From NCBI RefSeq assembly GCF_001543285.1, contig NZ_CP014164.1:1984001-2048000 (forward strand): a stretch of DNA of 64,000 nucleotides, read 5' to 3'. This stretch comes from Aerococcus viridans (GTDB lineage: Bacteria; Bacillota; Bacilli; Lactobacillales; Aerococcaceae). How positions within the stretch are numbered: position 1 is the stretch's first letter; every line of letters starts with the position of its first letter. Shown one piece after another: positions 1-64,000 of the stretch. The notes below the pieces were generated by a model, which did not search any database, was not told where the DNA came from, and was given only the letters and a program-made list of their open reading frames with translations. The position numbers were made by a program, and so were the translations under genes.

Positions 1-226
1 GCATAATTAATAGCCGCTCGTCTGAAGTCATTCTAGACAAATACGTATGCTCAGCACGTCCAAACAATTGCACACGCTCTGATGGATAGTAGTTAAAATA
101 GCCGGTAATTTCCAAACCAGGTCTCGAAATATCACTGGTAATGATCTCGCGGTCTAGATAATCTTCACCACAAAGAACCTCAAAATCAAATTTTTCGACT
201 AAGTCTTTCACGGTTACCTTTGTCAT
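1..226 (-). CDS. hprK: HPr kinase/phosphorylase, N-terminal part (cut by window edge)
   Basis: This is the first about 75 codons of HprK. The family phosphorylates Ser46 of HPr and reverses the reaction, setting carbon catabolite control in Firmicutes. The visible part is the N-terminal domain, with the typical stretches TVKDLVEKFDFEVLCG, SDISRPGLEITGYFNYYP and RVQLFGRAEHTYL. The Walker A/kinase domain lies beyond the window. The ATG follows an AAAGGAAACC ribosome site. The identification rests on the N-terminal domain alone but the match to remembered family sequences is close. Confidence 0.88.
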   Translation of the reverse strand, partial: MTKVTVKDLVEKFDFEVLCGEDYLDREIITSDISRPGLEITGYFNYYPSERVQLFGRAEHTYLSRMTSDERLLIM

Positions 227-312
227 ATACGGTTTCCTTTCTTAACAAGTCACTTTGCCCCTATTTTACCATACTAGACCCATATGGACAGATGGTTAAG
301 CTGTAATTTGTG

Positions 313-362
313 AAAAAGAAAAATCCGCCCGTCAATCTGGCATTCAGATCAACAAGCGGATT
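313..362 (-). terminator. Intrinsic terminator after the yvl operon
   Basis: On the minus strand AATCCGC pairs with GCGGATT around an inner ATCTG/CAGAT hairpin and is followed by TTTTTC. It lies downstream of the yvlD-like stop and upstream of hprK. Confidence 0.7.
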
Positions 363-383
363 AGAACTTAAAATATAGATTTG

Positions 384-421
384 ACTGCGTCGGCTCTAGC
401 ACCCTAGTCGGGTTCGCGCCC
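384..421 (-). repeat. Remnant of the modular structured repeat family
   Basis: Read on the minus strand, a few bases after the stop codon at 426, the sequence contains CGAACCCGACTAGGGTG. This is the constant tail of the repeat units described at 27 and 32 kb, followed by the start of another unit (GAGCCGACGC, as in the groEL unit). The hairpin body is missing, so this is a deleted copy placed between a stop codon and a terminator. Confidence 0.5.
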
Positions 422-425
422 TTCA

Positions 426-779
426 TTATTTCCCGGCTTCGGTAAATTTCTCAAAAAACCAATGGTACATTGAGAACAAGAAGGCTGCGGCCATTGCGTA
501 AAAGAAGTTTGCGAATACGAAGGATGTTGGGAAGAACAATCCAACGATAATAAACATAAAGCCATTTACGACTAATCTAAACAAGCCGAATGTTAGGATA
601 TTTAAAGGTAAGGCCAACAAGTTTACGATAGGACGGATAATTGAGTTCACAATACTCAATACGATAGCTACTAAGATTGCTGACCAAAAGTCTGCCACAT
701 ATACATTCGGGGCAAGAATCCATGAAATAGCCATCAAGCCCAAAGCATCAATCAGTGTTGCTAATATAAAACGTCTCAT
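426..779 (-). CDS. YvlD-like small membrane protein (phage-holin-family fold)
   Basis: A 117-residue protein made of about four hydrophobic helices. It belongs to the family annotated as 'phage holin family protein' and typified by B. subtilis YvlD. The motif IVNSIIRPIVNLLALPLNIL in the middle is characteristic. It is not a lysis holin: it sits as the last gene of an operon with a DUF4097 protein and PspC-domain proteins, the same gene company as B. subtilis yvlB-yvlC-yvlD. That set is known to respond to envelope stress. The start lies two bases after the stop of the preceding pspC gene, so translation is probably coupled. Confidence 0.8.
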   Translation of the reverse strand: MRRFILATLIDALGLMAISWILAPNVYVADFWSAILVAIVLSIVNSIIRPIVNLLALPLNILTFGLFRLVVNGFMFIIVGLFFPTSFVFANFFYAMAAAFLFSMYHWFFEKFTEAGK

Positions 780-781
780 AA

Positions 782-1114
782 TTAAAAATCACGCCAACTT
801 TCTTCCTCATCAGGATTATCTTTTGAATCTTTATAATAGTCAGATTCATTATAGTCGTCCTGATCTTCACCATCAAATGATTTAGTTTGACGGTATTCGT
901 CACGGTCATCTCTATCTACACGTGTACGCCCTTCATCCCTAGGCAAAATCAATGCCAACAATAGATAAATCAGTACTCCAGCTCCGCCAGAAAGTGTGAC
1001 GAAGACAAAGATTACACGGACAATCGTCGGATCAATTTCAAAGTATTCGGCGATTCCGGCACAAACACCATCTACTTTTACGTCATTACGTGATTTTGTT
1101 AATTTCTTAGCCAT
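782..1114 (-). CDS. PspC-domain membrane protein (YvlC-like)
   Basis: A 110-residue protein. Residues about 1-60 form a PspC domain: KSRNDVKVDGVCAGIAEYF, then EIDPTIVRVIFVFVTLSGG and one transmembrane helix ending LLLALILPRD. The C-terminal half is a highly charged Asp/Glu/Arg tail likely in the cytoplasm. PspC proteins sense or transmit envelope stress. I prefer the ATG at 1114 over an upstream GTG at 1123, because the GGAG ribosome site would sit on top of the GTG. It follows a closely related but broken pspC copy. Confidence 0.82.
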   Translation of the reverse strand: MAKKLTKSRNDVKVDGVCAGIAEYFEIDPTIVRVIFVFVTLSGGAGVLIYLLLALILPRDEGRTRVDRDDRDEYRQTKSFDGEDQDDYNESDYYKDSKDNPDEEESWRDF

Positions 1115-1133
1115 TCTATTCACTCCTGCCTTC

Positions 1134-1322
1134 TTAGTGGCTTCTGTTTGGCATTACAAAAATTAAAATAATGTAGATTAGCCAAACTGGAAACTGTGCC
1201 AAACTGAATAATACTGCGATGATACGGACTAAATTCCCAGAAATACCGAAGTATTCACCAATACCACCACATACCCCAAATAAGTATCAATCTTTTCTTG
1301 ACTTCATTAATCTCCCTGACAT
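1134..1322 (-). pseudogene. Second PspC-domain gene interrupted by an in-frame TGA
   Basis: An open frame of 63 codons starts with ATG at 1322, two bases after the stop of the DUF4097 gene and behind a GGAGAGG ribosome site. Codon 12 is TGA (1287-1289). The frame around it reads KSRKD-stop-YLFGVCGGIGEYFGISG, then NLVRIIAVLFSLAQFPVW, and ends at a TAA at 1134. This is a normal short PspC domain. The usual residue at the stop position is Arg, so a single CGA-to-TGA change would explain it. It could also be a sequencing error. As given, only 11 residues would be made. Confidence 0.75.
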
Positions 1323-1324
1323 AA

Positions 1325-2788
1325 TTAAACCTCTCCTCTACGCATATCAGAATCATCTTTCACGCGAATATTACCACGCATGGTCTTCAAGTTCACTCGA
1401 TAAGCCTTTTCTTCAGCTACATCGTAGTAAAATGCTTTTTGTTTGTTAAATTGATCGTTGACTTGTGATTGACTCTTAATTAAATCTGATCGGAACATAA
1501 TTTCACCTTGGTTGGTGTGGGCTAACCCATCAACTGCTGTACCTGCTGGCATATTCAATTTAATATCGCCATTTTTTGTTTCTACTTGAGCACGAACTAA
1601 CGGTTTTGCGTTCATCGTAATCACGATATCCCCATTTAATGTTTCCATCAATACATTTTCTACGTGCCCCTTTAATCGTTGGCTACCATTCAATGATTTC
1701 ACCACTAAATCTAAGGCTTCCACATCGTTTAAGGTTAATTGACCATTTTTCGTATCCACTTCAATCATCGAAGCTGTAAAGTCTTCGATATTAATCGCGC
1801 CGTCAACTGTTTGAATATAGATATCATTCGTATCCATATGTTCAACCGTTACAGGGCCTGAAATTGTTCTCGCTTTAATAAAGTCTAAGCGGTCTTTTGG
1901 CACTTGTACCACAATATCTGTCTTGATGAAACGAGAAATCATGTTCAAGTTTAAGGCCCCGTCAACAAATTCTAGGTTTGCTCTTTTTTCAAAGGTAGTT
2001 TGCGCATCTTCTTCCTCGAAATCGCCGTATAACTTACCAACGACTGTTAATTTCGTAGTTGGTTGGTCCCAAGAGGTCAACTCGATCTGACCAGCCGCGA
2101 TTTGAATATCCACCATTGATAATGGTTCAGTATATTCATAGGTTGCTTCAAAATCATGGGTAATCAATTTAGGCATTGGAATTGATCCGCTACCTTTTTC
2201 AAATTTCACTGTTTTTGATACCTTATCTTGCACTTGGTCTAAAACTGACCGTGTTTTAGTGAAGAAGTCGCCAACGATATTTTTGTAGTCGTAAGCATTT
2301 TCTTCAGTTTCTTCTTCAATCGGTTGGCTTTCGTCAACTTTTGAATCTGCTTGTGCCGTCTCTTTTGATGGTCTTGGATTTTCCGCATCGATTTGAATAA
2401 TATCTTCTTTCAATTGGTGGATTTGTTCCGTCAATTGGTTGATTTCTTCAGTCAAACGATCAATTTCAATATGCGTTACTTCAGATTTTTCTTCTTGGTT
2501 AACCAAATTTTGACGCTCAGTTAATTTGCTTGCGAGTGACGCTTCCAAGTCTTTTTGAATAGCCACTTTTTGTGTACGGCCAGTAATATCATCTTGATTG
2601 ACCGCTTGGTCATTTTCCCAATCAGCATAAAAGTCATCTAAGATATCTTTCTCTTCCTCAACATGCGTTTGTATTGTAGGGGTTGATTCAGCTTGTTTCG
2701 CTCTATTTTCTAATAAGATAATCGCTTCTTCGTTTGTTAAAATGCCTTCTTTAACTAAGTTTAAAATACGTTCTTTATGATTGGTCAT
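1325..2788 (-). CDS. DUF4097-family adhesin-like protein (YvlB-like)
   Basis: A 487-residue soluble protein. Residues 1-30 form a short N-terminal SHOCT-like helix-turn-helix (LNLVKEGILTNEEAIILLEN). Residues about 80-125 are a coiled coil rich in Glu/Gln/Leu (TEEINQLTEQIHQLKEDI). From about residue 210 to the end comes a repetitive beta-strand region with Asn-Gly turns (VDGAINIEDF, TKNGQLTLNDV, TLNGDIVITM, TKNGDIKLNMP), typical of DUF4097 beta-helices. The molecular role is not known. The operon with pspC genes and yvlD points to envelope stress. The start follows GGAGGTTGTCACA. Confidence 0.78.
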   Translation of the reverse strand: MTNHKERILNLVKEGILTNEEAIILLENRAKQAESTPTIQTHVEEEKDILDDFYADWENDQAVNQDDITGRTQKVAIQKDLEASLASKLTERQNLVNQEEKSEVTHIEIDRLTEEINQLTEQIHQLKEDIIQIDAENPRPSKETAQADSKVDESQPIEEETEENAYDYKNIVGDFFTKTRSVLDQVQDKVSKTVKFEKGSGSIPMPKLITHDFEATYEYTEPLSMVDIQIAAGQIELTSWDQPTTKLTVVGKLYGDFEEEDAQTTFEKRANLEFVDGALNLNMISRFIKTDIVVQVPKDRLDFIKARTISGPVTVEHMDTNDIYIQTVDGAINIEDFTASMIEVDTKNGQLTLNDVEALDLVVKSLNGSQRLKGHVENVLMETLNGDIVITMNAKPLVRAQVETKNGDIKLNMPAGTAVDGLAHTNQGEIMFRSDLIKSQSQVNDQFNKQKAFYYDVAEEKAYRVNLKTMRGNIRVKDDSDMRRGEV

Positions 2789-2899
2789 TGTGACAACCTC
2801 CTAGTTGTTTAGCTTTCCTTTGTTATCTATATTCTGCCAACTTTGGAGGTAAATGTCATAGGTCTATGGACCTAATTTCACAATTGTTTGATTTTAGCC

Positions 2900-5800
2900 C
2901 TATTGAACCCCTGTAAAAAAGGCTTTGGAACCGTCATTGCTAGCAGACACTTGTAAGTGGACTGGAATTTGTTGTTTCAATTCAGCCACGTGAGAAATAA
3001 TCCCAACAATACGGCCGCTCGCTTGTTGCAAATCAGTCAAGGTTTCAATCGCTTGTTGCAAGGATTCTTGGTCTAAGGTACCAAAACCTTCGTCAATAAA
3101 GAGCGTGCCAATTTCAATACCACCGGCATCATTTTGAATCACGTCAGACAGACCAAGGGCCAAGGCTAAGGAAGCTTTAAAGCCTTCTCCACCAGATAGG
3201 GATTGGACCGACCGCTTCCCACCAGCTTGGTAGTCAAAGACAGCTAGGTCAAGTCCTTTAGCCCCTGCACCAGACTGCCCTTCGACAATCCGTCTAAATT
3301 CATACCGCATTTGAGTCATGGCCATCAAACGTTCATTAGCATATTGGAGAATTTCATCAAAATACAAACCTAAAATATAGCGCTCAAAAGAAATATAGCC
3401 ATAAGCCTTCTCTTTCCCATTGGCTACCTTATTTAGGAGCGATAGTTCCCCGAAATGACGCCCTTTTTCTTGGTAGGATGCGAAACTATCCTTAAATAGG
3501 TAAATAGCATGGTCTAATTGGGCTTTGATTGAAATCACCTGATCTTTTGCGTCTTTCAATTTATTTAATTTAAGGCGTTCTTGCTCAATATCCATCTGAT
3601 AAGTATCCGCTTTTTTATCCAAACCAGCTGCTGCAATTTGATTTTGGTTTGCTGTCTTATTTTCTTTAAAGGCATAAACCTCATTATCAAAACGTTGAAT
3701 TTCACTTTCAATAGCTGCCCAATTCTTTTGACTTTGATGGATTTGACAGATGTCTTCCTGACTTTCTTGACGGTCGGCCATCGCCTCATCCAAAGCAGTT
3801 TGATCAGCTTTTAATTCTACTTGACCTTGCTCGATTTGATCATTATATCCTGTAATCTGTGTGGTTAGCTTGGCAACTTCTTGCTGGTACTTATCTAATT
3901 GAGACTTCAACGCTTGGTCTTTAGCTGTAATTTCTGCTAAGGTCTTGTGTTTCGCTTGGTATTCAGCTGTGACAACAGCTTTAGAATCCCCCACCAATTG
4001 CCCTTTTAATTGGTCAATTTCAGTGCGTAACTCTTCTACCGTACTTTGATTAGATTCTGATTGTCCTTTAAGGGTAGACGCCTCGACATGCTTATTATTT
4101 AAAGCTTTCTTGGCATCGTCCACTTGCTTACTCATCTCATTAAATTGCTTGTCCAAGTCTTGTTTGGTTTGGCTTAACTTGTCTAAATGTGCTTTGCCTT
4201 GTTGAATATCTGCTGCTTCTTTATCAAGTTGGGTCTGCCATATAGCAAGTTTTTCTTCATTACTTGTCGCCTCTGCCGCTAATCCTTTAATATTTTGGTC
4301 AGAAGCCATTCGGTCAAAAGTCTCCTGAATCGCAGATAAGCGCTCTGCTTTACTTGAATATAATTGGAAAGCTGCTTGAGTAGCGTCCACCCCTGCCTCG
4401 ACCATTTCTTTGGTCACTGCACCCTCTTGTTGCACTGCGGGCGCTGGATGATGAATAGAACCACAGACCAAACAAGGTTGTCCTTCAACCAATTGACTAG
4501 CTAATTCGCCCGCTAAGTTTTGGCTATAAGCCAATTCCAGACGGTTTCGCTCGTCTACTTTTGCTTGATAGTCTTTTTGGTCCGCTTCAACTTGAGCAGA
4601 GAGGTCTGCAATCTCTTGGTTGGTTTTAACCATGTCTTGATAGCTTTTCACTAACAAGTTATATTGATAGCTTTTATTATCCATTGAGGCTTGTTGCTGG
4701 CTAATATCCCCTACTTTGTCTAATTCTGCTTGTAGTTTTTTCAGTGATATTTCCCCAGCTTCTATCACTTTTTCCTGGTCTTGAATCTGACTGGTTAATT
4801 TTTTTGCCTGTTCAGTCAAACTTTGGCCATGAGCCACTTGCTTTATGAGTCTACCTTCTTGCATTAAATAGTTATCCCATTTATTTTCTTGGATAGCCAA
4901 ATCTTGCAATTCTGCCCGTAGACTATCTACTAGGTCAATCCGGTCTTGCCAGTCAGCTTGTTCAGCTTTGACGGCTTGTAAACGACCATCTGCTTCTTGT
5001 AATAGGTTCGTTTTCTCATTCATCAAGACCTGTAATTGCTCTTGTCTATCCGTCAACTTTTGAATTTGTTGGATTAATCGGTATGCGTCTTGAGTGGTCT
5101 GATATTGGTTTAACGCCTGACGTTTACCAACAATTGCTGCCTCTCGTTCTTTAATAGAAGCTTCTTGTTGAACCAACTCATCTTGTTTGGTGAGCAATTG
5201 AATGTAACCTTCTAGCTTTTGAATCTTAGCTTCTGCTGCTGTGATTTCTTGGCTTAATTGTGCAGTCTCTTGATTCATTTCAATAGATTTTTGCCCTGCC
5301 CATTCAGACAGCGCCTGATAGTCTTCTTGGTCCACCCAATTTTGAACGCGGTCTTTTTCTGTTAGGGCATTTTCAGAAACCCCGGTTTGATTTTCACTTT
5401 GATTACCATCTTGTTCTTTCGCTTGCTCGGTCTTATTATCTGCAAAGGTCACGAATGATTGGCTATGTTGGTCTACTTGTTTCTTCAAGGTGCCCACTTC
5501 TTGGTTGGCCTGTTTAAACCGTTCGGCTATGGCTTGTTGGAACCGGTCTAAATAATCAGTGTGGAATATGGTCCGTAAAATGCCTTCCTTTTCGCCCGAG
5601 CTAGCTTCCAAGAGTTTTTTAAACTCTCCTTGTGGCAACATGACAATTTGTCTAAATTGATTTGCTGACAAACCAAGAACTTCAACTAACTTACTATCCA
5701 CTTCTTGCGTTTTACTTAGTGAAAAATCTTCCCCTTCTAAGGTTACTTCCGCATTCTGCTCTCGAATTAAGCCCTTTTTAGTCGGCCGTTTTTGCTTGGG

Positions 5801-6085
5801 AATCCGTTCCACCGTATAGGTTTTCCCGTGAATCATAAAGGTTAACCGTACATAAGCAACACTTTCATCTTCAGCTAACTGCGACTTCAATTCATTAATA
5901 TCACGCGATGAACCAGAAGTCTTTCCGTATAAGGCGTAAACAATGGCATCAAAAATGGTCGTTTTACCAGCACCAGTGGATCCTGAAATCAAGAATAAGT
6001 TCTGATCGCCTAAGTCTGTAAAGTCTAGGCTCGTTTTTTCTTTATAAGGTCCAAAAGCCTGCAATTCAAGTTTAATAGGTCTCAC
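2900..6085 (-). CDS. sbcC: Exonuclease SbcCD, ATPase subunit SbcC
   Basis: A 1061-residue SMC-like ATPase. Walker A (SGSTGAGKTTIFDAI) is near residue 35. Long coiled-coil arms (about 180-480 and 570-850) flank a central zinc hook CLVC near residue 515. The C-terminal lobe has the signature SLSGGEGFKASLALALGL and a Walker B IGTLFIDEGFGTLD. With SbcD it forms the Rad50/Mre11-type nuclease that cuts hairpins and protein-blocked ends. The start codon is GTG and overlaps the sbcD TAG stop by one base (TAGTG), indicating translational coupling. The length is normal for the family. Confidence 0.96.
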   Translation of the reverse strand: MRPIKLELQAFGPYKEKTSLDFTDLGDQNLFLISGSTGAGKTTIFDAIVYALYGKTSGSSRDINELKSQLAEDESVAYVRLTFMIHGKTYTVERIPKQKRPTKKGLIREQNAEVTLEGEDFSLSKTQEVDSKLVEVLGLSANQFRQIVMLPQGEFKKLLEASSGEKEGILRTIFHTDYLDRFQQAIAERFKQANQEVGTLKKQVDQHSQSFVTFADNKTEQAKEQDGNQSENQTGVSENALTEKDRVQNWVDQEDYQALSEWAGQKSIEMNQETAQLSQEITAAEAKIQKLEGYIQLLTKQDELVQQEASIKEREAAIVGKRQALNQYQTTQDAYRLIQQIQKLTDRQEQLQVLMNEKTNLLQEADGRLQAVKAEQADWQDRIDLVDSLRAELQDLAIQENKWDNYLMQEGRLIKQVAHGQSLTEQAKKLTSQIQDQEKVIEAGEISLKKLQAELDKVGDISQQQASMDNKSYQYNLLVKSYQDMVKTNQEIADLSAQVEADQKDYQAKVDERNRLELAYSQNLAGELASQLVEGQPCLVCGSIHHPAPAVQQEGAVTKEMVEAGVDATQAAFQLYSSKAERLSAIQETFDRMASDQNIKGLAAEATSNEEKLAIWQTQLDKEAADIQQGKAHLDKLSQTKQDLDKQFNEMSKQVDDAKKALNNKHVEASTLKGQSESNQSTVEELRTEIDQLKGQLVGDSKAVVTAEYQAKHKTLAEITAKDQALKSQLDKYQQEVAKLTTQITGYNDQIEQGQVELKADQTALDEAMADRQESQEDICQIHQSQKNWAAIESEIQRFDNEVYAFKENKTANQNQIAAAGLDKKADTYQMDIEQERLKLNKLKDAKDQVISIKAQLDHAIYLFKDSFASYQEKGRHFGELSLLNKVANGKEKAYGYISFERYILGLYFDEILQYANERLMAMTQMRYEFRRIVEGQSGAGAKGLDLAVFDYQAGGKRSVQSLSGGEGFKASLALALGLSDVIQNDAGGIEIGTLFIDEGFGTLDQESLQQAIETLTDLQQASGRIVGIISHVAELKQQIPVHLQVSASNDGSKAFFTGVQ

Positions 6086-7239
6086 TATGCCTTATCCTCC
6101 TTTAAGGTTGATTGGAAAATATCACGGACAATTTCCGCTTGGAATGCTGATAATTCTTGGTCCGTATTATTTTGATAAAACTGAGCAAACTGGTCCCATA
6201 CAGGTGTTGCTTGCACTTCATGACGTTTGGTTTTCAAGTCTTGTCGCTGTCTATTTTCTAAAGCTACATACTCTAAGCTCATGGCATTTGGGTACCGTTT
6301 CTTCAAGCGATTCATAGCTTCATGCTGAGCATAGGCGTCCGTTAGTTCAAAGAAAATATAGTCATCTGATTGCCCTTGTAACAAATCTTCAAATTGACCG
6401 CGCATAATCCGCATATCCTTATCAGGCCTTAATTCATGCTTCACAACTTCAATGGTGTCTGCCTTTTTATCCAAGTCAATCTCTAAAAAGCCCTTATGAT
6501 GATGAACTTCTGACTTAGAAAACTTCAAGGGTGAACCTGAATAGCGAATTCGCGGACTACCTACTTGTTGCGGTCCGTGTAAATGACCAAGCGCCACATA
6601 ATCAAAGCCATCAAAGACAGTATGGGGTACATATTCACTGGTACCAATGGACAAGGGACGTTCTGAATCGGATTTTTCTAAGTCTTCCCCTGCCCCTTCA
6701 ATGGCCCCAGCTGTTACATAACCATGGTAAAGGATGATGTTGACACGACTAGGATCCCATTTGTCCTTAATTCGCCCTACCTGTACCTTAGTCGCATCCT
6801 CAATACTACGGATAGTTTCTTCAGGATACAGGCGTTTAATCGTTAGATGATCGCTAAACGGTAATAGATACACATCTGCGTCCCCAACTTCAACCTTTTG
6901 AATCTCGGTGCTAGGGACACCAGCCATGTGTAATCCTTGTCCTGACAGTAAACCTGCAGCATAACCTACACGTTCACCTGAATCATGGTTTCCAGCGATA
7001 ATACAAATGGGACAAGCTAGTTCTTGTGACATTTTCGTTAGCGTTTCATTGACTAACTGAACCGTTTCACCACTAGGTAAAGTCCGGTCATATAAATCAC
7101 CTGCCATAATCACCAAATCAGGCTTTAAAGCGACGGTTTGTGCTAGCCAGTCATTTAATATGGTACGTTGGTCTTCTATTAGAGAGTGGTTATTGACCAC
7201 TTTTCCAATATGCCAATCCGCTGTATGTACAATTTTCAC
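6085..7239 (-). CDS. sbcD: Exonuclease SbcCD, nuclease subunit SbcD
   Basis: A 384-residue Mre11-type metallophosphoesterase. The metal-binding motifs are in order: ADWHIGK (near residue 8), AGDLYDR (near 46), CIIAGNHDSGERV (near 81) and ALGHLHGPQ (near 218, as DYVALGHLHG). It supplies the Mn-dependent nuclease activity of SbcCD and pairs with SbcC, whose gene overlaps its stop codon. Located upstream in a two-gene operon; no SOS box was seen in front of it. Confidence 0.96.
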   Translation of the reverse strand: MKIVHTADWHIGKVVNNHSLIEDQRTILNDWLAQTVALKPDLVIMAGDLYDRTLPSGETVQLVNETLTKMSQELACPICIIAGNHDSGERVGYAAGLLSGQGLHMAGVPSTEIQKVEVGDADVYLLPFSDHLTIKRLYPEETIRSIEDATKVQVGRIKDKWDPSRVNIILYHGYVTAGAIEGAGEDLEKSDSERPLSIGTSEYVPHTVFDGFDYVALGHLHGPQQVGSPRIRYSGSPLKFSKSEVHHHKGFLEIDLDKKADTIEVVKHELRPDKDMRIMRGQFEDLLQGQSDDYIFFELTDAYAQHEAMNRLKKRYPNAMSLEYVALENRQRQDLKTKRHEVQATPVWDQFAQFYQNNTDQELSAFQAEIVRDIFQSTLKEDKA

Positions 7240-7277
7240 TACTATCCCACTTCCTTCTCATAATCTTTCATTTTAAA

Positions 7278-7330
7278 GAAAAAACACTATGTTTCAAGAT
7301 GAATGTAATATTTATCGTCAACATAGTGTG
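7278..7330 (-). terminator. Intrinsic terminator after uvrA
   Basis: On the minus strand ACACTATGTT pairs with AACATAGTGT across a loop of about 26 bases and is followed by TTTTTTC. It separates uvrA from sbcD. Confidence 0.75.
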
Positions 7331-7343
7331 TTTCTATTTTATT

Positions 7344-10163
7344 CTATTGTTTCAACAATGGTTTTAAGTATTTACCTGTGTATGAGCCTTTCACTTTAGC
7401 AACCTCTTCAGGTGTACCAGAAGCAACAATCTTGCCACCTTGAGCACCACCTTCAGGGCCAATATCCACAATATAGTCTGCTGTTTTAATCACATCTAAA
7501 TTGTGCTCAATCACGACAATAGTGTTACCAGCATCTACTAAACGTTGTAAAACACCAATTAATCGCTTGATATCTTCAGTATGTAGACCGGTAGTTGGTT
7601 CATCTAAAACATATAAGGTGTTACCAGTTGCCACACGTTGTAACTCAGAGGCCAATTTCATCCGTTGCGCTTCCCCACCTGATAGGGTTGGCGCTGGCTG
7701 ACCTAATGTCACATAGCCAAGACCTACATCGACGATGGCTTGTAATTTACGACGAATTTTTGGTACTGCTGCAAAGAATTCTAATGCTTCTTCAATACGC
7801 ATGTCTAAAACTTCCGCGATATTTTTACCTTTATATTTTACTTGTAAAGTTTCTGAATTATAACGGGTACCATGACAAACTTCACATGGTACATATACGT
7901 CAGGTAAGAAATGCATTTCAACTTTTAGGATGCCATCGCCCTTACATGCTTCACAACGGCCCCCTTTAACATTAAATGAAAAGCGTCCTTTACCGTATCC
8001 ACGTAGTTTGGCTTCATTAGTTTGCGCAAAAAGATCACGAATATCGTCAAATACAGATGTATATGTTGCTGGGTTAGAACGCGGCGTACGACCAATCGGG
8101 CTTTGATCAATATCAATAACCTTATCTAACGATTCAAAACCTAAAATTTCATCTACTTTACCATAAGGCATCTTTGCTCTATTTAGTTCACGAATCAGAT
8201 ACTTTTTCATGACCTCATTAACTAATGAGGATTTACCTGATCCAGAAACACCTGAAATCACATTTAGACGGCCAATTGGAATATCCACATCAACATTTTT
8301 AAGGTTGTTTTCACTAGCACCTCTAATATGGATAGCACCATGGTCTTCCTTACGTCTCTTTTCAGGTAAGTCAATTTTACGGGCACCTTTTAGGTATTGC
8401 CCTGTGATAGAGTCTTTATTATTTGCCACTTCATCCGGTGTACCTGCAGCCACGACTTCGCCACCATATTCACCAGCACCAGGTCCCATATCTATTAGAT
8501 AATCTGCTTCACGCATAGTTTCTTCATCATGTTCAACGACAATCAAGGTGTTCCCTAAATCACGCATACGTTTCAATGATTTAATCAGACGGTCATTGTC
8601 TCTTTGATGTAATCCAATTGAAGGTTCATCCAAGACATACATGATGCCAGAAAGGTTTGATCCAATTTGAGTAGCTAGACGAATACGCTGCGCTTCCCCA
8701 CCTGATAACGTACCTGCAGAACGGTCTAAAGTTAGGTAGTTTAAGCCCACTTCTTCTAGGAAGTTTAACCGTGAGGCAATTTCACGCATAATCGGTTGCG
8801 CAATCGTCGTATTTTGTTCAGATAAATCTAACCCCTCGAAAAATTCAATGGTATCCACAATCGCTTTATGCGTTACTTCAGCAATATCTTGACCACCAAT
8901 TTTTACTGATAAGGCTTGACGGTTTAAACGTTTACCATGACATACAGGACACTCTAATTCGGTCATATATTGACCCATAGCTTCTCGCATAGCCTTAGAT
9001 TGACTAGATTGGTAACGACGACGTACATTAGGAATCACACCCTCAAATACCCGCATTTTATCTTGAACAGATCCGAACTCATTTTGATAATGGAAATGGA
9101 ATTCTTCTTCGCCAGACCCATATAAAATCAGGTCTTGTTGTTCTCGTGTAAGTTCTTTAAAAGGTACATCCATTGGTACCTCGAAGGCAGTAGCTGCTTG
9201 TTCCAACATGGTTGGGTAGAAAGCAGAACCTTTTGAATCCCAAGGTACGATAGCCCCTTCTTTTAATGTTTTATTTTTATCTGGCACAATTAAATTAGGA
9301 TCAGCTTCGATTTTTGAGCCTAAACCAGTACACTCCTCACAAGCTCCATAAGGCGCATTAAATGAGAATAGACGGGGTTCTAACTCCCCTACTGTAAATC
9401 CACAGTGAGGGCATGAATAATGCTCTGAAAAGAGAATTTCGTCCCCATCAATTAAATCACAGACTGCATAGCCATCAGCTAATCTAAGAGCCGCTTCTAA
9501 AGAGTCAGCCAAACGCCCTCTAATATCTTCTTTAATCACTAAACGGTCGATCACAATATCGATTTGGTGTTTTTTATTTTTATCTAATTCAGGTACATCA
9601 TCAATGTCATAGATTTCGCCATCAATACGCACACGGACATACCCCTGTTTACGGATACCGTCAATGATCTTTTTATGTTGACCTTTTTTACCATAAACAA
9701 CTGGAGATAGAATTTGCACTTTAGTCCGTTCAGGCAAACTTAAAATTCGGTCTAACATTTGGTCTAAAGATTCACTCGTAATTTCGGTACCATCATTTGG
9801 GCAGATTGGTTGGCCAACCCGAGCATATAGTAAACGAAGATAATCGTTCACCTCAGTAATGGTCCCTACTGTTGACCGTGGGTTTCTTGAAGTAGTCTTC
9901 TGGTCGATTGAGATGGCTGGACTTAATCCTTCAATAGAATCTACATCTGGCTTTTCTGTGTTACCTAAGAATTGACGCGCAAAGGCCGATAGACTTTCCA
10001 CATATCGTCTTTGACCTTCTGCATATAAGGTATCAAAGGCTAAAGTACTTTTTCCGGATCCTGATAAACCAGTTACAACGACCATTTGATCGCGGGGAAT
10101 ATCAATATCAATATTTTTTAGATTATGGGAACGAGCGCCCCTTACTTTAATTAAATCTCTCAA
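7344..10163 (-). CDS. uvrA: Excinuclease ABC subunit A (UvrA)
   Basis: A 939-residue damage-recognition ATPase of nucleotide excision repair. Two ABC modules are visible: Walker A GLSGSGKST near residue 32 and GVSGSGKSS near residue 637. Signature motifs LSGGEAQRIRLA and LSGGEAQRMKLA and Walker B VLDEPSIGLH and VLDEPTTGLH follow. Zinc fingers are CPHCGF...CEECTG and CEACKGDG...CEVCHG. UvrB and UvrC are not in the window, and no uvrB lies immediately upstream, where it often sits in related bacteria. A LexA-type box lies in the promoter region. Confidence 0.98.
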   Translation of the reverse strand: MRDLIKVRGARSHNLKNIDIDIPRDQMVVVTGLSGSGKSTLAFDTLYAEGQRRYVESLSAFARQFLGNTEKPDVDSIEGLSPAISIDQKTTSRNPRSTVGTITEVNDYLRLLYARVGQPICPNDGTEITSESLDQMLDRILSLPERTKVQILSPVVYGKKGQHKKIIDGIRKQGYVRVRIDGEIYDIDDVPELDKNKKHQIDIVIDRLVIKEDIRGRLADSLEAALRLADGYAVCDLIDGDEILFSEHYSCPHCGFTVGELEPRLFSFNAPYGACEECTGLGSKIEADPNLIVPDKNKTLKEGAIVPWDSKGSAFYPTMLEQAATAFEVPMDVPFKELTREQQDLILYGSGEEEFHFHYQNEFGSVQDKMRVFEGVIPNVRRRYQSSQSKAMREAMGQYMTELECPVCHGKRLNRQALSVKIGGQDIAEVTHKAIVDTIEFFEGLDLSEQNTTIAQPIMREIASRLNFLEEVGLNYLTLDRSAGTLSGGEAQRIRLATQIGSNLSGIMYVLDEPSIGLHQRDNDRLIKSLKRMRDLGNTLIVVEHDEETMREADYLIDMGPGAGEYGGEVVAAGTPDEVANNKDSITGQYLKGARKIDLPEKRRKEDHGAIHIRGASENNLKNVDVDIPIGRLNVISGVSGSGKSSLVNEVMKKYLIRELNRAKMPYGKVDEILGFESLDKVIDIDQSPIGRTPRSNPATYTSVFDDIRDLFAQTNEAKLRGYGKGRFSFNVKGGRCEACKGDGILKVEMHFLPDVYVPCEVCHGTRYNSETLQVKYKGKNIAEVLDMRIEEALEFFAAVPKIRRKLQAIVDVGLGYVTLGQPAPTLSGGEAQRMKLASELQRVATGNTLYVLDEPTTGLHTEDIKRLIGVLQRLVDAGNTIVVIEHNLDVIKTADYIVDIGPEGGAQGGKIVASGTPEEVAKVKGSYTGKYLKPLLKQ

Positions 10164-10317
10164 TCATGCCACTCCTTATTGTTATACCTCATTACTAAAC
10201 CTCAATTGATGTTCAGCAAATAATGATTATACCTTATCACTTATATCTTCTCATCTATTATGACATAGTTCGCATTTGTTGCGAATAATTTGACTTAAAC
10301 ACGCTTCTATTTTAACA

Positions 10318-10331
10318 CAAACGTATGTTCG
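10318..10331 (-). promoter_or_regulatory. LexA/DinR SOS box upstream of uvrA
   Basis: On the minus strand the sequence CGAACATACGTTTG fits the Gram-positive SOS operator CGAAC-N4-GTTYG. It lies between a candidate -35 (TTGTAC) and -10 (TAAAAT), about 155 bases before the uvrA start, so LexA binding would block this promoter. UvrA is a classical SOS gene in Firmicutes. Confidence 0.75.
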
Positions 10332-10437
10332 TTGTACAATATTCACCCTAGGATATCGGCAAAAGTATCCTGTTTATAGCGAAACGAGCCTCTAAGAAAA
10401 GTCCCTACCCTCCACTAGCTACCTGATTTGCGCATAA

Positions 10438-10468
10438 AGAAAAACCACCGACAAATGCCAGTGGCTTG
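10438..10468 (-). terminator. Intrinsic terminator after pstB
   Basis: On the minus strand CCACTGGC pairs with GTCGGTGG (with G-U pairs) around ATTT and is followed by TTTTTC. Confidence 0.65.
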
Positions 10469-10494
10469 AAAAGGTTATTGGTTTGGAATATGGA

Positions 10495-11292
10495 TTAACC
10501 AAAACGTCCAGCAACATAATCTGCTGTTTGTGTATTGGTTGGGTTGTTAAAAATTTGGTCAGTTTCACCAAATTCAATGATGTGTGATCTACCTGGGCCA
10601 GTTTCTGGGTCAGCGTAGAAGAAGCCTGTGTAGTCAGATACACGCGCAGCTTGTTGCATGTTGTGCGTTACAATTGCGATTGTATAGTCATCACGTAATT
10701 GTTGTACTAACTCTTCAACTTTTAAAGTAGAGATTGGGTCTAAGGCTGAAGTCGGCTCATCCATTAACAATACGTCCGGTTTAACTGCTAAGGCACGTGC
10801 GATACATACACGTTGTTGTTGCCCACCAGAAATAGCCATACCGTTTTTGTTTAAGTCATCTTTCACTTCGTCCCAAATCGCTGCACCACGTAATGATGTT
10901 TCAACGATTTCGTCTAATTCATTTTTGTCACGGACACCGTGTGTACGAGGACCGTAAGCAACGTTGTCATAGATTGACATTGGGAATGGGTTTGGTTGTT
11001 GGAAAACCATCCCTACGTTTTTACGTAACATGTTTAAGTTCATATCACGGTCGAAGATGTTTTTACCGTCTAAAGTAATTTCACCATCGATACGGCAACC
11101 TTCAACAAGGTCGTTCATACGATTTAATGTTTTCAAGAAAGTAGATTTACCTGATCCAGAAGGACCAATTAATGCTGTTACTTGTTTTTCGTAAATAGGC
11201 ATGTTGATACCTTCTAGGGCTTTAAAGTTACCATAGTAAAGGTCCATGTTCTCTGCCTGCATTTTAATTTTAAGATTGTTGTTTTCAACCAT
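10495..11292 (-). CDS. pstB: Phosphate ABC transporter ATP-binding protein PstB
   Basis: A 265-residue ATPase that powers high-affinity phosphate import. Walker A is [20 protein letters not shown], followed by [19 protein letters not shown] (typical of PstB), signature [15 protein letters not shown] and Walker [14 protein letters not shown] place the start at the ATG at 11292, preceded by AGGAGGAC; an upstream in-frame ATG at 11334 would overlap pstA and lacks such a site. Last gene of pstS-pstC-pstA-pstB. Confidence 0.97.
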
Positions 11293-11294
11293 GA

Positions 11295-12110
11295 TTAGTT
11301 TTGTCCTCCTTTTGTAAATCGTTGTGATAACCATGTAGATAAGCCGTTAATAACTAATACAACTAATAATAGTACTACACCGGTAGCATTTGCTTGATCA
11401 CGGTGTAAACCTTCACTTGATAATACATACATATGTAATGCTAATGTACGACCAGATGAGAAGATTGAATTAGGTAGTGATGTTGATGTACCTAATGTAT
11501 ACATCAAGGCTGCTGTCTCACCAACGATACGTCCGATAGCAAGGATGATACCTGACAAGATACCTGGCATAGCAATTGGCAATACGATTCTAAAGATAGT
11601 ACGTAATTTACCAGCACCTAAACCGAAACTTGCTTGACGTAAATTGTCTTTAACTGACATTAAGGCTTCTTCAGTATTACGGATAATCAATGGTAATACC
11701 ATAATTGCTGAAGTAAGAATACCTGAAATTAATGAATATTGGAATCCTGCTGCAGATACAAAGGCTAGCATACCGAATAAACCAAATACGATAGACGGCA
11801 CACCTGTTAAGGTATCAGTCGCAATACGGATACCTTCAACCCATTTGTTATTTTTACCAGCATACTCTACTAGGTAGAAACCAGCAAATACACCAAATGG
11901 AATAGCAAGAAGTAATGAGCCACCAATTACGTAGATTGTTGTGATAATTGAAGGCATCATTGAAACGTTATCTGTTGAGTACTTCCATGAGAATAAGTCA
12001 GCTGTTAAGTGAGGGACACCTGAAACTAATACATAACCGATGATCCATACTAAGGCAGCAAATGTAACTGCTGCAAAGAAATATGTAAATCCACGTAGTA
12101 CTTTAGACAT
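11295..12110 (-). CDS. pstA: Phosphate ABC transporter permease PstA
   Basis: A 271-residue inner-membrane permease with about six hydrophobic helices. The binding-protein-dependent transport motif is in the segment [20 protein letters not shown]. It forms the PstC-PstA channel with PstC. The start overlaps the pstC stop by one base and the stop is two bases before the chosen pstB start, as expected for a tight operon. Confidence 0.95.
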
Positions 12111-12985
12111 TAGTTATTTACCCCCGTTCTCTTAACATACGCGAAGATACCATTGATAATCAAAATAATAACAAATAACACCGCACCTGTTGCAACCAAG
12201 GCGCTTTGGTGGGTACCAGTTGCATAAGCCATCTCTAAGATGATATTAGCAGTCATTGTACGTGCACCTTGGAATAAACCACGTGGGAAAATTGCTTGGT
12301 TCCCTGCAACCATGATAACTGCCATTGTTTCACCAACAGCTCGACCAATGCCTAAGATGATAGAAGAAAAGATCCCTGATCTAGCAGCCGGCATCATGAT
12401 CACATAAGATGTTCTATCATGATCAGCGCCTAATCCAACTGAGGCATTATAGTAAGTTTTTGGTACTGCACGTAAGGAAGACTCAGACATGGTAATAATA
12501 GTAGGTAAAATCATAATTGCTAAAACAATACCCGCTGTCATGATACTCATACCATTTGATGCAATTCCTAAAGATCTTGAAAAAGTTCGAATTCCTGGAA
12601 CCAATACTTGTAAACCGAAATAACCAAATACAATAGAAGGAATACCAGACATTAAGTTCATCGCTGGTTTCAAAACTTTATGTAATTTGGGAGGGCAATA
12701 AAATGCCATAAACATCGCAGTAAATACACCTGTTGGTACGCCCAACACGAATGCGATTAAGGTTACGTATAGTGAACCTATTAACATTGGTGCTAACCCA
12801 AAAATTTCTTGAGATGGTTGCCATTCGCTACCAAATAAGAATTGACCAAAGCCATAATCAGCCATAAAAGGTAATCCTCTTGCAAATATAAAGTAACAAA
12901 TTGCTAACAAGGCAAGAATTGAAGTGAAAGCAGCTAACATGAAAACGTACTTCATTACTGTTTCCAACATATTATTTTGTTTCAT
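12110..12985 (-). CDS. pstC: Phosphate ABC transporter permease PstC
   Basis: A 291-residue permease with six predicted transmembrane helices. Family motifs are SGIPSIVFGYFGL in the middle and GLGADHDRTSYVIMMPAARS in the cytoplasmic loop, then GIGRAVGETMAVIMVAG. It partners PstA. It is separated from pstS by about 210 bases that contain a strong hairpin, which may reduce read-through from pstS. Confidence 0.95.
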   Translation of the reverse strand: MKQNNMLETVMKYVFMLAAFTSILALLAICYFIFARGLPFMADYGFGQFLFGSEWQPSQEIFGLAPMLIGSLYVTLIAFVLGVPTGVFTAMFMAFYCPPKLHKVLKPAMNLMSGIPSIVFGYFGLQVLVPGIRTFSRSLGIASNGMSIMTAGIVLAIMILPTIITMSESSLRAVPKTYYNASVGLGADHDRTSYVIMMPAARSGIFSSIILGIGRAVGETMAVIMVAGNQAIFPRGLFQGARTMTANIILEMAYATGTHQSALVATGAVLFVIILIINGIFAYVKRTGVNN

Positions 12986-13127
12986 ATGTTCTCCTTATTA
13001 AATTCAAATTCACTCTAAAAATGTGTCCAAGGGAAATTATAACTTATCTATCCGGTTTTAAAAACCCATAAATTCACAATTGGTTATTCGACCTCTGAAT
13101 AATTTAAAATACCCTCAAAATATAAAA

Positions 13128-13158
13128 GGAGTTGCTACTATATAGGAGTAGCAACTCT
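13128..13158 (-). terminator. Intercistronic hairpin between pstS and pstC
   Basis: On the minus strand GAGTTGCTACT pairs with AGTAGCAACTC around CCTATAT, followed by CTTTTAT. The stem is perfect but the T-run short, so it probably acts as a partial terminator or as a 3' stabiliser. Either would allow more pstS than pstCAB mRNA, which is common for binding-protein operons. Confidence 0.6.
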
Positions 13159-13197
13159 AATAAGATAAACCCTTGGTTGTTACTTAACTAGTCAGAA

Positions 13198-14100
13198 TTA
13201 TTGAGCAGTATCTTCCCAGTTAGTAGTTTCGCCAGTAAAGATACTTGCGACTGTAGCTAAGCTTAAGTCAGAAACGCCATTCTCAGGGTTAACGATTACC
13301 GCAACACCATCAATAGCAATTGCTTCTGCAGTTACATCAGTTTCATCATCCGCTAATGCGCGAGAAGCCATACCTAAGTCTGCAGTTCCATCAGTAGCAG
13401 CCTTAACACCTGCAGATGAACCATTAGAAGTAATATTAATTTGAACACCTGAGTTTAATTCTTCATAAGCTTCCGCTAATTTTTCCATTACTGGAGAAAC
13501 TGAAGTAGAACCGACAATGTTGATAGTTCCTGATTGAGAGCCGTCACCTGCATAAGCTTCCGCATCAGCTTTAGCTTGTACAAAACCTTCATCTAAAACG
13601 ATTGCTTGACCTTCTTCAGAGAAAATGAAGTCGTGGAAGTCAGCTACTACACCTTCTAATTCGCCTTGATATACGATGTTAAATGGACGGGAAATGGCGT
13701 AATCACCTGATGCAACGTTTTCTTCTGTAGCTTCAACACCATCAACAGAAACAGCTTTAACTGTATCGTTTAATGAACCTAAAGAAATATATCCGATTGC
13801 ATTTGGATCATCAGCAACAGCAGTCATTACTTGGTCTGTACCATTCATGATCGTAGCTGCAGCAGTAGTGTTATCAATATCATCAGCCATAACGCCTGTA
13901 GCCTCAACGAAGGCATCACGCGTACCAGAACCTTCTTCACGAGAGATAACTGAAATAGGCCCAGTAATTGCTGCCGCTTCTGTTGTCGAATCAGAACTTG
14001 TATCCGTTGAGTCATTACTAGAGTCACTGTTTCCACATGCAGCTAAAGCAGCTGAAGCACCTAACGCTAAAACTAATTTTGAAAGCTTGCTAAAAGTCAT
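13198..14100 (-). CDS. pstS: Phosphate-binding lipoprotein PstS with swapped half order
   Basis: A 300-residue extracytoplasmic phosphate-binding lipoprotein. The signal peptide ends in the lipobox LAAC (Cys22), followed by a Ser/Asp/Thr linker. The phosphate-loop motif SREEGSGTRDAF comes first (about residue 53) together with the GYISLGSL and RPFNIVYQG stretches. The usual N-terminal half (GTINIVGSTSVSPVMEKLAE, TSNGSSAG, DLGMASR) follows from about residue 190. The protein ends at ATVASIFTGETTNWED, the point where the canonical protein would run on into the SREEGSGTRD half. The order is thus permuted relative to the E. coli type. I recall similar order in other Lactobacillales PstS but cannot verify it here. 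Confidence 0.93.
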   Translation of the reverse strand: MTFSKLSKLVLALGASAALAACGNSDSSNDSTDTSSDSTTEAAAITGPISVISREEGSGTRDAFVEATGVMADDIDNTTAAATIMNGTDQVMTAVADDPNAIGYISLGSLNDTVKAVSVDGVEATEENVASGDYAISRPFNIVYQGELEGVVADFHDFIFSEEGQAIVLDEGFVQAKADAEAYAGDGSQSGTINIVGSTSVSPVMEKLAEAYEELNSGVQINITSNGSSAGVKAATDGTADLGMASRALADDETDVTAEAIAIDGVAVIVNPENGVSDLSLATVASIFTGETTNWEDTAQ

Positions 14101-14178
14101 TTATACTTTCCACCTTTTCTTTTTCTTAATCCATATAACCATATTCCAAACGATTACAGCATTATTATATAAAATGAT

Positions 14179-14248
14179 TGTAAATATCTAAGTCGATAAA
14201 ATGTAAATTACCGCTATTTGTGTAAATATATTGTAAAGTTTGTGTAAA
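14179..14248 (-). promoter_or_regulatory. PhoP (Pho box) binding region upstream of pstS
   Basis: On the minus strand TTTACA occurs at 14243-14248, 14232-14237 and 14221-14226, spaced exactly 11 bases. Further copies are at 14202-14207 and 14179-14184. Direct TTWACA repeats with 11-bp phasing are the known Gram-positive PhoP operator. The cluster lies 80-150 bases before the pstS start, and phoP-phoR are the next genes upstream, so PhoP control of pstSCAB is very likely. Confidence 0.85.
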
Positions 14249-14302
14249 TTTCATTGGTAAATTCTCATTTATCTTCCCTCATCGGCTAAATTTACTATGC
14301 GT

Positions 14303-16159
14303 TTATTCTTCTTCAATTTCATCTTCTTCATCTAATTCTAGCGGTTCTAGCTTAGGAATATAGACCGTAAAACTTGTTCCCCTACCAAATACACTATCTA
14401 CTTCGATCCCACCCCCCATATGTTCTAGTATATTCCGAACAATGGATAAGCCTAGCCCTGTACCACCAGATGCAGTTGACCGGTCTTTACTTACCCGGTA
14501 GAATCGTTCAAATATTCGTGGAAGGTCCTCTTGTGGTATGCCGATACCATTATCTGAAATTTTAAATTGAATCATATTTTCCTGTTCAGAAATGAATACC
14601 TTAACAAAACCATAAGGATTATTATAAATAATGGCATTATGAATTAGGTTGGTAAGTACCTGTAAAATCCTACCGCGTTCTCCTCTAAAAGAAACATCTG
14701 GCTGGGAGTTATCATCTTTAACTAAATTAATATGCTTATCTTGTGCCCGCCCACTTAGGTGTTGAAATACGTCTTCTACAAGCTCGTCCGCCTCTAACAA
14801 TTCAGTCGTTTGTTGTACTTGATCCTGTTCAATTTTAGCCAGGTCTAAAATATCCTTAATTAAAGAACCGAGGCGATTACTCTCTTTTTGCATAATTTTA
14901 ACGAATTCCACTGCTGTATCGTGATCTTCAATGGCCCCATCTAATAAGGCTTCAGTAAATCCTTGTAAGGCAGTGACTGGTGTTTTAAGCTCATGAGATG
15001 CGTTAGAAATAAAATCGCTACGAACTTTTTCCAAATGGCGAATACTAGTAATATCATAGATTAAAAGAATAATTTGTTCTGAATCATTTGGATTTGTTAG
15101 TTCTTCATTGGTTTCAGTATCAAAGTAAGCATCCACTTCTTCATAGCTTAAATGAATAATATTCACATCCAAAATAACCTCTCTTGGATAATATAAATAA
15201 ATTTCCTCATTAATTTTCTGTTTTGTTTTAGAAGCTTGGTTTAGCATTTGAACCAAACGATAACTTTGTAAAACTTCTTCAAAACGACGACCTTCTATCT
15301 GCTCCTCCAGCCCTAGAATTTCATAAATAGCTGGGTTAGCTAAACGCACAATATGGTCTTTATCTACCATCACAACACCTAACATCATGGCATCTACCAA
15401 TTTGTTCATTCGTTGTGTTTGATTTGTAATTTGAAATTCTTGAAGAGCTAGCTCATTGGATAGATCATTAATATTTTCACCAATTTCATCAAATTCTTCA
15501 ATGTCTACGGGTGTATATTTTGTCGCATAATCATTATTTGCTATATGATTTAATTGACGATTAATGGCCAAAATAGGCAAGTGTATTCTGCGGTTAAAGT
15601 GTACAAAAAAACCCACCAGTATAATAACCGCTCCAAGAGCCATCACCACAGCGATATAGATAATGTTTTCTTCCACTGGACGATTAAGAGGAAAATTTCT
15701 CAATACTTGAATATACCCAAGTACATCTCCTTTTGAGTTAGAAATTCGTTCAGAGTAAGAGTAAATAATTGTATTCTTTTCTGTTTCTTCCTGTCTAAAC
15801 CTATTATCCATATTTTCTTCATAGTCTCTAAAGGCAGCATCATTTAACAACAGGTCATTACCTACAGCGTAAACTTTGTTGCCGTCAGCGTCATAAATTA
15901 AGATTCGATCATTTAAATTGACCATAGGTTGAATGGTTCGTTTAACGTCCCGGAATTCAGCTGTATTATCGGTGATATCAACTGGATCTAAAGACCTGAA
16001 ACTTGGTCGAATAGTAGATACAACATTGATTAAAGTATTTTGTACTTCATCGTTTACGGTGTCCGACACAAAGCGATTGACGGTAAAGGCAAATATCACA
16101 CTATATAAAATAAACAACAGTGCAAACACTGTTGTTATACTTTGAATCAATTTTTGCAT
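14303..16159 (-). CDS. phoR: Phosphate-sensing histidine kinase PhoR
   Basis: A 618-residue membrane sensor kinase. A transmembrane helix at about 7-29 and a second at about 167-190 enclose an extracellular sensor domain. Then come a HAMP-like linker, a PAS domain (MVDKDHIVRLANPAIYEILG), HisKA with the phosphorylated His in SNASHELKTPVTALQGFTEA near residue 390, and HATPase motifs NLIHNAIIYNNP, ISDNGIGIPQEDLPRIFERF and GGTGLGLSIVRNI. The very acidic C-terminus is DEEDEIEEE. The stop/start with phoP share one base. The assignment to phosphate comes from the adjacent pst operon with Pho boxes. Confidence 0.92.
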   Translation of the reverse strand: MQKLIQSITTVFALLFILYSVIFAFTVNRFVSDTVNDEVQNTLINVVSTIRPSFRSLDPVDITDNTAEFRDVKRTIQPMVNLNDRILIYDADGNKVYAVGNDLLLNDAAFRDYEENMDNRFRQEETEKNTIIYSYSERISNSKGDVLGYIQVLRNFPLNRPVEENIIYIAVVMALGAVIILVGFFVHFNRRIHLPILAINRQLNHIANNDYATKYTPVDIEEFDEIGENINDLSNELALQEFQITNQTQRMNKLVDAMMLGVVMVDKDHIVRLANPAIYEILGLEEQIEGRRFEEVLQSYRLVQMLNQASKTKQKINEEIYLYYPREVILDVNIIHLSYEEVDAYFDTETNEELTNPNDSEQIILLIYDITSIRHLEKVRSDFISNASHELKTPVTALQGFTEALLDGAIEDHDTAVEFVKIMQKESNRLGSLIKDILDLAKIEQDQVQQTTELLEADELVEDVFQHLSGRAQDKHINLVKDDNSQPDVSFRGERGRILQVLTNLIHNAIIYNNPYGFVKVFISEQENMIQFKISDNGIGIPQEDLPRIFERFYRVSKDRSTASGGTGLGLSIVRNILEHMGGGIEVDSVFGRGTSFTVYIPKLEPLELDEEDEIEEE

Positions 16160-16926
16160 CAGTTCGGCACCTCGAATTTATACCCAAAGCCCCGAACGGT
16201 AATGATATATTCAGGATTTTTGGTGTCTAGTTCGATTTTTTCACGTAAATGACTCACATGCACATCCACAATACGGGTTTCACCTGCATAATCAAACCGC
16301 CATAATTTTTGCAATAGCTGTTCACGAGACAAAGTCCGGTTCACACGACGGGCCATATAAGTTAATAACTCGAACTCTTTAGGCGTCATTTCAATCGACT
16401 CTCCACGCACGTATACTACATAATCATTCACATGAATTTCGATATCACCAGCTTTAATGATTTCAACATCTTCATCTTTAAAATTCCCTACTGAATCTTT
16501 CGTTAGGGTAATTTTATGCTTTTCTTCCACGCCATTTTCCGCATCCACTGAAGATACTGAATATGTCGCACGACGTAAGATAGCCTTCATACGGGCCAAT
16601 ACTTCACGCGGACTAAATGGTTTAGTCATATAATCATCCGCACCCAACTCCAACCCGATGATTTTTTCTAATTCATCATCTTTTGCAGTTAACATTAGAA
16701 TAGGTGTGTTTATCTTATTTTGACGTAAGTTTTTACAAACGTCCATCCCATCCATTTTGGGTAGCATTAAGTCAAGAATAATAAAGTCTAATTGATGATT
16801 CATGGCCAATTCTAAACCTGTCTGTCCATCTTCTGCTTGAATAACTTCGTAGCCTTCTTTTTCTAGACTATATTTTAATAATGTTAATATTGATTGTTCA
16901 TCATCCACTATTAATACTTTTTTCAT
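16159..16926 (-). CDS. phoP: OmpR-family response regulator PhoP
   Basis: A 255-residue response regulator. The receiver domain starts KKVLIVDDEQ, with the phospho-acceptor Asp in FIILDLMLPKMDG and Lys in MTKPFSPREV. The winged-helix output domain has the motif MTPKEFELLTYMARRVNRTL and ends VDVHVSHLREKIE...VRGFGYKFE. A spacer of about 35 residues between domains is longer than in many OmpR proteins. I use the ATG at 16926 behind GGAGGA; the in-frame ATG at 16962 has no ribosome site. It probably activates pst through the Pho boxes. Confidence 0.93.
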   Translation of the reverse strand: MKKVLIVDDEQSILTLLKYSLEKEGYEVIQAEDGQTGLELAMNHQLDFIILDLMLPKMDGMDVCKNLRQNKINTPILMLTAKDDELEKIIGLELGADDYMTKPFSPREVLARMKAILRRATYSVSSVDAENGVEEKHKITLTKDSVGNFKDEDVEIIKAGDIEIHVNDYVVYVRGESIEMTPKEFELLTYMARRVNRTLSREQLLQKLWRFDYAGETRIVDVHVSHLREKIELDTKNPEYIITVRGFGYKFEVPN

Positions 16927-17076
16927 ATATTTCCTCCACATAAAATTTTTAGGAAATCTCATTCACGTTCAAAAGTAACCAACTACCCTAAATACCAGAT
17001 ACAAGCTGAACTTCACTCACAATTATATAACCTTTTAAGCGTATTTTAAAATACCCTCAGTTAGAAAAAGTAACTC

Positions 17077-18187
17077 CTAATTTTCATCACTCAATTGATT
17101 TTTTAAATACGCGTCAATAAAACCATCCAAGTCACCGTCCATGACGCCTTGTACATTGGCTGTTTCATAGTCAGTTCGGTGGTCTTTTACCATATTATAT
17201 GGATGGAATACGTAGGAACGGATTTGTGAACCCCAGGCAATTTCTGATTTTTCACCACGAATTTCATCTAATTCTTTGGCATTTTTTTCAGCTAGTAAAT
17301 GCGCTAATTTAGCTTGTAACATCTTCATAGCCGTATCCCTATTTTGGAATTGAGACCTTTGACCTTGTGAGGCCACGACAATACCAGTTGGCACGTGGGT
17401 TAACCGAACTGCTGAAGATGTTTTATTGATATGTTGCCCTCCAGCACCTGATGCGCGGAATACGTCCATTTCAATATCTGATTCATCAATTTCAATTTCC
17501 GTATTTTGGTCTAATACTGGCATAATCTCCACTGAAGCAAAAGAGGTATGGCGACGTTTGTTGGAATCAAATGGTGAAATACGCACTAAGCGATGGATCC
17601 CATCTTCCGATTTCAAAAATCCGTAAGCATTCAACCCTTTGATTTCAAGTGTAACAGACTTAATTCCCGCCTCATCACCGTTTTGAAAATCGAGTGTCGT
17701 CACTTGATAATCGTGTTGGTCTGCCCACCGTTGGTACATACGCAGTAGCATTGAAGCCCAATCTTGGGACTCAGTACCACCAGCACCTGGATGAATCTCT
17801 AATAAGGCATCGTTATGGTCATACTCACCACTTAGTAAAATATTGCGCTCATAGGCGCTAATTTTAGCTTGGAAAGCTTGTATTCGATTAACTAATTCCT
17901 TAGATAAATCGGGATCTGGTTCTTCTTTAACCATTTCGTTTAAAAGTGTCAATTCTTCATATTCATCCGCTAGATTATTGAATTCATCATAGACCTTTTT
18001 CAAGGCGTTATTCGCGTCAATTACTGATTGTGCTTTTTCTGAATCATCCCAGAAACCTGGTTGCACCATATCAGCTTCATACTCAGCTAAATCTGCTTCC
18101 ATCTTCTCTAAGTCAAAGAGACCCCCTGAAGCTGTCAATTTGGGTTTTATTTTGCTCTAGTAAGTTATTAATTTCATATTGTTCCAT
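17077..18187 (-). CDS. prfB: Peptide chain release factor 2, with programmed +1 frameshift
   Basis: RF2 recognises UGA and UAA codons and triggers peptide release. A 24-codon zero-frame start runs from ATG at 18187 (MEQYEINNLLEQ) to AGG GGG TCT CTT TGA. TGA is at 18113-18115. A +1 shift at CTT-T continues as DLEKMEADLAEYEADM to the stop at 17077. AGGGGG is the internal Shine-Dalgarno-like stimulator and the site is identical to the classical one. The catalytic SGAGGQHINKTSS and specificity region (SPFDSNKRRHTSF) are intact. Autoregulation by RF2 level is well known for this arrangement. Confidence 0.97.
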
Positions 18188-18205
18188 CTTATATCGCTCC
18201 TAATA

Positions 18206-18266
18206 AAAACACGGGACCAACATGCATGATGATGTTACTCGGTCAATGCCTTGTTCGTCCCGATGT
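18206..18266 (-). terminator. Intrinsic terminator between secA and prfB
   Basis: On the minus strand a long hairpin with CGGGAC at the base pairing with GTCCCG, followed by TGTTTTT. It ends secA transcripts before prfB. Confidence 0.7.
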
Positions 18267-18279
18267 TCATAATATGCTC

Positions 18280-20661
18280 TTATTTAGCTTGTTTACGTTC
18301 TAAGTTTTGACGAATTTCAGATTGCATGAACATGCGTGTTGCATCATATTCAATACCGGCAATCATTTCGTTGAAACGGTCAAATCCTTCAGATTGGTAT
18401 TCTACCAATGGGTTATTTTGCGCGTAAGCACGTAGTCCAACCCCTTGACGTAATTGGTCCATAGCGTCAATATGGTCAGTCCAACGAGAGTCAACTGCAC
18501 GCAGGATAACCACTTTTTCAAATTCTAGGGCCATATCTTTGTTATTGATTGAATCAATTTTTTGGTTGAAACGGTCAGCCGCTTTATCAGTAATAAAGGC
18601 AATAATTTCTTTTTGGCTTTTACCCTCTAAGTTATCAATGTCTACTTGCGTATTGCGGTATAAGGCTGTTTCGGCAAAATCAGCCAGCGCTTCTAAATTC
18701 CACTCAGAACGGTCACCAGCAGTGTATAATTCCACTTGGCGTTTAATAGTCCGCTCAATCATTGGCCACATCACGTCATCCAATGACTCTTCAGCTGAAA
18801 TCACTTGGAAACGTTGTGCGTAGATGACATCACGTTGTTGACGCATCACCTCATCGTATTCTAGGACGTTTTTACGGGTATCGTAGTTATTCCCTTCAAC
18901 ACGAATTTGCGCGGCTTCAACTTGTTTAGTAATCATACGAGACTCAATCACCATGTCTGGATCATCTTGGTCTACGTTTAATCTTTCCCATAATTGTTGG
19001 ATACGTTCTGAACCGAAACGACGCATCACGTCATCTTCAAGTGATAAGTAGAAACGTGAGTAACCTGGGTCTCCTTGACGTCCAGCACGCCCACGTAACT
19101 GGTTATCAATACGGCGTGATTCGTGACGTTCAGTACCAATTACAGCTAAGCCACCAAGTTCTTTTACTTCGGGGCTCAATTTAATATCTGTACCACGCCC
19201 CGCCATGTTCGTCGCAATCGTCACGGCGCCCTTTTGACCTGCATCAGCAACAATTTGCGCTTCACGTTCATGGTTTTTAGCGTTCAATACGTTATGGCGA
19301 ATACCTAATTGCGTTAAAGCATCTGATAACATTTCAGAAGTTTCAACCGCTACAGTACCTACTAAAACTGGTTGTCCAGCTTGGTGACGGGCAGCGATAT
19401 CCTTTACAACCGCGTTAAATTTAGATTTTAAATTAGGGTATAAGATATCTGATTTATCTTCACGGATAACAGGTTTATTGGTTGGAATTTGAATGACGTT
19501 CATATTATAAATTTCACGGAATTCTTCTTCTTCAGTTTTAGCTGTACCTGTCATACCAGATAATTTTTCATACATTCTGAAATAGTTTTGGAAGGTAATT
19601 GTCGCCATTGTTTTCGATTCATTTTGAATGTCCACATTTTCTTTTGCTTCAATCCCTTGGTGTAAACCATCTGAGAAACGACGACCTTCCATGATACGAC
19701 CAGTAAAGCCATCAACGATCTTCACTTGGCCATCAACCACTACATAGTCAATATTTAAAGCCATGATGTAGTTGGCACGTAAAGCTATATCGATATGGTG
19801 GATTAAACGACCATTTTCGATATCATATAAGTTCTTCACATGGAATACATCTTCTGCTTTTTCAATCCCCGCTTCAGTAAGGGCAATCGTTTTAGACGAC
19901 ACATCAATCACATAATCGTCTTCTTCTTTTAAGCTCTTGGCAAAATAATCTGCCCGTTGGTACAAGGCAGTTGATTGCTCAGCCTGGTTTGAAATGATAA
20001 GTGGCGTACGCGCCTCATCGATTAAGATTGAATCTACTTCATCGACAACCGCAAAGTATAAAGGACGCTGCACCATCTGGCGTTTGTATACGACCATGTT
20101 GTCACGCAAGTAGTCAAATCCAAGCTCATTATTTGTTGAATAAGTAATATCCGCTGCATATGCTTCACGCTTTTCGTCGTTGTTCATACCAGCTTTATTC
20201 AAGCCCACTGTTAAGCCTAAGAAAGTATATAACTCACCCATTTGCGCTGAGTCACGGCTTGCCAAGTAGTCATTGACTGTCACTACATGTACCCCTTTAC
20301 CAGTTAAGGCGTTTAGGTATACTGGCATCGTTGCTGTTAAAGTTTTACCTTCACCAGTTTTCATCTCTGCTATGTTTCCGTAGTGTAAAGCCAAACCACC
20401 CATAATTTGTACGTGGTATGGGAATAATCCAAGGACACGGCGTGCACCTTCTCTTACTGTAGCAAAAGCTTCCACTAAAATATCTTCCAAGTCTTCACCT
20501 AATTGTAGACGTTCTTGGAATGACTTAGTCATATCTTTTAATTGGTCATCTGTGTAATTTGCAAAACGATCCTCTAATGCTTCAACTTGTTTTGCAGTTT
20601 TATCAAATTTTTTCAAATCTTTTCTTTGGTTATCAAAAACCTTTTTTAAAACATTTGCCAT
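18280..20661 (-). CDS. secA: Preprotein translocase motor ATPase SecA
   Basis: A 793-residue ATPase that drives proteins through SecYEG. Walker A is [16 protein letters not shown], followed by DEAD-type [14 protein letters not shown], the preprotein cross-linking domain, motif [30 protein letters not shown] and second-RecA motifs [10 protein letters not shown] and [11 protein letters not shown]. The protein ends at [10 protein letters not shown] and lacks the C-terminal Cys-rich zinc/SecB-binding tail. This matches other Lactobacillales without SecB as far as I recall. Follows hpf in the order hpf-secA-prfB, a conserved Firmicutes neighbourhood. Confidence 0.98.
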
Positions 20662-20881
20662 TATTTTCTCCTTTGGTTCAGAAAATTATATAAATCTTGG
20701 GCTAGGGCACATCATTCTACTAGATAATATGCTGTAGGCCTTGGTACCCACTATCCCCAATATATTTATCGTCCTATACATGATAGCATTAAAATTTTGT
20801 CATTAAAACAAGAAACGGCTAGCCTAAGCAGAAATTATGAGATTTTTACAATCTTTTTCCTGGAAAAATGACTAAACCCAT

Positions 20882-20911
20882 AAAAAAAAGCTCCGGCAAT
20901 CACCGGAGCTT
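20882..20911 (-). terminator. Intrinsic terminator after hpf
   Basis: On the minus strand AAGCTCCGGTGA pairs across TT to GCCGGAGCTT and is followed by eight T residues. Confidence 0.85.
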
Positions 20912-20936
20912 GTCATTTTATCGAATGTTTTCTTGG

Positions 20937-21521
20937 TTATGCGTCTTCTAATTCATCTTCGATGGCAATTAAACCATATGAACCTTTACGACGAGCGTAT
21001 ACCAAGGCACCTTTACCAGTTTCAGCATCTTCAAAGATGAAGAAGTTGTGACCTAGCATTTCCATTTGCAATACTGCTTCTTCTGCAGTCATCGGCTTCA
21101 CAGATAAGGTTTTACGACGCACAATCTTAATTGGGTCATGTCCTTCTTCAGCCTCTTGCTCAACGCGGTCAGCTTGTACTTGTGTTTCCACAGCACCTGG
21201 TAAACCAGCACTAACACGAGGTTTACGATTCATTTTTGTTTTGTATTTACGTACTTGCCGTTCCAACTTATCAACCACAAGGTCAATAGAACCGTACAAG
21301 TCTTGAGATGTTTCTTCAGCACGTAAAGTCAAACCACCTGTTAAAGGAATTGTAACCTCTGCCTTAGCATCCTTATTCGGATAAACTTTCGCATTTACAT
21401 ATGCAGTAGCATCTGGTGAATCAGTGAAATACCGTTCAATCTTAGAGATTTTCTTTTCAGCGTACTCTCTGATTGCTGGAGTGATTTCAATATTCTCACC
21501 GCGGACGTTGTATGTAAACAT
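20937..21521 (-). CDS. hpf: Long-form ribosome hibernation promoting factor
   Basis: A 194-residue protein. The N-terminal half (1-100) is the YfiA/RaiA fold that sits in the ribosomal decoding channel (FTYNVRGENIEITPAIREYA, ending LERQVRKYKTKMNRK). The C-terminal domain (about 130-190: DPIKIVRRKTLSVKPMTAEE, LVYARRKGSYGLIA) is the dimerisation part that joins two ribosomes into 100S particles. The length fits the long form of Firmicutes. Own promoter region and terminator, upstream of secA. Confidence 0.95.
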   Translation of the reverse strand: MFTYNVRGENIEITPAIREYAEKKISKIERYFTDSPDATAYVNAKVYPNKDAKAEVTIPLTGGLTLRAEETSQDLYGSIDLVVDKLERQVRKYKTKMNRKPRVSAGLPGAVETQVQADRVEQEAEEGHDPIKIVRRKTLSVKPMTAEEAVLQMEMLGHNFFIFEDAETGKGALVYARRKGSYGLIAIEDELEDA

Positions 21522-21643
21522 AATCTTTCATCCTTTCTACCAGTAATAAATTACTGGTGAAGCTCCTATAGCTTCTTTATTAGTACTTTTATTATAATGG
21601 AAACCGCTTACCAATACAAATAATCTACTCTCAAAAATGCATA

Positions 21644-22414
21644 TTATCTTGCAAGGGTTAATCCGCTTATTTGACTGAAGCCAGCTAATTCAAGTGCTTT
21701 ATAGGCTGAGAACATTGTGGTGCCCGTAGTATAGACATCATCAAATAAAACAATAGGTCGACGTTGGTCTAATGGACTTATTGCTGGATTAATCCTAATT
21801 TTATTAAGGTCTCGTAACCGATTCTGTCGATTTTTATAAGCTTGCTTCCCCTTATTCCCCTCACTTATCAGTAAATCCTTATAAGGAATACGTGCAGCTT
21901 CTAATAATAAGGCTGTTTGATTGAAACCTCTATTCGCTACTTTCTCACTAGAGGAAGGCATAGGGACCCAAATCGCATTCTGATCTTTTCGATAAGCAGA
22001 TCTTATTTCATGAGCAAAAAGAAAACGGCCCCGTATATCTCCCTGCCCTTTTAAAACGACTAACCAATCTTTAAATATTCTATTATATTGGTAGAATGCT
22101 TGATTCTTAAAATGCCAATTGTGGTACCTATGCCAACTTTGACAATCACTGCAAAATCCTTCTGCATTCACTTCAACTACCATTCCTTCCACAACGGGCC
22201 GCCCGCATTGTTTACAGGTATTTTTAATAGGAATAGTTTCTAATCCGCTTAAACATTCTTGGCAAAAAAGAGCTGGTTGAATCCGACCTAAAGACAAGAT
22301 ATCCGATAAGGTTAAGTGAATATCTAAGATATTTTGACATATTAAACAAGCTGACGCTGTATCAGTAGTTGTGCTTTCATCATTCATCAAAGTCTTAAAA
22401 AGATTAGTCATCAA
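21644..22414 (-). CDS. comFC: ComF-family phosphoribosyltransferase-like protein (ComFC)
   Basis: A 256-residue protein of the ComFC/GntX family, required for natural transformation in several Firmicutes. N-terminal zinc fingers are CLICQ, CQECL, CKQCGRP and CSDCQ. The C-terminal phosphoribosyltransferase domain has the PRPP loop VLFDDVYTTGTTM. The gene overlaps comFA by 11 bases. Together they suggest that the organism may be naturally competent, but no other competence genes are in the window. Confidence 0.9.
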   Translation of the reverse strand: MMTNLFKTLMNDESTTTDTASACLICQNILDIHLTLSDILSLGRIQPALFCQECLSGLETIPIKNTCKQCGRPVVEGMVVEVNAEGFCSDCQSWHRYHNWHFKNQAFYQYNRIFKDWLVVLKGQGDIRGRFLFAHEIRSAYRKDQNAIWVPMPSSSEKVANRGFNQTALLLEAARIPYKDLLISEGNKGKQAYKNRQNRLRDLNKIRINPAISPLDQRRPIVLFDDVYTTGTTMFSAYKALELAGFSQISGLTLAR

Positions 22415-23786
22415 TTAAACCTCGTTTTCTTGCTTGCTCATTCATCGTTTTAATTTGCCGAATTGCGGCGTTTGATGCTTTCGTTTTCCCGTAATGGAGA
22501 AAGTACACATCTCCAGAAGGCCATTTAGGTTTTCTACCTACTCGCCCAGATATTTGCACAAGCGCCGCTGTGGTAAAAGTTTGGTCTTCGCTCCCCAATA
22601 CAATGACATCAATATTCGCGAAAGTGACCCCACGTTCTAAAATGGTTGTTGAGAACAGAAAATCATAGTGTCCATCTCGCATATTTTGCACTTTACTAAT
22701 TCGATCAGGGTCTTTAGAAGAGACAGATTCAAATCGGTAGTCAGCAAACGCTTGTTGACACAATTTAACAAAGGTCAACATCCGGTCGATATGCGGCATA
22801 AAAACTAAGACTCGTCGTCCCTTTTTTAATAGTTGGTTTAATAAGCGTTTAAAGACAATTGGCACCTTACCTGCCTGAATGAGGCTTTGCCAATCCCCTA
22901 CCCATCGGTGGACCGGAACTGGTAGGCGGTGTCGATGGTAACGTGCCGGGAGAATAGACACGGGCATTCTCCCCTCTTTAATTTGTTTTTCATGGCTGGG
23001 ACTAGGTGTTGCTGTCAGTAAAACCTGTGCACCAGTCTCTTTTACAGCACGAACAGAAGCAAAATATAACATTGGGTCACCGTCATAAGGGAAAGCGTCA
23101 ATTTCATCAATAATCAGCAAATCAAAAGCTGCTTTAAACCGAATTAACTGGTGGGTAGACCCAATTGTAAAAGCCGCACCACTATATGATTCTTCAGATT
23201 GGCCGTGAAGTAATTGAATAGTTACTTCAGGAAAAGCTGCTTTAAACCTAGGTGCCAATTCATTAGCAACATCAATCCGTGGTGTTGCTAGTGCAACTTT
23301 TCCTCCAGCCATCAGCGCTTGATTAACCGCTTCAAAGACCATTTCGGTTTTACCCGCACCAGTAACTGCCCAAACTAAACGTTGACCACCAGTTTGGTAG
23401 CTTTGACAAATCTCTTCAGAAGCTTGAGCCTGTTGTTCAGATAAGGTCCCATTCCACGCCAGATAAGATTGGTTTCTTTTCCAGTAATGTGCTGTTGCTG
23501 TTTCTTCTAGGTGATAGAGCTTGTCGCAGGTTCGCAACTTACCAAAGTTAAGACAATGCAAACAGTAAAGACATTCTATTAAGTCACATTGACAGATATT
23601 TTGATGAAAGTTTGTACGGTTACCACAACGAAGACAAGTTAACCGTGAACCGCTTTTCTCTATGGCAGGAAAAATCTGTAGTCCGGGAATTTCTAGTGAG
23701 GCCATGGACTCATCGGTCTGGTCAATTTCCTTGGCTGTAACGAGTCGACCGCTTAATAAATTGATTATTTCTTCCATGATTCTCAC
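22404..23786 (-). CDS. comFA: Competence DNA-translocation helicase ComFA
   Basis: A 460-residue superfamily-2 helicase. The N-terminus has a zinc-binding cluster (CLRCGNRTNFHQNICQCDLI, then CLYCLHC). Walker A is VTGAGKTEMVFEAV, the DEAD-type box is IIDEIDAFPYD, motif III LLTATPSP and motif VI QISGRVGRKPKWPSGD. ComFA helps pull single-stranded DNA through ComEC. I saw no obvious ComX-type promoter box in front of it. First gene of the comFA-comFC operon. Confidence 0.92.
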   Translation of the reverse strand: MRIMEEIINLLSGRLVTAKEIDQTDESMASLEIPGLQIFPAIEKSGSRLTCLRCGNRTNFHQNICQCDLIECLYCLHCLNFGKLRTCDKLYHLEETATAHYWKRNQSYLAWNGTLSEQQAQASEEICQSYQTGGQRLVWAVTGAGKTEMVFEAVNQALMAGGKVALATPRIDVANELAPRFKAAFPEVTIQLLHGQSEESYSGAAFTIGSTHQLIRFKAAFDLLIIDEIDAFPYDGDPMLYFASVRAVKETGAQVLLTATPSPSHEKQIKEGRMPVSILPARYHRHRLPVPVHRWVGDWQSLIQAGKVPIVFKRLLNQLLKKGRRVLVFMPHIDRMLTFVKLCQQAFADYRFESVSSKDPDRISKVQNMRDGHYDFLFSTTILERGVTFANIDVIVLGSEDQTFTTAALVQISGRVGRKPKWPSGDVYFLHYGKTKASNAAIRQIKTMNEQARKRGLIDD

Positions 23787-23826
23787 CCCTCATCCAGTTT
23801 ATACGTCAAATTTTAGGGATTATGCC

Positions 23827-23864
23827 AAAAAAAAGAGACCAGGAAATTTCCTAATCTCAAAAAG
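23827..23864 (-). terminator. Intrinsic terminator after degV gene
   Basis: On the minus strand GAGATTAGGAAA pairs with TTTCCTGGTCTC (two mismatches) and is followed by eight T residues. Confidence 0.75.
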
Positions 23865-23906
23865 TACATAAATAAGTGCAATTTCAATTAAATTTAAGTT
23901 TTGAAC

Positions 23907-24770
23907 CTACTTGATATCAGTATTTTGCCACCAAGCTAAAGCGTAGGCAGCTGGGCCAAGATGTGTCCCAATAACGGGGCCTACTGGCGTTCGTTGCATA
24001 TCTAAGTCTGGGTGGTTTTCAGTCATATAAGCCACCAAACTTTGAACTTGCGGGGTGTCATCTTCCCCGACAATGGCGACCCTTAATCGTGGCTCTGCTT
24101 GATAAGCTTGTTCAAATAAATCAAGCATCCGTTTCACAGTCTTTTTATGGGTACGAACTTTTTCAAAAACCTCAATTTTTCCCTGTTCAAAATGCAAGAT
24201 TGGTTTTACTTGTAATAGGTTACCAATTCCAGCTGCACTAGAAGAGATACGGCCACCTTTAGCTAAGTGTCCCAAATTTTCTACTGAAAAATAAGCATCT
24301 GAAGTTAATTTTAAGGCATCTAATTTTGGTAAGATTTCTTCTAAGCTTAGACCTTGTTCACGCAACTTAACGGCTTCTTGAACGAATAAACCTTGTCCAA
24401 TCAAAGAAATATCGGAATTATAAACCGCAATCCGAACATTTTTTTCTTCAGCAACTTCGTTTGCAATCATACTAAAGGTTTGGAAGGCACCAGAAATACC
24501 TTTAGATAAGGTAACAACCAAAACCTCATCATGACTGTCAGCTAACCGCTCGAAGACTTCTGTGACAAGGCCTGGCGCAGGTTGCGAACTTGTTGGGATC
24601 TCATCTAAGGCCGCCATTTTGGCATAAAATTCATCAACCGTGATGTCGATATTGTCACGGTAGGATCCGTCTGAAAATGTGATTGTTAATGGTAGAACTG
24701 TAATATCGTGACGACTAACAAATTCGTCTGAAAGATAGGCAGTACTATCCGTTACAATGGCAAGTGACAT
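23907..24770 (-). CDS. DegV-family fatty-acid-binding protein (FakB-like)
   Basis: A 287-residue DegV-fold protein. Family motifs are IVTDSTAYLSDEF at the N-terminus, TSQPAPGLVTEVF near 61, TLSKGISGAFQTF near 88 and GRISSSAAGIGNLLQVKPIL near 170. DegV/FakB proteins bind a fatty acid and present it to the kinase FakA for incorporation into phospholipid. FakA is not in the window, so whether this copy works with it is inferred. Single-gene unit, divergent from the yigZ-like gene. Confidence 0.88.
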   Translation of the reverse strand: MSLAIVTDSTAYLSDEFVSRHDITVLPLTITFSDGSYRDNIDITVDEFYAKMAALDEIPTSSQPAPGLVTEVFERLADSHDEVLVVTLSKGISGAFQTFSMIANEVAEEKNVRIAVYNSDISLIGQGLFVQEAVKLREQGLSLEEILPKLDALKLTSDAYFSVENLGHLAKGGRISSSAAGIGNLLQVKPILHFEQGKIEVFEKVRTHKKTVKRMLDLFEQAYQAEPRLRVAIVGEDDTPQVQSLVAYMTENHPDLDMQRTPVGPVIGTHLGPAAYALAWWQNTDIK

Positions 24771-24997
24771 ATAATTTTCTCCTCTAATCCCTGTACTTTA
24801 CAGATTGCCACTTGAAAAATAATCAACTGACAATAACTTCAGTGCCATTTTATCAAACATCTGGATAAAATTCGACAAGTTTATCTAGTAAAGCGCTTCA
24901 ACTTTGTGAAATATACACAAAAGACAGGCAAATAGCTAAAAATAATAAAATATGCTACTCTCAAAGGAAAGAAATGATTAACAAGGAGGCAAGTCAA

Positions 24998-25636
24998 ATG
25001 ATTGAATACCGGACTGTAGTTGCAGGCGGCGGTAGCCACGAAATTGAAGTGAAAGGGTCCAGATTTATTTGCCATGCACAACGAGTCTTCAATGAAGATG
25101 AAGCCAACGCTTTTATCCAAAAAATTCGTAAAGAACACTACAAAGCCACTCACAATTGTGTAGCCTTTCAAATTGGCGAAAAAAATGAGATTCAACGAGC
25201 GCTAGATGATGGCGAACCCTCTGGAACAGCGGGCGTCCCTATGCTAGAAGTTTTAAAACAGCGGAATTTACAAAATATTATCGTAATTGTTAACCGCTAT
25301 TTCGGTGGTACTAAACTAGGTGCTGGTGGGCTCGTTCGTGCTTACTCATCCGCAGTGTCTGAAGGATTAGATGCCATTGGTCAAGTAGAACGTCAGCTGC
25401 AAACCCAATTAGACATCAAAGTTGCTTACCCAATAACTGGTCAATTAGAACATTGGATTGCTGAATCACCCTACAGCTTATTAGATACAACTTATCTAGC
25501 TGACGTAACTTATCATTTAGGTGTCCCGTCTGATTTAGTAGATCAAGTTCAAGCCGACATCGTTAATCTAACAAGTGACCAAGCTGAATTTGCTATTGGG
25601 CAACAAATCTATGTAGACATCCCAATTAGTTACTAA
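24998..25636 (+). CDS. YigZ/IMPACT-family protein
   Basis: A 212-residue protein with the N-terminal UPF0029 (IMPACT) domain: EVKGSRFICHAQRV, HYKATHNCVAFQIG, DDGEPSGTAGVPML, RYFGGTKLGAGGLVRAYSSA. A C-terminal DUF1949 ferredoxin-like domain follows. The biochemical role in bacteria is unclear; relatives are linked to translation control. The start at 24998 is chosen because AAGGAGG lies eight bases before it; an in-frame ATG 24 bases earlier lacks this. Confidence 0.9.
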   Translation: MIEYRTVVAGGGSHEIEVKGSRFICHAQRVFNEDEANAFIQKIRKEHYKATHNCVAFQIGEKNEIQRALDDGEPSGTAGVPMLEVLKQRNLQNIIVIVNRYFGGTKLGAGGLVRAYSSAVSEGLDAIGQVERQLQTQLDIKVAYPITGQLEHWIAESPYSLLDTTYLADVTYHLGVPSDLVDQVQADIVNLTSDQAEFAIGQQIYVDIPISY

Positions 25637-25742
25637 TTTAATTATCAACTATAAGCAAACCCACTAGTATAATTTTGCCTTGCATTTTTAAGATGACTGG
25701 AGGACAATATAATTGTAAACCCTTACAAATGGAGGCACTATT

Positions 25743-27071
25743 ATGGAAATTGAAAAACAAATTGCAGATAAGTATTTGAAGACATATATGGTTGAAAAAG
25801 CTCCAGGATCTGCATCTTTAATTGCTTTCCCCACTTCAACTGAAGAAGTGGTCGCATTTATTAAGGATGCCAACGCAAGAAAGCAACCCACGATTACTAT
25901 CGGTCGTCAAACTGGATTAACGAGCGCAACTTATCCTATCAATAATGCTTGGTTACTAAGCTTGGAGAAAATGAATAACATTATTTCATTAGATGAACAA
26001 ACGCTGACTTTAACAGTTCAAGCAGGTGTAACCTTATTTCAAATCCGTGATTATCTAGAGAATACGCCTTATTTCTATGCCCCTGACCCTGGTAATAAAA
26101 ATGCTTCAGTCGGCGGAAATGCATCTACAAATGCTGGTGGGATGCGAGCGATTAAATACGGTGTGACCCGTGACAATATCCGTGGTTATGATGTGGTATT
26201 AGCTAATGGAGAATTGATTCACGTTGGCTCTTTAAATAAAAAAGATGCAACAGCTTATGATTTGAAAGACCTATTTATCGGTGCTGAAGGTACACTCGGG
26301 GTAATCACAGAGTTGCAATTGAAATTAACACCACGTCCAGCTTTTGAGAAATCTGTTATTCTCGGTTTTAATTCTTTAGATGGTGTGTCAGATGCTATTT
26401 TTGAAGTTGTGAAGTCACCTGTTCAACCAATTGCTTTAGAACTTTTAGAAGAATCAGGTATCCACTATTCTGAACAATTTATCAACAAGAAAATGCCTGA
26501 AGTTCACGGCGAAGCTTTCTTATTGGCAACCGTAGCAGACAATGCGGCAGACGGTTTAGCCTTCCAACTTGAAGCCATTCAAACCCTCGGGAAAAAGGCT
26601 GGTGCAATTGAAGCCCGCGAACTTTCTGATGATGAAGCACGCGAAATGTGGGCCATCCGTGATAATGTCTTGAACGGTATCGTTTCTAAAGGTGACTGGA
26701 AAATGTATGACCCAGTTGTTCCTAACCACTTATTTACAGACTTAGTGAAGGAAGGTAAACGTTTAGGAGATAAATATAATGTCCAAACAGGTTTCTTCGG
26801 TCACGCAGGAGACGGTAATATTCATATTTGTATCTTACGGGGTGATCAAGATGATGAAACTTGGGAACAAATTAAACACGACTACGAAAATGATTTATTC
26901 CCATATGTTGCTGAACAAGGTGGTTTATTATCTGCAGAACACGGTGTTGGTTTAGAGAAAAAAGCCTATCTACCTTATTTCAAAGATGAAGCATATATGG
27001 CAGTATTGAAATCCATCAAACAAGCCATGGATCCAAATAACATCTTGAACCCAGGAAAAATGTTTGACTAA
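25743..27071 (+). CDS. FAD-linked oxidase (GlcD/D-lactate dehydrogenase type)
   Basis: A 442-residue flavoprotein. The FAD_binding_4 domain carries PGNKNASVGGNASTNAGGMR and GAEGTLGVITELQLKLTPRP. The C-terminal FAD-oxidase domain carries FGHAGDGNIHICIL and SAEHGVGLEKK. Family members oxidise 2-hydroxyacids such as glycolate or D-lactate, and the substrate here cannot be told. No iron-sulfur subunit gene is adjacent. The stop codon is followed after two bases by a tandem array of structured repeats. Confidence 0.88.
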   Translation: MEIEKQIADKYLKTYMVEKAPGSASLIAFPTSTEEVVAFIKDANARKQPTITIGRQTGLTSATYPINNAWLLSLEKMNNIISLDEQTLTLTVQAGVTLFQIRDYLENTPYFYAPDPGNKNASVGGNASTNAGGMRAIKYGVTRDNIRGYDVVLANGELIHVGSLNKKDATAYDLKDLFIGAEGTLGVITELQLKLTPRPAFEKSVILGFNSLDGVSDAIFEVVKSPVQPIALELLEESGIHYSEQFINKKMPEVHGEAFLLATVADNAADGLAFQLEAIQTLGKKAGAIEARELSDDEAREMWAIRDNVLNGIVSKGDWKMYDPVVPNHLFTDLVKEGKRLGDKYNVQTGFFGHAGDGNIHICILRGDQDDETWEQIKHDYENDLFPYVAEQGGLLSAEHGVGLEKKAYLPYFKDEAYMAVLKSIKQAMDPNNILNPGKMFD

Positions 27072-27073
27072 AC

Positions 27074-27445
27074 AGGATGTGAGATAGGGCGTCTAGATAG
27101 GAGTCAATGGAAGAAATAGTGCCGTGGCACACAGAGTGTGACGCAAACTATTCTGAAGTGGACACCTATCTGCCCTGACGAACTCAACTTCACAAGGGTG
27201 AGAGCGAGACCGCTCAACTCAATAACGATGGAAGACTATAGCCGTATCACACGCAGTGTGATGCAATATAGTCTGAAGCGGACTTGAGTTGGTCGAGCGA
27301 ACCCAACTACAGGATGCGAGCACCGACGCTCAGAAAGAAAACGTTGGAAGATTAGTGCAGTAGATGACGCAGTCAGCTGCAAACTAAGCTGAAACGCAGT
27401 TCTTTCTGGAGGTGCGAGCTCAACTTCACAGGATGTGAGACAGCG
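27074..27445 (+). repeat. Tandem array A of modular structured repeats (three units plus a stub)
   Basis: Units at about 27074-27194, 27195-27310 and 27311-27429, then a truncated start. Each begins AGGRTGYGAG or similar and ends CRARCYCAACT. Inside are nested helices. Unit 1: AGGGC/GCCCT, AGATAGG/CCTATCT, AATAGT/ACTATT and CACAC/GTGTG. Unit 2: GACC/GGTC, CAACTCAA/TTGAGTTG, GACTATA/TATAGTC and TCACAC/GTGTGA. Unit 3: GCACC/GGTGC, AGAAAGAA/TTCTTTCT, TTAGT/ACTAA and TGAC/GTCA. GGAAG before the third helix and CTGAA after it are kept. The array begins two bases after the FAD-oxidase stop codon on the same strand. Confidence 0.85.
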
Positions 27446-27479
27446 CAAACTTAATGTTTATGGGTAGCCTTTCGGCTTC

Positions 27480-27661
27480 CACATACCTATCACTGCCTTA
27501 AAAGCAGTGGGACCGCCCTTAGAAAAATTTTCTAAGGGCTTTTCTGACGACTCATTCTGTAAGGGGTCCCCCCTAACAGTCTGATGTGGGTCAGAAATCC
27601 TTGCTTCACTGCTAAGGCGTGCTAGGTAGTTCCAGCCTCGGGCTTGTATTTTTAAAGTATA
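27480..27661 (-). ncRNA. Candidate structured RNA with nested fold, strand uncertain
   Basis: No gene covers this stretch, but it folds strongly. Outer pairs are ACCTA (27485-27489) with TAGGT (27623-27627). GCCTTA-AAA-GCAGTG (27495-27509) pairs with CACTGCTAAGGC (27607-27618). Inside, TTTCTGAC (27541-27548) pairs with GTCAGAAA (27590-27597) around AGGGG/CCCCT, beside a separate perfect hairpin at 27515-27539. On the minus strand a promoter-like TTGATT (27678-27683), 16 bases, TATACT (27656-27661) lies just upstream. I do not recognise it as RNase P, SRP, tmRNA or 6S RNA. It may also be part of the 3' region of the plus-strand gene. Confidence 0.45.
27515..27543 (+). terminator. Perfect hairpin, likely terminator for the FAD-oxidase transcript
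   Basis: GCCCTTAGAAAA pairs with TTTTCTAAGGGC around a single A, followed by TTTTC. It lies about 440 bases after the oxidase stop and after repeat array A. Confidence 0.55.
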
Positions 27662-27723
27662 ATCGCTATGTAAATCTAATCAATAATCTATTTCATTTTA
27701 AGTTTATTTGTATTTCAAATAGA

Positions 27724-27883
27724 AAGAGGCTGGGACAAAAGGTCTCTCAAAAAAATACACTCCCAAAATTATGAACTTTTTTGTTCAGTAGTGGGAGTGT
27801 ATTTTTCTATATCTTTATAAAAATAAACGAAAGTGGGACTACTTTTTTCGCAAAAGTAGTTTTGTCCCAGCCTCTTTTCTTTA
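27724..27883. repeat. Long inverted-repeat element with GAGGCTGGGACAAAA ends
   Basis: The ends AGAGGCTGGGACAAAA and TTTTGTCCCAGCCTCT are inverted copies. Inside are two more hairpins: AAAATACACTCCCA/TGGGAGTGTATTTT and ACTACTTTT/AAAAGTAGT. The terminal sequence resembles elements I recall between genes of staphylococci, enterococci and lactobacilli, often acting as bidirectional terminators. It lies just past the stop of the sirtuin gene, so it probably ends that transcript. Confidence 0.75.
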
Positions 27884-27893
27884 ACATACTGAT

Positions 27894-28625
27894 TTAACTC
27901 AATTGGCTAAAGACGTTTTCAATAGTGTCTTCAAATACTAAGGCATCGTGATAGGGAATTTGAAGTGGTGATTTGTTTACTACGGTTAGATATTGTCCTC
28001 GGAAGTAGTTTAAGAATCCAGCTGCTGGATAAACGACTAGACTTGTTCCCAAGATAACTAATAAATCTGCTTGGCGAATCTTATCCACTGCCCCGTTCAC
28101 TACGTCTTGGTCTAATTGTTCTTGATACAACACAATATTAGGTCTAACAATGCCTTGGTCAATTGAACAGCGCGGAATACCATCCTGGTCTAATTGAAGT
28201 TCTTCTAATTTATAATGATGGCCACATGAAACACAGTAGTTATCTAGGGTGCTGCCGTGTAATTCGTAAACCGCTGATGAACCAGCTTTTTGGTGCAGAC
28301 CATCGATATTTTGCGTAACCACAGAAACATCTTTTCCAGACCCTTCCAAGCTAGCGATAAATTCGTGCCCTATATTAGGCGTAGCTTCTGGATAAACTAA
28401 TTTATCAAAGTGATAGGCAAAGTATTCCTTTGGGTATTGGGTAAAGAAATGATGAGAAACGACTTCTTCTGGGCTATAGGTCCCCCCTAAGTTTTCCATG
28501 AAAAGGCCATTCGCTGACCGGAAATCAGGAATACCAGAGGCTGTAGACATTCCCGCTCCTGTAAAAAAGACAATACGTTGGCTATCCTGAATTTGTTGTT
28601 TAAATTGTTGGATTTTATCGTCCAT
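27894..28625 (-). CDS. cobB: NAD-dependent protein deacylase, Sir2 family
   Basis: A 243-residue sirtuin. NAD-binding motifs are FFTGAGMSTASGIPDFRSA (near residue 20) and VVTQNIDGLHQKAG, the catalytic His is in YELHGS and the later NAD motif is VILGTSLVVYPA. Sirtuins remove acyl groups from lysines using NAD. The zinc site is unusual: the first pair CVSC is present, but the second reads RCSIDQG, so the fourth Cys is replaced by Asp or lost. The NAD-synthesis genes nadE/pncB lie nearby on the same strand but in a separate unit. The ATG follows AAAGGAG. Confidence 0.9.
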   Translation of the reverse strand: MDDKIQQFKQQIQDSQRIVFFTGAGMSTASGIPDFRSANGLFMENLGGTYSPEEVVSHHFFTQYPKEYFAYHFDKLVYPEATPNIGHEFIASLEGSGKDVSVVTQNIDGLHQKAGSSAVYELHGSTLDNYCVSCGHHYKLEELQLDQDGIPRCSIDQGIVRPNIVLYQEQLDQDVVNGAVDKIRQADLLVILGTSLVVYPAAGFLNYFRGQYLTVVNKSPLQIPYHDALVFEDTIENVFSQLS

Positions 28626-28776
28626 GTTAGTTCTCCTTTATATAATTCTTTACCTATTCTAACATGACCAAATTTTTCATGCGAAATATCAAACCATTAA
28701 AGCCTTGAGCAATCTAATTGCTTATAAATTTGGTTTTATCTAATATAATGACTGACATTATAAAAAGGAGTACATT

Positions 28777-29487
28777 ATGCGAATTGAATTTTTCCACGAT
28801 GTGATTTGCTCATTTTGTTTCCCCATGTCTAATCGCATGCGGAACATCACTAGTAAATATAATAACATCGACGTGGTCCACCGATCTTTCGCTTTAGGTT
28901 GGGAACCAGATCACTTTATCCAAATGTTTGGCTCACGTGAAGCTGTTAAACCTGAAGTGTTAACGCACTGGGAACAAGCTAATCAAAATGATGATGACCA
29001 CCGCTTTAATATAAAGGGAATGCTTGAAACTGACTTCAACTTTCCAACTTCAAAAAATGGTTTAAAAGCAGCAAAAGCCGCTGGTATTATAGGCGGGCAA
29101 GATGGTTATTGGGATGCTTTTGATGCTATCCAAAATGCACTATTCGTTGAAAATAAGAATATTGAAGAATTTGAAATTTTAAAAGCTGCTATAGCGACTA
29201 CTCATATCGATCTTGACCAATGGGTAGCACAATATAAAAAAGCTGAAACAGAAGAAGCGGTTTTACAAGATTTAGCAGTCAGTCAAGCTTATGGCATTCA
29301 AGGAGCGCCAGCTTTAGTGGTCAACCAAAAATATTTGATTTCAGGTGCACAAGCAACTGAAGACATTGAAAACCAGCTAAAACAAATTGCTGAAGAAGAA
29401 GGTCAACCATTAACACCAAAACTGCAAACCTTAGGTGGCTTGGGAATGGCTTGTAATTTCGTAGCTGGTCAATGGATTTGTGACTAA
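28777..29487 (+). CDS. DsbA-family thioredoxin-fold oxidoreductase (FrnE-like)
   Basis: A 236-residue protein of the DsbA/2-hydroxychromene-2-carboxylate isomerase family. The active-site-like motif is VICSFCFP near residue 10. The cis-Pro loop is GIQGAPALVVN near residue 178. No signal peptide is present, so it acts in the cytoplasm, as FrnE-type proteins do. These are linked to thiol redox homeostasis. The start follows AAAAAGGAG. Single gene, divergent from the sirtuin. Confidence 0.85.
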   Translation: MRIEFFHDVICSFCFPMSNRMRNITSKYNNIDVVHRSFALGWEPDHFIQMFGSREAVKPEVLTHWEQANQNDDDHRFNIKGMLETDFNFPTSKNGLKAAKAAGIIGGQDGYWDAFDAIQNALFVENKNIEEFEILKAAIATTHIDLDQWVAQYKKAETEEAVLQDLAVSQAYGIQGAPALVVNQKYLISGAQATEDIENQLKQIAEEEGQPLTPKLQTLGGLGMACNFVAGQWICD

Positions 29488-29657
29488 TCTTTCTTTCAAT
29501 GAGGTATATGATGAGATTAGCGGAATATACTTGGGACATGTTTTAGTAAAAAACGCTAAGTCCTAGATAAGTAGTTTTTAAATAGTTCCCCATAACAGTG
29601 ATAATTCTTGAAAAAGTACAAAATGAATCTAACAAATTCACCCGTTGAAAAATAATA

Positions 29658-29700
29658 GAAAATAGCCTTTGTGAAAAGTAACATCACAGAGGCTATTTTC
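29658..29700. terminator. Bidirectional terminator between dsbA-like gene and nadE
   Basis: GAAAATAGCCTTTGTGA pairs with TCACAGAGGCTATTTTC (one mismatch). It has A/T-rich flanks on both sides, so it can serve the plus-strand dsbA-like gene and the minus-strand pncB-nadE transcript. Confidence 0.75.
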
Positions 29701-29743
29701 TATATAAGTTAAAGCTTTTTAAGCTTTTGACTCGGCTATTACA

Positions 29744-29892
29744 GCCTATGAAGTTGAGCTCGTACTTCGCATCCTATTTAGTCGGGTTCAGTCGACCAGC
29801 TCAAGTCCGCTTCAGACTATATTGCATCACACTCGTGTGATACGGCTATAGTCTTCCATCGTTATTGAGCTTAACGGTCTCACTCACACCCT
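29744..29892 (-). repeat. Array B of modular structured repeats (one unit plus a deleted one)
   Basis: Read on the minus strand the array starts inside the nadE stop codon (TAG of ATAGGGTGTGAG). Unit 1 has the helices GACC/GGTC, GCTCAA/TTGAGC, GACTATA/TATAGTC and TCACAC/GTGTGA, nearly the same as unit 2 of array A. A second unit has lost its body: AGGATGCGAAGTACGAGC joins directly to CTCAACTTCATAGG. It ends before the terminator at 29658-29700, so it would be part of the nadE 3' UTR. Confidence 0.8.
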
Positions 29893-30721
29893 ATTTCTTC
29901 CACCATTCGTCATACACTGTGATTGGTAATTCACGTTTGTGTTGGGTTTTTAGGTACCAGTTTTCGATTTTTTCAGCTGCTTCTTGGGCTACTTCTTTGC
30001 CTTCTAAGTAAGCATCGATGTCTTGGTAGGTGACACCTAGGGCTACTTCATCGGCTAAGCCGGGACGGTTTTCTTCTAAGTCAGCTGTTGGCACCTTAAC
30101 GTATAAATGCTCTGGGGCATCTAAATATTCAAGGATAGCGCGTCCTTGACTTTTATTTAACCGCCAGATAGGCAGGATATCTGCTGCGCCATCACCGAAC
30201 TTGGTATAGAAGCCTGTCACTGATTCAGCGGCATGGTCTGTCCCTACCACGACACCTGCATTTTCACCTGCGATCGCATATTGTACCAACATTCGTTGGC
30301 GTGCTTTGATATTTCCTTTATTGAAGTCAGAAATGGTAAGGCCACCCTTTTCCAATTCTTCAACGGTGACATCAACAGCTGGCTTGATGTTGACGCGTAC
30401 AGTTTGGTCCGCAGCCATGAAATCTATAGCGTCCATAGCATCAGCTTCATCGGCTTGGTTGCCGTAAGGAAGACGGACTGCGATGAATTGATACTTATCG
30501 TCGCCAGTTTCTTCGCGCATTTCAGTTATGGCCATTTGACATAGTTTACCGGCTAGGGTTGAATCTTGCCCACCAGAAATGCCTAATACTAAGCTTTTTA
30601 GAAATGGATACTTGTGAAAGTATGCCTTGATGAAATCGATGGTACGTCTGATTTCTGTTTCCGGGTCAATGCTCGGTGCGACTTTAAGGGCATTGATGAT
30701 TTCTTCTTGTAATGAACGCAT
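29891..30721 (-). CDS. nadE: NH3-dependent NAD synthetase
   Basis: A 276-residue enzyme that makes NAD from nicotinic acid adenine dinucleotide, ATP and ammonia. The PP-loop is [15 protein letters not shown] near residue 48, followed by the family motifs [40 protein letters not shown] and [10 protein letters not shown]. There is no glutaminase domain. The start at 30721 has GGGGAG nine bases before; a longer frame would overlap pncB. Second gene of pncB-nadE. Confidence 0.96.
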
Positions 30722-30755
30722 GGTATTCTCCCCTTTTATTGCTTTATTCATCAAC

Positions 30756-32249
30756 TTAGTCTTCGTTGTCACCGTTTAAATCGGATTCTTTAAACTCTTC
30801 ATTGATACGTTCACGAATTTCAGCGATTGAATTCATCTTTAAATCATACAGTTCTTGCGATAAGTCCACTGGATATGGCTCTGGATTCAACATACGGCGG
30901 TATTCTGACCATAAGGCATCCAAGTGCTCGCGTGAAAAATCACGAACGGTTTCAAGCGTTGGCAGATCGTAAACCAATTCACCCTTGTCGATGATGGTTT
31001 TTAATAATGGACGAGCGTTGAAACGACGAACTGTTTTATTGATATAAGTATAAATTGGATGGAACATGAAGATAGACTCAGCGTCATTAGGATCTTCATT
31101 CATGGTTGTAATATAGTCCCCTTCAGATTTACCATCTTTCTTGCGGGTAATACGCCAAATTTGTTTCTCACCTGGTGTGGTGATTTTATCTGGAGACGAC
31201 GAAATTTTCATGGTTGGGACCATATCGCCATGCTCATCTTCAATGGCACATAGTTTGTAAACGGCTCCTAAGGCTGGTTGGTCAAAGGCAGTAATCAGCT
31301 GAGTACCTACACCCCAAGCGTCAATTTTAGCGCCTTGCATTTTCAAGTTTAAGATCGTTTTTTCATCTAAATCGTTTGAGGCAGAAATGATTGCATCAGG
31401 ATAGCCCGCTTCATCCAACATCTTACGGATACTTGATGATAAGTAAGAAATATCGCCAGAGTCGATACGAACGCCGACAAAACGAGATTTATCTTCCATC
31501 TCATTGGCCACTTTAATCGCATTTGGCACTCCTGAACGAAGGGTATCATAAGTATCTACTAAGAATGTACATTTTTCATGGGCATTTGCATAAGCTTTAA
31601 AGGCCTCATAGTCACTTTGGTAAGCTTGTACCATAGCATGCGCATGGGTTCCTGAAATTGGAATGTTGAATAATTTACCTGCGCGTACGTTTGAGGTTGA
31701 ATCAAATCCACCGATGTAAGCAGCGCGCGAACCCCAAATTGCTGCATCCATTTCTTGGGCACGACGGGCACCGAATTCAGCTAGTGCGTCGTCGCCAGCT
31801 ACGTTACGAACGCGTGAAGCTTTGGTTGCAATTAGGGTTTGATAGTTGATGATATTTAAAACAGCCGTTTCGATCAAAGTACAGTCAGCTAGTGACCCCT
31901 TAATTTGCATCAATGGTTCGTTCGAAAAGGCAATTTCCCCTTCTTCCATTGAACGAATTGTTGCATCGAAGTGGTAGTTTTTCAAATAGTCTAAGAAATC
32001 TTCGGGATAGTCTTGTGTTTCCCGTAAGTAGGCGATATCGTCGTCGGTAAATTTTAAGTTTTGTATATATTGAATGACACGTTCTAGGCCTGCGAAAATG
32101 GCGTAGCCACTTTCAAACGGATTTTTACGGAAGTACACTTCAAAAACCGCTTGTTGGTCAGCTTTTCCAGCGTCCCAATAAGTCTTCATCATATTGATTT
32201 CATATAAATCTGTGTGAAGCGCCAGGCTATCGTTGGTCGTTGTCTTCAT
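30756..32249 (-). CDS. pncB: Nicotinate phosphoribosyltransferase
   Basis: A 497-residue enzyme that converts nicotinate and PRPP to nicotinate mononucleotide in the NAD salvage pathway. Motifs seen are [19 protein letters not shown] at the N-terminus, [33 protein letters not shown] and [15 protein letters not shown]. Forms an operon with nadE, and together they carry nicotinate to NAD through the intermediate adenylylation enzyme, which is not in the window. The ATG follows GGAGGG. Confidence 0.96.
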
Positions 32250-32350
32250 ATTCTTATTCCCTCCAAGAATTGCGATTTGACTTTCCTTATTATACCACTA
32301 TTCCTCAGCTAGTTGTCACCTCTAGACGCTTATATCCTTGTTTTAGTAAG

Positions 32351-32396
32351 CAAAAAAGCGTTAGCTACCAGTACACATGACTGTCGCTAACGCTTA
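32351..32396 (-). terminator. Terminator after array C
   Basis: On the minus strand AAGCGTTAGC pairs with GCTAACGCTT and is followed by TTTTTG. It lies beyond array C, so the sugar-transferase transcript is predicted to include the array. Confidence 0.8.
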
Positions 32397-32429
32397 AATG
32401 ACTTTTCATTTATAAAAATTTGAACAAAC

Positions 32430-32818
32430 AACTCATCTGTTTAGACATCAGCGGTCTCACATCCTATTTAGTTGGGTTCGCTTTGGCAGTCCGGTCTCCA
32501 CTTCAGGAATATTTGCTGAAAGTAAACTTGCTACGGCATATTCCTTCCAGTGTTACCTGCCTGATCGCCAAAGCTCACACCCTGTTTAGTCGGGTTCGAG
32601 TCTCCAGAAAGAACTGCGTTTCAGATTAAGTTGTAGCTGACTTCGCTATCTACTGCCTTAATCTTCCAACGTTCCTTTCTTGACGTCGACTCTCACACCA
32701 TGTAGTTGAGCTCGCCAGGGCAGACAGGTGTCCGCTTCAGATTAGTTGGCGACACACCTTGTGTGTCACGGCACTAATCTTCCATCGTCTCCTGTCTAAA
32801 CGCCCTGTCTCACATCCT
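32430..32818 (-). repeat. Array C of modular structured repeats (three units plus a stub)
   Basis: Read on the minus strand: units 32818-32702, 32701-32584 and 32583-32466, then a truncated unit. Unit 1: CAGGGC/GCCCTG, AGACAGG/CCTGTCT, AGATTAGT/ACTAATCT, GACACAC/GTGTGTC. Unit 2: GAGTC/GACTC, AGAAAGGA/TTCTTTCT (with slip), AGATTAAG/CTTAATCT. Unit 3: GCTTTGGC/GCCAAAGC, AGGAATAT/ATATTCCT. The first two bases of the array are the last two of the sugar-transferase TAG stop. A terminator follows at 32351-32396. Confidence 0.87.
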
Positions 32819-34223
32819 ATCCTATGACGTCGATGTTCATTTCTTCTGCTTCTTCTCTTGTGACTGTTGGTTTTTCGTCTTCGTCAATTCCTGATGAGGA
32901 TACTTTGTCGAAGAGAATTTTAATAGTTTGCAATAAGATCTTGAAGTCCAAGAACATTGAGTATTGCTTGATGTAGATCAAGTCAAAGTTCAATTTAGAG
33001 TTAAAGTCAGTGGCATATTTACCGTAGACTTGTGCGTAACCCGTTATTCCTGCTTGTACGTTGTGACGTAAGTAGTAGTGCGGGTTTTCTTCTTGGAATT
33101 GGTTCACGAAGAATGGTCGCTCTGGACGTGGTCCAATCATGGACATATCTCCGCTTAGCACATTCAACAACTGTGGTAATTCATCGATACGCAAGGCACG
33201 GATATATTTACCAACTGTTGTGACACGTACGTCATTTTTCGTTGCAATCATTGGGCCAGATTTCACTTCAGCGTCCGTTGTCATCGAACGGAATTTCAAG
33301 ATATCAAACTCTTCGCCACCTTTAGTAATACGTACTTGGCGGTAGAAGACTGGCCCTTTGGAGGTTAATTTAATAATAATCGCTGTAATCAACATGATTG
33401 GTGACGTTAAGATTAAACCAACTAAGGCTATCATGATATCTAAACCACGTTTGATTAAGGCTTGGTCCGCTGGAATCGCAAAGTCTGAGGTTTCAATAAT
33501 AGATTCATCTTCAAAATTCATAATATTTGGATTTACCATGACCAGGTTTTCAAATTTAGAATTTAAGAACAGTTTTTTATTGGCCCGCATCAACAAGTCA
33601 TAAATTTTCAATTTTTCGCTTTCATCAATTTGCGATGCAAGATATACAATATCATACTCATCTAAACGACTCTTCACATTGCGGTAGTAATCTTCTAACA
33701 CCACGTGCGTTACGATATGACGAGTACTTTTCGAATTCTTGAAATTATATATTGCCGGAAAAACAGCTTCTTCAGATCCAACGATCATTACCCGTTTCGT
33801 AGACGCATAGCGTCGGTAAATATCGAAGACTAAGGCTCTAAAAGTGTAGAGCATCACAACACTTACCACAAAGTCGATCAAGACGACTGAACGCGGAAAG
33901 GCTAACCATCTACCAGCAAAACTTAAAACCATAGCAACAACTGCTAAGATTCCTTGACTGATGATGGTGATGAAGAAGAGGTCGCCTTTGGTTTTATCAT
34001 ATAGGATATAAACCCCAAATAAAATATTGATAAATACAAAGATAATTAATATCCAACCAATTGCCCCTTGGAAAGCTTCATAGTTTTTCAAAGGTACATA
34101 TCGACCATACCGCAAAAAGAATGAAACAAGATAAGAAAGGAACAAGATTAACGCTTCTGTTGCCACGATAACCACGCGGTACCAGTTCGTCCATTCTCCG
34201 TTTTTTTGCATTTTTTCACCCAT
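32817..34223 (-). CDS. Polyprenyl-phosphate glycosyl-1-phosphate transferase
   Basis: A 468-residue membrane enzyme of the CpsE/WbaP type that loads the first sugar phosphate onto undecaprenyl phosphate for exopolysaccharide or capsule synthesis. Four transmembrane helices (about 15-145), a nucleotide-binding-like region (KRVMIVGSEEAVFPAIYNFK), a fifth helix (IMIALVGLILTSPIMLITAI) and the catalytic C-terminal domain: GPVFYRQVRITKGGEEFDIL, KFRSMTTDAE, RIDELPQLLNVLSGDMSMIG, PRPERPFF. No glycosyltransferases or other polysaccharide genes are adjacent. The start may instead be the ATG at 34211. Confidence 0.92.
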   Translation of the reverse strand: MGEKMQKNGEWTNWYRVVIVATEALILFLSYLVSFFLRYGRYVPLKNYEAFQGAIGWILIIFVFINILFGVYILYDKTKGDLFFITIISQGILAVVAMVLSFAGRWLAFPRSVVLIDFVVSVVMLYTFRALVFDIYRRYASTKRVMIVGSEEAVFPAIYNFKNSKSTRHIVTHVVLEDYYRNVKSRLDEYDIVYLASQIDESEKLKIYDLLMRANKKLFLNSKFENLVMVNPNIMNFEDESIIETSDFAIPADQALIKRGLDIMIALVGLILTSPIMLITAIIIKLTSKGPVFYRQVRITKGGEEFDILKFRSMTTDAEVKSGPMIATKNDVRVTTVGKYIRALRIDELPQLLNVLSGDMSMIGPRPERPFFVNQFQEENPHYYLRHNVQAGITGYAQVYGKYATDFNSKLNFDLIYIKQYSMFLDFKILLQTIKILFDKVSSSGIDEDEKPTVTREEAEEMNIDVIG

Positions 34224-34337
34224 TTCATTATATATATACTATAAGTAAGCACCTATAATCCCTAATATTCTACCATAACCCGACTGGATTATAAGCCTAT
34301 TCTAGTTAAAAAACCTTTAAATTCCCCTAGAAAAACT

Positions 34338-34370
34338 GAAAAAGCAGCTAGTTTTTACCCTAACTGCTTG
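34338..34370 (-). terminator. Terminator after the serine-rich protein gene
   Basis: On the minus strand AAGCAGTTAG pairs with CTAGCTGCTT around GGTAAAAA (one mismatch), followed by TTTC. Confidence 0.65.
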
Positions 34371-34382
34371 AAACCATTTTGA

Positions 34383-35927
34383 TTACTCTGGTGATCCGTA
34401 TGGAATTTGACTTGATTCAATTACTGAATCACTTGCAACAGATGACTGAGGTCGTTCTGTTGTTGTTGATTCAACCGCTGATTGCTCTTGTGAGCTAGAT
34501 GATGTCGCGCTATCCTCTATAACTGAACCATTGCTTGAGGAAGATGATGATTCATCCATCTGACTTGAGTCACTTGCAGTACCGTCTTCAATTTCTGAAT
34601 CTTCACGTGATGATTCAGATTCACTCGATGATGTCGAATCGCTTGAAGTAGATGTTGATGCACTATCACTTGAGCTACTAGTTGAACTACTATTTGAATC
34701 ACTTGAGCTTGCAACACTAGAACTTGAACTAGATGCACTTGATACATGACTCGGTGATGAACTTGCTGAAGAAGAGATTTCTTCACTTGAACTGTCATGA
34801 GTTGACGAATCACTAGAAGGAGTTGATTCAACATCACTTGATGAGATAGAAGAGTTAGTATCTGAACTTGATGCAACGACCCTCGATGAGCTAGATACAC
34901 TACCACGACTTGATGAACTTGATGCATTGCCCCGACTTGATGACCGTGAAGTACTTTGTTCAAATTGTTTGGATGCTAATACACCAGAAGCTACATTAGT
35001 ATTCACACCAAATGATGGCCGATCTGCAATTTGACGCAGTGTTATGGTAGCTGATGCGCCATTTGAAGCCAAAATTTCTTCTCGTTTAGCTTCTAAATCA
35101 GCAATGCGACTTTTTGAGTCTTTAATGGCAGCTTGCCCTTCCTTACGAATTTGAGCTAATGCTTCATCTGATTTGTTGGTTGCTTCAGCTTCTTCTATCA
35201 AGCGGTTAAAGATATTTTGTGTCGCTTCCTCATCACTTGTAGCAATCATCTCTAACAATTTATCTTGTAGATAAGGATTTTCAATTTCATTGACCCGTTC
35301 AATGATCTTTGTAAGTTTGTCCACCAAACTAATGTAAGTAAGCGCACTATCTTTTTCAATTGCTAGTAAATCACTTTTATATTCTTCAATTATATCAACT
35401 TGATATTCGGCTTCGTCAATCAACGTTACGGCTGTGCTATAGAACCCATCATCTTCAAGGTTTAGTTGACTAGCATAGTTATCACGAAGTAAATCCAGTT
35501 TATCAACGGTTACCTCATCATCTACAAGAACGTATTCTATAATCGTCGCCCCATTGATGACTAATTCGTTATTACCAAGTTTATCTTTATCAAATAAATC
35601 ATTTAACTGGCTTTGTAAATCAAACCGTTGCTGTACAGAATGAATTCGGTCAACGATGATATCTTTATCAGCACTGTCTCTTAAACTATCTACTTCTTTA
35701 GTTAATTCAGTAATCTCGTCTTGTTGAATGTCTGCTTTTAGAAAGGTATAGGAGTTATCAAAATAAAGTGCATTTACTGCTGTTGCCACTGCTTCAGTTT
35801 TTTCTTCTGCAGACGTGCGATTCGTATTTATAAACGCACGAATGATGAAAAAGGCTGTCAAGCATATCACTACACCCGATAGAACATAGGCAATTTGTCG
35901 ATTATCTTTAAAAAAACGCTTGCGCAC
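34383..35927 (-). CDS. Membrane-anchored protein with long serine-rich C-terminal tail
   Basis: A 514-residue protein that I do not recognise. It has a 10-residue basic N-terminus, one membrane helix (about 13-33, YVLSGVVICLTAFFIIRAFI), then an extracellular helical region with acidic coiled-coil character (35-300). From about residue 325 to 505 it is dominated by Ser with Asp/Glu/Thr/Val (runs such as SSSSSSVASSSDSNSSSTSS). There is no LPXTG anchor. Such tails are often glycosylated or span the wall. The adjacent sugar-transferase gene is suggestive but unproven. The start is GTG behind GGAGGGAG. MapZ was considered, but the cytoplasmic domain is missing. Confidence 0.75.
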   Translation of the reverse strand: MRKRFFKDNRQIAYVLSGVVICLTAFFIIRAFINTNRTSAEEKTEAVATAVNALYFDNSYTFLKADIQQDEITELTKEVDSLRDSADKDIIVDRIHSVQQRFDLQSQLNDLFDKDKLGNNELVINGATIIEYVLVDDEVTVDKLDLLRDNYASQLNLEDDGFYSTAVTLIDEAEYQVDIIEEYKSDLLAIEKDSALTYISLVDKLTKIIERVNEIENPYLQDKLLEMIATSDEEATQNIFNRLIEEAEATNKSDEALAQIRKEGQAAIKDSKSRIADLEAKREEILASNGASATITLRQIADRPSFGVNTNVASGVLASKQFEQSTSRSSSRGNASSSSSRGSVSSSSRVVASSSDTNSSISSSDVESTPSSDSSTHDSSSEEISSSASSSPSHVSSASSSSSSVASSSDSNSSSTSSSSDSASTSTSSDSTSSSESESSREDSEIEDGTASDSSQMDESSSSSSNGSVIEDSATSSSSQEQSAVESTTTERPQSSVASDSVIESSQIPYGSPE

Positions 35928-36073
35928 TTTTTCTCCCTCCCTTTTCTCTTTTTCTCAGTTTCTTAGCCTTAAGACTATCATGCAATTGCACAAAAAACGC
36001 CAACTGTTGCACTTTATCATATAATTTTTATATTAGTCATACTTGTGTAATCAATTTGTAACAGCGTAAACAT

Positions 36074-36440
36074 AGGGTGTTGAGCTTTGGCGCTCAGGCA
36101 GGTAGCACTGGAGGGAATATGCCGTAGCAAGTTTACTTGCTGCAAATATTCCTGAAGTGGAGACCGGACTGCCAAAGCGAACCCGACTAAACAGGGTGTG
36201 AGTGTCGACGCTCAGAAAGGGAACGTTGGAAGATTTGAGCAGTGACTGACGAAGTCAGGTACAATCTAATCTGAAACGCAGTCCTTTCTGGAGACACGAA
36301 CCCAACTAAAAAGGATGCGAGACAGGGCGTTTAGACAGGAGACAATAGCATAATAGTGCCGTATTACACAAAGTGTGATCCAAACTATTCTAAAGGGGAT
36401 ACTTGTCTACCCTAGCGCGCTCAACTTCATAGGGGTTAAG
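36074..36440 (+). repeat. Array D of modular structured repeats (three units)
   Basis: Units at about 36074-36192, 36193-36311 and 36312-36431 plus a short stub. Unit 1 has GCTTTGGC/GCCAAAGC and GGAATAT/ATATTCC with a GCAAG/CTTGC tip (as array C unit 3). Unit 2 has GTGTC/GACAC, AGAAAGG/CCTTTCT and CTGAC/GTCAG. Unit 3 is degenerate but close to array C unit 1. Unlike arrays A, B, C and E, it does not follow a gene end: the nearest gene to the left starts at 35927 and points away, and an IS200/IS605 element begins just to the right. Confidence 0.85.
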
Positions 36441-36569
36441 CGTCTACGTAAATGAGTAGATTAAGTTTAACAATTTCTCTACATTTTACCGTGTATAATC
36501 TTTTGCCGATTAGAAGCTTTATTTAAAGTCGCCCCTTGAGAAAACCGTGTAATTCATTACATGGATGAA

Positions 36570-36992
36570 TCAAGTTCTAGGGCGACCGTCATTGTATTCC
36601 GTTAATTGATTTTCTATATACTTTTTGACCGTTTCTTTAGACATACTACCTACTGTTGCCATGAAATAACTAGGTGTCCATAAATGGCCACCCCATAACA
36701 TTGCTTTTGTTTCTGGATATGCTTTGAACCATAGACGTGCAGATTTCCCTTTAAGTGTTTTGACGATACTACTTGCGGCATGTTTAGGGTTGAACGGAAT
36801 CAACATATGGATATGGTCAGGCATTACTTGGAGCGATTGGATGACAATATCGTGTTCATCACAAATATGCGTCAATATATCTTGCATGGCGTTTTGCTTT
36901 TCAATGGTTGTAAATATTTCTTTACGATACTTTGTTACCCAAACCAAATGGAAATTAAAATCATAGACATTTGTCCTTGTTTTCACCATCAT
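36570..36992 (-). CDS. tnpA: IS200/IS605 transposase TnpA (Y1/HUH)
   Basis: A 140-residue single-strand transposase. The HUH motif is HIHMLIPF near residue 61. The nucleophile Tyr is in ETVKKYIENQ near residue 125. The N-terminus YDFNFHLVWVTKYRKEIFT is typical. It cuts and rejoins the element's ends in single-stranded form. Intact. Confidence 0.95.
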   Translation of the reverse strand: MMVKTRTNVYDFNFHLVWVTKYRKEIFTTIEKQNAMQDILTHICDEHDIVIQSLQVMPDHIHMLIPFNPKHAASSIVKTLKGKSARLWFKAYPETKAMLWGGHLWTPSYFMATVGSMSKETVKKYIENQLTEYNDGRPRT

Positions 36993-37093
36993 ATGTAAAC
37001 ACCTCTTTAACTACATTATAGCAATTGTTATCGCTATAAACAAGTGTCATACGTATGGTATAATATATCTATAAACGCAAGGGGGATGAAAAC

Positions 37094-38235
37094 ATGTATC
37101 AAGGAATTGAGTGTAAAATCTATCCTAACGAAAAACAGCGTCAGTTAATTCATATGACCTTTGGTCATACCCGATTCATCTGGAACGAAATGTTGGCCAT
37201 GTTGAATGCGCGGTACGAAAACAATCCTGACCTTCAAATGCTATCTTATAATGCGTTATCCTCTCTTATTCCACAAATGAAGAAGGAATATCCCTGGTTG
37301 CGTGAAGTTGATAGCGTAGCTGTTCAATGTAGTGTTAAACGCTTATCCGAAACTTTTGTTCGTTTTTTAAAGATTATTCAAAATACCCAAAATTCAAATC
37401 AAAGAAGAACACCAGACAGTCGTATTTAAGTACCATACGTGGCAACAACATTCGTTTTAATGATAATCAGCGGTATATCAAATTACCCAAATTAGGTTGG
37501 ATAAAATGTAAGTCAAGTGTGCTTCATATTGAGAATGAACGCATAAAATCTGTCACCGTTAAATATACACCTAGTGGCGACTACTATATCTCCCTTTTGG
37601 TCACAAGCGATAATCAAGCAATGCCCAAAACAGGAAATGTAGTCGGTGTCGATTTAGGTGTAAGTGATTTAGCTATTACGTCTGATGGTCAAAAATATCA
37701 AAGTCAGCGACTACATTTGTCTTATAAGAAGCAATTACATTATTGGGAAAAGCGAATGGCCCGTAGACGTTTACAAGCCAAAAAGAACGGTGTAGCTTTA
37801 GCGGATGCGAAAAACTACCAGCAAGCCAAACGCCAAGTGGCCCGTATTCATCAACGTATCAAAAACATCCGCAAGGATTACATGCATAAAATCACAACCG
37901 ATATGGTTAAAAGTTATGACGTTATCGTTCTAGAGGATTTAAAGACGACTAATATGATGAAAAATCATCAATTAGCCCGTTCAATCGCTGGCCAATCCTG
38001 GCGGATGTTTAGAACAATCCTAGAGGCAAAGTGCGAAATGTACGATAAGACATTTGTGGCTATTAATCCGTACAAGACAACCCAAAAATGTTCTAATTGC
38101 GGGTATGATAGCGGTAAAAAAGCGTTAAATATACGTCATTGGACTTGTATGAAGTGTAATATGCATCACGATAGAGATATCAACGCAGCTAAAAATATAT
38201 TAAATATTGGCCTGGAACAGGCCTTAGTTAAATAG
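37094..38235 (+). pseudogene. tnpB: TnpB (RNA-guided nuclease) split by a one-base frameshift
   Basis: TnpB is an RuvC-type nuclease guided by an RNA from the element's right end. The first frame (37094-37429) holds the N-terminal part (CKIYPNEKQRQLIHMTFGHT). At 37361-37368 the bases CGTTTTTTAAAG contain six T. One more T would continue the protein as RFFKDYSKYPKFKSKKNTRQ, open from 37369 to the stop at 38235. The downstream part keeps RuvC Asp in VVGVDLGVSDLA, Glu in VIVLEDLKTTN, zinc ligands CSNC...CMKC and the last Asp in HHDRDINAAKNIL. The lesion is therefore either a recent deletion in a T-run or bypassed by slippage. Confidence 0.85.
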
Positions 38236-38310
38236 CTTAGACCGCTGTTTTGCTTTGAAATAAGTGGAACAAGTCATGAGTGTTCCTAGAAACACGCCAT
38301 TTTAATGGCG
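38130..38310 (+). ncRNA. Probable guide RNA (reRNA/omegaRNA) region at the right end
   Basis: In this transposon family the TnpB guide RNA spans the 3' end of tnpB and the element's right end. Here the hairpin GGCCTGGAACAGGCC at the end of the coding region, the GTGTT/AACAC hairpin and CGCCATT/AATGGCG follow one another. The call is by position and family knowledge. No motif proves transcription. Confidence 0.4.
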
Positions 38311-38377
38311 CTGTAGTTCATATATAACTTAATGATAACTAGGTTTGCCATAAAGCTGAAATAATACCAATCAGAAT

Positions 38378-38411
38378 TAAAAAAGCATCGCAACTAAGTG
38401 TTGCGACGCCA
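38378..38411 (-). terminator. Terminator after the first arginine transporter gene
   Basis: On the minus strand GCGTCGCAACAC pairs around TTA with GTTGCGATGC and is followed by six T residues. Confidence 0.8.
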
Positions 38412-38421
38412 GTTCGTATAA

Positions 38422-39942
38422 TTATTGAGCATATTTTTCATTCATTCGCCGTTCATAAACGTTTAATAATTTTGTTAGGGTGAAGGTTAACATAAAGTAG
38501 ATAGCCATTGAGATGATTAGTGGAATGATACCATTAAAGGTAATCGTTGATACATTACGGGTTTGGAAGGTTAATTCCGCTACACCGATTGTAGATACGA
38601 TAGATGATTCTTTAATTAAGGATACGAACTCATTCCCTAGTGATGGCCAGATAGATCTTAATGATTGTGGAAAAATAACTTTCCGCATCGTTGTCCAGTA
38701 GCCTAAACCAAGTGAGCGAGCAGCTTCAGCCTGCCCTTTATCTACAGAACTGATACCTCCACGGATAATTTCTGCAATATAAGCACCTGAGTTTAGAGAT
38801 ACCGCAACCAAACCTGATGTCATGGTTGACCAACCAAACATACCAGCAAAACCGAGGTAAACAAATAATACTTGAATCATTAGTGGTGTCCCACGAACTA
38901 CTTCGATGTAAGCTTGAGCTATCAAATCGACTAATTTATTTTCCGATAAACGCATTAACGCTAGCGCTGCACCAATAATTAAACCAAAGAAAATAGCTGT
39001 CGCTGAAATGACTAAAGTTGTTTTTAAACCATTCACGAAATAAGGCGCATAAGCTGCCCAAGTCGATTGACGATTGTCCTCAATAATTTGGTAGGATTCC
39101 TCCAACCATTGGTCAATTAAACCTTGTTCCTGAGCGTCCGCAATGGATTTGTTGACTGCTGCTTGTAATGTAGGTTGGTCTTTTGGCATTGCTGCTGCCT
39201 TACCAGGATCTTGGATTGGTAAATTCGCTTCAATAACTGTTAAACTAGGATTTTCCGCCGCATACGCTCCGGCTACGTCCTCATCTAATAATACCCCGTC
39301 AACTAACCCCGAATCTAAAGCTGAAATGGAATCAGTCGTCGTACGCATTACTTGTACTTCTGAATTAGGGTAATATTCTCCAACTAATAACTGTTGTGTG
39401 GTCCCTTCACCAATAGAAATTTTTCCACCATTTGAAAAGTAGCTATCATCTGTAATTTCACTCACTTTGCTTTCTTGAATAACAAATGATTGACCAGAAA
39501 CTTGGTAGATATCAGAAAAATCTACTGATTTAGCGCGCTCTTCAGTGGAAGTCATTCCTGCTAATACAATATCAATTTGACCAGTATCCAATGATGTTAA
39601 TAAATTCGAAAACTCCATATCAACAACTTCAAGGTCTACGCCTAAGTCATCTGCGATTTTTTGTGCTAAGAAGATATCTAGTCCAACAACTTGATTTTTG
39701 CCATCTTTCAAAATAGAGAATTCAAAAGGTGCATACGTTGAGTTAGTCCCAACCCGCAATACCCCTCGGTCTTTGATGTCTTGGTATAAAGTGTCCTCTC
39801 CAGGTGCTGTTGCTTCACTGGCATCGATGGTAGATGCCGCTGATTGACCCTCTTCAGTTGCCAAAACGGGACTTTGACTCAACCCAACCATGGCTAGGAC
39901 AAGTGTCATACAAACCAAGATAATTTGTTTCATATATTTCAT
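38422..39942 (-). CDS. Amino-acid ABC transporter, substrate-binding protein fused to permease (likely arginine)
   Basis: A 506-residue fusion. A signal peptide (1-28) is followed by a polar amino-acid-binding domain (about 55-285: VLRVGTNSTYAPFEFSILKD, VDLEVVDMEFSNLLTSLDTG, AGMTSTEERAKSVDFSDIY). A HisM/GlnP-type permease domain (about 305-500) carries EVVRGTPLMIQVLFVYLGF and EAARSLGLGYWTTMRKVIFP. The arginine assignment rests on the T-box before it, whose specifier codon is CGC. The ATPase subunit is not encoded nearby and must come from elsewhere. Closely related to the 43-44.6 kb gene, so a duplication. The ATG follows GAGGAGG. Confidence 0.9.
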   Translation of the reverse strand: MKYMKQIILVCMTLVLAMVGLSQSPVLATEEGQSAASTIDASEATAPGEDTLYQDIKDRGVLRVGTNSTYAPFEFSILKDGKNQVVGLDIFLAQKIADDLGVDLEVVDMEFSNLLTSLDTGQIDIVLAGMTSTEERAKSVDFSDIYQVSGQSFVIQESKVSEITDDSYFSNGGKISIGEGTTQQLLVGEYYPNSEVQVMRTTTDSISALDSGLVDGVLLDEDVAGAYAAENPSLTVIEANLPIQDPGKAAAMPKDQPTLQAAVNKSIADAQEQGLIDQWLEESYQIIEDNRQSTWAAYAPYFVNGLKTTLVISATAIFFGLIIGAALALMRLSENKLVDLIAQAYIEVVRGTPLMIQVLFVYLGFAGMFGWSTMTSGLVAVSLNSGAYIAEIIRGGISSVDKGQAEAARSLGLGYWTTMRKVIFPQSLRSIWPSLGNEFVSLIKESSIVSTIGVAELTFQTRNVSTITFNGIIPLIISMAIYFMLTFTLTKLLNVYERRMNEKYAQ

Positions 39943-40038
39943 GATTCTGCCTCCTCTAAAGCATTTTTCTCTTATATCAACATTTGCTTCTTATCAACTA
40001 TTTAATTAGCTAACTTCAACTTTTACTATTTTAGGCAA

Positions 40039-40265
40039 TAAAAAAATCCCCACCTCTATAACAGAGGCGGAGATCCACGGTACCACTCTAATTTTAGGGA
40101 TGGCCTTCACCTCCCCTTACTTGAAATGGTAACGTCATTAGCGAAATGACTTACTAACAAAGGTTCAGTCATTTTTCTCAACAATGCGGTTCAATCATCC
40201 ATTCTGTAAGGCCTCACACCAACGCCCCTCGCTATACCAGTAGATAATTTACTCTTTGTTTCATT
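40039..40265 (-). promoter_or_regulatory. T-box riboswitch, specifier CGC (arginine)
   Basis: Minus-strand leader of the transporter gene. Stem I begins near AACAAAGAG and closes with TTGTT. Its specifier loop reads GAAC-CGC-A, giving an arginine codon. The antiterminator T-box core AGAGTGGTACCGTGG is at 40075-40089. The terminator CCGCCTCTGTTATAGAGG plus T-run follows at 40041-40070. Uncharged tRNA-Arg would stop termination and raise transporter expression. The variable T-box base is U, predicting a discriminator A in the cognate tRNA. Confidence 0.88.
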
Positions 40266-40308
40266 GAATATTTATTAAAATAGTATGTGGTTTTACCACG
40301 TCCACTAC

Positions 40309-40338
40309 ATTATATTGACATGACCGTGTATTTGTCAA
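40309..40338 (-). promoter_or_regulatory. Promoter of the first T-box/transporter unit
   Basis: On the minus strand TTGACA (40333-40338), 18 bases, TATAAT (40309-40314). Both hexamers are perfect consensus. The T-box leader begins about 45 bases downstream. Confidence 0.8.
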
Positions 40339-40557
40339 TCACTGTCGGTTGAAATGTTGAAAAAGTATCAGTCGTTTTCAAGCATCAGAAAGCTTATTTG
40401 GTCTAGGTTTCCTTGCTTATAGCAGTTTTGTAGGTATTTTTTACATGAGATTTTCACGCAAAAAAGCTGACAAATTGAACGATCAAGTCAGCAATTATGC
40501 GTTTGGTCATCTATCACCGCGATGGCCTACAAAGAAGAGGAAGATGTTCCTTTCCAA

Positions 40558-40585
40558 TAAAAAAAGACTAGCACGGGGCTAGCCT
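40558..40585 (-). terminator. Terminator after the FMN reductase gene
   Basis: On the minus strand GGCTAGC pairs with GCTAGTC around CCCGT and is followed by seven T residues. The remaining gap between this site and the T-box promoter (about 40340-40557) shows only a short open frame without a start codon, and no gene I can support. Confidence 0.8.
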
Positions 40586-40608
40586 TCTTGGTTTGATTTA
40601 TATATAAA

Positions 40609-41157
40609 TTAGCCTACGAATTTAGCTGCGTATTCTGCGAATTGCGCACCAGCGCTTGCTAAGAATTGTTTAGAGTCTTCGTTAGTTACTTCACCAGTCT
40701 CCATGTCAGAAGTTTCAGATGTGTTGATGTAAAGTTCTGGTTGAGCCATAGTTTGTAAGTCTAAGAATACTAATGATTGACGTAATGAGTGATGCGCTAA
40801 AGTACCAGCAATACCAGAGATAGATTGAGATGCTACTAAAGCAGGTTTACCAGCCCATACGTTTTGACCCCAAGGACGAGAAGCGACGTCTAAAGCATTT
40901 TTCAATGCAGCTGGGATATTACGGTTGTGTTCAGGTGTTACAAAGATGATCGCATCTTGAGCTGCAACTTGTGCACGGAACTCTTCGTATTCTGCTGGAG
41001 AGTTAGCGTCTAAGTCTTGGTTATATAAAGGTAAGTTTGCGATTTCTAAAAAGTTAACTTCTGAACCTTCTGGTAAACCAGCAACGATAGCTTTCGCTAC
41101 ACCTTCAGACAAAGAGTTTTGACGGATAGAACCTACTACTACACCAAATTTTGTCAT
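40609..41157 (-). CDS. NADPH-dependent FMN reductase-like flavoprotein
   Basis: A 182-residue flavodoxin-fold protein of the NADPH-dependent FMN/azo/chromate reductase family. The FMN phosphate loop is VVGSIRQNSLSEGVA at the N-terminus and the second flavin loop is FVTPEHNRNIPAALKNALD. Substrate unknown. I place the start at 41157 behind AAAAGGAG; a longer frame reaching 41289 has no ribosome site and an unlikely sequence. Single gene. The 41160-41540 stretch upstream shows no further gene. Confidence 0.88.
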   Translation of the reverse strand: MTKFGVVVGSIRQNSLSEGVAKAIVAGLPEGSEVNFLEIANLPLYNQDLDANSPAEYEEFRAQVAAQDAIIFVTPEHNRNIPAALKNALDVASRPWGQNVWAGKPALVASQSISGIAGTLAHHSLRQSLVFLDLQTMAQPELYINTSETSDMETGEVTNEDSKQFLASAGAQFAEYAAKFVG

Positions 41158-41540
41158 GTTAAAAATCTCCTTTTCAAATATTCTTAATTTTTTTATCTTA
41201 CATGATATATCATAACACCTCGAATTCGAAATATCAAAAGTTAGCGCTTCGTATAACAAGTTTTTTATTGCGAAATGAAGATTTGTCACCCTTGTGATAT
41301 GAATATCCCCACTATATCAAGGTTTTTACTTACAAATTGTAAGTTGTACAAAATGGACTATTTGCTCAAAGAGTACAATCTTTGTGTTTTATAACCTTTA
41401 TCTTATTTAACAACTCACTTATTTTGCGCAAAAGTACACGAGCTCCCTCCACATAAAAAGCCAGAATGTGAACATGAATTCCGCAGCAAAATCCTGTTCA
41501 GTGTACCATTTCTTTGGATGCTCATTTTTATCTATATACA

Positions 41541-41572
41541 GGAAAAAGGACTGCACCAAAAGTACAGCCCCT
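41541..41572 (-). terminator. Terminator after argG
   Basis: On the minus strand GGGGCTGTAC pairs with GTGCAGTCC around TTTTG/GGT and is followed by TTTTTCC. Confidence 0.7.
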
Positions 41573-41663
41573 CAATTCGGAAGAATATATGCATTTTAAG
41601 CTACGGACCGTTTCGCACTTAGCGGATATCGGGCTCGCCAAATTAGACTTGTCACGTACTTAG

Positions 41664-42953
41664 TTATCTTAACCATTCATTATTTCTTGCAACATCCGAA
41701 AAGGCACCTGGTTCTGTTGTTTCACCTTTGGCCCAAATTTGCTCAGCCATTGTACGTGCTGATTGTGGTAAACCAAATAGTTTGATGAAGCCTTCTGCAT
41801 CATTTTGGTTGTAGATATCATCTTCACCAAAGGTTGCTAATTCATCTGAATATAATGAGTAAGGACTTGTCATACCTGCGTCGATGATATTCCCTTTATA
41901 CAGAATCATTGTCACTGACCCGGTCACAGTTTTTTGTGTTTCGTCTACAAAGACTTGCAGTGCTTTACGTAATGGGCTAAACCATAAACCGTTGTAAACT
42001 AGGTCAGCGTATTTCAAGGCTACGCTTTGTTTGTAGTGTTGTGTGTCACGGTCTAAAGCGATTTGCTCTAATTTCTCATGAGCGTGGTAAAGAATAGTGC
42101 CACCTGGTGTTTCATATACCCCACGTGATTTCATCCCTACTAAACGGTTTTCAACGACATCTAAGATACCGATCCCATTGGCGCCACCAATTTCATTTAA
42201 TTTTTCTAGTAAAGCGATTGGTGCTAATTTTTCCCCGTTTACAGCAATGGGGATACCTGATTCAAAGGTCACCGTAACTTCAACTTCTTGGTCAGGTGCA
42301 GATTGTGGTGATACCCCTAATTCCAAGATTTCTTCGTAGTTTGGTTTGTTGGTTGGGTCTTCTAAGTCTAACCCTTCATGTGACAAGTGGAATATATTTT
42401 CGTCTTTAGAGTAGTTGGTTTCACGTGTAATTGGTAGTGGCACGTTATGCGCTTCTGCGTAGTCAAAGGCTTGCTCACGAGACAAGATATCCCATTCACG
42501 CCATGGGGCGATGATCGTCATTGTTGGATCGAATTCACGGATGCCTAACTCGAAACGCACTTGGTCGTTTCCTTTCCCAGTACAACCGTGAACAATAGCG
42601 TCACAGTCTTCTAAATGCGCAATTTCAACCATACGTTTAGCAATTAATGGACGCGCGTAGGCAGTCCCTAATAAATAAGTCGACTCGTATTTAGCACCTG
42701 CTTGGATCGCTGGGAAAATGTAATCCGTAATGAATTCCTCACGCAAGTCTTCTACATATAATTTCGTCGCCCCACAGGCTACCGCTTTTTCTTTCAAGAA
42801 TTCAAAGTCTTCTTCTTGACCAACATTACCAGTCATCCCGATAACTTCACAGTCGTTATAGTTTTCCTTTAACCAAGGAATAATCACTGAAGTGTCTAAC
42901 CCACCTGAGTATGCTAGTAAAACCTTTTTAATGTCTGCTTTTGTTCTTGCCAT
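41664..42953 (-). CDS. argG: Argininosuccinate synthase
   Basis: A 429-residue enzyme joining citrulline and aspartate with ATP. The PP-loop motif is [20 protein letters not shown]. Further motifs are [35 protein letters not shown] and [20 protein letters not shown]. It sits 60 bases after the second SBP-permease gene on the same strand, so it probably shares its T-box leader. ArgH lies just upstream in the same direction but with a separate control region. The ATG follows TAGGAGG. Confidence 0.97.
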
Positions 42954-43014
42954 AATGAATGCCTCCTAAATTTCTGTCTAAAATTTTCTATCTAAAATTT
43001 TCTAATTAAAATCG

Positions 43015-44568
43015 TTAAGCGTATTTTTGGTTCATCTTTCTCTCATATACATTCAAGACTTGCGACAAGGCATAAGTCATGATGAAGTAGATGATCATTG
43101 AAATAAATAATGGGACCACTGCTTGGTAAGTAATACTTGTTACCGCACGTGTTTGGAAGGTTAATTCCGCCACCCCAATGGTCGATACAATAGAAGATTC
43201 CTTGATCAAGGTGATAAATTCATTCCCCAGTGACGGCCAAATCGATCTTAATGATTGCGGAAAAATGACTTTCCGCATGGTTTGCCAGTAGCCAAGCCCT
43301 AGTGAACGCGCAGCCTCAGCTTGCCCCTTATCAACGGATTGAATACCCCCACGGATAATCTCCGCGATATAAGCACCCGAGTTCATGGATACTGACACCA
43401 AACCGGCAGTCATTGTAGACCAGCCAAAGATAGACCCTACACCAAGGAACATGAATAAGACTTGGATCATTAATGGTGTACCACGCACAAACTCGATATA
43501 AGCTGTCGCCAAGAATTTTAAAACTGGGTTATTAGTCAAACGCATAAGGGCTAAGAAAATCCCCAAGATCATACCGAAGAAGATGGATACCCCTGCAATA
43601 ATCAAGGTTGTTTTAATCCCGTCCCAAAAATATGGCCAGTAGGTGGTCCAACCTGTTCCCGCGTTTTCACCAGCGATAATATCAAATGAGGCTTCTGTCC
43701 AAGTTTCGATTAAGCCTTGGTCATTCACATCTTCTAGAATATCGTTGATAGCTGTTTGTAAGGATGGTTGGTTTTCCGGGATACCAATTGATTTCCCTTG
43801 ATCTTCAACCATGCCGTCTAAGTTAGAGTCAATAACGGTTAACCCTTCATTTTCAGCTGCATTGGCACCGGCAACCGTGTCATCTAGTAACACCCCATCT
43901 GCTTGGCCAGAAATTAAGGCCGCAATGGCATCCCCTGATTTACGCATGATCAACAAGTCTGGATTTTCAAAGAAGTCTCTCACATAACCCTCTTGTAATG
44001 TCGCTTCAGATACAGCAATGGTATGCGCGCCATTTTCAAATGAGGTATAATCTACAATTTCATCTTCTTCGCCTTCACGGATAACGATGGATTGACCAGA
44101 TAATTCATAAGCATTTGAGAAGTCTATGGATTGGTCACGTTCTTCAGTTGCCCCCATACCAGCGATGATCATGTCGATACCTCCCGTTTCAAGCGAAGCG
44201 ATCAACGACCCAAACTCCATATCAACAACTTCCAGTTCAACCCCTAATTGGTCTGCAATATATTCTCCTAGGAAAACATCAATCCCGACGACTTCGTTTT
44301 GACCGTCTCTTAAAACGGTAAACTCATAAGGTGAGTAACCAGAAGCAGTCCCCATTCTAAGCACACCACGTTCTTGAATCTCCGATAGTAATGTATCTTC
44401 ACCTTCAACCTCAGCCGCTGCTTCAGGACCCGTCCAAGACGATGCGGAAACACTTTTGGCTGGTACAACAAGACTGATCAAGATGGCCAAAATAACCATC
44501 AAATTAAAACCCTTCAACTGCCATCCCACTTGATTTTTCTTCTTCAGCTGACTAAACATTTTCTTCAA
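43015..44568 (-). CDS. Amino-acid ABC transporter, substrate-binding protein fused to permease (likely arginine), second copy
   Basis: A 517-residue protein with the same layout as the 38.4 kb copy: N-terminal hydrophobic segment (about 22-42), binding domain (VLRMGTASGYSPYEFTVLRD, VDMEFGSLIASLETGGIDMI, IAGMGATEERDQSIDFSNAY), then permease domain (EFVRGTPLMIQVLFMFLGVG, EAARSLGLGYWQTMRKVIFP, SIWPSLGNEFITLIKESSIV). The permease half is nearly identical to the first copy while the binding half is more diverged. No ATPase gene is adjacent. Its arginine T-box leader and the following argG support arginine or a close relative (citrulline, ornithine) as substrate. Confidence 0.9.
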   Translation of the reverse strand: MKKMFSQLKKKNQVGWQLKGFNLMVILAILISLVVPAKSVSASSWTGPEAAAEVEGEDTLLSEIQERGVLRMGTASGYSPYEFTVLRDGQNEVVGIDVFLGEYIADQLGVELEVVDMEFGSLIASLETGGIDMIIAGMGATEERDQSIDFSNAYELSGQSIVIREGEEDEIVDYTSFENGAHTIAVSEATLQEGYVRDFFENPDLLIMRKSGDAIAALISGQADGVLLDDTVAGANAAENEGLTVIDSNLDGMVEDQGKSIGIPENQPSLQTAINDILEDVNDQGLIETWTEASFDIIAGENAGTGWTTYWPYFWDGIKTTLIIAGVSIFFGMILGIFLALMRLTNNPVLKFLATAYIEFVRGTPLMIQVLFMFLGVGSIFGWSTMTAGLVSVSMNSGAYIAEIIRGGIQSVDKGQAEAARSLGLGYWQTMRKVIFPQSLRSIWPSLGNEFITLIKESSIVSTIGVAELTFQTRAVTSITYQAVVPLFISMIIYFIMTYALSQVLNVYERKMNQKYA

Positions 44569-44585
44569 CCTCCTAGATTTTTCCT

Positions 44586-44740
44586 ATAAAAAAAGCCCAC
44601 CTCTCCTAAAAAGAAGAGGCGGACGAATATCCACGGTACCACTCTACTGTCGCGATTTTTGTCTATAAGCTTCCCCTTGTAAAAAACTAGACTTTCATCC
44701 AATCTTTATAAACAAGCTTTCATTTGTCGGCCCGGAAAAT
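44586..44740 (-). promoter_or_regulatory. Partial second T-box: antiterminator/terminator without Stem I
   Basis: Downstream of the complete T-box, the leader contains a second T-box core AGAGTGGTACCGTGG (44631-44645) and a second terminator (GTCCGCCTCTTC/GGAGAGGTGGGC, 44595-44622, then seven T). In between there is no GAAC-codon specifier loop and no AGAG/GGTGG Stem I landmarks. It looks like a duplicated expression platform that lacks its own tRNA anticodon reader. Confidence 0.75.
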
Positions 44741-44985
44741 AAAAAAATCCGCCCCTTCAAATGAAGAGGCGGTTAATATCCACGGTACCACTCTACTGCT
44801 GACAAAAATACATCAACGCTTGATGACTTAACGCGCCTAACGAATTGAGCTACTTTTATATCTGATTAACTTACTTCACTCAATTATCTCAGCAATGCGG
44901 TTCACAATTCTCCTGACATAGACCTTCCACCAATCGTCTACTCGCTTTAGTCAGTACCCTTGTTACTCTTTGCTTCTATGATTTA
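44741..44985 (-). promoter_or_regulatory. T-box riboswitch, specifier CGC (arginine), complete
   Basis: Minus-strand leader. Stem I base AGCAA/TTGCT, AGAG motif, GGTGG segment and specifier loop GAAC-CGC-A are present. T-box core AGAGTGGTACCGTGG lies at 44779-44794 and the terminator CCGCCTCTTCA/TGAAGGGGCGG with seven T at 44741-44772. The Stem I base differs from the 40 kb T-box (AACAA/TTGTT) by a compensated pair. Controls the transporter and probably argG. Confidence 0.88.
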
Positions 44986-45053
44986 ATATTCAATTCTCAT
45001 AAAAAAATAACATCTATCATTTATTTTTAAGTTTTTATCATTTTCTTTTAATT

Positions 45054-45082
45054 ATTCTAATCGGTAATTTATAGAAAGTCAA
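45054..45082 (-). promoter_or_regulatory. Promoter of the tandem T-box/transporter/argG unit
   Basis: On the minus strand TTGACT (45077-45082), 17 bases, TAGAAT (45054-45059). Confidence 0.65.
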
Positions 45083-45118
45083 CCGGAAAAGTAAAATTCT
45101 TTTTACAAACTTTTTAAC

Positions 45119-46495
45119 CTAGGAAATATTCGCTCGAACCCTTACGATTGCTGCAGTCACAGCTTCTGGCGCTGGCCCCCCAGCAACATTCCGGCGGTAA
45201 ACACAATTCTTCAAATCGATGGCGTCATAAATATCGACATCAAATAATTCTGAGAATTCTTGGTACTCAGCTAAGCTTAATTCTTCCAAGCTCTTTCGGT
45301 TTTCCGTACAATAACCTACTAAATCTCCGGATACCTGGTAGGCATCTCTAAAGGCCATCCCTTTGTTGGTCAAGTAGTCCGCACAATCCGTAGCATTTAA
45401 AAAGCCAGTACCACATGCTGCATACATCACATCCTTATTGACGATTGTTGCTTCTAGCATACCTGGTAACAGAGTTAACATTGCTTTTACATGGTCAATC
45501 CCGTCAAAAAGCTGTTCCTTAATTTCTTGCAAGTCTTTATTGTAAGCAAGCGGCAGGCCTTTCATGATCGTTAACACACTCATCAGGTTGCCGTAAACCC
45601 GACCCGTTTTCCCACGCATTAATTCATGGATATCCGCATTCTTCTTCTGAGGCATGATCGATGAACCAGTTGAGAATGAATCCTTCAGGCTGATGAAACG
45701 GAATTCTTGGCTGGACCACATGATCGTTTCTTCTGCGTAACGGGACATGTGCATGGACATCACGGCTAAATCTGACAGGAATTCGATGGCATAATCGTTG
45801 TTGGATACCGCATCGATTGAGTTAACATATGGTGCTGTGAAACCTGCCACCTGGCCAGTTGTATAGAAAGGGTCAATTGGGTAAGTGGACGTCGCTAAGG
45901 CCCCCGCACCCAGCGGCATATCGTCCGCTACCCGGTCTGAAAGGTCCGCAAACCGCGATAAGTCACGGCTAAACATCTGCGCATAAGCCAATAAATAGTG
46001 GGCATAAGTGATTGGTTGCGCCCGTTGTAAGTGGGTGTAGCCTGGCATAATCGTATCCAAGTGTCCCTCTGCTTTTGTCAAGATAGCCTCAATCGCTTCT
46101 TGGGTTTTCTCGATAAAATCTTGCAATTCATCCAACACATAAATCCGCATAGCCGTCGCTACCTGGTCATTACGAGACCGACCAGTATGGACCTTCTTCC
46201 CAATTGTGCCAAGACGTTTAGTCAACTCAGCCTCGATGAAAGAGTGAACATCTTCTGTTGTAAAATCAACGGCTAAAGTCCCATCCGCATAATCTTGACG
46301 CATTTGTTCAAGCTCTTTTACCAAGCTATCCGACTCCTCTAAACCAAGAATCCCTTGGTGACCTAACATGGCCGCATGGGCTTTTGACCCACGAAGGTCA
46401 GCGTCCAACAAGCGATAATCTACTTGGATAGACTGGTTGAATTGATAAGCATCTTGTGACATTTCCTCGTGAAATTTATTAGACCAGATGGCCAT
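45119..46495 (-). CDS. argH: Argininosuccinate lyase
   Basis: A 458-residue enzyme releasing arginine and fumarate from argininosuccinate. The signature loop is GSSIMPQKKNADIHELMRGK. Other family motifs are VHTGRSRNDQVATAMRIYV, MPGYTHLQRAQPITYAHYLL and DMPLGAGALATSTYPID. It lies upstream of the transporter-argG unit in the same direction. Its own upstream region (46500-46700) shows no T-box, so argH may be regulated differently from argG. The ATG follows AAAGGAG. Confidence 0.97.
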   Translation of the reverse strand: MAIWSNKFHEEMSQDAYQFNQSIQVDYRLLDADLRGSKAHAAMLGHQGILGLEESDSLVKELEQMRQDYADGTLAVDFTTEDVHSFIEAELTKRLGTIGKKVHTGRSRNDQVATAMRIYVLDELQDFIEKTQEAIEAILTKAEGHLDTIMPGYTHLQRAQPITYAHYLLAYAQMFSRDLSRFADLSDRVADDMPLGAGALATSTYPIDPFYTTGQVAGFTAPYVNSIDAVSNNDYAIEFLSDLAVMSMHMSRYAEETIMWSSQEFRFISLKDSFSTGSSIMPQKKNADIHELMRGKTGRVYGNLMSVLTIMKGLPLAYNKDLQEIKEQLFDGIDHVKAMLTLLPGMLEATIVNKDVMYAACGTGFLNATDCADYLTNKGMAFRDAYQVSGDLVGYCTENRKSLEELSLAEYQEFSELFDVDIYDAIDLKNCVYRRNVAGGPAPEAVTAAIVRVRANIS

Positions 46496-46702
46496 AGCAA
46501 TACACTCCTTTGATACATTGACAAATTTTTGTCTTTTCTAGTATTCGTTAATGAGAATGTTAACAAATAATGAGAAAATAACAAGCCTTTTTTATTTTTG
46601 GAAAAAATTCTGGACCTTTTCCTGGCGCGCAAAATAGGCCTGACCCTTGTGGGCAAGCCCTTGTTGATGGTGTGATTATTTTCTAGATGGCGGCATATTT
46701 TC

Positions 46703-48199
46703 CTACAAATTCACAATGTCTGTATCCAACAAGTCAGCTGCTTCAATCTGCTTAGCCAATTGCAATAGCAGGTATTCGTTTCCTTTGTTGGCAATAAATT
46801 GCGCCCCAATTGGCAGTCCTTCTTCATTTTTAAACATCGGCAGGGAAATCGCTGGTTGGCCGATTAAGTTGACAATCGACACATATGGCGAATAAGGGAT
46901 TGATTGGCCAAAATGATCCCAAATAAGCTGTTGCTGGTCCTCTTGGCTTAACTGGTCGATGTCTTTTTCCGCTGCAAGAATTGTTTCATCGGCTTCAAAA
47001 ATCCCATGTTTAGGCGCTGGTCCATTCGTTGTTGGCGTCAGCAAGAGGTCATAATGCTTGAATCCTGCTTCATAAATGGCTGCCCATCGGTCCCAGTCGC
47101 CAATCATTTGACTTAATTCCACCGCTGAAATTTTGTAACCAGACCGGTAAATCGCCCAAGTCAAGGGTTCCATATCCGCATCCGTTAACTCACGGCCAAG
47201 TGCTTGGGCAATACCCTCCATCATCACCGTTGTTTCAACACTGTTCATTTTAAAGTAAGACTTCATGACTTGAATCCGGTCCACTGGGTCCGCAACTTCA
47301 AAGACATCATGACCCAGCGCTTTCAACTGTTCGATCACCTGGTCTAAGACAGCCTGCCCCACTTCACTGATGGTTAATTGGTCATTCAAATCAGTCAGAT
47401 AACCAATACGTAAGGGCCGGTCTAAATCCACCAATTGGTCTTCTTCGATTGTTGGCATTGGGAAAGGCGCCTCATATTGGGTGACCTGCAAGACCTTCAA
47501 CAAGGTCCAAGTATCACGGACTGATTTTGTTAAGGCAAAAGGTACCGCAGCACCTTGCCAACTCCGGTATTGACCGGGACCAACTGGCATACGCCCACGA
47601 CTCGGTTTCAAACCAATCAGCCCTGAATAAGACGCAGGCATTCGAATCGATCCGCCCCCATCAGAAGCATAGGTTAAAGGCACCATTCCAGATTTTAAGG
47701 CCGCAGCCGCGCCACCACTTGAACCACCTGGATTACGGTTGGTATCAATCGGCGAATTAACCGCGCCAAAAGTTTTAGAATCACTAATCCCTTTAAAACC
47801 AAATTCAGGCACGTTAGACCGACCAACCGCGATAAAACCAGCCTTTTCAACAGCTTGAACGAAATTGTCCGTTACCGTCGCCATGTTATCTTTGAGTAAT
47901 ATCGACCCACTCGCAGCCAACTGACCAGCTTGTGACTGGCCAAGATCTTTAATTAAAGTTGGCACCCCGAAAAAAGGTGGTAAATCCGCTTTTTCCTGCG
48001 GGGTCAATGTCGCTAAAAGCGCGTCATACTCATCCGCTTTGGCCAAAGCATCTGCGTCTTGACGCCAAACAACCGCATTTAAAGTCGGGTTCAAAGCCGT
48101 CATATTCTTTAAAGCAGCAATCACAACCTCCTTAACTGACAACTTCCCTTCTTTAATTTGTTCAGCATAGTAGCTCGCATCTTCTGTAAATAACATCAT
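46703..48199 (-). CDS. Amidase-signature-family hydrolase
   Basis: A protein of about 498 residues. Ser-cisSer-Lys amidase motifs are FFGVPTLIKDLGQ (Lys), then NPGGSSGGAAAALKSGMVPL with the Ser residues and SDGGGSIRMPASYSGLIGLK. It is of the GatA/6-aminohexanoate-cyclic-dimer hydrolase type. With no gatB or gatC near, it is more likely a stand-alone amidase than the tRNA amidotransferase. The start at 48199 (or 48196) follows AAGGGG; an in-frame ATG at 48214 precedes it. Confidence 0.85.
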   Translation of the reverse strand: MMLFTEDASYYAEQIKEGKLSVKEVVIAALKNMTALNPTLNAVVWRQDADALAKADEYDALLATLTPQEKADLPPFFGVPTLIKDLGQSQAGQLAASGSILLKDNMATVTDNFVQAVEKAGFIAVGRSNVPEFGFKGISDSKTFGAVNSPIDTNRNPGGSSGGAAAALKSGMVPLTYASDGGGSIRMPASYSGLIGLKPSRGRMPVGPGQYRSWQGAAVPFALTKSVRDTWTLLKVLQVTQYEAPFPMPTIEEDQLVDLDRPLRIGYLTDLNDQLTISEVGQAVLDQVIEQLKALGHDVFEVADPVDRIQVMKSYFKMNSVETTVMMEGIAQALGRELTDADMEPLTWAIYRSGYKISAVELSQMIGDWDRWAAIYEAGFKHYDLLLTPTTNGPAPKHGIFEADETILAAEKDIDQLSQEDQQQLIWDHFGQSIPYSPYVSIVNLIGQPAISLPMFKNEEGLPIGAQFIANKGNEYLLLQLAKQIEAADLLDTDIVNL

Positions 48200-48311
48200 C
48201 AAACGCCCCTTCAACCATTCAGTATTTTTTCAGTTCAATAAATCCATAGCTTTATTATAATCAAAAGCCCTAACTGAAAGATAGGTTGAACTCTTACCTA
48301 CAGAAAATGAA

Positions 48312-48345
48312 TAAAAAAAGAGCCGCGACATCACTGTCACGGCCC
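48312..48345 (-). terminator. Terminator after groEL and array E
   Basis: On the minus strand GGCCGTGACA pairs with TGTCGCGGC around GTGA (one mismatch) and is followed by TCTTTTTTT. It lies beyond array E. Confidence 0.75.
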
Positions 48346-48408
48346 CATAGTTTGTTATTTATAGGGTATTCGATTTCATCAGCCAATAATCGGCAGATCA
48401 ATATCTCT

Positions 48409-48528
48409 TGCCCTAGTCGGGTTCGAGCCTCCAGAGAGGGCTGCGGTTCAGATTAGATTGTTGCTGACTTTGTCAGCCACTGCCCTAACCTTCCATCGTT
48501 CCTCTCTTGGCATCGGCTCTCTCACCCT
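48409..48528 (-). repeat. Unit E of the modular structured repeat, in the groEL 3' UTR
   Basis: On the minus strand, six bases after the groEL stop, one full unit: GAGCC/GGCTC, AGAGAGG/CCTCTCT, GGTTAG with CTAATC, and GCTGAC/GTCAGC. The constant blocks CGATGGAAG, CTGAACCGCAG and CGAACCCGACTA are present. It is followed by the terminator at 48312-48345. Confidence 0.82.
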
Positions 48529-48533
48529 GTTTT

Positions 48534-50156
<1,623 letters not shown>

Positions 50157-50216
50157 TTATTCATTCACCTCATAAAATTTTATATTTTTATTAATCTGTA
50201 AATATTGATAAATTGA

Positions 50217-50486
50217 CTAATCTACAATTGCGATAATATCGCTTTCTTTAATAATTAATAATTCTTGACCATCATATTCAAATGTTGAACCTGCATATTT
50301 TTCAAATAGAACGCGGTCGCCTTCTTTCAATTGTGATGTGAAATCTTCCGTATTCTCAGCAACTGCTTCAACAACACCTACTTGTTGTTTCTCTTTAGCA
50401 GCTGACGGTAATACGATACCTGAAACTGTTTGCTCTTTAGCCTCTTCAACTCTCACAACTGCGCGTCCGTTTAATGGTTTAATCAT
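50217..50486 (-). CDS. groES: Co-chaperonin GroES
   Basis: An 89-residue co-chaperonin, slightly shorter than the usual 94. The mobile loop region reads EAKEQTVSGIVLPSAAKEKQ and the roof/base part VLFEKYAGSTFEYDGQELLI. First gene of groES-groEL. The ATG follows GGAGGGAC. Confidence 0.97.
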   Translation of the reverse strand: MIKPLNGRAVVRVEEAKEQTVSGIVLPSAAKEKQQVGVVEAVAENTEDFTSQLKEGDRVLFEKYAGSTFEYDGQELLIIKESDIIAIVD

Positions 50487-50554
50487 TTACATGTCCCTCC
50501 ATTTAGATAAAATATTTGTCAAACCCAAGCTAAATTACTTGGTTTTTTTAGAGA

Positions 50555-50581
50555 TTAGCACTCTCTTTGATTGACTGCTAA
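50555..50581. promoter_or_regulatory. CIRCE element (HrcA operator)
   Basis: TTAGCACTC (50555-50563), nine bases, GACTGCTAA (50573-50581). It is the HrcA operator TTAGCACTC-N9-GAGTGCTAA with one mismatch in the right arm, placed about 70 bases before groES. Confidence 0.92.
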
Positions 50582-50766
50582 CCTCTACATTTCCTATATT
50601 AAAACAATCAAATATGAATTGCAAGAGAAATGTTGACTTTTTTTGACCTATTTTTACCCACAAGTCGAAAACCTTGATTTTATGCGGAAATTAAGGTAAT
50701 TTTATTAAGTGAAATCTAAGATTAACTTTGACTAAAATCAGACTAATCTTGAAGAGAGGAATGTAG

Positions 50767-50967
50767 TTGTTGAAATTAAAAGGACCAGTAATATTCTTAT
50801 TACTATTCAAAGCCTTATTTATCTTTCTAGCGCTCAACTTTGCCATTCGTAGCGTAGAAGATACCGGTTGGGATTGGGCAGTATACCTAGCCATTGGTAT
50901 TACAGCCTATGAAATGATGGATTTATTCAAAACGATTGGTATAGTACGGCAGTTAAAATCTAAATAA
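50767..50967 (+). CDS. YdiK-like small membrane protein (DUF4305 type)
   Basis: A 66-residue protein with two membrane helices (FLLLFKALFIFLALNFAI and WAVYLAIGITAYEMMDLFKT). The AIRSVEDTGWDW segment resembles the AIQNV..TGW motif of YdiK/DUF4305 proteins, and the position beside groES and rex matches the B. subtilis rex...ydiK-ydiL-groES order. The start is TTG behind GAGAGGA. Function unknown. Confidence 0.65.
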   Translation: MLKLKGPVIFLLLFKALFIFLALNFAIRSVEDTGWDWAVYLAIGITAYEMMDLFKTIGIVRQLKSK

Positions 50968-51072
50968 CGACCTGAAAAATATCAATTTTTGATAAAAATT
51001 GCAAAGTATTTAACATCATTTTAGATCACATATGTGAAACTTAACAAACTTTCAGGCGATTTAAAACATACA

Positions 51073-51106
51073 GAATAGGCCGAGAAAAAACATCTCGGCC
51101 TATTCG
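51073..51106. terminator. Hairpin between the ydiK-like gene and rex
   Basis: GAATAGGCCGAGA pairs with TCTCGGCCTATTC around AAAAACA. The T-run is weak on both strands but the stem is perfect. It lies between convergent genes. Confidence 0.6.
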
Positions 51107-51317
51107 CTTGTATATTTATATAGATTTTGAATCCTGCGACTATTTTATTCAACTGATTAATTAGTAAGGTAAAACTAAATTGCCAAACAAGAATGTCATT
51201 CAGGTTACCTTGCTATAATTTTCCAACTCAAACTTTTGTATAAATAAAGTATTTAACCACCGACACCAGCATCCTATACCGAATGCTTACATGATTGCAT
51301 AATATACTAACAAGTCA

Positions 51318-51941
51318 TTACGAATTTGTTGAGATGAAGTAGATCAATGTTTGTAATTCATTGGTGAAGTCTACATCCTGCACTCTGATGCTATCCGGTA
51401 CATCCAACCTCACTGGCGTAAAGTTCAAGATACCTTTAATCTCTGCTTCTTCTAATGCTGGAATCATATTTTGGGCAACTGCTTCAGGTACCGAAAGAAT
51501 GACCACTTCAATATCCATTAATTTCAATTGCTTCGTTAAATCCTTCATGTCATAAACAGGTACCCCATTGTGGACTGTTCCGATGATATCTTGGTTGATA
51601 TCGAAAGCTGCGCCAATACGGATATTGTTTGATTTCTTGAAGTTGTAGTTTAATAAGGCATTACCAAGGTTACCAACCCCTACAAGGGCTACTGTTGTTA
51701 AACGGTCTTGGCTTAAAGTCTTACCAAAGAATTCTAATAAGGCATCGATATCGTAGCCGTAACCACGTTTACCTAAAGCCCCAAAGTATGAAAAGTCACG
51801 TCTAATCGTTGCACTTTCAACTTTTACTGCTTCACTTAATTCTGTTGAAGAAACGCGTGTTTTCCCCATGTTTTTGAATACGCGCAGGTAGCGATGGTAT
51901 AGTGGTAATCTTTTGGCTGTTGCTTTGGGTATTTTACGCAT
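51318..51941 (-). CDS. rex: Redox-sensing transcriptional repressor Rex
   Basis: A 207-residue NADH-responsive repressor of fermentation and respiration genes. The N-terminal winged helix is [20 protein letters not shown] and [20 protein letters not shown]. The Rossmann NAD-binding motif is [16 protein letters not shown] and the C-terminal swap helix ends [12 protein letters not shown]. Divergent from the ABC-F gene. A Rex-operator-like sequence overlaps its promoter. The ATG follows AGAGGAC. Confidence 0.96.
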
Positions 51942-51992
51942 GTTCAGTCCTCTTTCTTATTCTAAAATGATTTCTTAGACAGTATACCAAGT

Positions 51993-52009
51993 TTGTGAAA
52001 TTAACACAA
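51993..52009. promoter_or_regulatory. Candidate Rex operator in the rex/ABC-F intergenic region
   Basis: On the minus strand TTGTGTTAATTTCACAA resembles the Rex site TTGTGAAN4TTCACAA with a perfect right half and one base less in the middle. It covers the -35 (TTGTGT) of a promoter with -10 TATACT 17 bases on, 50-70 bases before rex. Autoregulation is a reasonable inference. Confidence 0.5.
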
Positions 52010-52136
52010 GAGTGCCTACTCACCAAATTTTAGACTATATTAAAAATTGCAATATTTTATAAAAAGTTTCCAAGGAATGCTCAAATCTTTTTGTGGTAAA
52101 ATAATTAAGACAATAAATGAAAGGATCATGCCTATT

Positions 52137-54095
52137 ATGATCATATTACAAGGTTCAAATCTATCTCGACGCTATGGCGTTGAAGTAATTTTTGAAAACG
52201 TACAAATGACTATCCAACACAACAGTCGAATTGCCCTGGTTGGCCGCAACGGTGCTGGTAAGTCGACACTATTAAAAATGTTAGCCAACATTGAAGCACC
52301 TGATGATGGCCAAGTGTCCTTGACTAAAGGAACAACTATTGCTTATATGGACCAACACACTGCGGTTTCTGGTGACCGGACTATTTACGAAGAAATGGTC
52401 TCTGTTTTTGAACCCGTTATTAAATTATTGAAAGAATCCGAAACAGCGGCCCTAGCCTTGGCTGACGAAGAACTCATGCAAGATGCTGAAGCCTATGAAG
52501 CTGCCTTAAACCGCTATGACAAGCTTCAAGAGGACTTGATTCGTTTTAACGCTTATGGTTACGAATCAGAAATCCGTATGGTCTTACACGGTTTCAAATT
52601 CTTCGATGAGGACTACGACCGTAAGATTTCGACGCTTTCTGGTGGCCAACGTACTCGTCTGGCTTTAGCGAAAATCCTACTAGAAAAGAAAGATTTATTG
52701 ATTCTCGATGAGCCGACTAACCACTTGGATATTGAGACATTAACTTGGTTAGAGAACTATCTACCAAAATATCCTGGTGCCTTATTAATCGTGTCCCATG
52801 ACCGGTATTTCTTGGATGCTGTGACCAATGAAACTTATGAAATGGCCCACCAAGGTATTCATTATTACAAGGGGAACTACTCTTTCTACTTGAAGGAACG
52901 CGTACAACGTGTCACCCTGCAAATGAAGGCCTACGAGAAACAGCAAGAAGAGATTGCCAAATTAGAGGACTATGTAGCCCGTAATATCGTTCGCGCATCT
53001 ACCACGAAGATGGCCCAATCCCGTCGTAGGCAGTTAGAGAAAATGACCAAGATTGAAAAGCCAATGAATGATGAGAAATCAGCTCGTATCCAGTTTTCAG
53101 TAGCTGAACCTTCCGGGAACGACGTCTTACAAGCCAATAAGTTAGCGGTTGGTTATAGTCCGGACAATGTTTTAGCTGAACCCATTTCTTTCCAATTGCG
53201 GAAACAAGAAGCCATTGCCATCGTTGGGCCAAATGGTGTAGGAAAATCAACTTTATTAAAAACAATCATCAAACAAATCCCTGCTCTACGCGGTACCATC
53301 GACTATGGCGCTCATCTACAAATGGGTTACTATGACCAGGAATTAGGGAATCTAAATTCGAAAAAAGATGTCCTGCATGAATTGTGGGATGAACATCCGA
53401 CGATGATGGAGCGGGATATTCGGACAATTCTTGGATCTTTCCTATTTACTGGAAACGACGTGACTAAGTCCGTTGCCACCCTTTCTGGTGGGGAAAAAGC
53501 CCGTCTTGAATTGGCTAAACTAGCACTTAGACATGACAATTTCTTGATTCTTGATGAGCCGACCAACCATTTGGACATCGATTCTAAAGAAGTCTTGGAA
53601 AATGCTTTGATCGAGTACGACGGCACATTGTTATTTGTCAGCCATGACCGGTACTTTATCAATCGAATTGCCACTTCCGTTTTAGAAATCAACCCTGAAG
53701 GTTCGACACTTTATCTAGGTGACTACGATTATTACGTAGCTAAAAAAGCCTCTGAAGAAGAACGATTAGCCCTATTAGAAGCTGAAAATAACCAAGAAAA
53801 AGTTGAAAAAGCAGTGATTGAACCTGCTTCTGATACCAAACAAGCCTTCCAAATGTCTAAAGACAAGCAAAGAGAAGAGCGTAAATTGCAACGGGAAATT
53901 GCTCAGCATGAAGAAACTATGGCCGAATTGGAGGCAACCATCGAAGGTATTCAACTGGATATGACCAAGCCCGAATTCTTAGATGACTTCGAGAAATTGA
54001 ATCAACTAAACCAAACGCTTCAAGAAAAAGAAGAAGCGCTAGACCAAGTCATGACTGCTTGGGAAGAAGCCGCTACTAAACTAGAAAACCTATAG
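52137..54095 (+). CDS. ABC-F family ATPase (YdiF-like)
   Basis: A 652-residue protein with two ABC modules and no membrane domain: Walker A LVGRNGAGKSTLLKMLANIE and IVGPNGVGKSTLLKTIIKQI, signatures STLSGGQRTRLALAKILLEK and ATLSGGEKARLELAKLALRH, Walker B LILDEPTNHLDI twice. A charged coiled-coil tail from about 570 to the end is typical of ABC-F translation factors. Location beside rex matches B. subtilis ydiF. ABC-F proteins act on ribosomes; antibiotic protection cannot be judged here. The start at 52137 lies 11 bases after AAGGA; an upstream in-frame ATG is less likely. Confidence 0.92.
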   Translation: MIILQGSNLSRRYGVEVIFENVQMTIQHNSRIALVGRNGAGKSTLLKMLANIEAPDDGQVSLTKGTTIAYMDQHTAVSGDRTIYEEMVSVFEPVIKLLKESETAALALADEELMQDAEAYEAALNRYDKLQEDLIRFNAYGYESEIRMVLHGFKFFDEDYDRKISTLSGGQRTRLALAKILLEKKDLLILDEPTNHLDIETLTWLENYLPKYPGALLIVSHDRYFLDAVTNETYEMAHQGIHYYKGNYSFYLKERVQRVTLQMKAYEKQQEEIAKLEDYVARNIVRASTTKMAQSRRRQLEKMTKIEKPMNDEKSARIQFSVAEPSGNDVLQANKLAVGYSPDNVLAEPISFQLRKQEAIAIVGPNGVGKSTLLKTIIKQIPALRGTIDYGAHLQMGYYDQELGNLNSKKDVLHELWDEHPTMMERDIRTILGSFLFTGNDVTKSVATLSGGEKARLELAKLALRHDNFLILDEPTNHLDIDSKEVLENALIEYDGTLLFVSHDRYFINRIATSVLEINPEGSTLYLGDYDYYVAKKASEEERLALLEAENNQEKVEKAVIEPASDTKQAFQMSKDKQREERKLQREIAQHEETMAELEATIEGIQLDMTKPEFLDDFEKLNQLNQTLQEKEEALDQVMTAWEEAATKLENL

Positions 54096-54101
54096 TAACG
54101 C

Positions 54102-54148
54102 AAAATAAGGCATGCCACATTCAATATGATGGCTTGCCTTATTTTTTT
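54102..54148 (+). terminator. Terminator after the ABC-F gene
   Basis: AAATAAGGCATGCCA pairs with TGGCTTGCCTTATTT (one mismatch), followed by a T-run. Lies between convergent genes. Confidence 0.85.
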
Positions 54149-54185
54149 ATCTTGCGTTTTATGGGAAAACACCCCAAAATACTAT

Positions 54186-54998
54186 CTATTTCAAGAATAC
54201 GGCGTCGTCCACTTGGTATTTGTCCCCTTCTACCCCTTTGCGGACATCGTCAATCCGGGTCTTGGTGGCTTGACGGAAGAAGGCCAAGTCGTTCAATACC
54301 GTGACGAATTGGAATCCTTGTTGAATTCGGTTGATTGCATCTTGTGCATTAGCTGTAAAGATGCCTGGAATTTTACCTGCATCTTTACAAGCTTTAAGGA
54401 CTTTTTGAATATTGGCTTCAAGTTCTGGACTTGTTGATGGGTCTTCAACACCCATGGCATGCGCTAGGTCAAGACGACCGATGTACACACAGTCAATTCC
54501 TTCAACACTCACGATCTCTTCAACGTTTTCAACTGCTTCTGGGGTTTCACATTGGACGATAACCATGGATTTTTCGTCTACTTCACCCTTGTTGTAGTTT
54601 TCATAAGCACCCCAAAGTGGTCCACGCCCAATCCCTTTACCGCGGATCCCGATTGGAGGCATTTTAGTGTTTTGAATCACGAATTCCGCTTGTGCTTTGG
54701 TATTGACCATTGGAATCATCAATCCATGTAAACCGATATCCAACATTCGACCCATCATTGGACCATCTTCTGGGTTGTAAACACGGGCATATGGGGCAGT
54801 ACCGTATAATTCGGCTGCACGCACCATATCTAAGGCTGTTTCTAAGCTTGTTTGAGCATGTTCGAAGTCAATCATAGCAAAGTCGAAGCCATTGACCCCT
54901 AAAATTTCCGTATTTAACGAAGAGCTTGATGCCACAAAAGCACCGATAGCATAGCCTTTTTCAGCAATTTTTTCTTTTACAAGGTTGCGCATTTCCAT
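54186..54998 (-). CDS. HpcH/HpaI-family class II aldolase
   Basis: A 270-residue TIM-barrel aldolase of the 4-hydroxy-2-oxo-heptane-1,7-dioate / 2-keto-3-deoxy-sugar-acid aldolase family. Motifs are FDFAMIDFEHAQTSLETA, HGLMIPMVNTKAQAEF, GIRGKGIGRG (the Arg region), VIVQCETPEAVENVEEI (metal Glu) and CVYIGRLDLAHAMGV (metal Asp). It would cleave a 2-keto-4-hydroxy acid to pyruvate and an aldehyde; the true substrate is unknown. It is followed by a cupin gene in the other order on the same strand (cupin upstream), suggesting an operon. Confidence 0.85.
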   Translation of the reverse strand: MEMRNLVKEKIAEKGYAIGAFVASSSSLNTEILGVNGFDFAMIDFEHAQTSLETALDMVRAAELYGTAPYARVYNPEDGPMMGRMLDIGLHGLMIPMVNTKAQAEFVIQNTKMPPIGIRGKGIGRGPLWGAYENYNKGEVDEKSMVIVQCETPEAVENVEEIVSVEGIDCVYIGRLDLAHAMGVEDPSTSPELEANIQKVLKACKDAGKIPGIFTANAQDAINRIQQGFQFVTVLNDLAFFRQATKTRIDDVRKGVEGDKYQVDDAVFLK

Positions 54999-55060
54999 TT
55001 ATATCATCCTTTTCCCGTCTTTAGTCCTATTCAAATCAGTCCTAATGTCTCTATTTCTAA

Positions 55061-55471
55061 TTAGTCAATAATGTTAAAGCCTTGGTAGCCTTGTTGTTTC
55101 AAGAATTGGCTGTAAGCTTCGTTGTAGTCTTCACGCGCTGGGGCGAAAATATCCACATTCACCACTGTTTCTGGCGAATCGTACACATGAATATAATGTT
55201 CAACGCCCTTCGGCACGACTACCCATGAGCCTGCCTTCATGCGGAACGGCTCACCGTCAACGTAATAGTCACATTCACCTTGTAATATCCAGGCGATTTG
55301 TTGGTGGTCATCATGCGTATGTGGGCGTAAGTCGTTGCCATTCTCTACTCGGTTAACTGTTACATTGACGCCGTCACCTGACATGGCGAACACGGCTTGA
55401 TCGATTCCAGGGCGTAATGGACGGTAGGGAATTTCATTGATGTTTCCAAAATCTACATTTTCTAGTGCCAT
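55061..55471 (-). CDS. Cupin-domain protein
   Basis: A 136-residue single cupin. The metal-binding motif 1 is RPHTHDDHQQIAWILQGE (two His and a Glu-like position). Motif 2 is VVVPKGVEHYIHVYD. Function unknown; small cupins next to aldolases often bind or isomerise sugar acids or keto acids. It lies upstream of the HpcH/HpaI aldolase on the same strand with a 60-base gap, so probably co-transcribed. The start at 55471 has GGAGGA seven bases before it. Confidence 0.8.
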   Translation of the reverse strand: MALENVDFGNINEIPYRPLRPGIDQAVFAMSGDGVNVTVNRVENGNDLRPHTHDDHQQIAWILQGECDYYVDGEPFRMKAGSWVVVPKGVEHYIHVYDSPETVVNVDIFAPAREDYNEAYSQFLKQQGYQGFNIID

Positions 55472-55900
55472 GATGCATTCCTCCAATATTGATACTTTGT
55501 TTTTATTAAAACTTTATGAGTTTTTTGATTGGTGTCACCTTACCATCTCATTTTATTAAAAGCAATAAGAGAAAGTATTTGCCAACGAATCCTTTTGATA
55601 TTGTCCTGGGGATCTCTGGAAAAATGGTTGACCAACTTTTTCTAGCCTTCTATGAAGGAAATGACATCTTTTGGTCAAATTTAGGGGCATATTATGTCAA
55701 AATATGCATCTTTCAAGATGTACAATTTTTGTTTTCAACTCGTTTTCAGCTGACAAAATGGTCCAGCTCACCCTCATAAAGCTCACCGTTTTTTCATTTA
55801 CAAAAATATTACAATTGACCAAATCCCTTGATACATATATGATTAACTCATCTTTGTGTTTCAAAAATGACATTAAATTAAAAATAAATGTGGGAAATAC

Positions 55901-55929
55901 TTGTTAAAATGAAAATATGATGATAATAT
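55901..55929 (+). promoter_or_regulatory. Promoter for the leader-peptide/thiolase unit
   Basis: TTGTTA (55901-55906), 17 bases, TAATAT (55924-55929). The leader peptide ribosome site follows 18 bases later. The stretch 55500-55900 before it shows no gene I can support. Confidence 0.6.
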
Positions 55930-55962
55930 AGCACTAACTTAAATCAAAGGAGTGAGACCAAT

Positions 55963-56067
55963 ATGGCAATGCATACAGATTTTACAAATATGACCAACAC
56001 CTCTTGGTCAATGACCTCTACTGATCACCAGACACATACATCTTTATTATTATTATTAGCTAACTAG
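55963..56067 (+). CDS. Leader peptide with five consecutive leucine codons
   Basis: A 34-codon open frame behind a strong AAAGGAG site (55946-55952). It is rich in Thr and ends Ser-Leu-Leu-Leu-Leu-Leu-Ala-Asn-stop, all five leucines encoded by TTA. Directly after it come alternative hairpins and an intrinsic terminator, the arrangement of a translation-dependent attenuator sensing charged tRNA-Leu. Such leaders normally precede leucine or branched-chain biosynthesis genes. Here the next gene is a thiolase. Confidence 0.75.
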   Translation: MAMHTDFTNMTNTSWSMTSTDHQTHTSLLLLLAN

Positions 56068-56163
56068 GATTGTTCCAACATATGGAAGAGTCCTATTTCT
56101 CGTGAATGCGGGCTCTTAGCTAGTAAGACTGCGGGCCGCATAAATGGTTTGCAGTCTTTTTTT
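56057..56163 (+). promoter_or_regulatory. Attenuator: competing hairpins and terminator after the leader peptide
   Basis: TAGCTAA at the end of the leader can pair with TTAGCTA near 56117. AAGAGTCC (56086-56093) can pair with GGGCTCTT (56110-56117). The terminator is AAGACTGC (56125-56132) with GCAGTCTT (56151-56158) and a T-run. Because segments overlap, ribosome position on the leucine codons could decide which hairpin forms. Confidence 0.65.
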
Positions 56164-56354
56164 GTTTCTGATGATCGGCTTTTAAGTGAATTTGATTAAT
56201 ATGACTCACAATATCTGGTTCCAAAAGTCAAAATTATCCGACGCTTTCCAAAATACCTTAATTACCTACAGTAATAGTTCTACTCTTGGTCTAGCGCGTA
56301 TATTCTAAGCGACTTTTGTCTCACCTCAACTTAACCCTCGAAAGGAGTTTTCAA

Positions 56355-57542
56355 ATGCAAGATGTCGTAATCGTAGCTGCACAAAGAACCCCCATCGGAT
56401 CATTCGGTGGCGTATTTAAAAATGTTTCCGCTGTTGACTTAGGTAAGGTAGCCGTTCAAGGAGCCATGGCTAAGGCCAACATTGATCCAACCCTAGTAGA
56501 TGAGGTCATCTTCGGTAACGTCTTAAGCGCAGGTTTAGGTCAAAACGTTGCCCGCCAAGTTGCAGTCGCTGCCGGAATTCCAGTTGAAAAACCAGCCTTC
56601 GCTGTCAACAAGGTTTGCGGTTCAGGTTTGAAAGCTGTCGCCCTTGGCGCGCAAAGTATTATGGTGGGCGAATCGGACGTCGTGGTTGCTGGCGGGACCG
56701 AAAATATGAGCCAAGCGCCTTACATTGTTGAAGATGCACGTTGGGGTATGCGAATGGGCGACCAGAAAGTGGTCGACACCATGATTAAAGACGGTTTAAC
56801 CGACGCCTTCAACAACTACCATATGGGGATTACCGCAGAAAATATTGTAGAAAAATATGGTTTCAAACGAGAAGATCAAGATGCCCTAGCTGCTTCCAGC
56901 CAACAAAAGGCGGAAGCTGCCATCAATAACAACAAATTCCAAGATGAAATTACACCCGTCGCCGTTCCGCAAAGACGCGGCGACGATATCCAAATCGAAG
57001 CGGATGAATATCCAAGAGCTGGTGTTACCCAAGAATCTTTAGCTAAATTAAGACCAGCCTTCAAGCGTGATGGTGGATCTGTTACAGCAGCCAACTCTTC
57101 AGGTATTAACGACGGGGCTGCAGCCATCGTCTTAATGTCCAAGGAAAAAGCCGAAGCGATTGGCGCTAAACCTTTAGCTACCATTAAAGCCTTCGCAAGC
57201 GCCGGCGTTGACCCTTCAATCATGGGAACAGGTCCAATTCCAGCTACCAGAAAAGCACTGGATAAAGCCCAATTGACTATAAAAGACATCGATTTAATTG
57301 AAGCCAACGAAGCTTTCGCTGCCCAAGCCTTGTGTGTATTGCAAGATCTTGATGCAGATATGGACAAGGTCAACGTGAACGGCGGTGCCATCGCCTTGGG
57401 TCACCCGATTGGTGCATCCGGCGCCCGCATCTTAGTCACCCTGGTCCACGAAATGATCAAACGGCAGTCTACTTATGGCCTAGCTACCTTGTGTATCGGG
57501 GGTGGCCAAGGAATATCCATGATTATCGAAGGAAACTATTAA
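56355..57542 (+). CDS. Acetyl-CoA C-acetyltransferase (thiolase)
   Basis: A 395-residue thiolase. The acyl-accepting Cys is in [20 protein letters not shown] near residue 88. The His motif is [17 protein letters not shown] and the second Cys motif [12 protein letters not shown]. It condenses two acetyl-CoA or cleaves acetoacetyl-CoA, serving the mevalonate pathway or ketone/fatty-acid metabolism. No mvaS or mvaA is beside it. The start follows GAAAGGAG. It sits 190 bases after a leucine-type attenuator. Confidence 0.93.
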
Positions 57543-57639
57543 TCGGCTATGACACCAGCTAAGGGCTGAACCCCTTTTGACAATTGAAAAATGACTCGTA
57601 TTTAGAAACCCAAGCATACATATAAAGGAGATTTTTATT

Positions 57640-58557
57640 ATGATTGACACATATACTTTCCACGACATGACCCTATCTTGGTTGAACGGCGCGATGATTG
57701 GCACAGACGGCGGGACAATTTTCGGTCCGGTACCAAGAGCGCTTTGGGGCCGCTACTATCCATATAATGATAAAAACCAAGTGGCTGAGGTTTGTGACCC
57801 GATTGTTATCCAATACCAAGGGAAAAACTACATCATTGATGCGTCCTTTAACTTGGATAAATTTAATGAAAAAGGGAAACGAAATGTTGGCCTTCAACAA
57901 GAAGGTAGTATCCAAGAAGACTTTGAAACGCTTGGGATTACGCCTGAAGATATTGACGTTGTGATGATGACCCACATGCATAACGACCATGCCAGCGGTT
58001 TGACTTACTTTGAAGACGATCAATGGCAATCAACCTTCCCTAATGCGACGATTTATATCTCTGATATCGAGTGGGATGCGGTAAGACATCCAAATGCACG
58101 GACTAAGAATACTTATCCGAAAGAAAATTGGGAAGCCATCCAAGGACAAGTAGCAACCTTTACGGATAGCATTACCATTGCTGAAGGGATTACCATGGAA
58201 GTGACAGGTGGTCACAGTCCTGGTCATACCATTATACGTCTTGAACAAGCTGGCGAAACTATGCTACATATGGCAGATATCCTACTTACATTCGTTCACA
58301 CAAACCCACTTTGGGTCGGTGGTCTAGACGATTACCCAATGGATTCTATTTCAGCTAAACAAGAATTGATGCCAGAAGCCCTAGCCAACAACTACCGCTT
58401 TATCTTCTACCATGATCCATACTACCGTGTGGTTGAATACACTGAAGACGGGAAAAACATCCAATACGCTATGGCGTCATCGCGCGATGTCTTTATCCCA
58501 TTCACTGACCAACAAGACCGGGTCCCAAAACAAGTTGAAGCAGCAGTCATTAAATAA
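57640..58557 (+). CDS. Metallo-beta-lactamase-fold hydrolase
   Basis: A 305-residue MBL-fold protein. The metal motif HxHxDH is MMTHMHNDHASGLTYF near residue 112. Further ligands are GGHSPGHT near 188 and ADILL near 211. The N-terminal GTDGGTIFGPVPRALWGRYY type is like N-acyl-homoserine-lactonase-related hydrolases, but the substrate is not known. Follows the thiolase by 98 bases with its own AAAGGAG site, possibly the same transcript. Confidence 0.85.
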   Translation: MIDTYTFHDMTLSWLNGAMIGTDGGTIFGPVPRALWGRYYPYNDKNQVAEVCDPIVIQYQGKNYIIDASFNLDKFNEKGKRNVGLQQEGSIQEDFETLGITPEDIDVVMMTHMHNDHASGLTYFEDDQWQSTFPNATIYISDIEWDAVRHPNARTKNTYPKENWEAIQGQVATFTDSITIAEGITMEVTGGHSPGHTIIRLEQAGETMLHMADILLTFVHTNPLWVGGLDDYPMDSISAKQELMPEALANNYRFIFYHDPYYRVVEYTEDGKNIQYAMASSRDVFIPFTDQQDRVPKQVEAAVIK

Positions 58558-58612
58558 AATATTATTGCAGCTATCAAATGAGCCAGATAAGTTAAAATAT
58601 CAATCATCCCTG

Positions 58613-58680
58613 AGCAAGTTTCTTCTATATAAGAGGTGTCATTTAATTGCCCTATTGTATAGAAGAAACTTGCTTTTTTA
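58613..58680 (+). terminator. Strong terminator after the MBL hydrolase gene
   Basis: AGCAAGTTTCTTCTATA pairs perfectly with TATAGAAGAAACTTGCT over a 28-base loop and is followed by TTTTTA. Confidence 0.85.
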
Positions 58681-58797
58681 GGTACGCGAAAAGTCGCTGA
58701 GCATTGACGCGTCTAACGCATTTAGGCGCGTAAACACCAAAGCATAAACGCGCCCATAAACTGGACCAAAATTGGGTTTAAATTACTAAAATCAACC

Positions 58798-58850
58798 ACA
58801 AAAAAACAGCTAGATTAGGCGCTTTTCGTCCCCTACTAGCTGGTTTTTAT
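58798..58850 (-). terminator. Terminator after the hydratase-like gene
   Basis: On the minus strand CAGCTAG pairs with CTAGCTG across a loop of about 25 bases and is followed by seven T residues. Confidence 0.7.
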
Positions 58851-58877
58851 TTTGCCATTAGTTGGCCTTTAGTCTGC

Positions 58878-59666
58878 TTATTCGACTACTTCAAAAGAAA
58901 TGTCGTCCATGGTATCGAATTTCACTTCGACCTTATCGCCAATTTCAATCTTGTTCGCCTTGGTCATGCCACCGGTCATAATTGGCACGCCGGCCTCTAA
59001 TTTCACACCCCGCTTATACAAGGCGTTGGCTAGGAAGACCACCGCATTGGCTGGATGGTTGGCTACATCCTTCCCAATCCCTTCATCAATCTTCTCACCA
59101 TTAATATAAACAACAGCTTTTTCGTTCAAGATATCCACTTGGTCTAAGCTGAAGTGGGTATTTGAATAAACTGCCCCCTGGCAAGAAGTGTTGTCAGCAA
59201 CCACATCTTCCAAGGAGAAACGGAAACCGTGATAGCGAGAGTCTACTATCTCAACAGAAGAATAGACATAGTCAATCTTATCCATGACTTCTTCAAAAGT
59301 TACATTCTCTTGGTAGATATCCTCCTTCAAGACAATAGTCACTTCCGGCTCAATACGGGGGTGGATAAACCGTTCCATCGACAAAGGTTCGCCGTCATAA
59401 GAAATCATATACTCAAAAATGTGGGCATAAACTGGCTGATCAATATTCAACTGTTTAATCTTAGCCGGTGACGTCAAACCAATCTTATAGGCCGCCGTCT
59501 TCCCGTCTGTTTCTTTCTTCAAAGCTACGACCAAATCTTGGATATCATAGGCTTCTTGCTCATCGAAGAAAACATTAAACACCTCCGTCACATTATCAAT
59601 CGCCGTCTTATTCTTCTCCGCATCATACAAATACTGCGCAATCTCCTGCATCTTCGACTCTTCCAT
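58878..59666 (-). CDS. 2-keto-4-pentenoate hydratase / oxo-acid decarboxylase family protein
   Basis: A 262-residue protein of the MhpD/HpaH/4-oxalocrotonate decarboxylase branch of the FAH-like superfamily. Family motifs are KTAAYKIGLTSPAKIKQLNI, RIEPEVTIVLKEDI (metal Glu), VEIVDSRYHGFRFSLEDVVA and DNTSCQGAVYSNT. Members hydrate or decarboxylate 2-oxo-enoic acids in meta-cleavage pathways of aromatic compounds. The nearby HpaI-type aldolase would act on the hydration product, but the genes are in different transcripts and no ring-cleavage enzyme is present. The ATG follows AAAAGGAG. Confidence 0.82.
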   Translation of the reverse strand: MEESKMQEIAQYLYDAEKNKTAIDNVTEVFNVFFDEQEAYDIQDLVVALKKETDGKTAAYKIGLTSPAKIKQLNIDQPVYAHIFEYMISYDGEPLSMERFIHPRIEPEVTIVLKEDIYQENVTFEEVMDKIDYVYSSVEIVDSRYHGFRFSLEDVVADNTSCQGAVYSNTHFSLDQVDILNEKAVVYINGEKIDEGIGKDVANHPANAVVFLANALYKRGVKLEAGVPIMTGGMTKANKIEIGDKVEVKFDTMDDISFEVVE

Positions 59667-59769
59667 ACCTGTCAGCTCCTTTTAATTCATTAAAAAATAA
59701 TGATAAATATTAACCCCATTGTATCAAAACTGACAAATAAAGCAATCTGAACTCTCATATATTTCTAAT

Positions 59770-59807
59770 GAAAAAGGGCATTTGCCCCGATTGCTGGCAA
59801 ACACCCT
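59770..59807 (-). terminator. Terminator after the quinone-oxidoreductase gene
   Basis: On the minus strand AGGGTGTTTGCC pairs with GGGCAAATGCCCT and is followed by TTTTC. Confidence 0.75.
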
Positions 59808-59838
59808 AAATCACTCCCCTCAATAAAATCACGAAACT

Positions 59839-60837
59839 TTAGTCTTCCAAGCTGATGATGATTTTACCTAAGTTTTTATTGTCTTCCATATATTCATGGG
59901 CCTCTGGTAGGCGGTCAAAAGCCATGACAGTGTCAATCACTGGTTGAATAGTACCGTCTGCAATTAAAGGCACGACTTCTTTATTGACGTCTGCTACTAG
60001 GCGCGCCTTGTAGTCGTCTGAGCGTGTTGACAGCAAGGTCCCTTGGAGTTTCACCCGCTTAAAGAGCAATTGCCCCATATCAAAGTCCGGAACCTCTGTG
60101 CCCCCAAGAACACCGATTAAAACCCAGCGGCCGTCTTGGCCGATAGCTGACGCATTTTTATTAGCATAGGACGCCCCAATGAAATCTAGAATGACATCGA
60201 CTCCCCTATTGTCAGTTGCTTCAGAAATCACGTCGGCGAAATTTTCTTCCTTATAATTAATGGTGGTCTGGGCGCCTAATTCTTTAGCTAGGTCTAATTT
60301 ATCTTGACGGCCTGCGGTGGCAAAGATTTCTACCTGCGACAGGTGGTTGGCCAATTGGATAGCTGCAGTCCCAACGCTAGAACCCGCTGCATGGACAAGG
60401 ATCCGTTCACCTTGATGCAAGTCGCCGATCCAATACATAGTCTGGTAGGCGGTCATGAAGGCTTCTGGAATGGCGGCAGCGGTAGTAAAAGGCGTGTCTT
60501 TAGGGAAAACCATGGCACGACTTAGGGGGATGCGGGCGTATTCGGCATATGCGCCGTGGGTAATAATCCCCGCTACGTGGTCGCCAATAGCAACATGACT
60601 GGATTCCGTCCCGTCTGTATGAATATCTACCACTTCACCAGCAATCTCAATCCCCATCACCCGGTCTTCAAGGCTGGCATCCGGCTTCAAACTGTTCCTC
60701 GACATGACATCATGGCGGTTAAGCCCAATTGCCTTGACCTTGACTAGAGCCTCACCCGCTTGTGCCATCGGCCTGTCGATTTCTTGCAGTTCAAAATTCT
60801 CTGGGCCACCTGCTTGATTGAGTATCCAAGCTTTCAT
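59839..60837 (-). CDS. Zinc-independent MDR-family quinone oxidoreductase
   Basis: A 332-residue NADPH-dependent medium-chain reductase of the quinone oxidoreductase type. The NADPH Rossmann motif is ILVHAAGSSVGTAAIQLAN near residue 140. The N-terminus WILNQAGGPENFELQEID and GLNRHDVMSRNS follow the family pattern, and the zinc ligands of alcohol dehydrogenases are lacking. It likely reduces quinones or enones. The start at 60837 has AAGGAG eight bases before. Single gene. Confidence 0.88.
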   Translation of the reverse strand: MKAWILNQAGGPENFELQEIDRPMAQAGEALVKVKAIGLNRHDVMSRNSLKPDASLEDRVMGIEIAGEVVDIHTDGTESSHVAIGDHVAGIITHGAYAEYARIPLSRAMVFPKDTPFTTAAAIPEAFMTAYQTMYWIGDLHQGERILVHAAGSSVGTAAIQLANHLSQVEIFATAGRQDKLDLAKELGAQTTINYKEENFADVISEATDNRGVDVILDFIGASYANKNASAIGQDGRWVLIGVLGGTEVPDFDMGQLLFKRVKLQGTLLSTRSDDYKARLVADVNKEVVPLIADGTIQPVIDTVMAFDRLPEAHEYMEDNKNLGKIIISLED

Positions 60838-60964
60838 CCAATCCACTCCTTTTGTATATGTGTTCGTCCCTTACATCATAAACCATTTGCGGACAATTGA
60901 TAAGTAAAGCAGCTTATGATCTTTCTTATTTAATGAGGGTCCGGTAAAATGATCTATATATTCT

Positions 60965-61080
60965 AGGTGCGAGACAAACCGTTAACAGATGAACGTTGGA
61001 AGTTTAGGGCAGTGGCTGACAATGTCAGCTCAACTTAAACTGAAACGCAGTCATCTATGGTTTGTCCAACCCGATTTTAA
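60965..61080 (+). repeat. Unit F of the modular structured repeat
   Basis: One unit in a short intergenic region: GACAAACC/GGTTTGTC, AGATGA/TCATCT, GTTTA/TAAAC and GCTGAC/GTCAGC. The constant blocks ACGTTGGAAG, CTGAAACGCAGTC and CAACCCGA are kept. It lies after the start of the divergent oxidoreductase gene and directly before the NUDIX gene, so it does not follow a stop codon on its strand. Confidence 0.8.
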
Positions 61081-61113
61081 TGATAGTAAAAAAACGATTG
61101 ACAGGTGATACGG

Positions 61114-61509
61114 ATGAAAGATATTTATGTTGTTGGGGCGATTTTGATTAAAGACCAGCGAATTTTATGTGCCCAACGCGGGGGCGCGAAGTCTTTAGCC
61201 TACTTGTGGGAGTTTCCTGGTGGGAAGATAGAAGCTGGCGAAACTGCGCAAGGAGCCCTGAAACGTGAATTGGAAGAGGAGTTAAAGATCCAGGTTCAAG
61301 TATCCCCAGAGATATTTGATACATCAGCCTACGAATATGATTTCGGACGCGTTCATCTCACAACAATTATCTGCCAGCTTGAGCAAGGTGAGCCCTTCTT
61401 GACGGAACATAAGGCCATCAAGTGGTTGAAGCCTAGCGAATTGAAGTCTTTAGACTGGGCGCCAGCGGACCTGCCTGCTGTAGATAAGTTATCACAAATG
61501 ACGCTATAG
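61114..61509 (+). CDS. NUDIX hydrolase (MutT-like)
   Basis: A 131-residue NUDIX protein. The Nudix box GGKIEAGETAQGALKRELEE is complete, and the surroundings (ILCAQRGGAKSLAYLWEFPG) match 8-oxo-dGTP pyrophosphatases of the MutT type. It probably clears oxidised nucleotides. The ATG at 61114 follows AGGTGA; an in-frame GTG nine bases earlier overlaps that site. The following helicase gene begins 42 bases after the stop, so the two may form an operon. Confidence 0.88.
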   Translation: MKDIYVVGAILIKDQRILCAQRGGAKSLAYLWEFPGGKIEAGETAQGALKRELEEELKIQVQVSPEIFDTSAYEYDFGRVHLTTIICQLEQGEPFLTEHKAIKWLKPSELKSLDWAPADLPAVDKLSQMTL

Positions 61510-61551
61510 ATTGATTTGTAGACTGAATTTTAGGATTTTTTGGAGGTATAT

Positions 61552-64000
61552 ATGGATTTATTAGCGCAATCTTTGCGGCATGCTTTTATTGATCAGAGGC
61601 AGTTGGGGCATGCCCAGTATGACCCTGAGTTGATTATTAATCAGCCTGATGAGAATATCTTCCTATTAAATACCTTGCAGGAGGAATTGGATACCAGCGA
61701 AACTTTTACATTTTCAGTGGCATTTGTGACGGAGAGTGGTCTCAACACGCTGAAAACCCACCTCTTTGATTTACACCAACGAGGGATAAAAGGCCGGTTA
61801 ATTACCTCCAACTATTTGGACTTTAACTCACCAGATATTTTCAAGGCCTTGCTGAAAGTTCCTAATTTGGAGGTCCGCATTTCTGACAAAGAAGCTTTTC
61901 ACGCTAAAGGGTATTTATTTGAACACAAGGACCACGCTTCCTTTATTATTGGGTCGTCAAACTTGACCAACCATGCCTTAAAAACCAATTACGAGTGGAA
62001 CATTAAACTGACTACCTACCACCACGGGGCCATTATCCATCAAATGCAGGCCCATTTAGACAAGGAATGGGCGAGTGCGCAGCCTTTAACTGAAGACTGG
62101 ATTGAAGCATATGCCAATTCCTTCCAACCGCCTAAATACCGTGATACTAGTATCTTACTGGACCCAGCCAAGAACTTTATCGTACCTAATAAGATGCAAC
62201 AGCCAGCCTTAGATAGTCTTATTGAATTACGGCAAAATGGCGCCGACCGTGGCTTAGTAATCGCGGCTACCGGGACTGGTAAAACCTACCTAGCGGCTTT
62301 TGATGTCTTGGAATCCAAACCCGAAAAAGTCCTTTTTATCGTTCACAGGGAACAAATCTTACATTCCGCAATGGCCTCTTTTAAAAGGGTGATGCATACA
62401 GAACCAGATGATTTATTTGGCTTTTATACAGGTAATAAAAAGGATAGCCAAGCCAAGTATATTTTCGCCACCCAACAGACCATTACCCGCGACCAACATT
62501 TACACCAATTTGACCCAGAAGAATTCGATTATATCTTAGTAGATGAAGTCCACCGAGCTGGATCAGCGTCTTACCAGCGGATTTTTGACTACTTTAAACC
62601 CAAATTCCTACTTGGTTTAACGGCTACACCTGAGCGTACAGATGGCTATAATTTATATGAACTCTTTGACTACAATATCGCCTATGAAATCCGCCTGCAA
62701 GATGCTCTTGAAGCTGATTTACTAGCCCCCTTCCATTACTTTGGGGTGACCGACTTCGAAAAAGACGGCGAATTGATTTCTGAAACCACCCAATTAAAGA
62801 ACCTAATCCTAGACGAACGGGTTGATTATGTCATGGACAAGTTGACTTACTATGGTTTAGATAAAGAAAAGGTCAAAGGCTTAGTCTTCTGTAGCCGCAA
62901 CGAGGAAGCCAAGTCCCTATCCGACAAATTCAACGCCCGTGGTTATAAAACTGTCGCCCTATCTGGTAGCGATAGCCAAGATGTGCGAACCAAGCAAGTA
63001 AATCGGTTAACTTCAGGTCTCTTAGACTATATTTTTACAGTGGATATCTTTAATGAAGGGATTGATATTCCAGAAATCAACCAGGTGGTCATGTTACGTA
63101 ACACCCAATCCAGCATCATCTTCGTCCAACAAATGGGGCGTGGGCTTCGTAAGCATGATGATAAGGAATTCGTGAATATCATCGACTTTATCGGCAACTA
63201 CAAGAACAACTACCTGATTCCCGTAGCCCTGTCTGGTAATTCAAACCGCAGTAAGGATACCATGCGGAAGACGACCCTCAACACCAACTTTATTTCCGGT
63301 TTATCCAATATCAATTTCGAAAGCATTGCTAAAGAGCGGATTTTTGAGTCTATAAATGCTGTGAAACTAGACTCCATGAAAGAATCGAAAGAAGCCTACC
63401 TAGGCTTAAAAAATGAATTGGGTCGTGTGCCAATGTTGATTGATTTTGAAACAACCAACAGTTTCGACCCTTATCTATTAGCCAACAAAAAGGATAATTA
63501 CCCCGCTTTCTTGGCCAGCATCAAGGAAAGGGACAATACCCTTTCTAAAGCTGCCAACGATATCTTAAAGTTTTTATCGCGGGAAATCTTACCAGGCAAA
63601 CGGGCGCATGAACTAGTCTTATTGAATGAGCTCGCTAAAGAAAGTGTAGATACTTTAAGCTTGGCCAAGATTCAAACCATTTTGACCAAACATGACTTAA
63701 GCCATGACCCTATTACTGTGCAGTCAGTGGTGCGAACCTTGTCCACCGATTATTACGCCGGTAGTTCAAAGAAAACTTACCAACCGGGGCAAGTCGTGAC
63801 CATAGTAGACGAGGGGATTAACTTAAGCCCTGGATTCCAGTCAGCAAAGAAAGATTCGACCTTTTTGCATCATTTAAATGACTTAATCACTACGGCCACC
63901 TTATTAAATGACGGTTATGACAAATCATCAGACTTAACCTTGTATCAAAAATACGGCCGTCGTGACGCCCTACGTCTGCTCAAATGGGAAACGCAATTGG
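61552..64000 (+). CDS. DEAD/DEAH helicase with N-terminal PLD nuclease domain (cut by window edge)
   Basis: At least 816 codons with no stop, running off the window. The N-terminal phospholipase-D-like domain (about 1-170) has HAKGYLF and IIGSSNLTNHAL. The superfamily-2 helicase part (about 215-560) has Walker A AATGTGKTYLAAF, box DEVHRAGSASYQR, TATPERTDG and QQMGRGLRKHDDKEFVNIID. The C-terminal part resembles DUF3427. Such proteins are widespread in Firmicutes and are thought to act in DNA repair or restriction-like processes, without firm evidence. The start follows TGGAGG. Confidence 0.88.
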   Translation, partial: MDLLAQSLRHAFIDQRQLGHAQYDPELIINQPDENIFLLNTLQEELDTSETFTFSVAFVTESGLNTLKTHLFDLHQRGIKGRLITSNYLDFNSPDIFKALLKVPNLEVRISDKEAFHAKGYLFEHKDHASFIIGSSNLTNHALKTNYEWNIKLTTYHHGAIIHQMQAHLDKEWASAQPLTEDWIEAYANSFQPPKYRDTSILLDPAKNFIVPNKMQQPALDSLIELRQNGADRGLVIAATGTGKTYLAAFDVLESKPEKVLFIVHREQILHSAMASFKRVMHTEPDDLFGFYTGNKKDSQAKYIFATQQTITRDQHLHQFDPEEFDYILVDEVHRAGSASYQRIFDYFKPKFLLGLTATPERTDGYNLYELFDYNIAYEIRLQDALEADLLAPFHYFGVTDFEKDGELISETTQLKNLILDERVDYVMDKLTYYGLDKEKVKGLVFCSRNEEAKSLSDKFNARGYKTVALSGSDSQDVRTKQVNRLTSGLLDYIFTVDIFNEGIDIPEINQVVMLRNTQSSIIFVQQMGRGLRKHDDKEFVNIIDFIGNYKNNYLIPVALSGNSNRSKDTMRKTTLNTNFISGLSNINFESIAKERIFESINAVKLDSMKESKEAYLGLKNELGRVPMLIDFETTNSFDPYLLANKKDNYPAFLASIKERDNTLSKAANDILKFLSREILPGKRAHELVLLNELAKESVDTLSLAKIQTILTKHDLSHDPITVQSVVRTLSTDYYAGSSKKTYQPGQVVTIVDEGINLSPGFQSAKKDSTFLHHLNDLITTATLLNDGYDKSSDLTLYQKYGRRDALRLLKWETQL

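What the first reader, a model, noticed from the sequence alone, without database searches (positions are those of the whole stretch)
32430..32818. A family of about 115-bp modular repeats whose helices covary between units
Ten or so full units in this window share constant blocks (leading AGGRTGTGAG, GGAAG before helix 3, CTGAA after it, trailing CGAACCCRACTA). The helices between them differ in sequence but remain paired. Outer helix: GTGTC/GACAC, GAGTC/GACTC, GCACC/GGTGC, GAGCC/GGCTC, GACAAACC/GGTTTGTC, CAGGGC/GCCCTG, GCTTTGGC/GCCAAAGC. Second helix: AGACAGG/CCTGTCT versus AGATAGG/CCTATCT, and AGAAAGG/CCTTTCT versus AGAGAGG/CCTCTCT, each a single compensated pair. Homogeneous copying of a mobile palindrome would not give this; selection on an RNA or single-strand DNA fold would. 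I know of no described element with this layout.
Basis: partly seen in the sequence, partly recalled or inferred. Interest (0 to 1): 0.85.

Follow-up and report, generated by a model that had tools for sequence, protein, structure and literature searches.

The report
Mobile folded repeats after stop codons
The window holds copies of a roughly 118-base repeat, found in many copies in Aerococcus and some relatives, that keeps one elaborate hairpin fold while its letters change, and that often begins within a few bases of a gene's stop codon, so it looks like a spreading element that works as folded RNA at the ends of messages.

Summary
Twelve units align in the window and a covariance model finds 41 in the genome. 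A tree-based covariation test on sequence-only alignments gives 11 significant column pairs in an Aerococcus set and 18 in a set spanning several genera; all fit one fold. G-U outnumbers A-C in helices, favouring the sense strand. Rfam has no match.

The units are not an isolated RNA gene but a dispersed family: 33 of 395 genomes of the order, 13 of 80 genera, 25 to 89 matches in 11 of 15 Aerococcus genomes. They sit in tandem, swap inner hairpins and nest inside each other. In 45 of 73 arrays outside genome G014 the 5' end lies within 12 nt of a same-strand stop codon (G014: 1 of 24), against about 2.5% of intergenic positions. Orthologous units are about as conserved as the sequence upstream. 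Longer relatives carry a terminator and ends like an IS1182-type transposon.

Best reading: a MITE-like 3'-UTR element under selection for an RNA fold. Its role in mRNA 3'-end stability and its mobiliser are inferred.

The parts
32702..32818 (-). unit 1 of the array in the finding; starts at the stop codon of the sugar-transferase gene 32817-34223 (T + AGG = TAG)
32584..32701 (-). unit 2 of the array in the finding
   Evidence: G000:C1:2016584-2016701
32466..32583 (-). unit 3 of the array in the finding
32451..32465 (-). truncated fourth unit (leading block AGGATGTGAGACCGC); by eye a terminator-like hairpin follows near 32355-32396
27074..27194 (+). unit; begins 2 nt after the stop of the FAD-oxidase gene 25743-27071
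27195..27310 (+). unit, tandem
27311..27429 (+). unit, tandem; followed by a truncated unit from 27430
29776..29892 (-). unit overlapping the TAG stop of the NAD-synthase gene 29891-30772
29752..29775 (-). 24-nt mini-unit: leading and trailing blocks joined, inner hairpin missing
36075..36192 (+). unit with a damaged leading block
36193..36311 (+). unit, tandem
36312..36430 (+). unit, tandem, partly degenerate (GGAAG and CTGAA blocks altered)
48411..48528 (-). single unit 5 nt after the groEL stop (gene 48534-50156)
60964..61080 (+). single unit between divergent genes, upstream of the NUDIX gene 61105-61509; not next to a stop codon
405..423 (-). 3' remnant of a unit after the stop at 426; two units at this place in G013
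41630..41665 (-). remnant with inner part deleted; a weakly scoring full unit (34 bits) stands here in G013

Best explanation
The units belong to a family of small non-autonomous mobile elements (MITE-like) that carry a selected RNA fold and live in the 3' untranslated part of genes. Shown here: one conserved fold with strong covariation; conserved unpaired motifs; a strong excess of starts at or within a few bases of same-strand stop codons; tandem, nested and module-swapped copies; copies shared and replaced between close species. Inferred: the element is transcribed with its host gene; the fold forms directly behind the terminating ribosome and protects or sets the mRNA 3' end (long forms bring their own terminator); new copies arise with the help of an IS1182-type transposase, then multiply and reshuffle by recombination within arrays. 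Selection on the fold is then both for tolerance or benefit in the 3' UTR and for keeping the element usable.
For: Fold: 11 of 11 significant pairs (69 units, 6670 pairs tested) and 18 of 18 (32 units spanning several genera, 6786 tested) fit the fold. TGYGA/GA, GCGYYYAG/CTGC and CACTGGA/GAAGTG blocks recur across genera. Sense strand: GU 152 against AC 70 of 2586 cells; shuffles give 297 and 233. Position: 45 of 73 arrays (G014 excluded) within 12 nt of a same-strand stop, control 2.4-2.8%. Several units provide the stop (distances -2, -7, -9). Constraint: 22 orthologous first units average 95.6% identity, upstream sequence 94.4%, downstream noncoding 77.0%. Mobility: unit absent after groEL in G013 but present in G000, G003, G007; filled (G001) against empty (G002) site with an 11-nt direct repeat, the inserted copy lacking its inner part; 9 near-identical copies of about 175 nt read in G156, identity ending within 2-12 nt on the left and near the end of the terminator on the right, except one copy (L295) whose spacer and terminator differ. 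Ends: a DUF772-type IS in Aerococcus ends in GAGGCTGGGACAAAA; the right end of a long form in G002 reads the same 15 bases.
Against: No transcription data. 13 of 28 arrays in the window's own genome are not within 12 nt of a same-strand stop, including 36075 and 60964, and only 1 of 24 counted in G014 is. Of the genomes rich in units, G001, G002, G003, G006, G007, G010, G012 and G014 have no DUF772 match, while G011, without units, has one, so the mobiliser is not shown. Only one clean direct repeat was seen. The short 118-nt unit does not itself carry the terminator end. GAGGCTGGGACAAAA could be a terminator sequence that an IS end resembles by convergence. In 9 of 35 orthologous pairs the first units are under 70% identical, through replacement or internal insertion, so position is kept more than content.
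Confidence: 0.6

Rival explanations
1. Purely selfish DNA element: the hairpin is read as single-stranded or extruded DNA by a transposase, the host gains nothing, and the 3'-UTR location is simply where insertions do least harm.
For: Nested insertions, near-identical dispersed copies with sharp ends, transposon-like ends. Broken and chimeric copies occur at several sites.
Against: Insertion where harm is least predicts scatter through 3' UTRs in both orientations; instead the near-stop arrays cluster at -9..+6 of same-strand stops. Resident units of the same type are better conserved than downstream noncoding sequence. GU is favoured over AC on the sense strand. Asymmetric loop motifs are conserved.
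Confidence: 0.25
2. Covariation without selection: template switching inside a near-perfect palindrome corrects one arm from the other, so mutations become compensated mechanically.
For: One set of 11 long-form copies (8 of them from G156) has copy-specific inverted complements in the two flanks (5 of 11 copies with 7 bp or more, 10 of 110 in mismatched pairs, permutation p 0.0004); a second set of 7 shows 1 of 7, p 0.06. Such a process would produce this.
Against: It would also erase the tandem GA/GA, the one-sided 4-nt bulge and the GGA/GA loop, which recur across genera.
Confidence: 0.07
3. A trans-acting or cis-regulatory RNA class (riboswitch-like or sRNA) that happens to be multiplied.
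For: Motif-level conservation in loops resembles ligand- or protein-binding RNAs.
Against: Tens of copies per genome beside unrelated genes (FAD oxidase, NAD synthase, sugar transferase, groEL), more often behind than before genes, and no Rfam match.
Confidence: 0.08

Closest known systems
BOX elements of Streptococcus (boxA-boxB-boxC)
   Same: Small interspersed modular repeats of Lactobacillales, highly folded, tandem inner modules, insertions into one another, overrepresented between convergent genes, suspected to be mobile (PMC3049150, abstract and passages seen).
   Different: The passages seen describe end modules boxA and boxC around boxB copies, and the word compensatory does not occur in the text; here complete units repeat in tandem, inner hairpins swap, and many units start at stop codons. 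No alignment with BOX was made.
REP/BIME elements of enterobacteria (with RAYT transposases)
   Same: Palindromic repeats in transcripts; mRNAs with REP are targets of RNase R together with PNPase (PMC12320835 passage). An effect of REP close to stop codons on translation is recalled, not from a call.
   Different: REP are far shorter simple palindromes linked to Y1 transposases (recalled); Y1_Tnp has no match in six unit-rich Aerococcus genomes.
MITEs of IS1182-type transposons (DUF772 transposase; the family name is recalled)
   Same: A long form in Aerococcus shares the GAGGCTGGGACAAAA end with an IS in the same genus.
   Different: The 118-nt units in the window have other ends (AGGRTGYGA / TAGTYGGGTTC read inwards) and a covarying interior that a MITE does not need.
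RUP and SPRITE repeats of S. pneumoniae
   Same: Roughly 107-bp repeat (RUP) and a terminator-like repeat (SPRITE), both predicted to fold (PMC3049150 passages).
   Different: No common sequence was tested; the passages seen mention no stop-codon anchor for them.

Membership tests
Structured RNA (any Rfam family) | score above a family's gathering threshold | tested here: not met
   No match over the units at gathering level in the window or in eleven loci with relatives; only chance-level hits with lax settings over 27000-36500
Structured RNA (any Rfam family) | covariation beyond phylogeny | tested here: met
   18 of 18 pairs with E<=0.05 fit the fold; 11 of 11; own implementation, not R-scape
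MITE | terminal inverted repeats shared with an IS of the same host | tested here: inconclusive
   Right end of a long form in G002 equals the IS end of Aerococcus over 15 bases; left end similar with two bases missing and one changed. G002 itself has no DUF772 match. Short units only loosely similar
MITE | target-site duplication at insertion | tested here: inconclusive
   One clean 11-nt direct repeat (G001 filled, G002 empty); inverted rather than direct similarity of flanks in long forms
MITE | short, no open reading frame, many dispersed copies | tested here: met
   41 matches in the genome; 39 widely spaced pairs of unit ends in the DNA fetched by then, none recognised as an autonomous version
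REP/RAYT | Y1 (IS200/RAYT-like) transposase in genomes that carry the repeats | tested here: not met
   PF01797 has no match in G001, G002, G010, G012, G013, G014, which carry 37-89 unit matches each
BOX elements | boxA and boxC end modules | not tested
   Only passages of PMC3049150 were seen; the BOX models were not available
Group II intron | domain V and intron-encoded reverse transcriptase | not tested
   Considered because AGG|GTGYGA resembles the recalled GUGYG 5' end; the single end-to-end hairpin in 118 nt leaves no room for domain V

The most novel reading that the evidence does not exclude
A new kind of mobile 3'-UTR module: an RNA fold, found in 13 of 80 sampled genera, that places itself at translation stop sites, can supply a stop codon and in its long form a terminator, and is kept because the fold acts on the terminating ribosome or the mRNA end, possibly through a dedicated binding protein. 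Its arrays grow by insertion of whole folds behind or inside one another.
Probability: 0.3. Interest if true: 0.82.

Novelty: new variant of a known kind. Interest (0 to 1): 0.64.

Why it matters
Bacterial interspersed repeats are usually treated as DNA debris or simple palindromes. Here a repeat family shows covariation as clean as that of a functional RNA, with conserved loop motifs, while spreading, nesting and swapping modules, and many copies are anchored at stop codons. That makes it directly testable whether a selfish repeat has been turned into a general mRNA 3'-end part, and gives Aerococcus and relatives natural series of one fold behind many genes.

Tried and rejected
Rejected: Y1 (IS200) transposase as partner (no match in six unit-rich genomes). 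Autonomous version with an internal gene: pairs of unit ends 125-3500 nt apart in the DNA fetched by then gave 39 candidates; by eye these are nested or neighbouring units, small inserts, sequence gaps or, at larger distances, unrelated ends. Viral contigs: no exact junction match. attC sites, group II introns, toxI-type repeats and Helitron-like ends were considered from memory only. Of eleven non-Aerococcus loci from the pattern scan, five have model matches; five others look like chance (L181, L183, L188, L217, L223), and L182 has no model match though its sequence looks related.

Limits: R-scape was not run; my test follows its idea with FastTree, Fitch changes and 100 null alignments, and recombination between units breaks its single-tree assumption. 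For one search, 156 distinct matches were cut to 102 by length and origin and to 69 by a 92% identity filter. The 32 units were picked by hand. One of its 18 significant pairs (34-84) is not in the RNAalifold consensus but stacks inside the same helix. Gene calls are longest open frames, not annotation. G000, G003, G013 and G007 are close relatives and not independent. One search scored at most 91 candidates per genome and at most 9 with stricter filters, so copy numbers and the 33 of 395 are lower bounds (G018 is positive, negative); the single f6 genome rests on one weak match (E 2.1e-4). Apart from the longer stretches, the loci are those fetched for high model scores. The control counts only positions outside genes, while arrays may overlap a gene end; counting only 0..+12 gives 9 of 28 (G000), 4 of 13 (G001), 11 of 19 (G002). 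In one search, 35 ortholog pairs were found; 26 remain after dropping first units not over 70% identical, 22 of those with equal unit number.

Full report
Observation. The stretch 32430-32818 holds three complete units and a truncated fourth on the minus strand. Twelve units align over the window, at 27074, 27195, 27311, 36075, 36193, 36312 and 60964 on the plus strand and 29892, 32818, 32701, 32583 and 48528 on the minus strand. The leading block is more frequent than in any of 100 shuffles. Of five units folded singly, four beat all 200 shuffles and one is equalled or beaten by 1 of 200. The consensus fold has 37 pairs, 25 with changes on both sides.

Size of the family. A covariance model from the 12 units finds 41 matches in the window's own genome of 2.2 Mb. 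Among 40 genomes, 15 have matches: 11 of 15 of the genus (own genome included; 25 to 89 matches each), 4 of 9 from other genera of the family (1 to 4 matches each), 0 of 16 from other families of the order. In a wider draw 33 of 395 genomes and 13 of 80 genera are positive, including genera of three other families, one of them by a single weak match. No viral contig matched the same exact pattern.

The fold is real. I tested covariation against null alignments evolved on a tree. With 69 units of five close Aerococcus genomes, aligned by sequence only, 11 of 6670 column pairs reach E<=0.05; all 11 are pairs of the consensus, in four different helices (two of them, 15-100 and 27-92, are missing from the RNAalifold structure of that alignment itself). 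With 32 units spanning several genera, 18 of 6786 pairs reach E<=0.05; 17 are pairs of the consensus and the 18th, 34-84, stacks between 33-85 and 35-83; the best 22 all fit the fold. Weaker candidates include an outermost pair, residues 2 and 114 (E 0.3). Unpaired motifs recur while helices change freely: a tandem GA/GA beyond the outer helix, a one-sided four-base bulge (GCGYYYAG against CTGC), and CACTGGA against GAAGTG.

Which strand. In 38 pairs over 69 units, 2586 cells, 2120 are Watson-Crick, 152 GU, 70 AC and 244 other; shuffled columns give 297 GU and 233 AC. The excess of GU over AC favours folding of the strand as written, but 49 of the 152 come from two pairs (51-69, 52-68), so this is modest support.

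Place in the genome. Counting arrays, the 5' end lies within 12 nt of a same-strand stop codon in 15 of 28 (G000), 6 of 13 (G001), 15 of 19 (G002), 3 of 6 (G006, G010, G012), 1 of 1 (G009) and 5 of 6 (other genera); in G014 it is 1 of 24, where the counted units are mostly nested inside larger composites. For G014 composites I could by eye read a stop triplet just before the outer element in several printed copies, without checking gene frames. The control share of intergenic positions is 2.4 to 2.8%. Some units overlap the gene end and supply its stop (distances -2, -7, -9). In the window the arrays at 27074, 29892, 32818 and 48528 follow stops directly, and terminator-like hairpins can be read by eye behind them. 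The units at 36075 and 60964 do not follow a same-strand stop.

Dynamics. In the syntenic parts of G013, G003 and G007 several sites carry different unit numbers and types. One unit in G003 has the outer helices of one type around the inner hairpin of another, while G000 has that inner hairpin in a different frame. Deletions between constant blocks give chimeras and remnants. In G014 units sit inside the apical part of other units, by eye up to three levels deep. In G001 and G002 one site is filled and empty respectively, with an 11-nt direct repeat at the filled site; the inserted 125 nt is a unit lacking its inner part plus a tail and a terminator-like hairpin. After groEL the unit is present in G000, G003 and G007 and absent in G013; in G009 and G010 related sequence can be read there.

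Long forms. In G156 nine, and in G224 six, copies were read that consist of a unit followed by a short spacer and a terminator hairpin, near-identical except that one G156 copy (L295) differs in spacer and terminator; left-side identity ends within 2-12 nt. The unit with spacer and terminator, about 175 nt, leaves no room for a gene. Ten of these 15 have a same-strand gene ending at most 33 nt upstream, 6 of them within 12 nt. In a first set of 11 copies recognised by script (8 from G156) the right flank tends to be the reverse complement of the left flank of the same copy (5 of 11 with 7 bp or more; 10 of 110 mismatched pairs; permutation p 0.0004); in a second set (7 copies, mostly G224) this is not significant (1 of 7, p 0.06). 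Four DUF772 matches of equal score are in the window's genome; the three copies compared have perfect GAGGCTGGGACAAAA ends, as have IS copies in G013 and G009, and a long form in G002 ends with the same 15 bases. The name IS1182 is recalled, not given by a call. DUF772 has no match in eight unit-rich Aerococcus genomes and one in G011, which has no units, so the link is a proposal.

Constraint at fixed sites. Of 35 orthologous array pairs between G000 and three relatives, 26 have first units over 70% identical; of these, 22 with equal unit number average 95.6% identity in the unit, 94.4% in the 300 nt upstream (mostly coding) and 77.0% in downstream noncoding sequence. The 70% cut favours conserved pairs, and gene conversion between copies could add to this.

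Mechanism. The best account is an element transcribed in the 3' UTR whose fold forms right behind the stop codon. That part is inference; the most likely effect is on mRNA 3'-end stability or on events at the terminating ribosome. Enterobacterial REP sequences, in mRNAs targeted by RNase R together with PNPase (PMC12320835, passage), are the nearest working analogy. As a kind it falls with small mobile interspersed repeats such as BOX and RUP (PMC3049150, abstract and passages), but it differs in complete tandem folds, in module exchange, in strong covariation and in anchoring at stop codons.

Literature. The listings show no paper describing these repeats in Aerococcus or relatives; only three papers were opened, for passages. 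PMC2267715 (passages) clusters stem-loop repeats in 40 genomes; the species named in the passages seen do not include Aerococcus. The library lacks most subscription papers, so absence in print is not proven.

Noticed in passing
window 58690-58775; L133:18254-18420; L136:10673-10839: A second, smaller palindromic repeat of about 46 nt (TCTAACGCATNTAGGCG...CTCGCYCATAAWC) is inserted inside units in G013 and G003 and a similar stretch stands in the window.
   Followed up: partly
window 27725-27875: A palindromic stretch of about 150 nt with ends like the DUF772-type IS (AGGCTGGGACAAAA...TTTTGTCCCAG), absent at the same place in G013.
   Followed up: partly
window 36570-36992, minus strand: IS200-type Y1 transposase gene, one of 18 Y1_Tnp matches in this genome; the alignments to G013, G003 and G007 skip about 36.2-38.3 kb.
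   Followed up: partly
window 40060-40273 and 44762-44987, minus strand: Two T-box leaders at Rfam gathering level.
   Followed up: no
G001/G002 stretches L235-L242 and L253-L260: Another dispersed family of roughly 200-330 nt (TTTGAGCAGGAGTGGAGC...GAAGTTG) accounts for several indels between the two species, once with a short repeated flank (GAAAATT) on both sides.
   Followed up: no
G002 stretch, joined position about 114904-115064: Tandem repeats of about 41 nt (CGCAAGTTGAGCTGG...), fewer in G001.
   Followed up: no
long-form copies L293, L297, L298, L299 (G156) and L321 (G046): Copy-specific inverted complementarity (7-11 bp) of the two flanks of an inserted element, which ordinary direct target duplications do not give.
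   Followed up: partly
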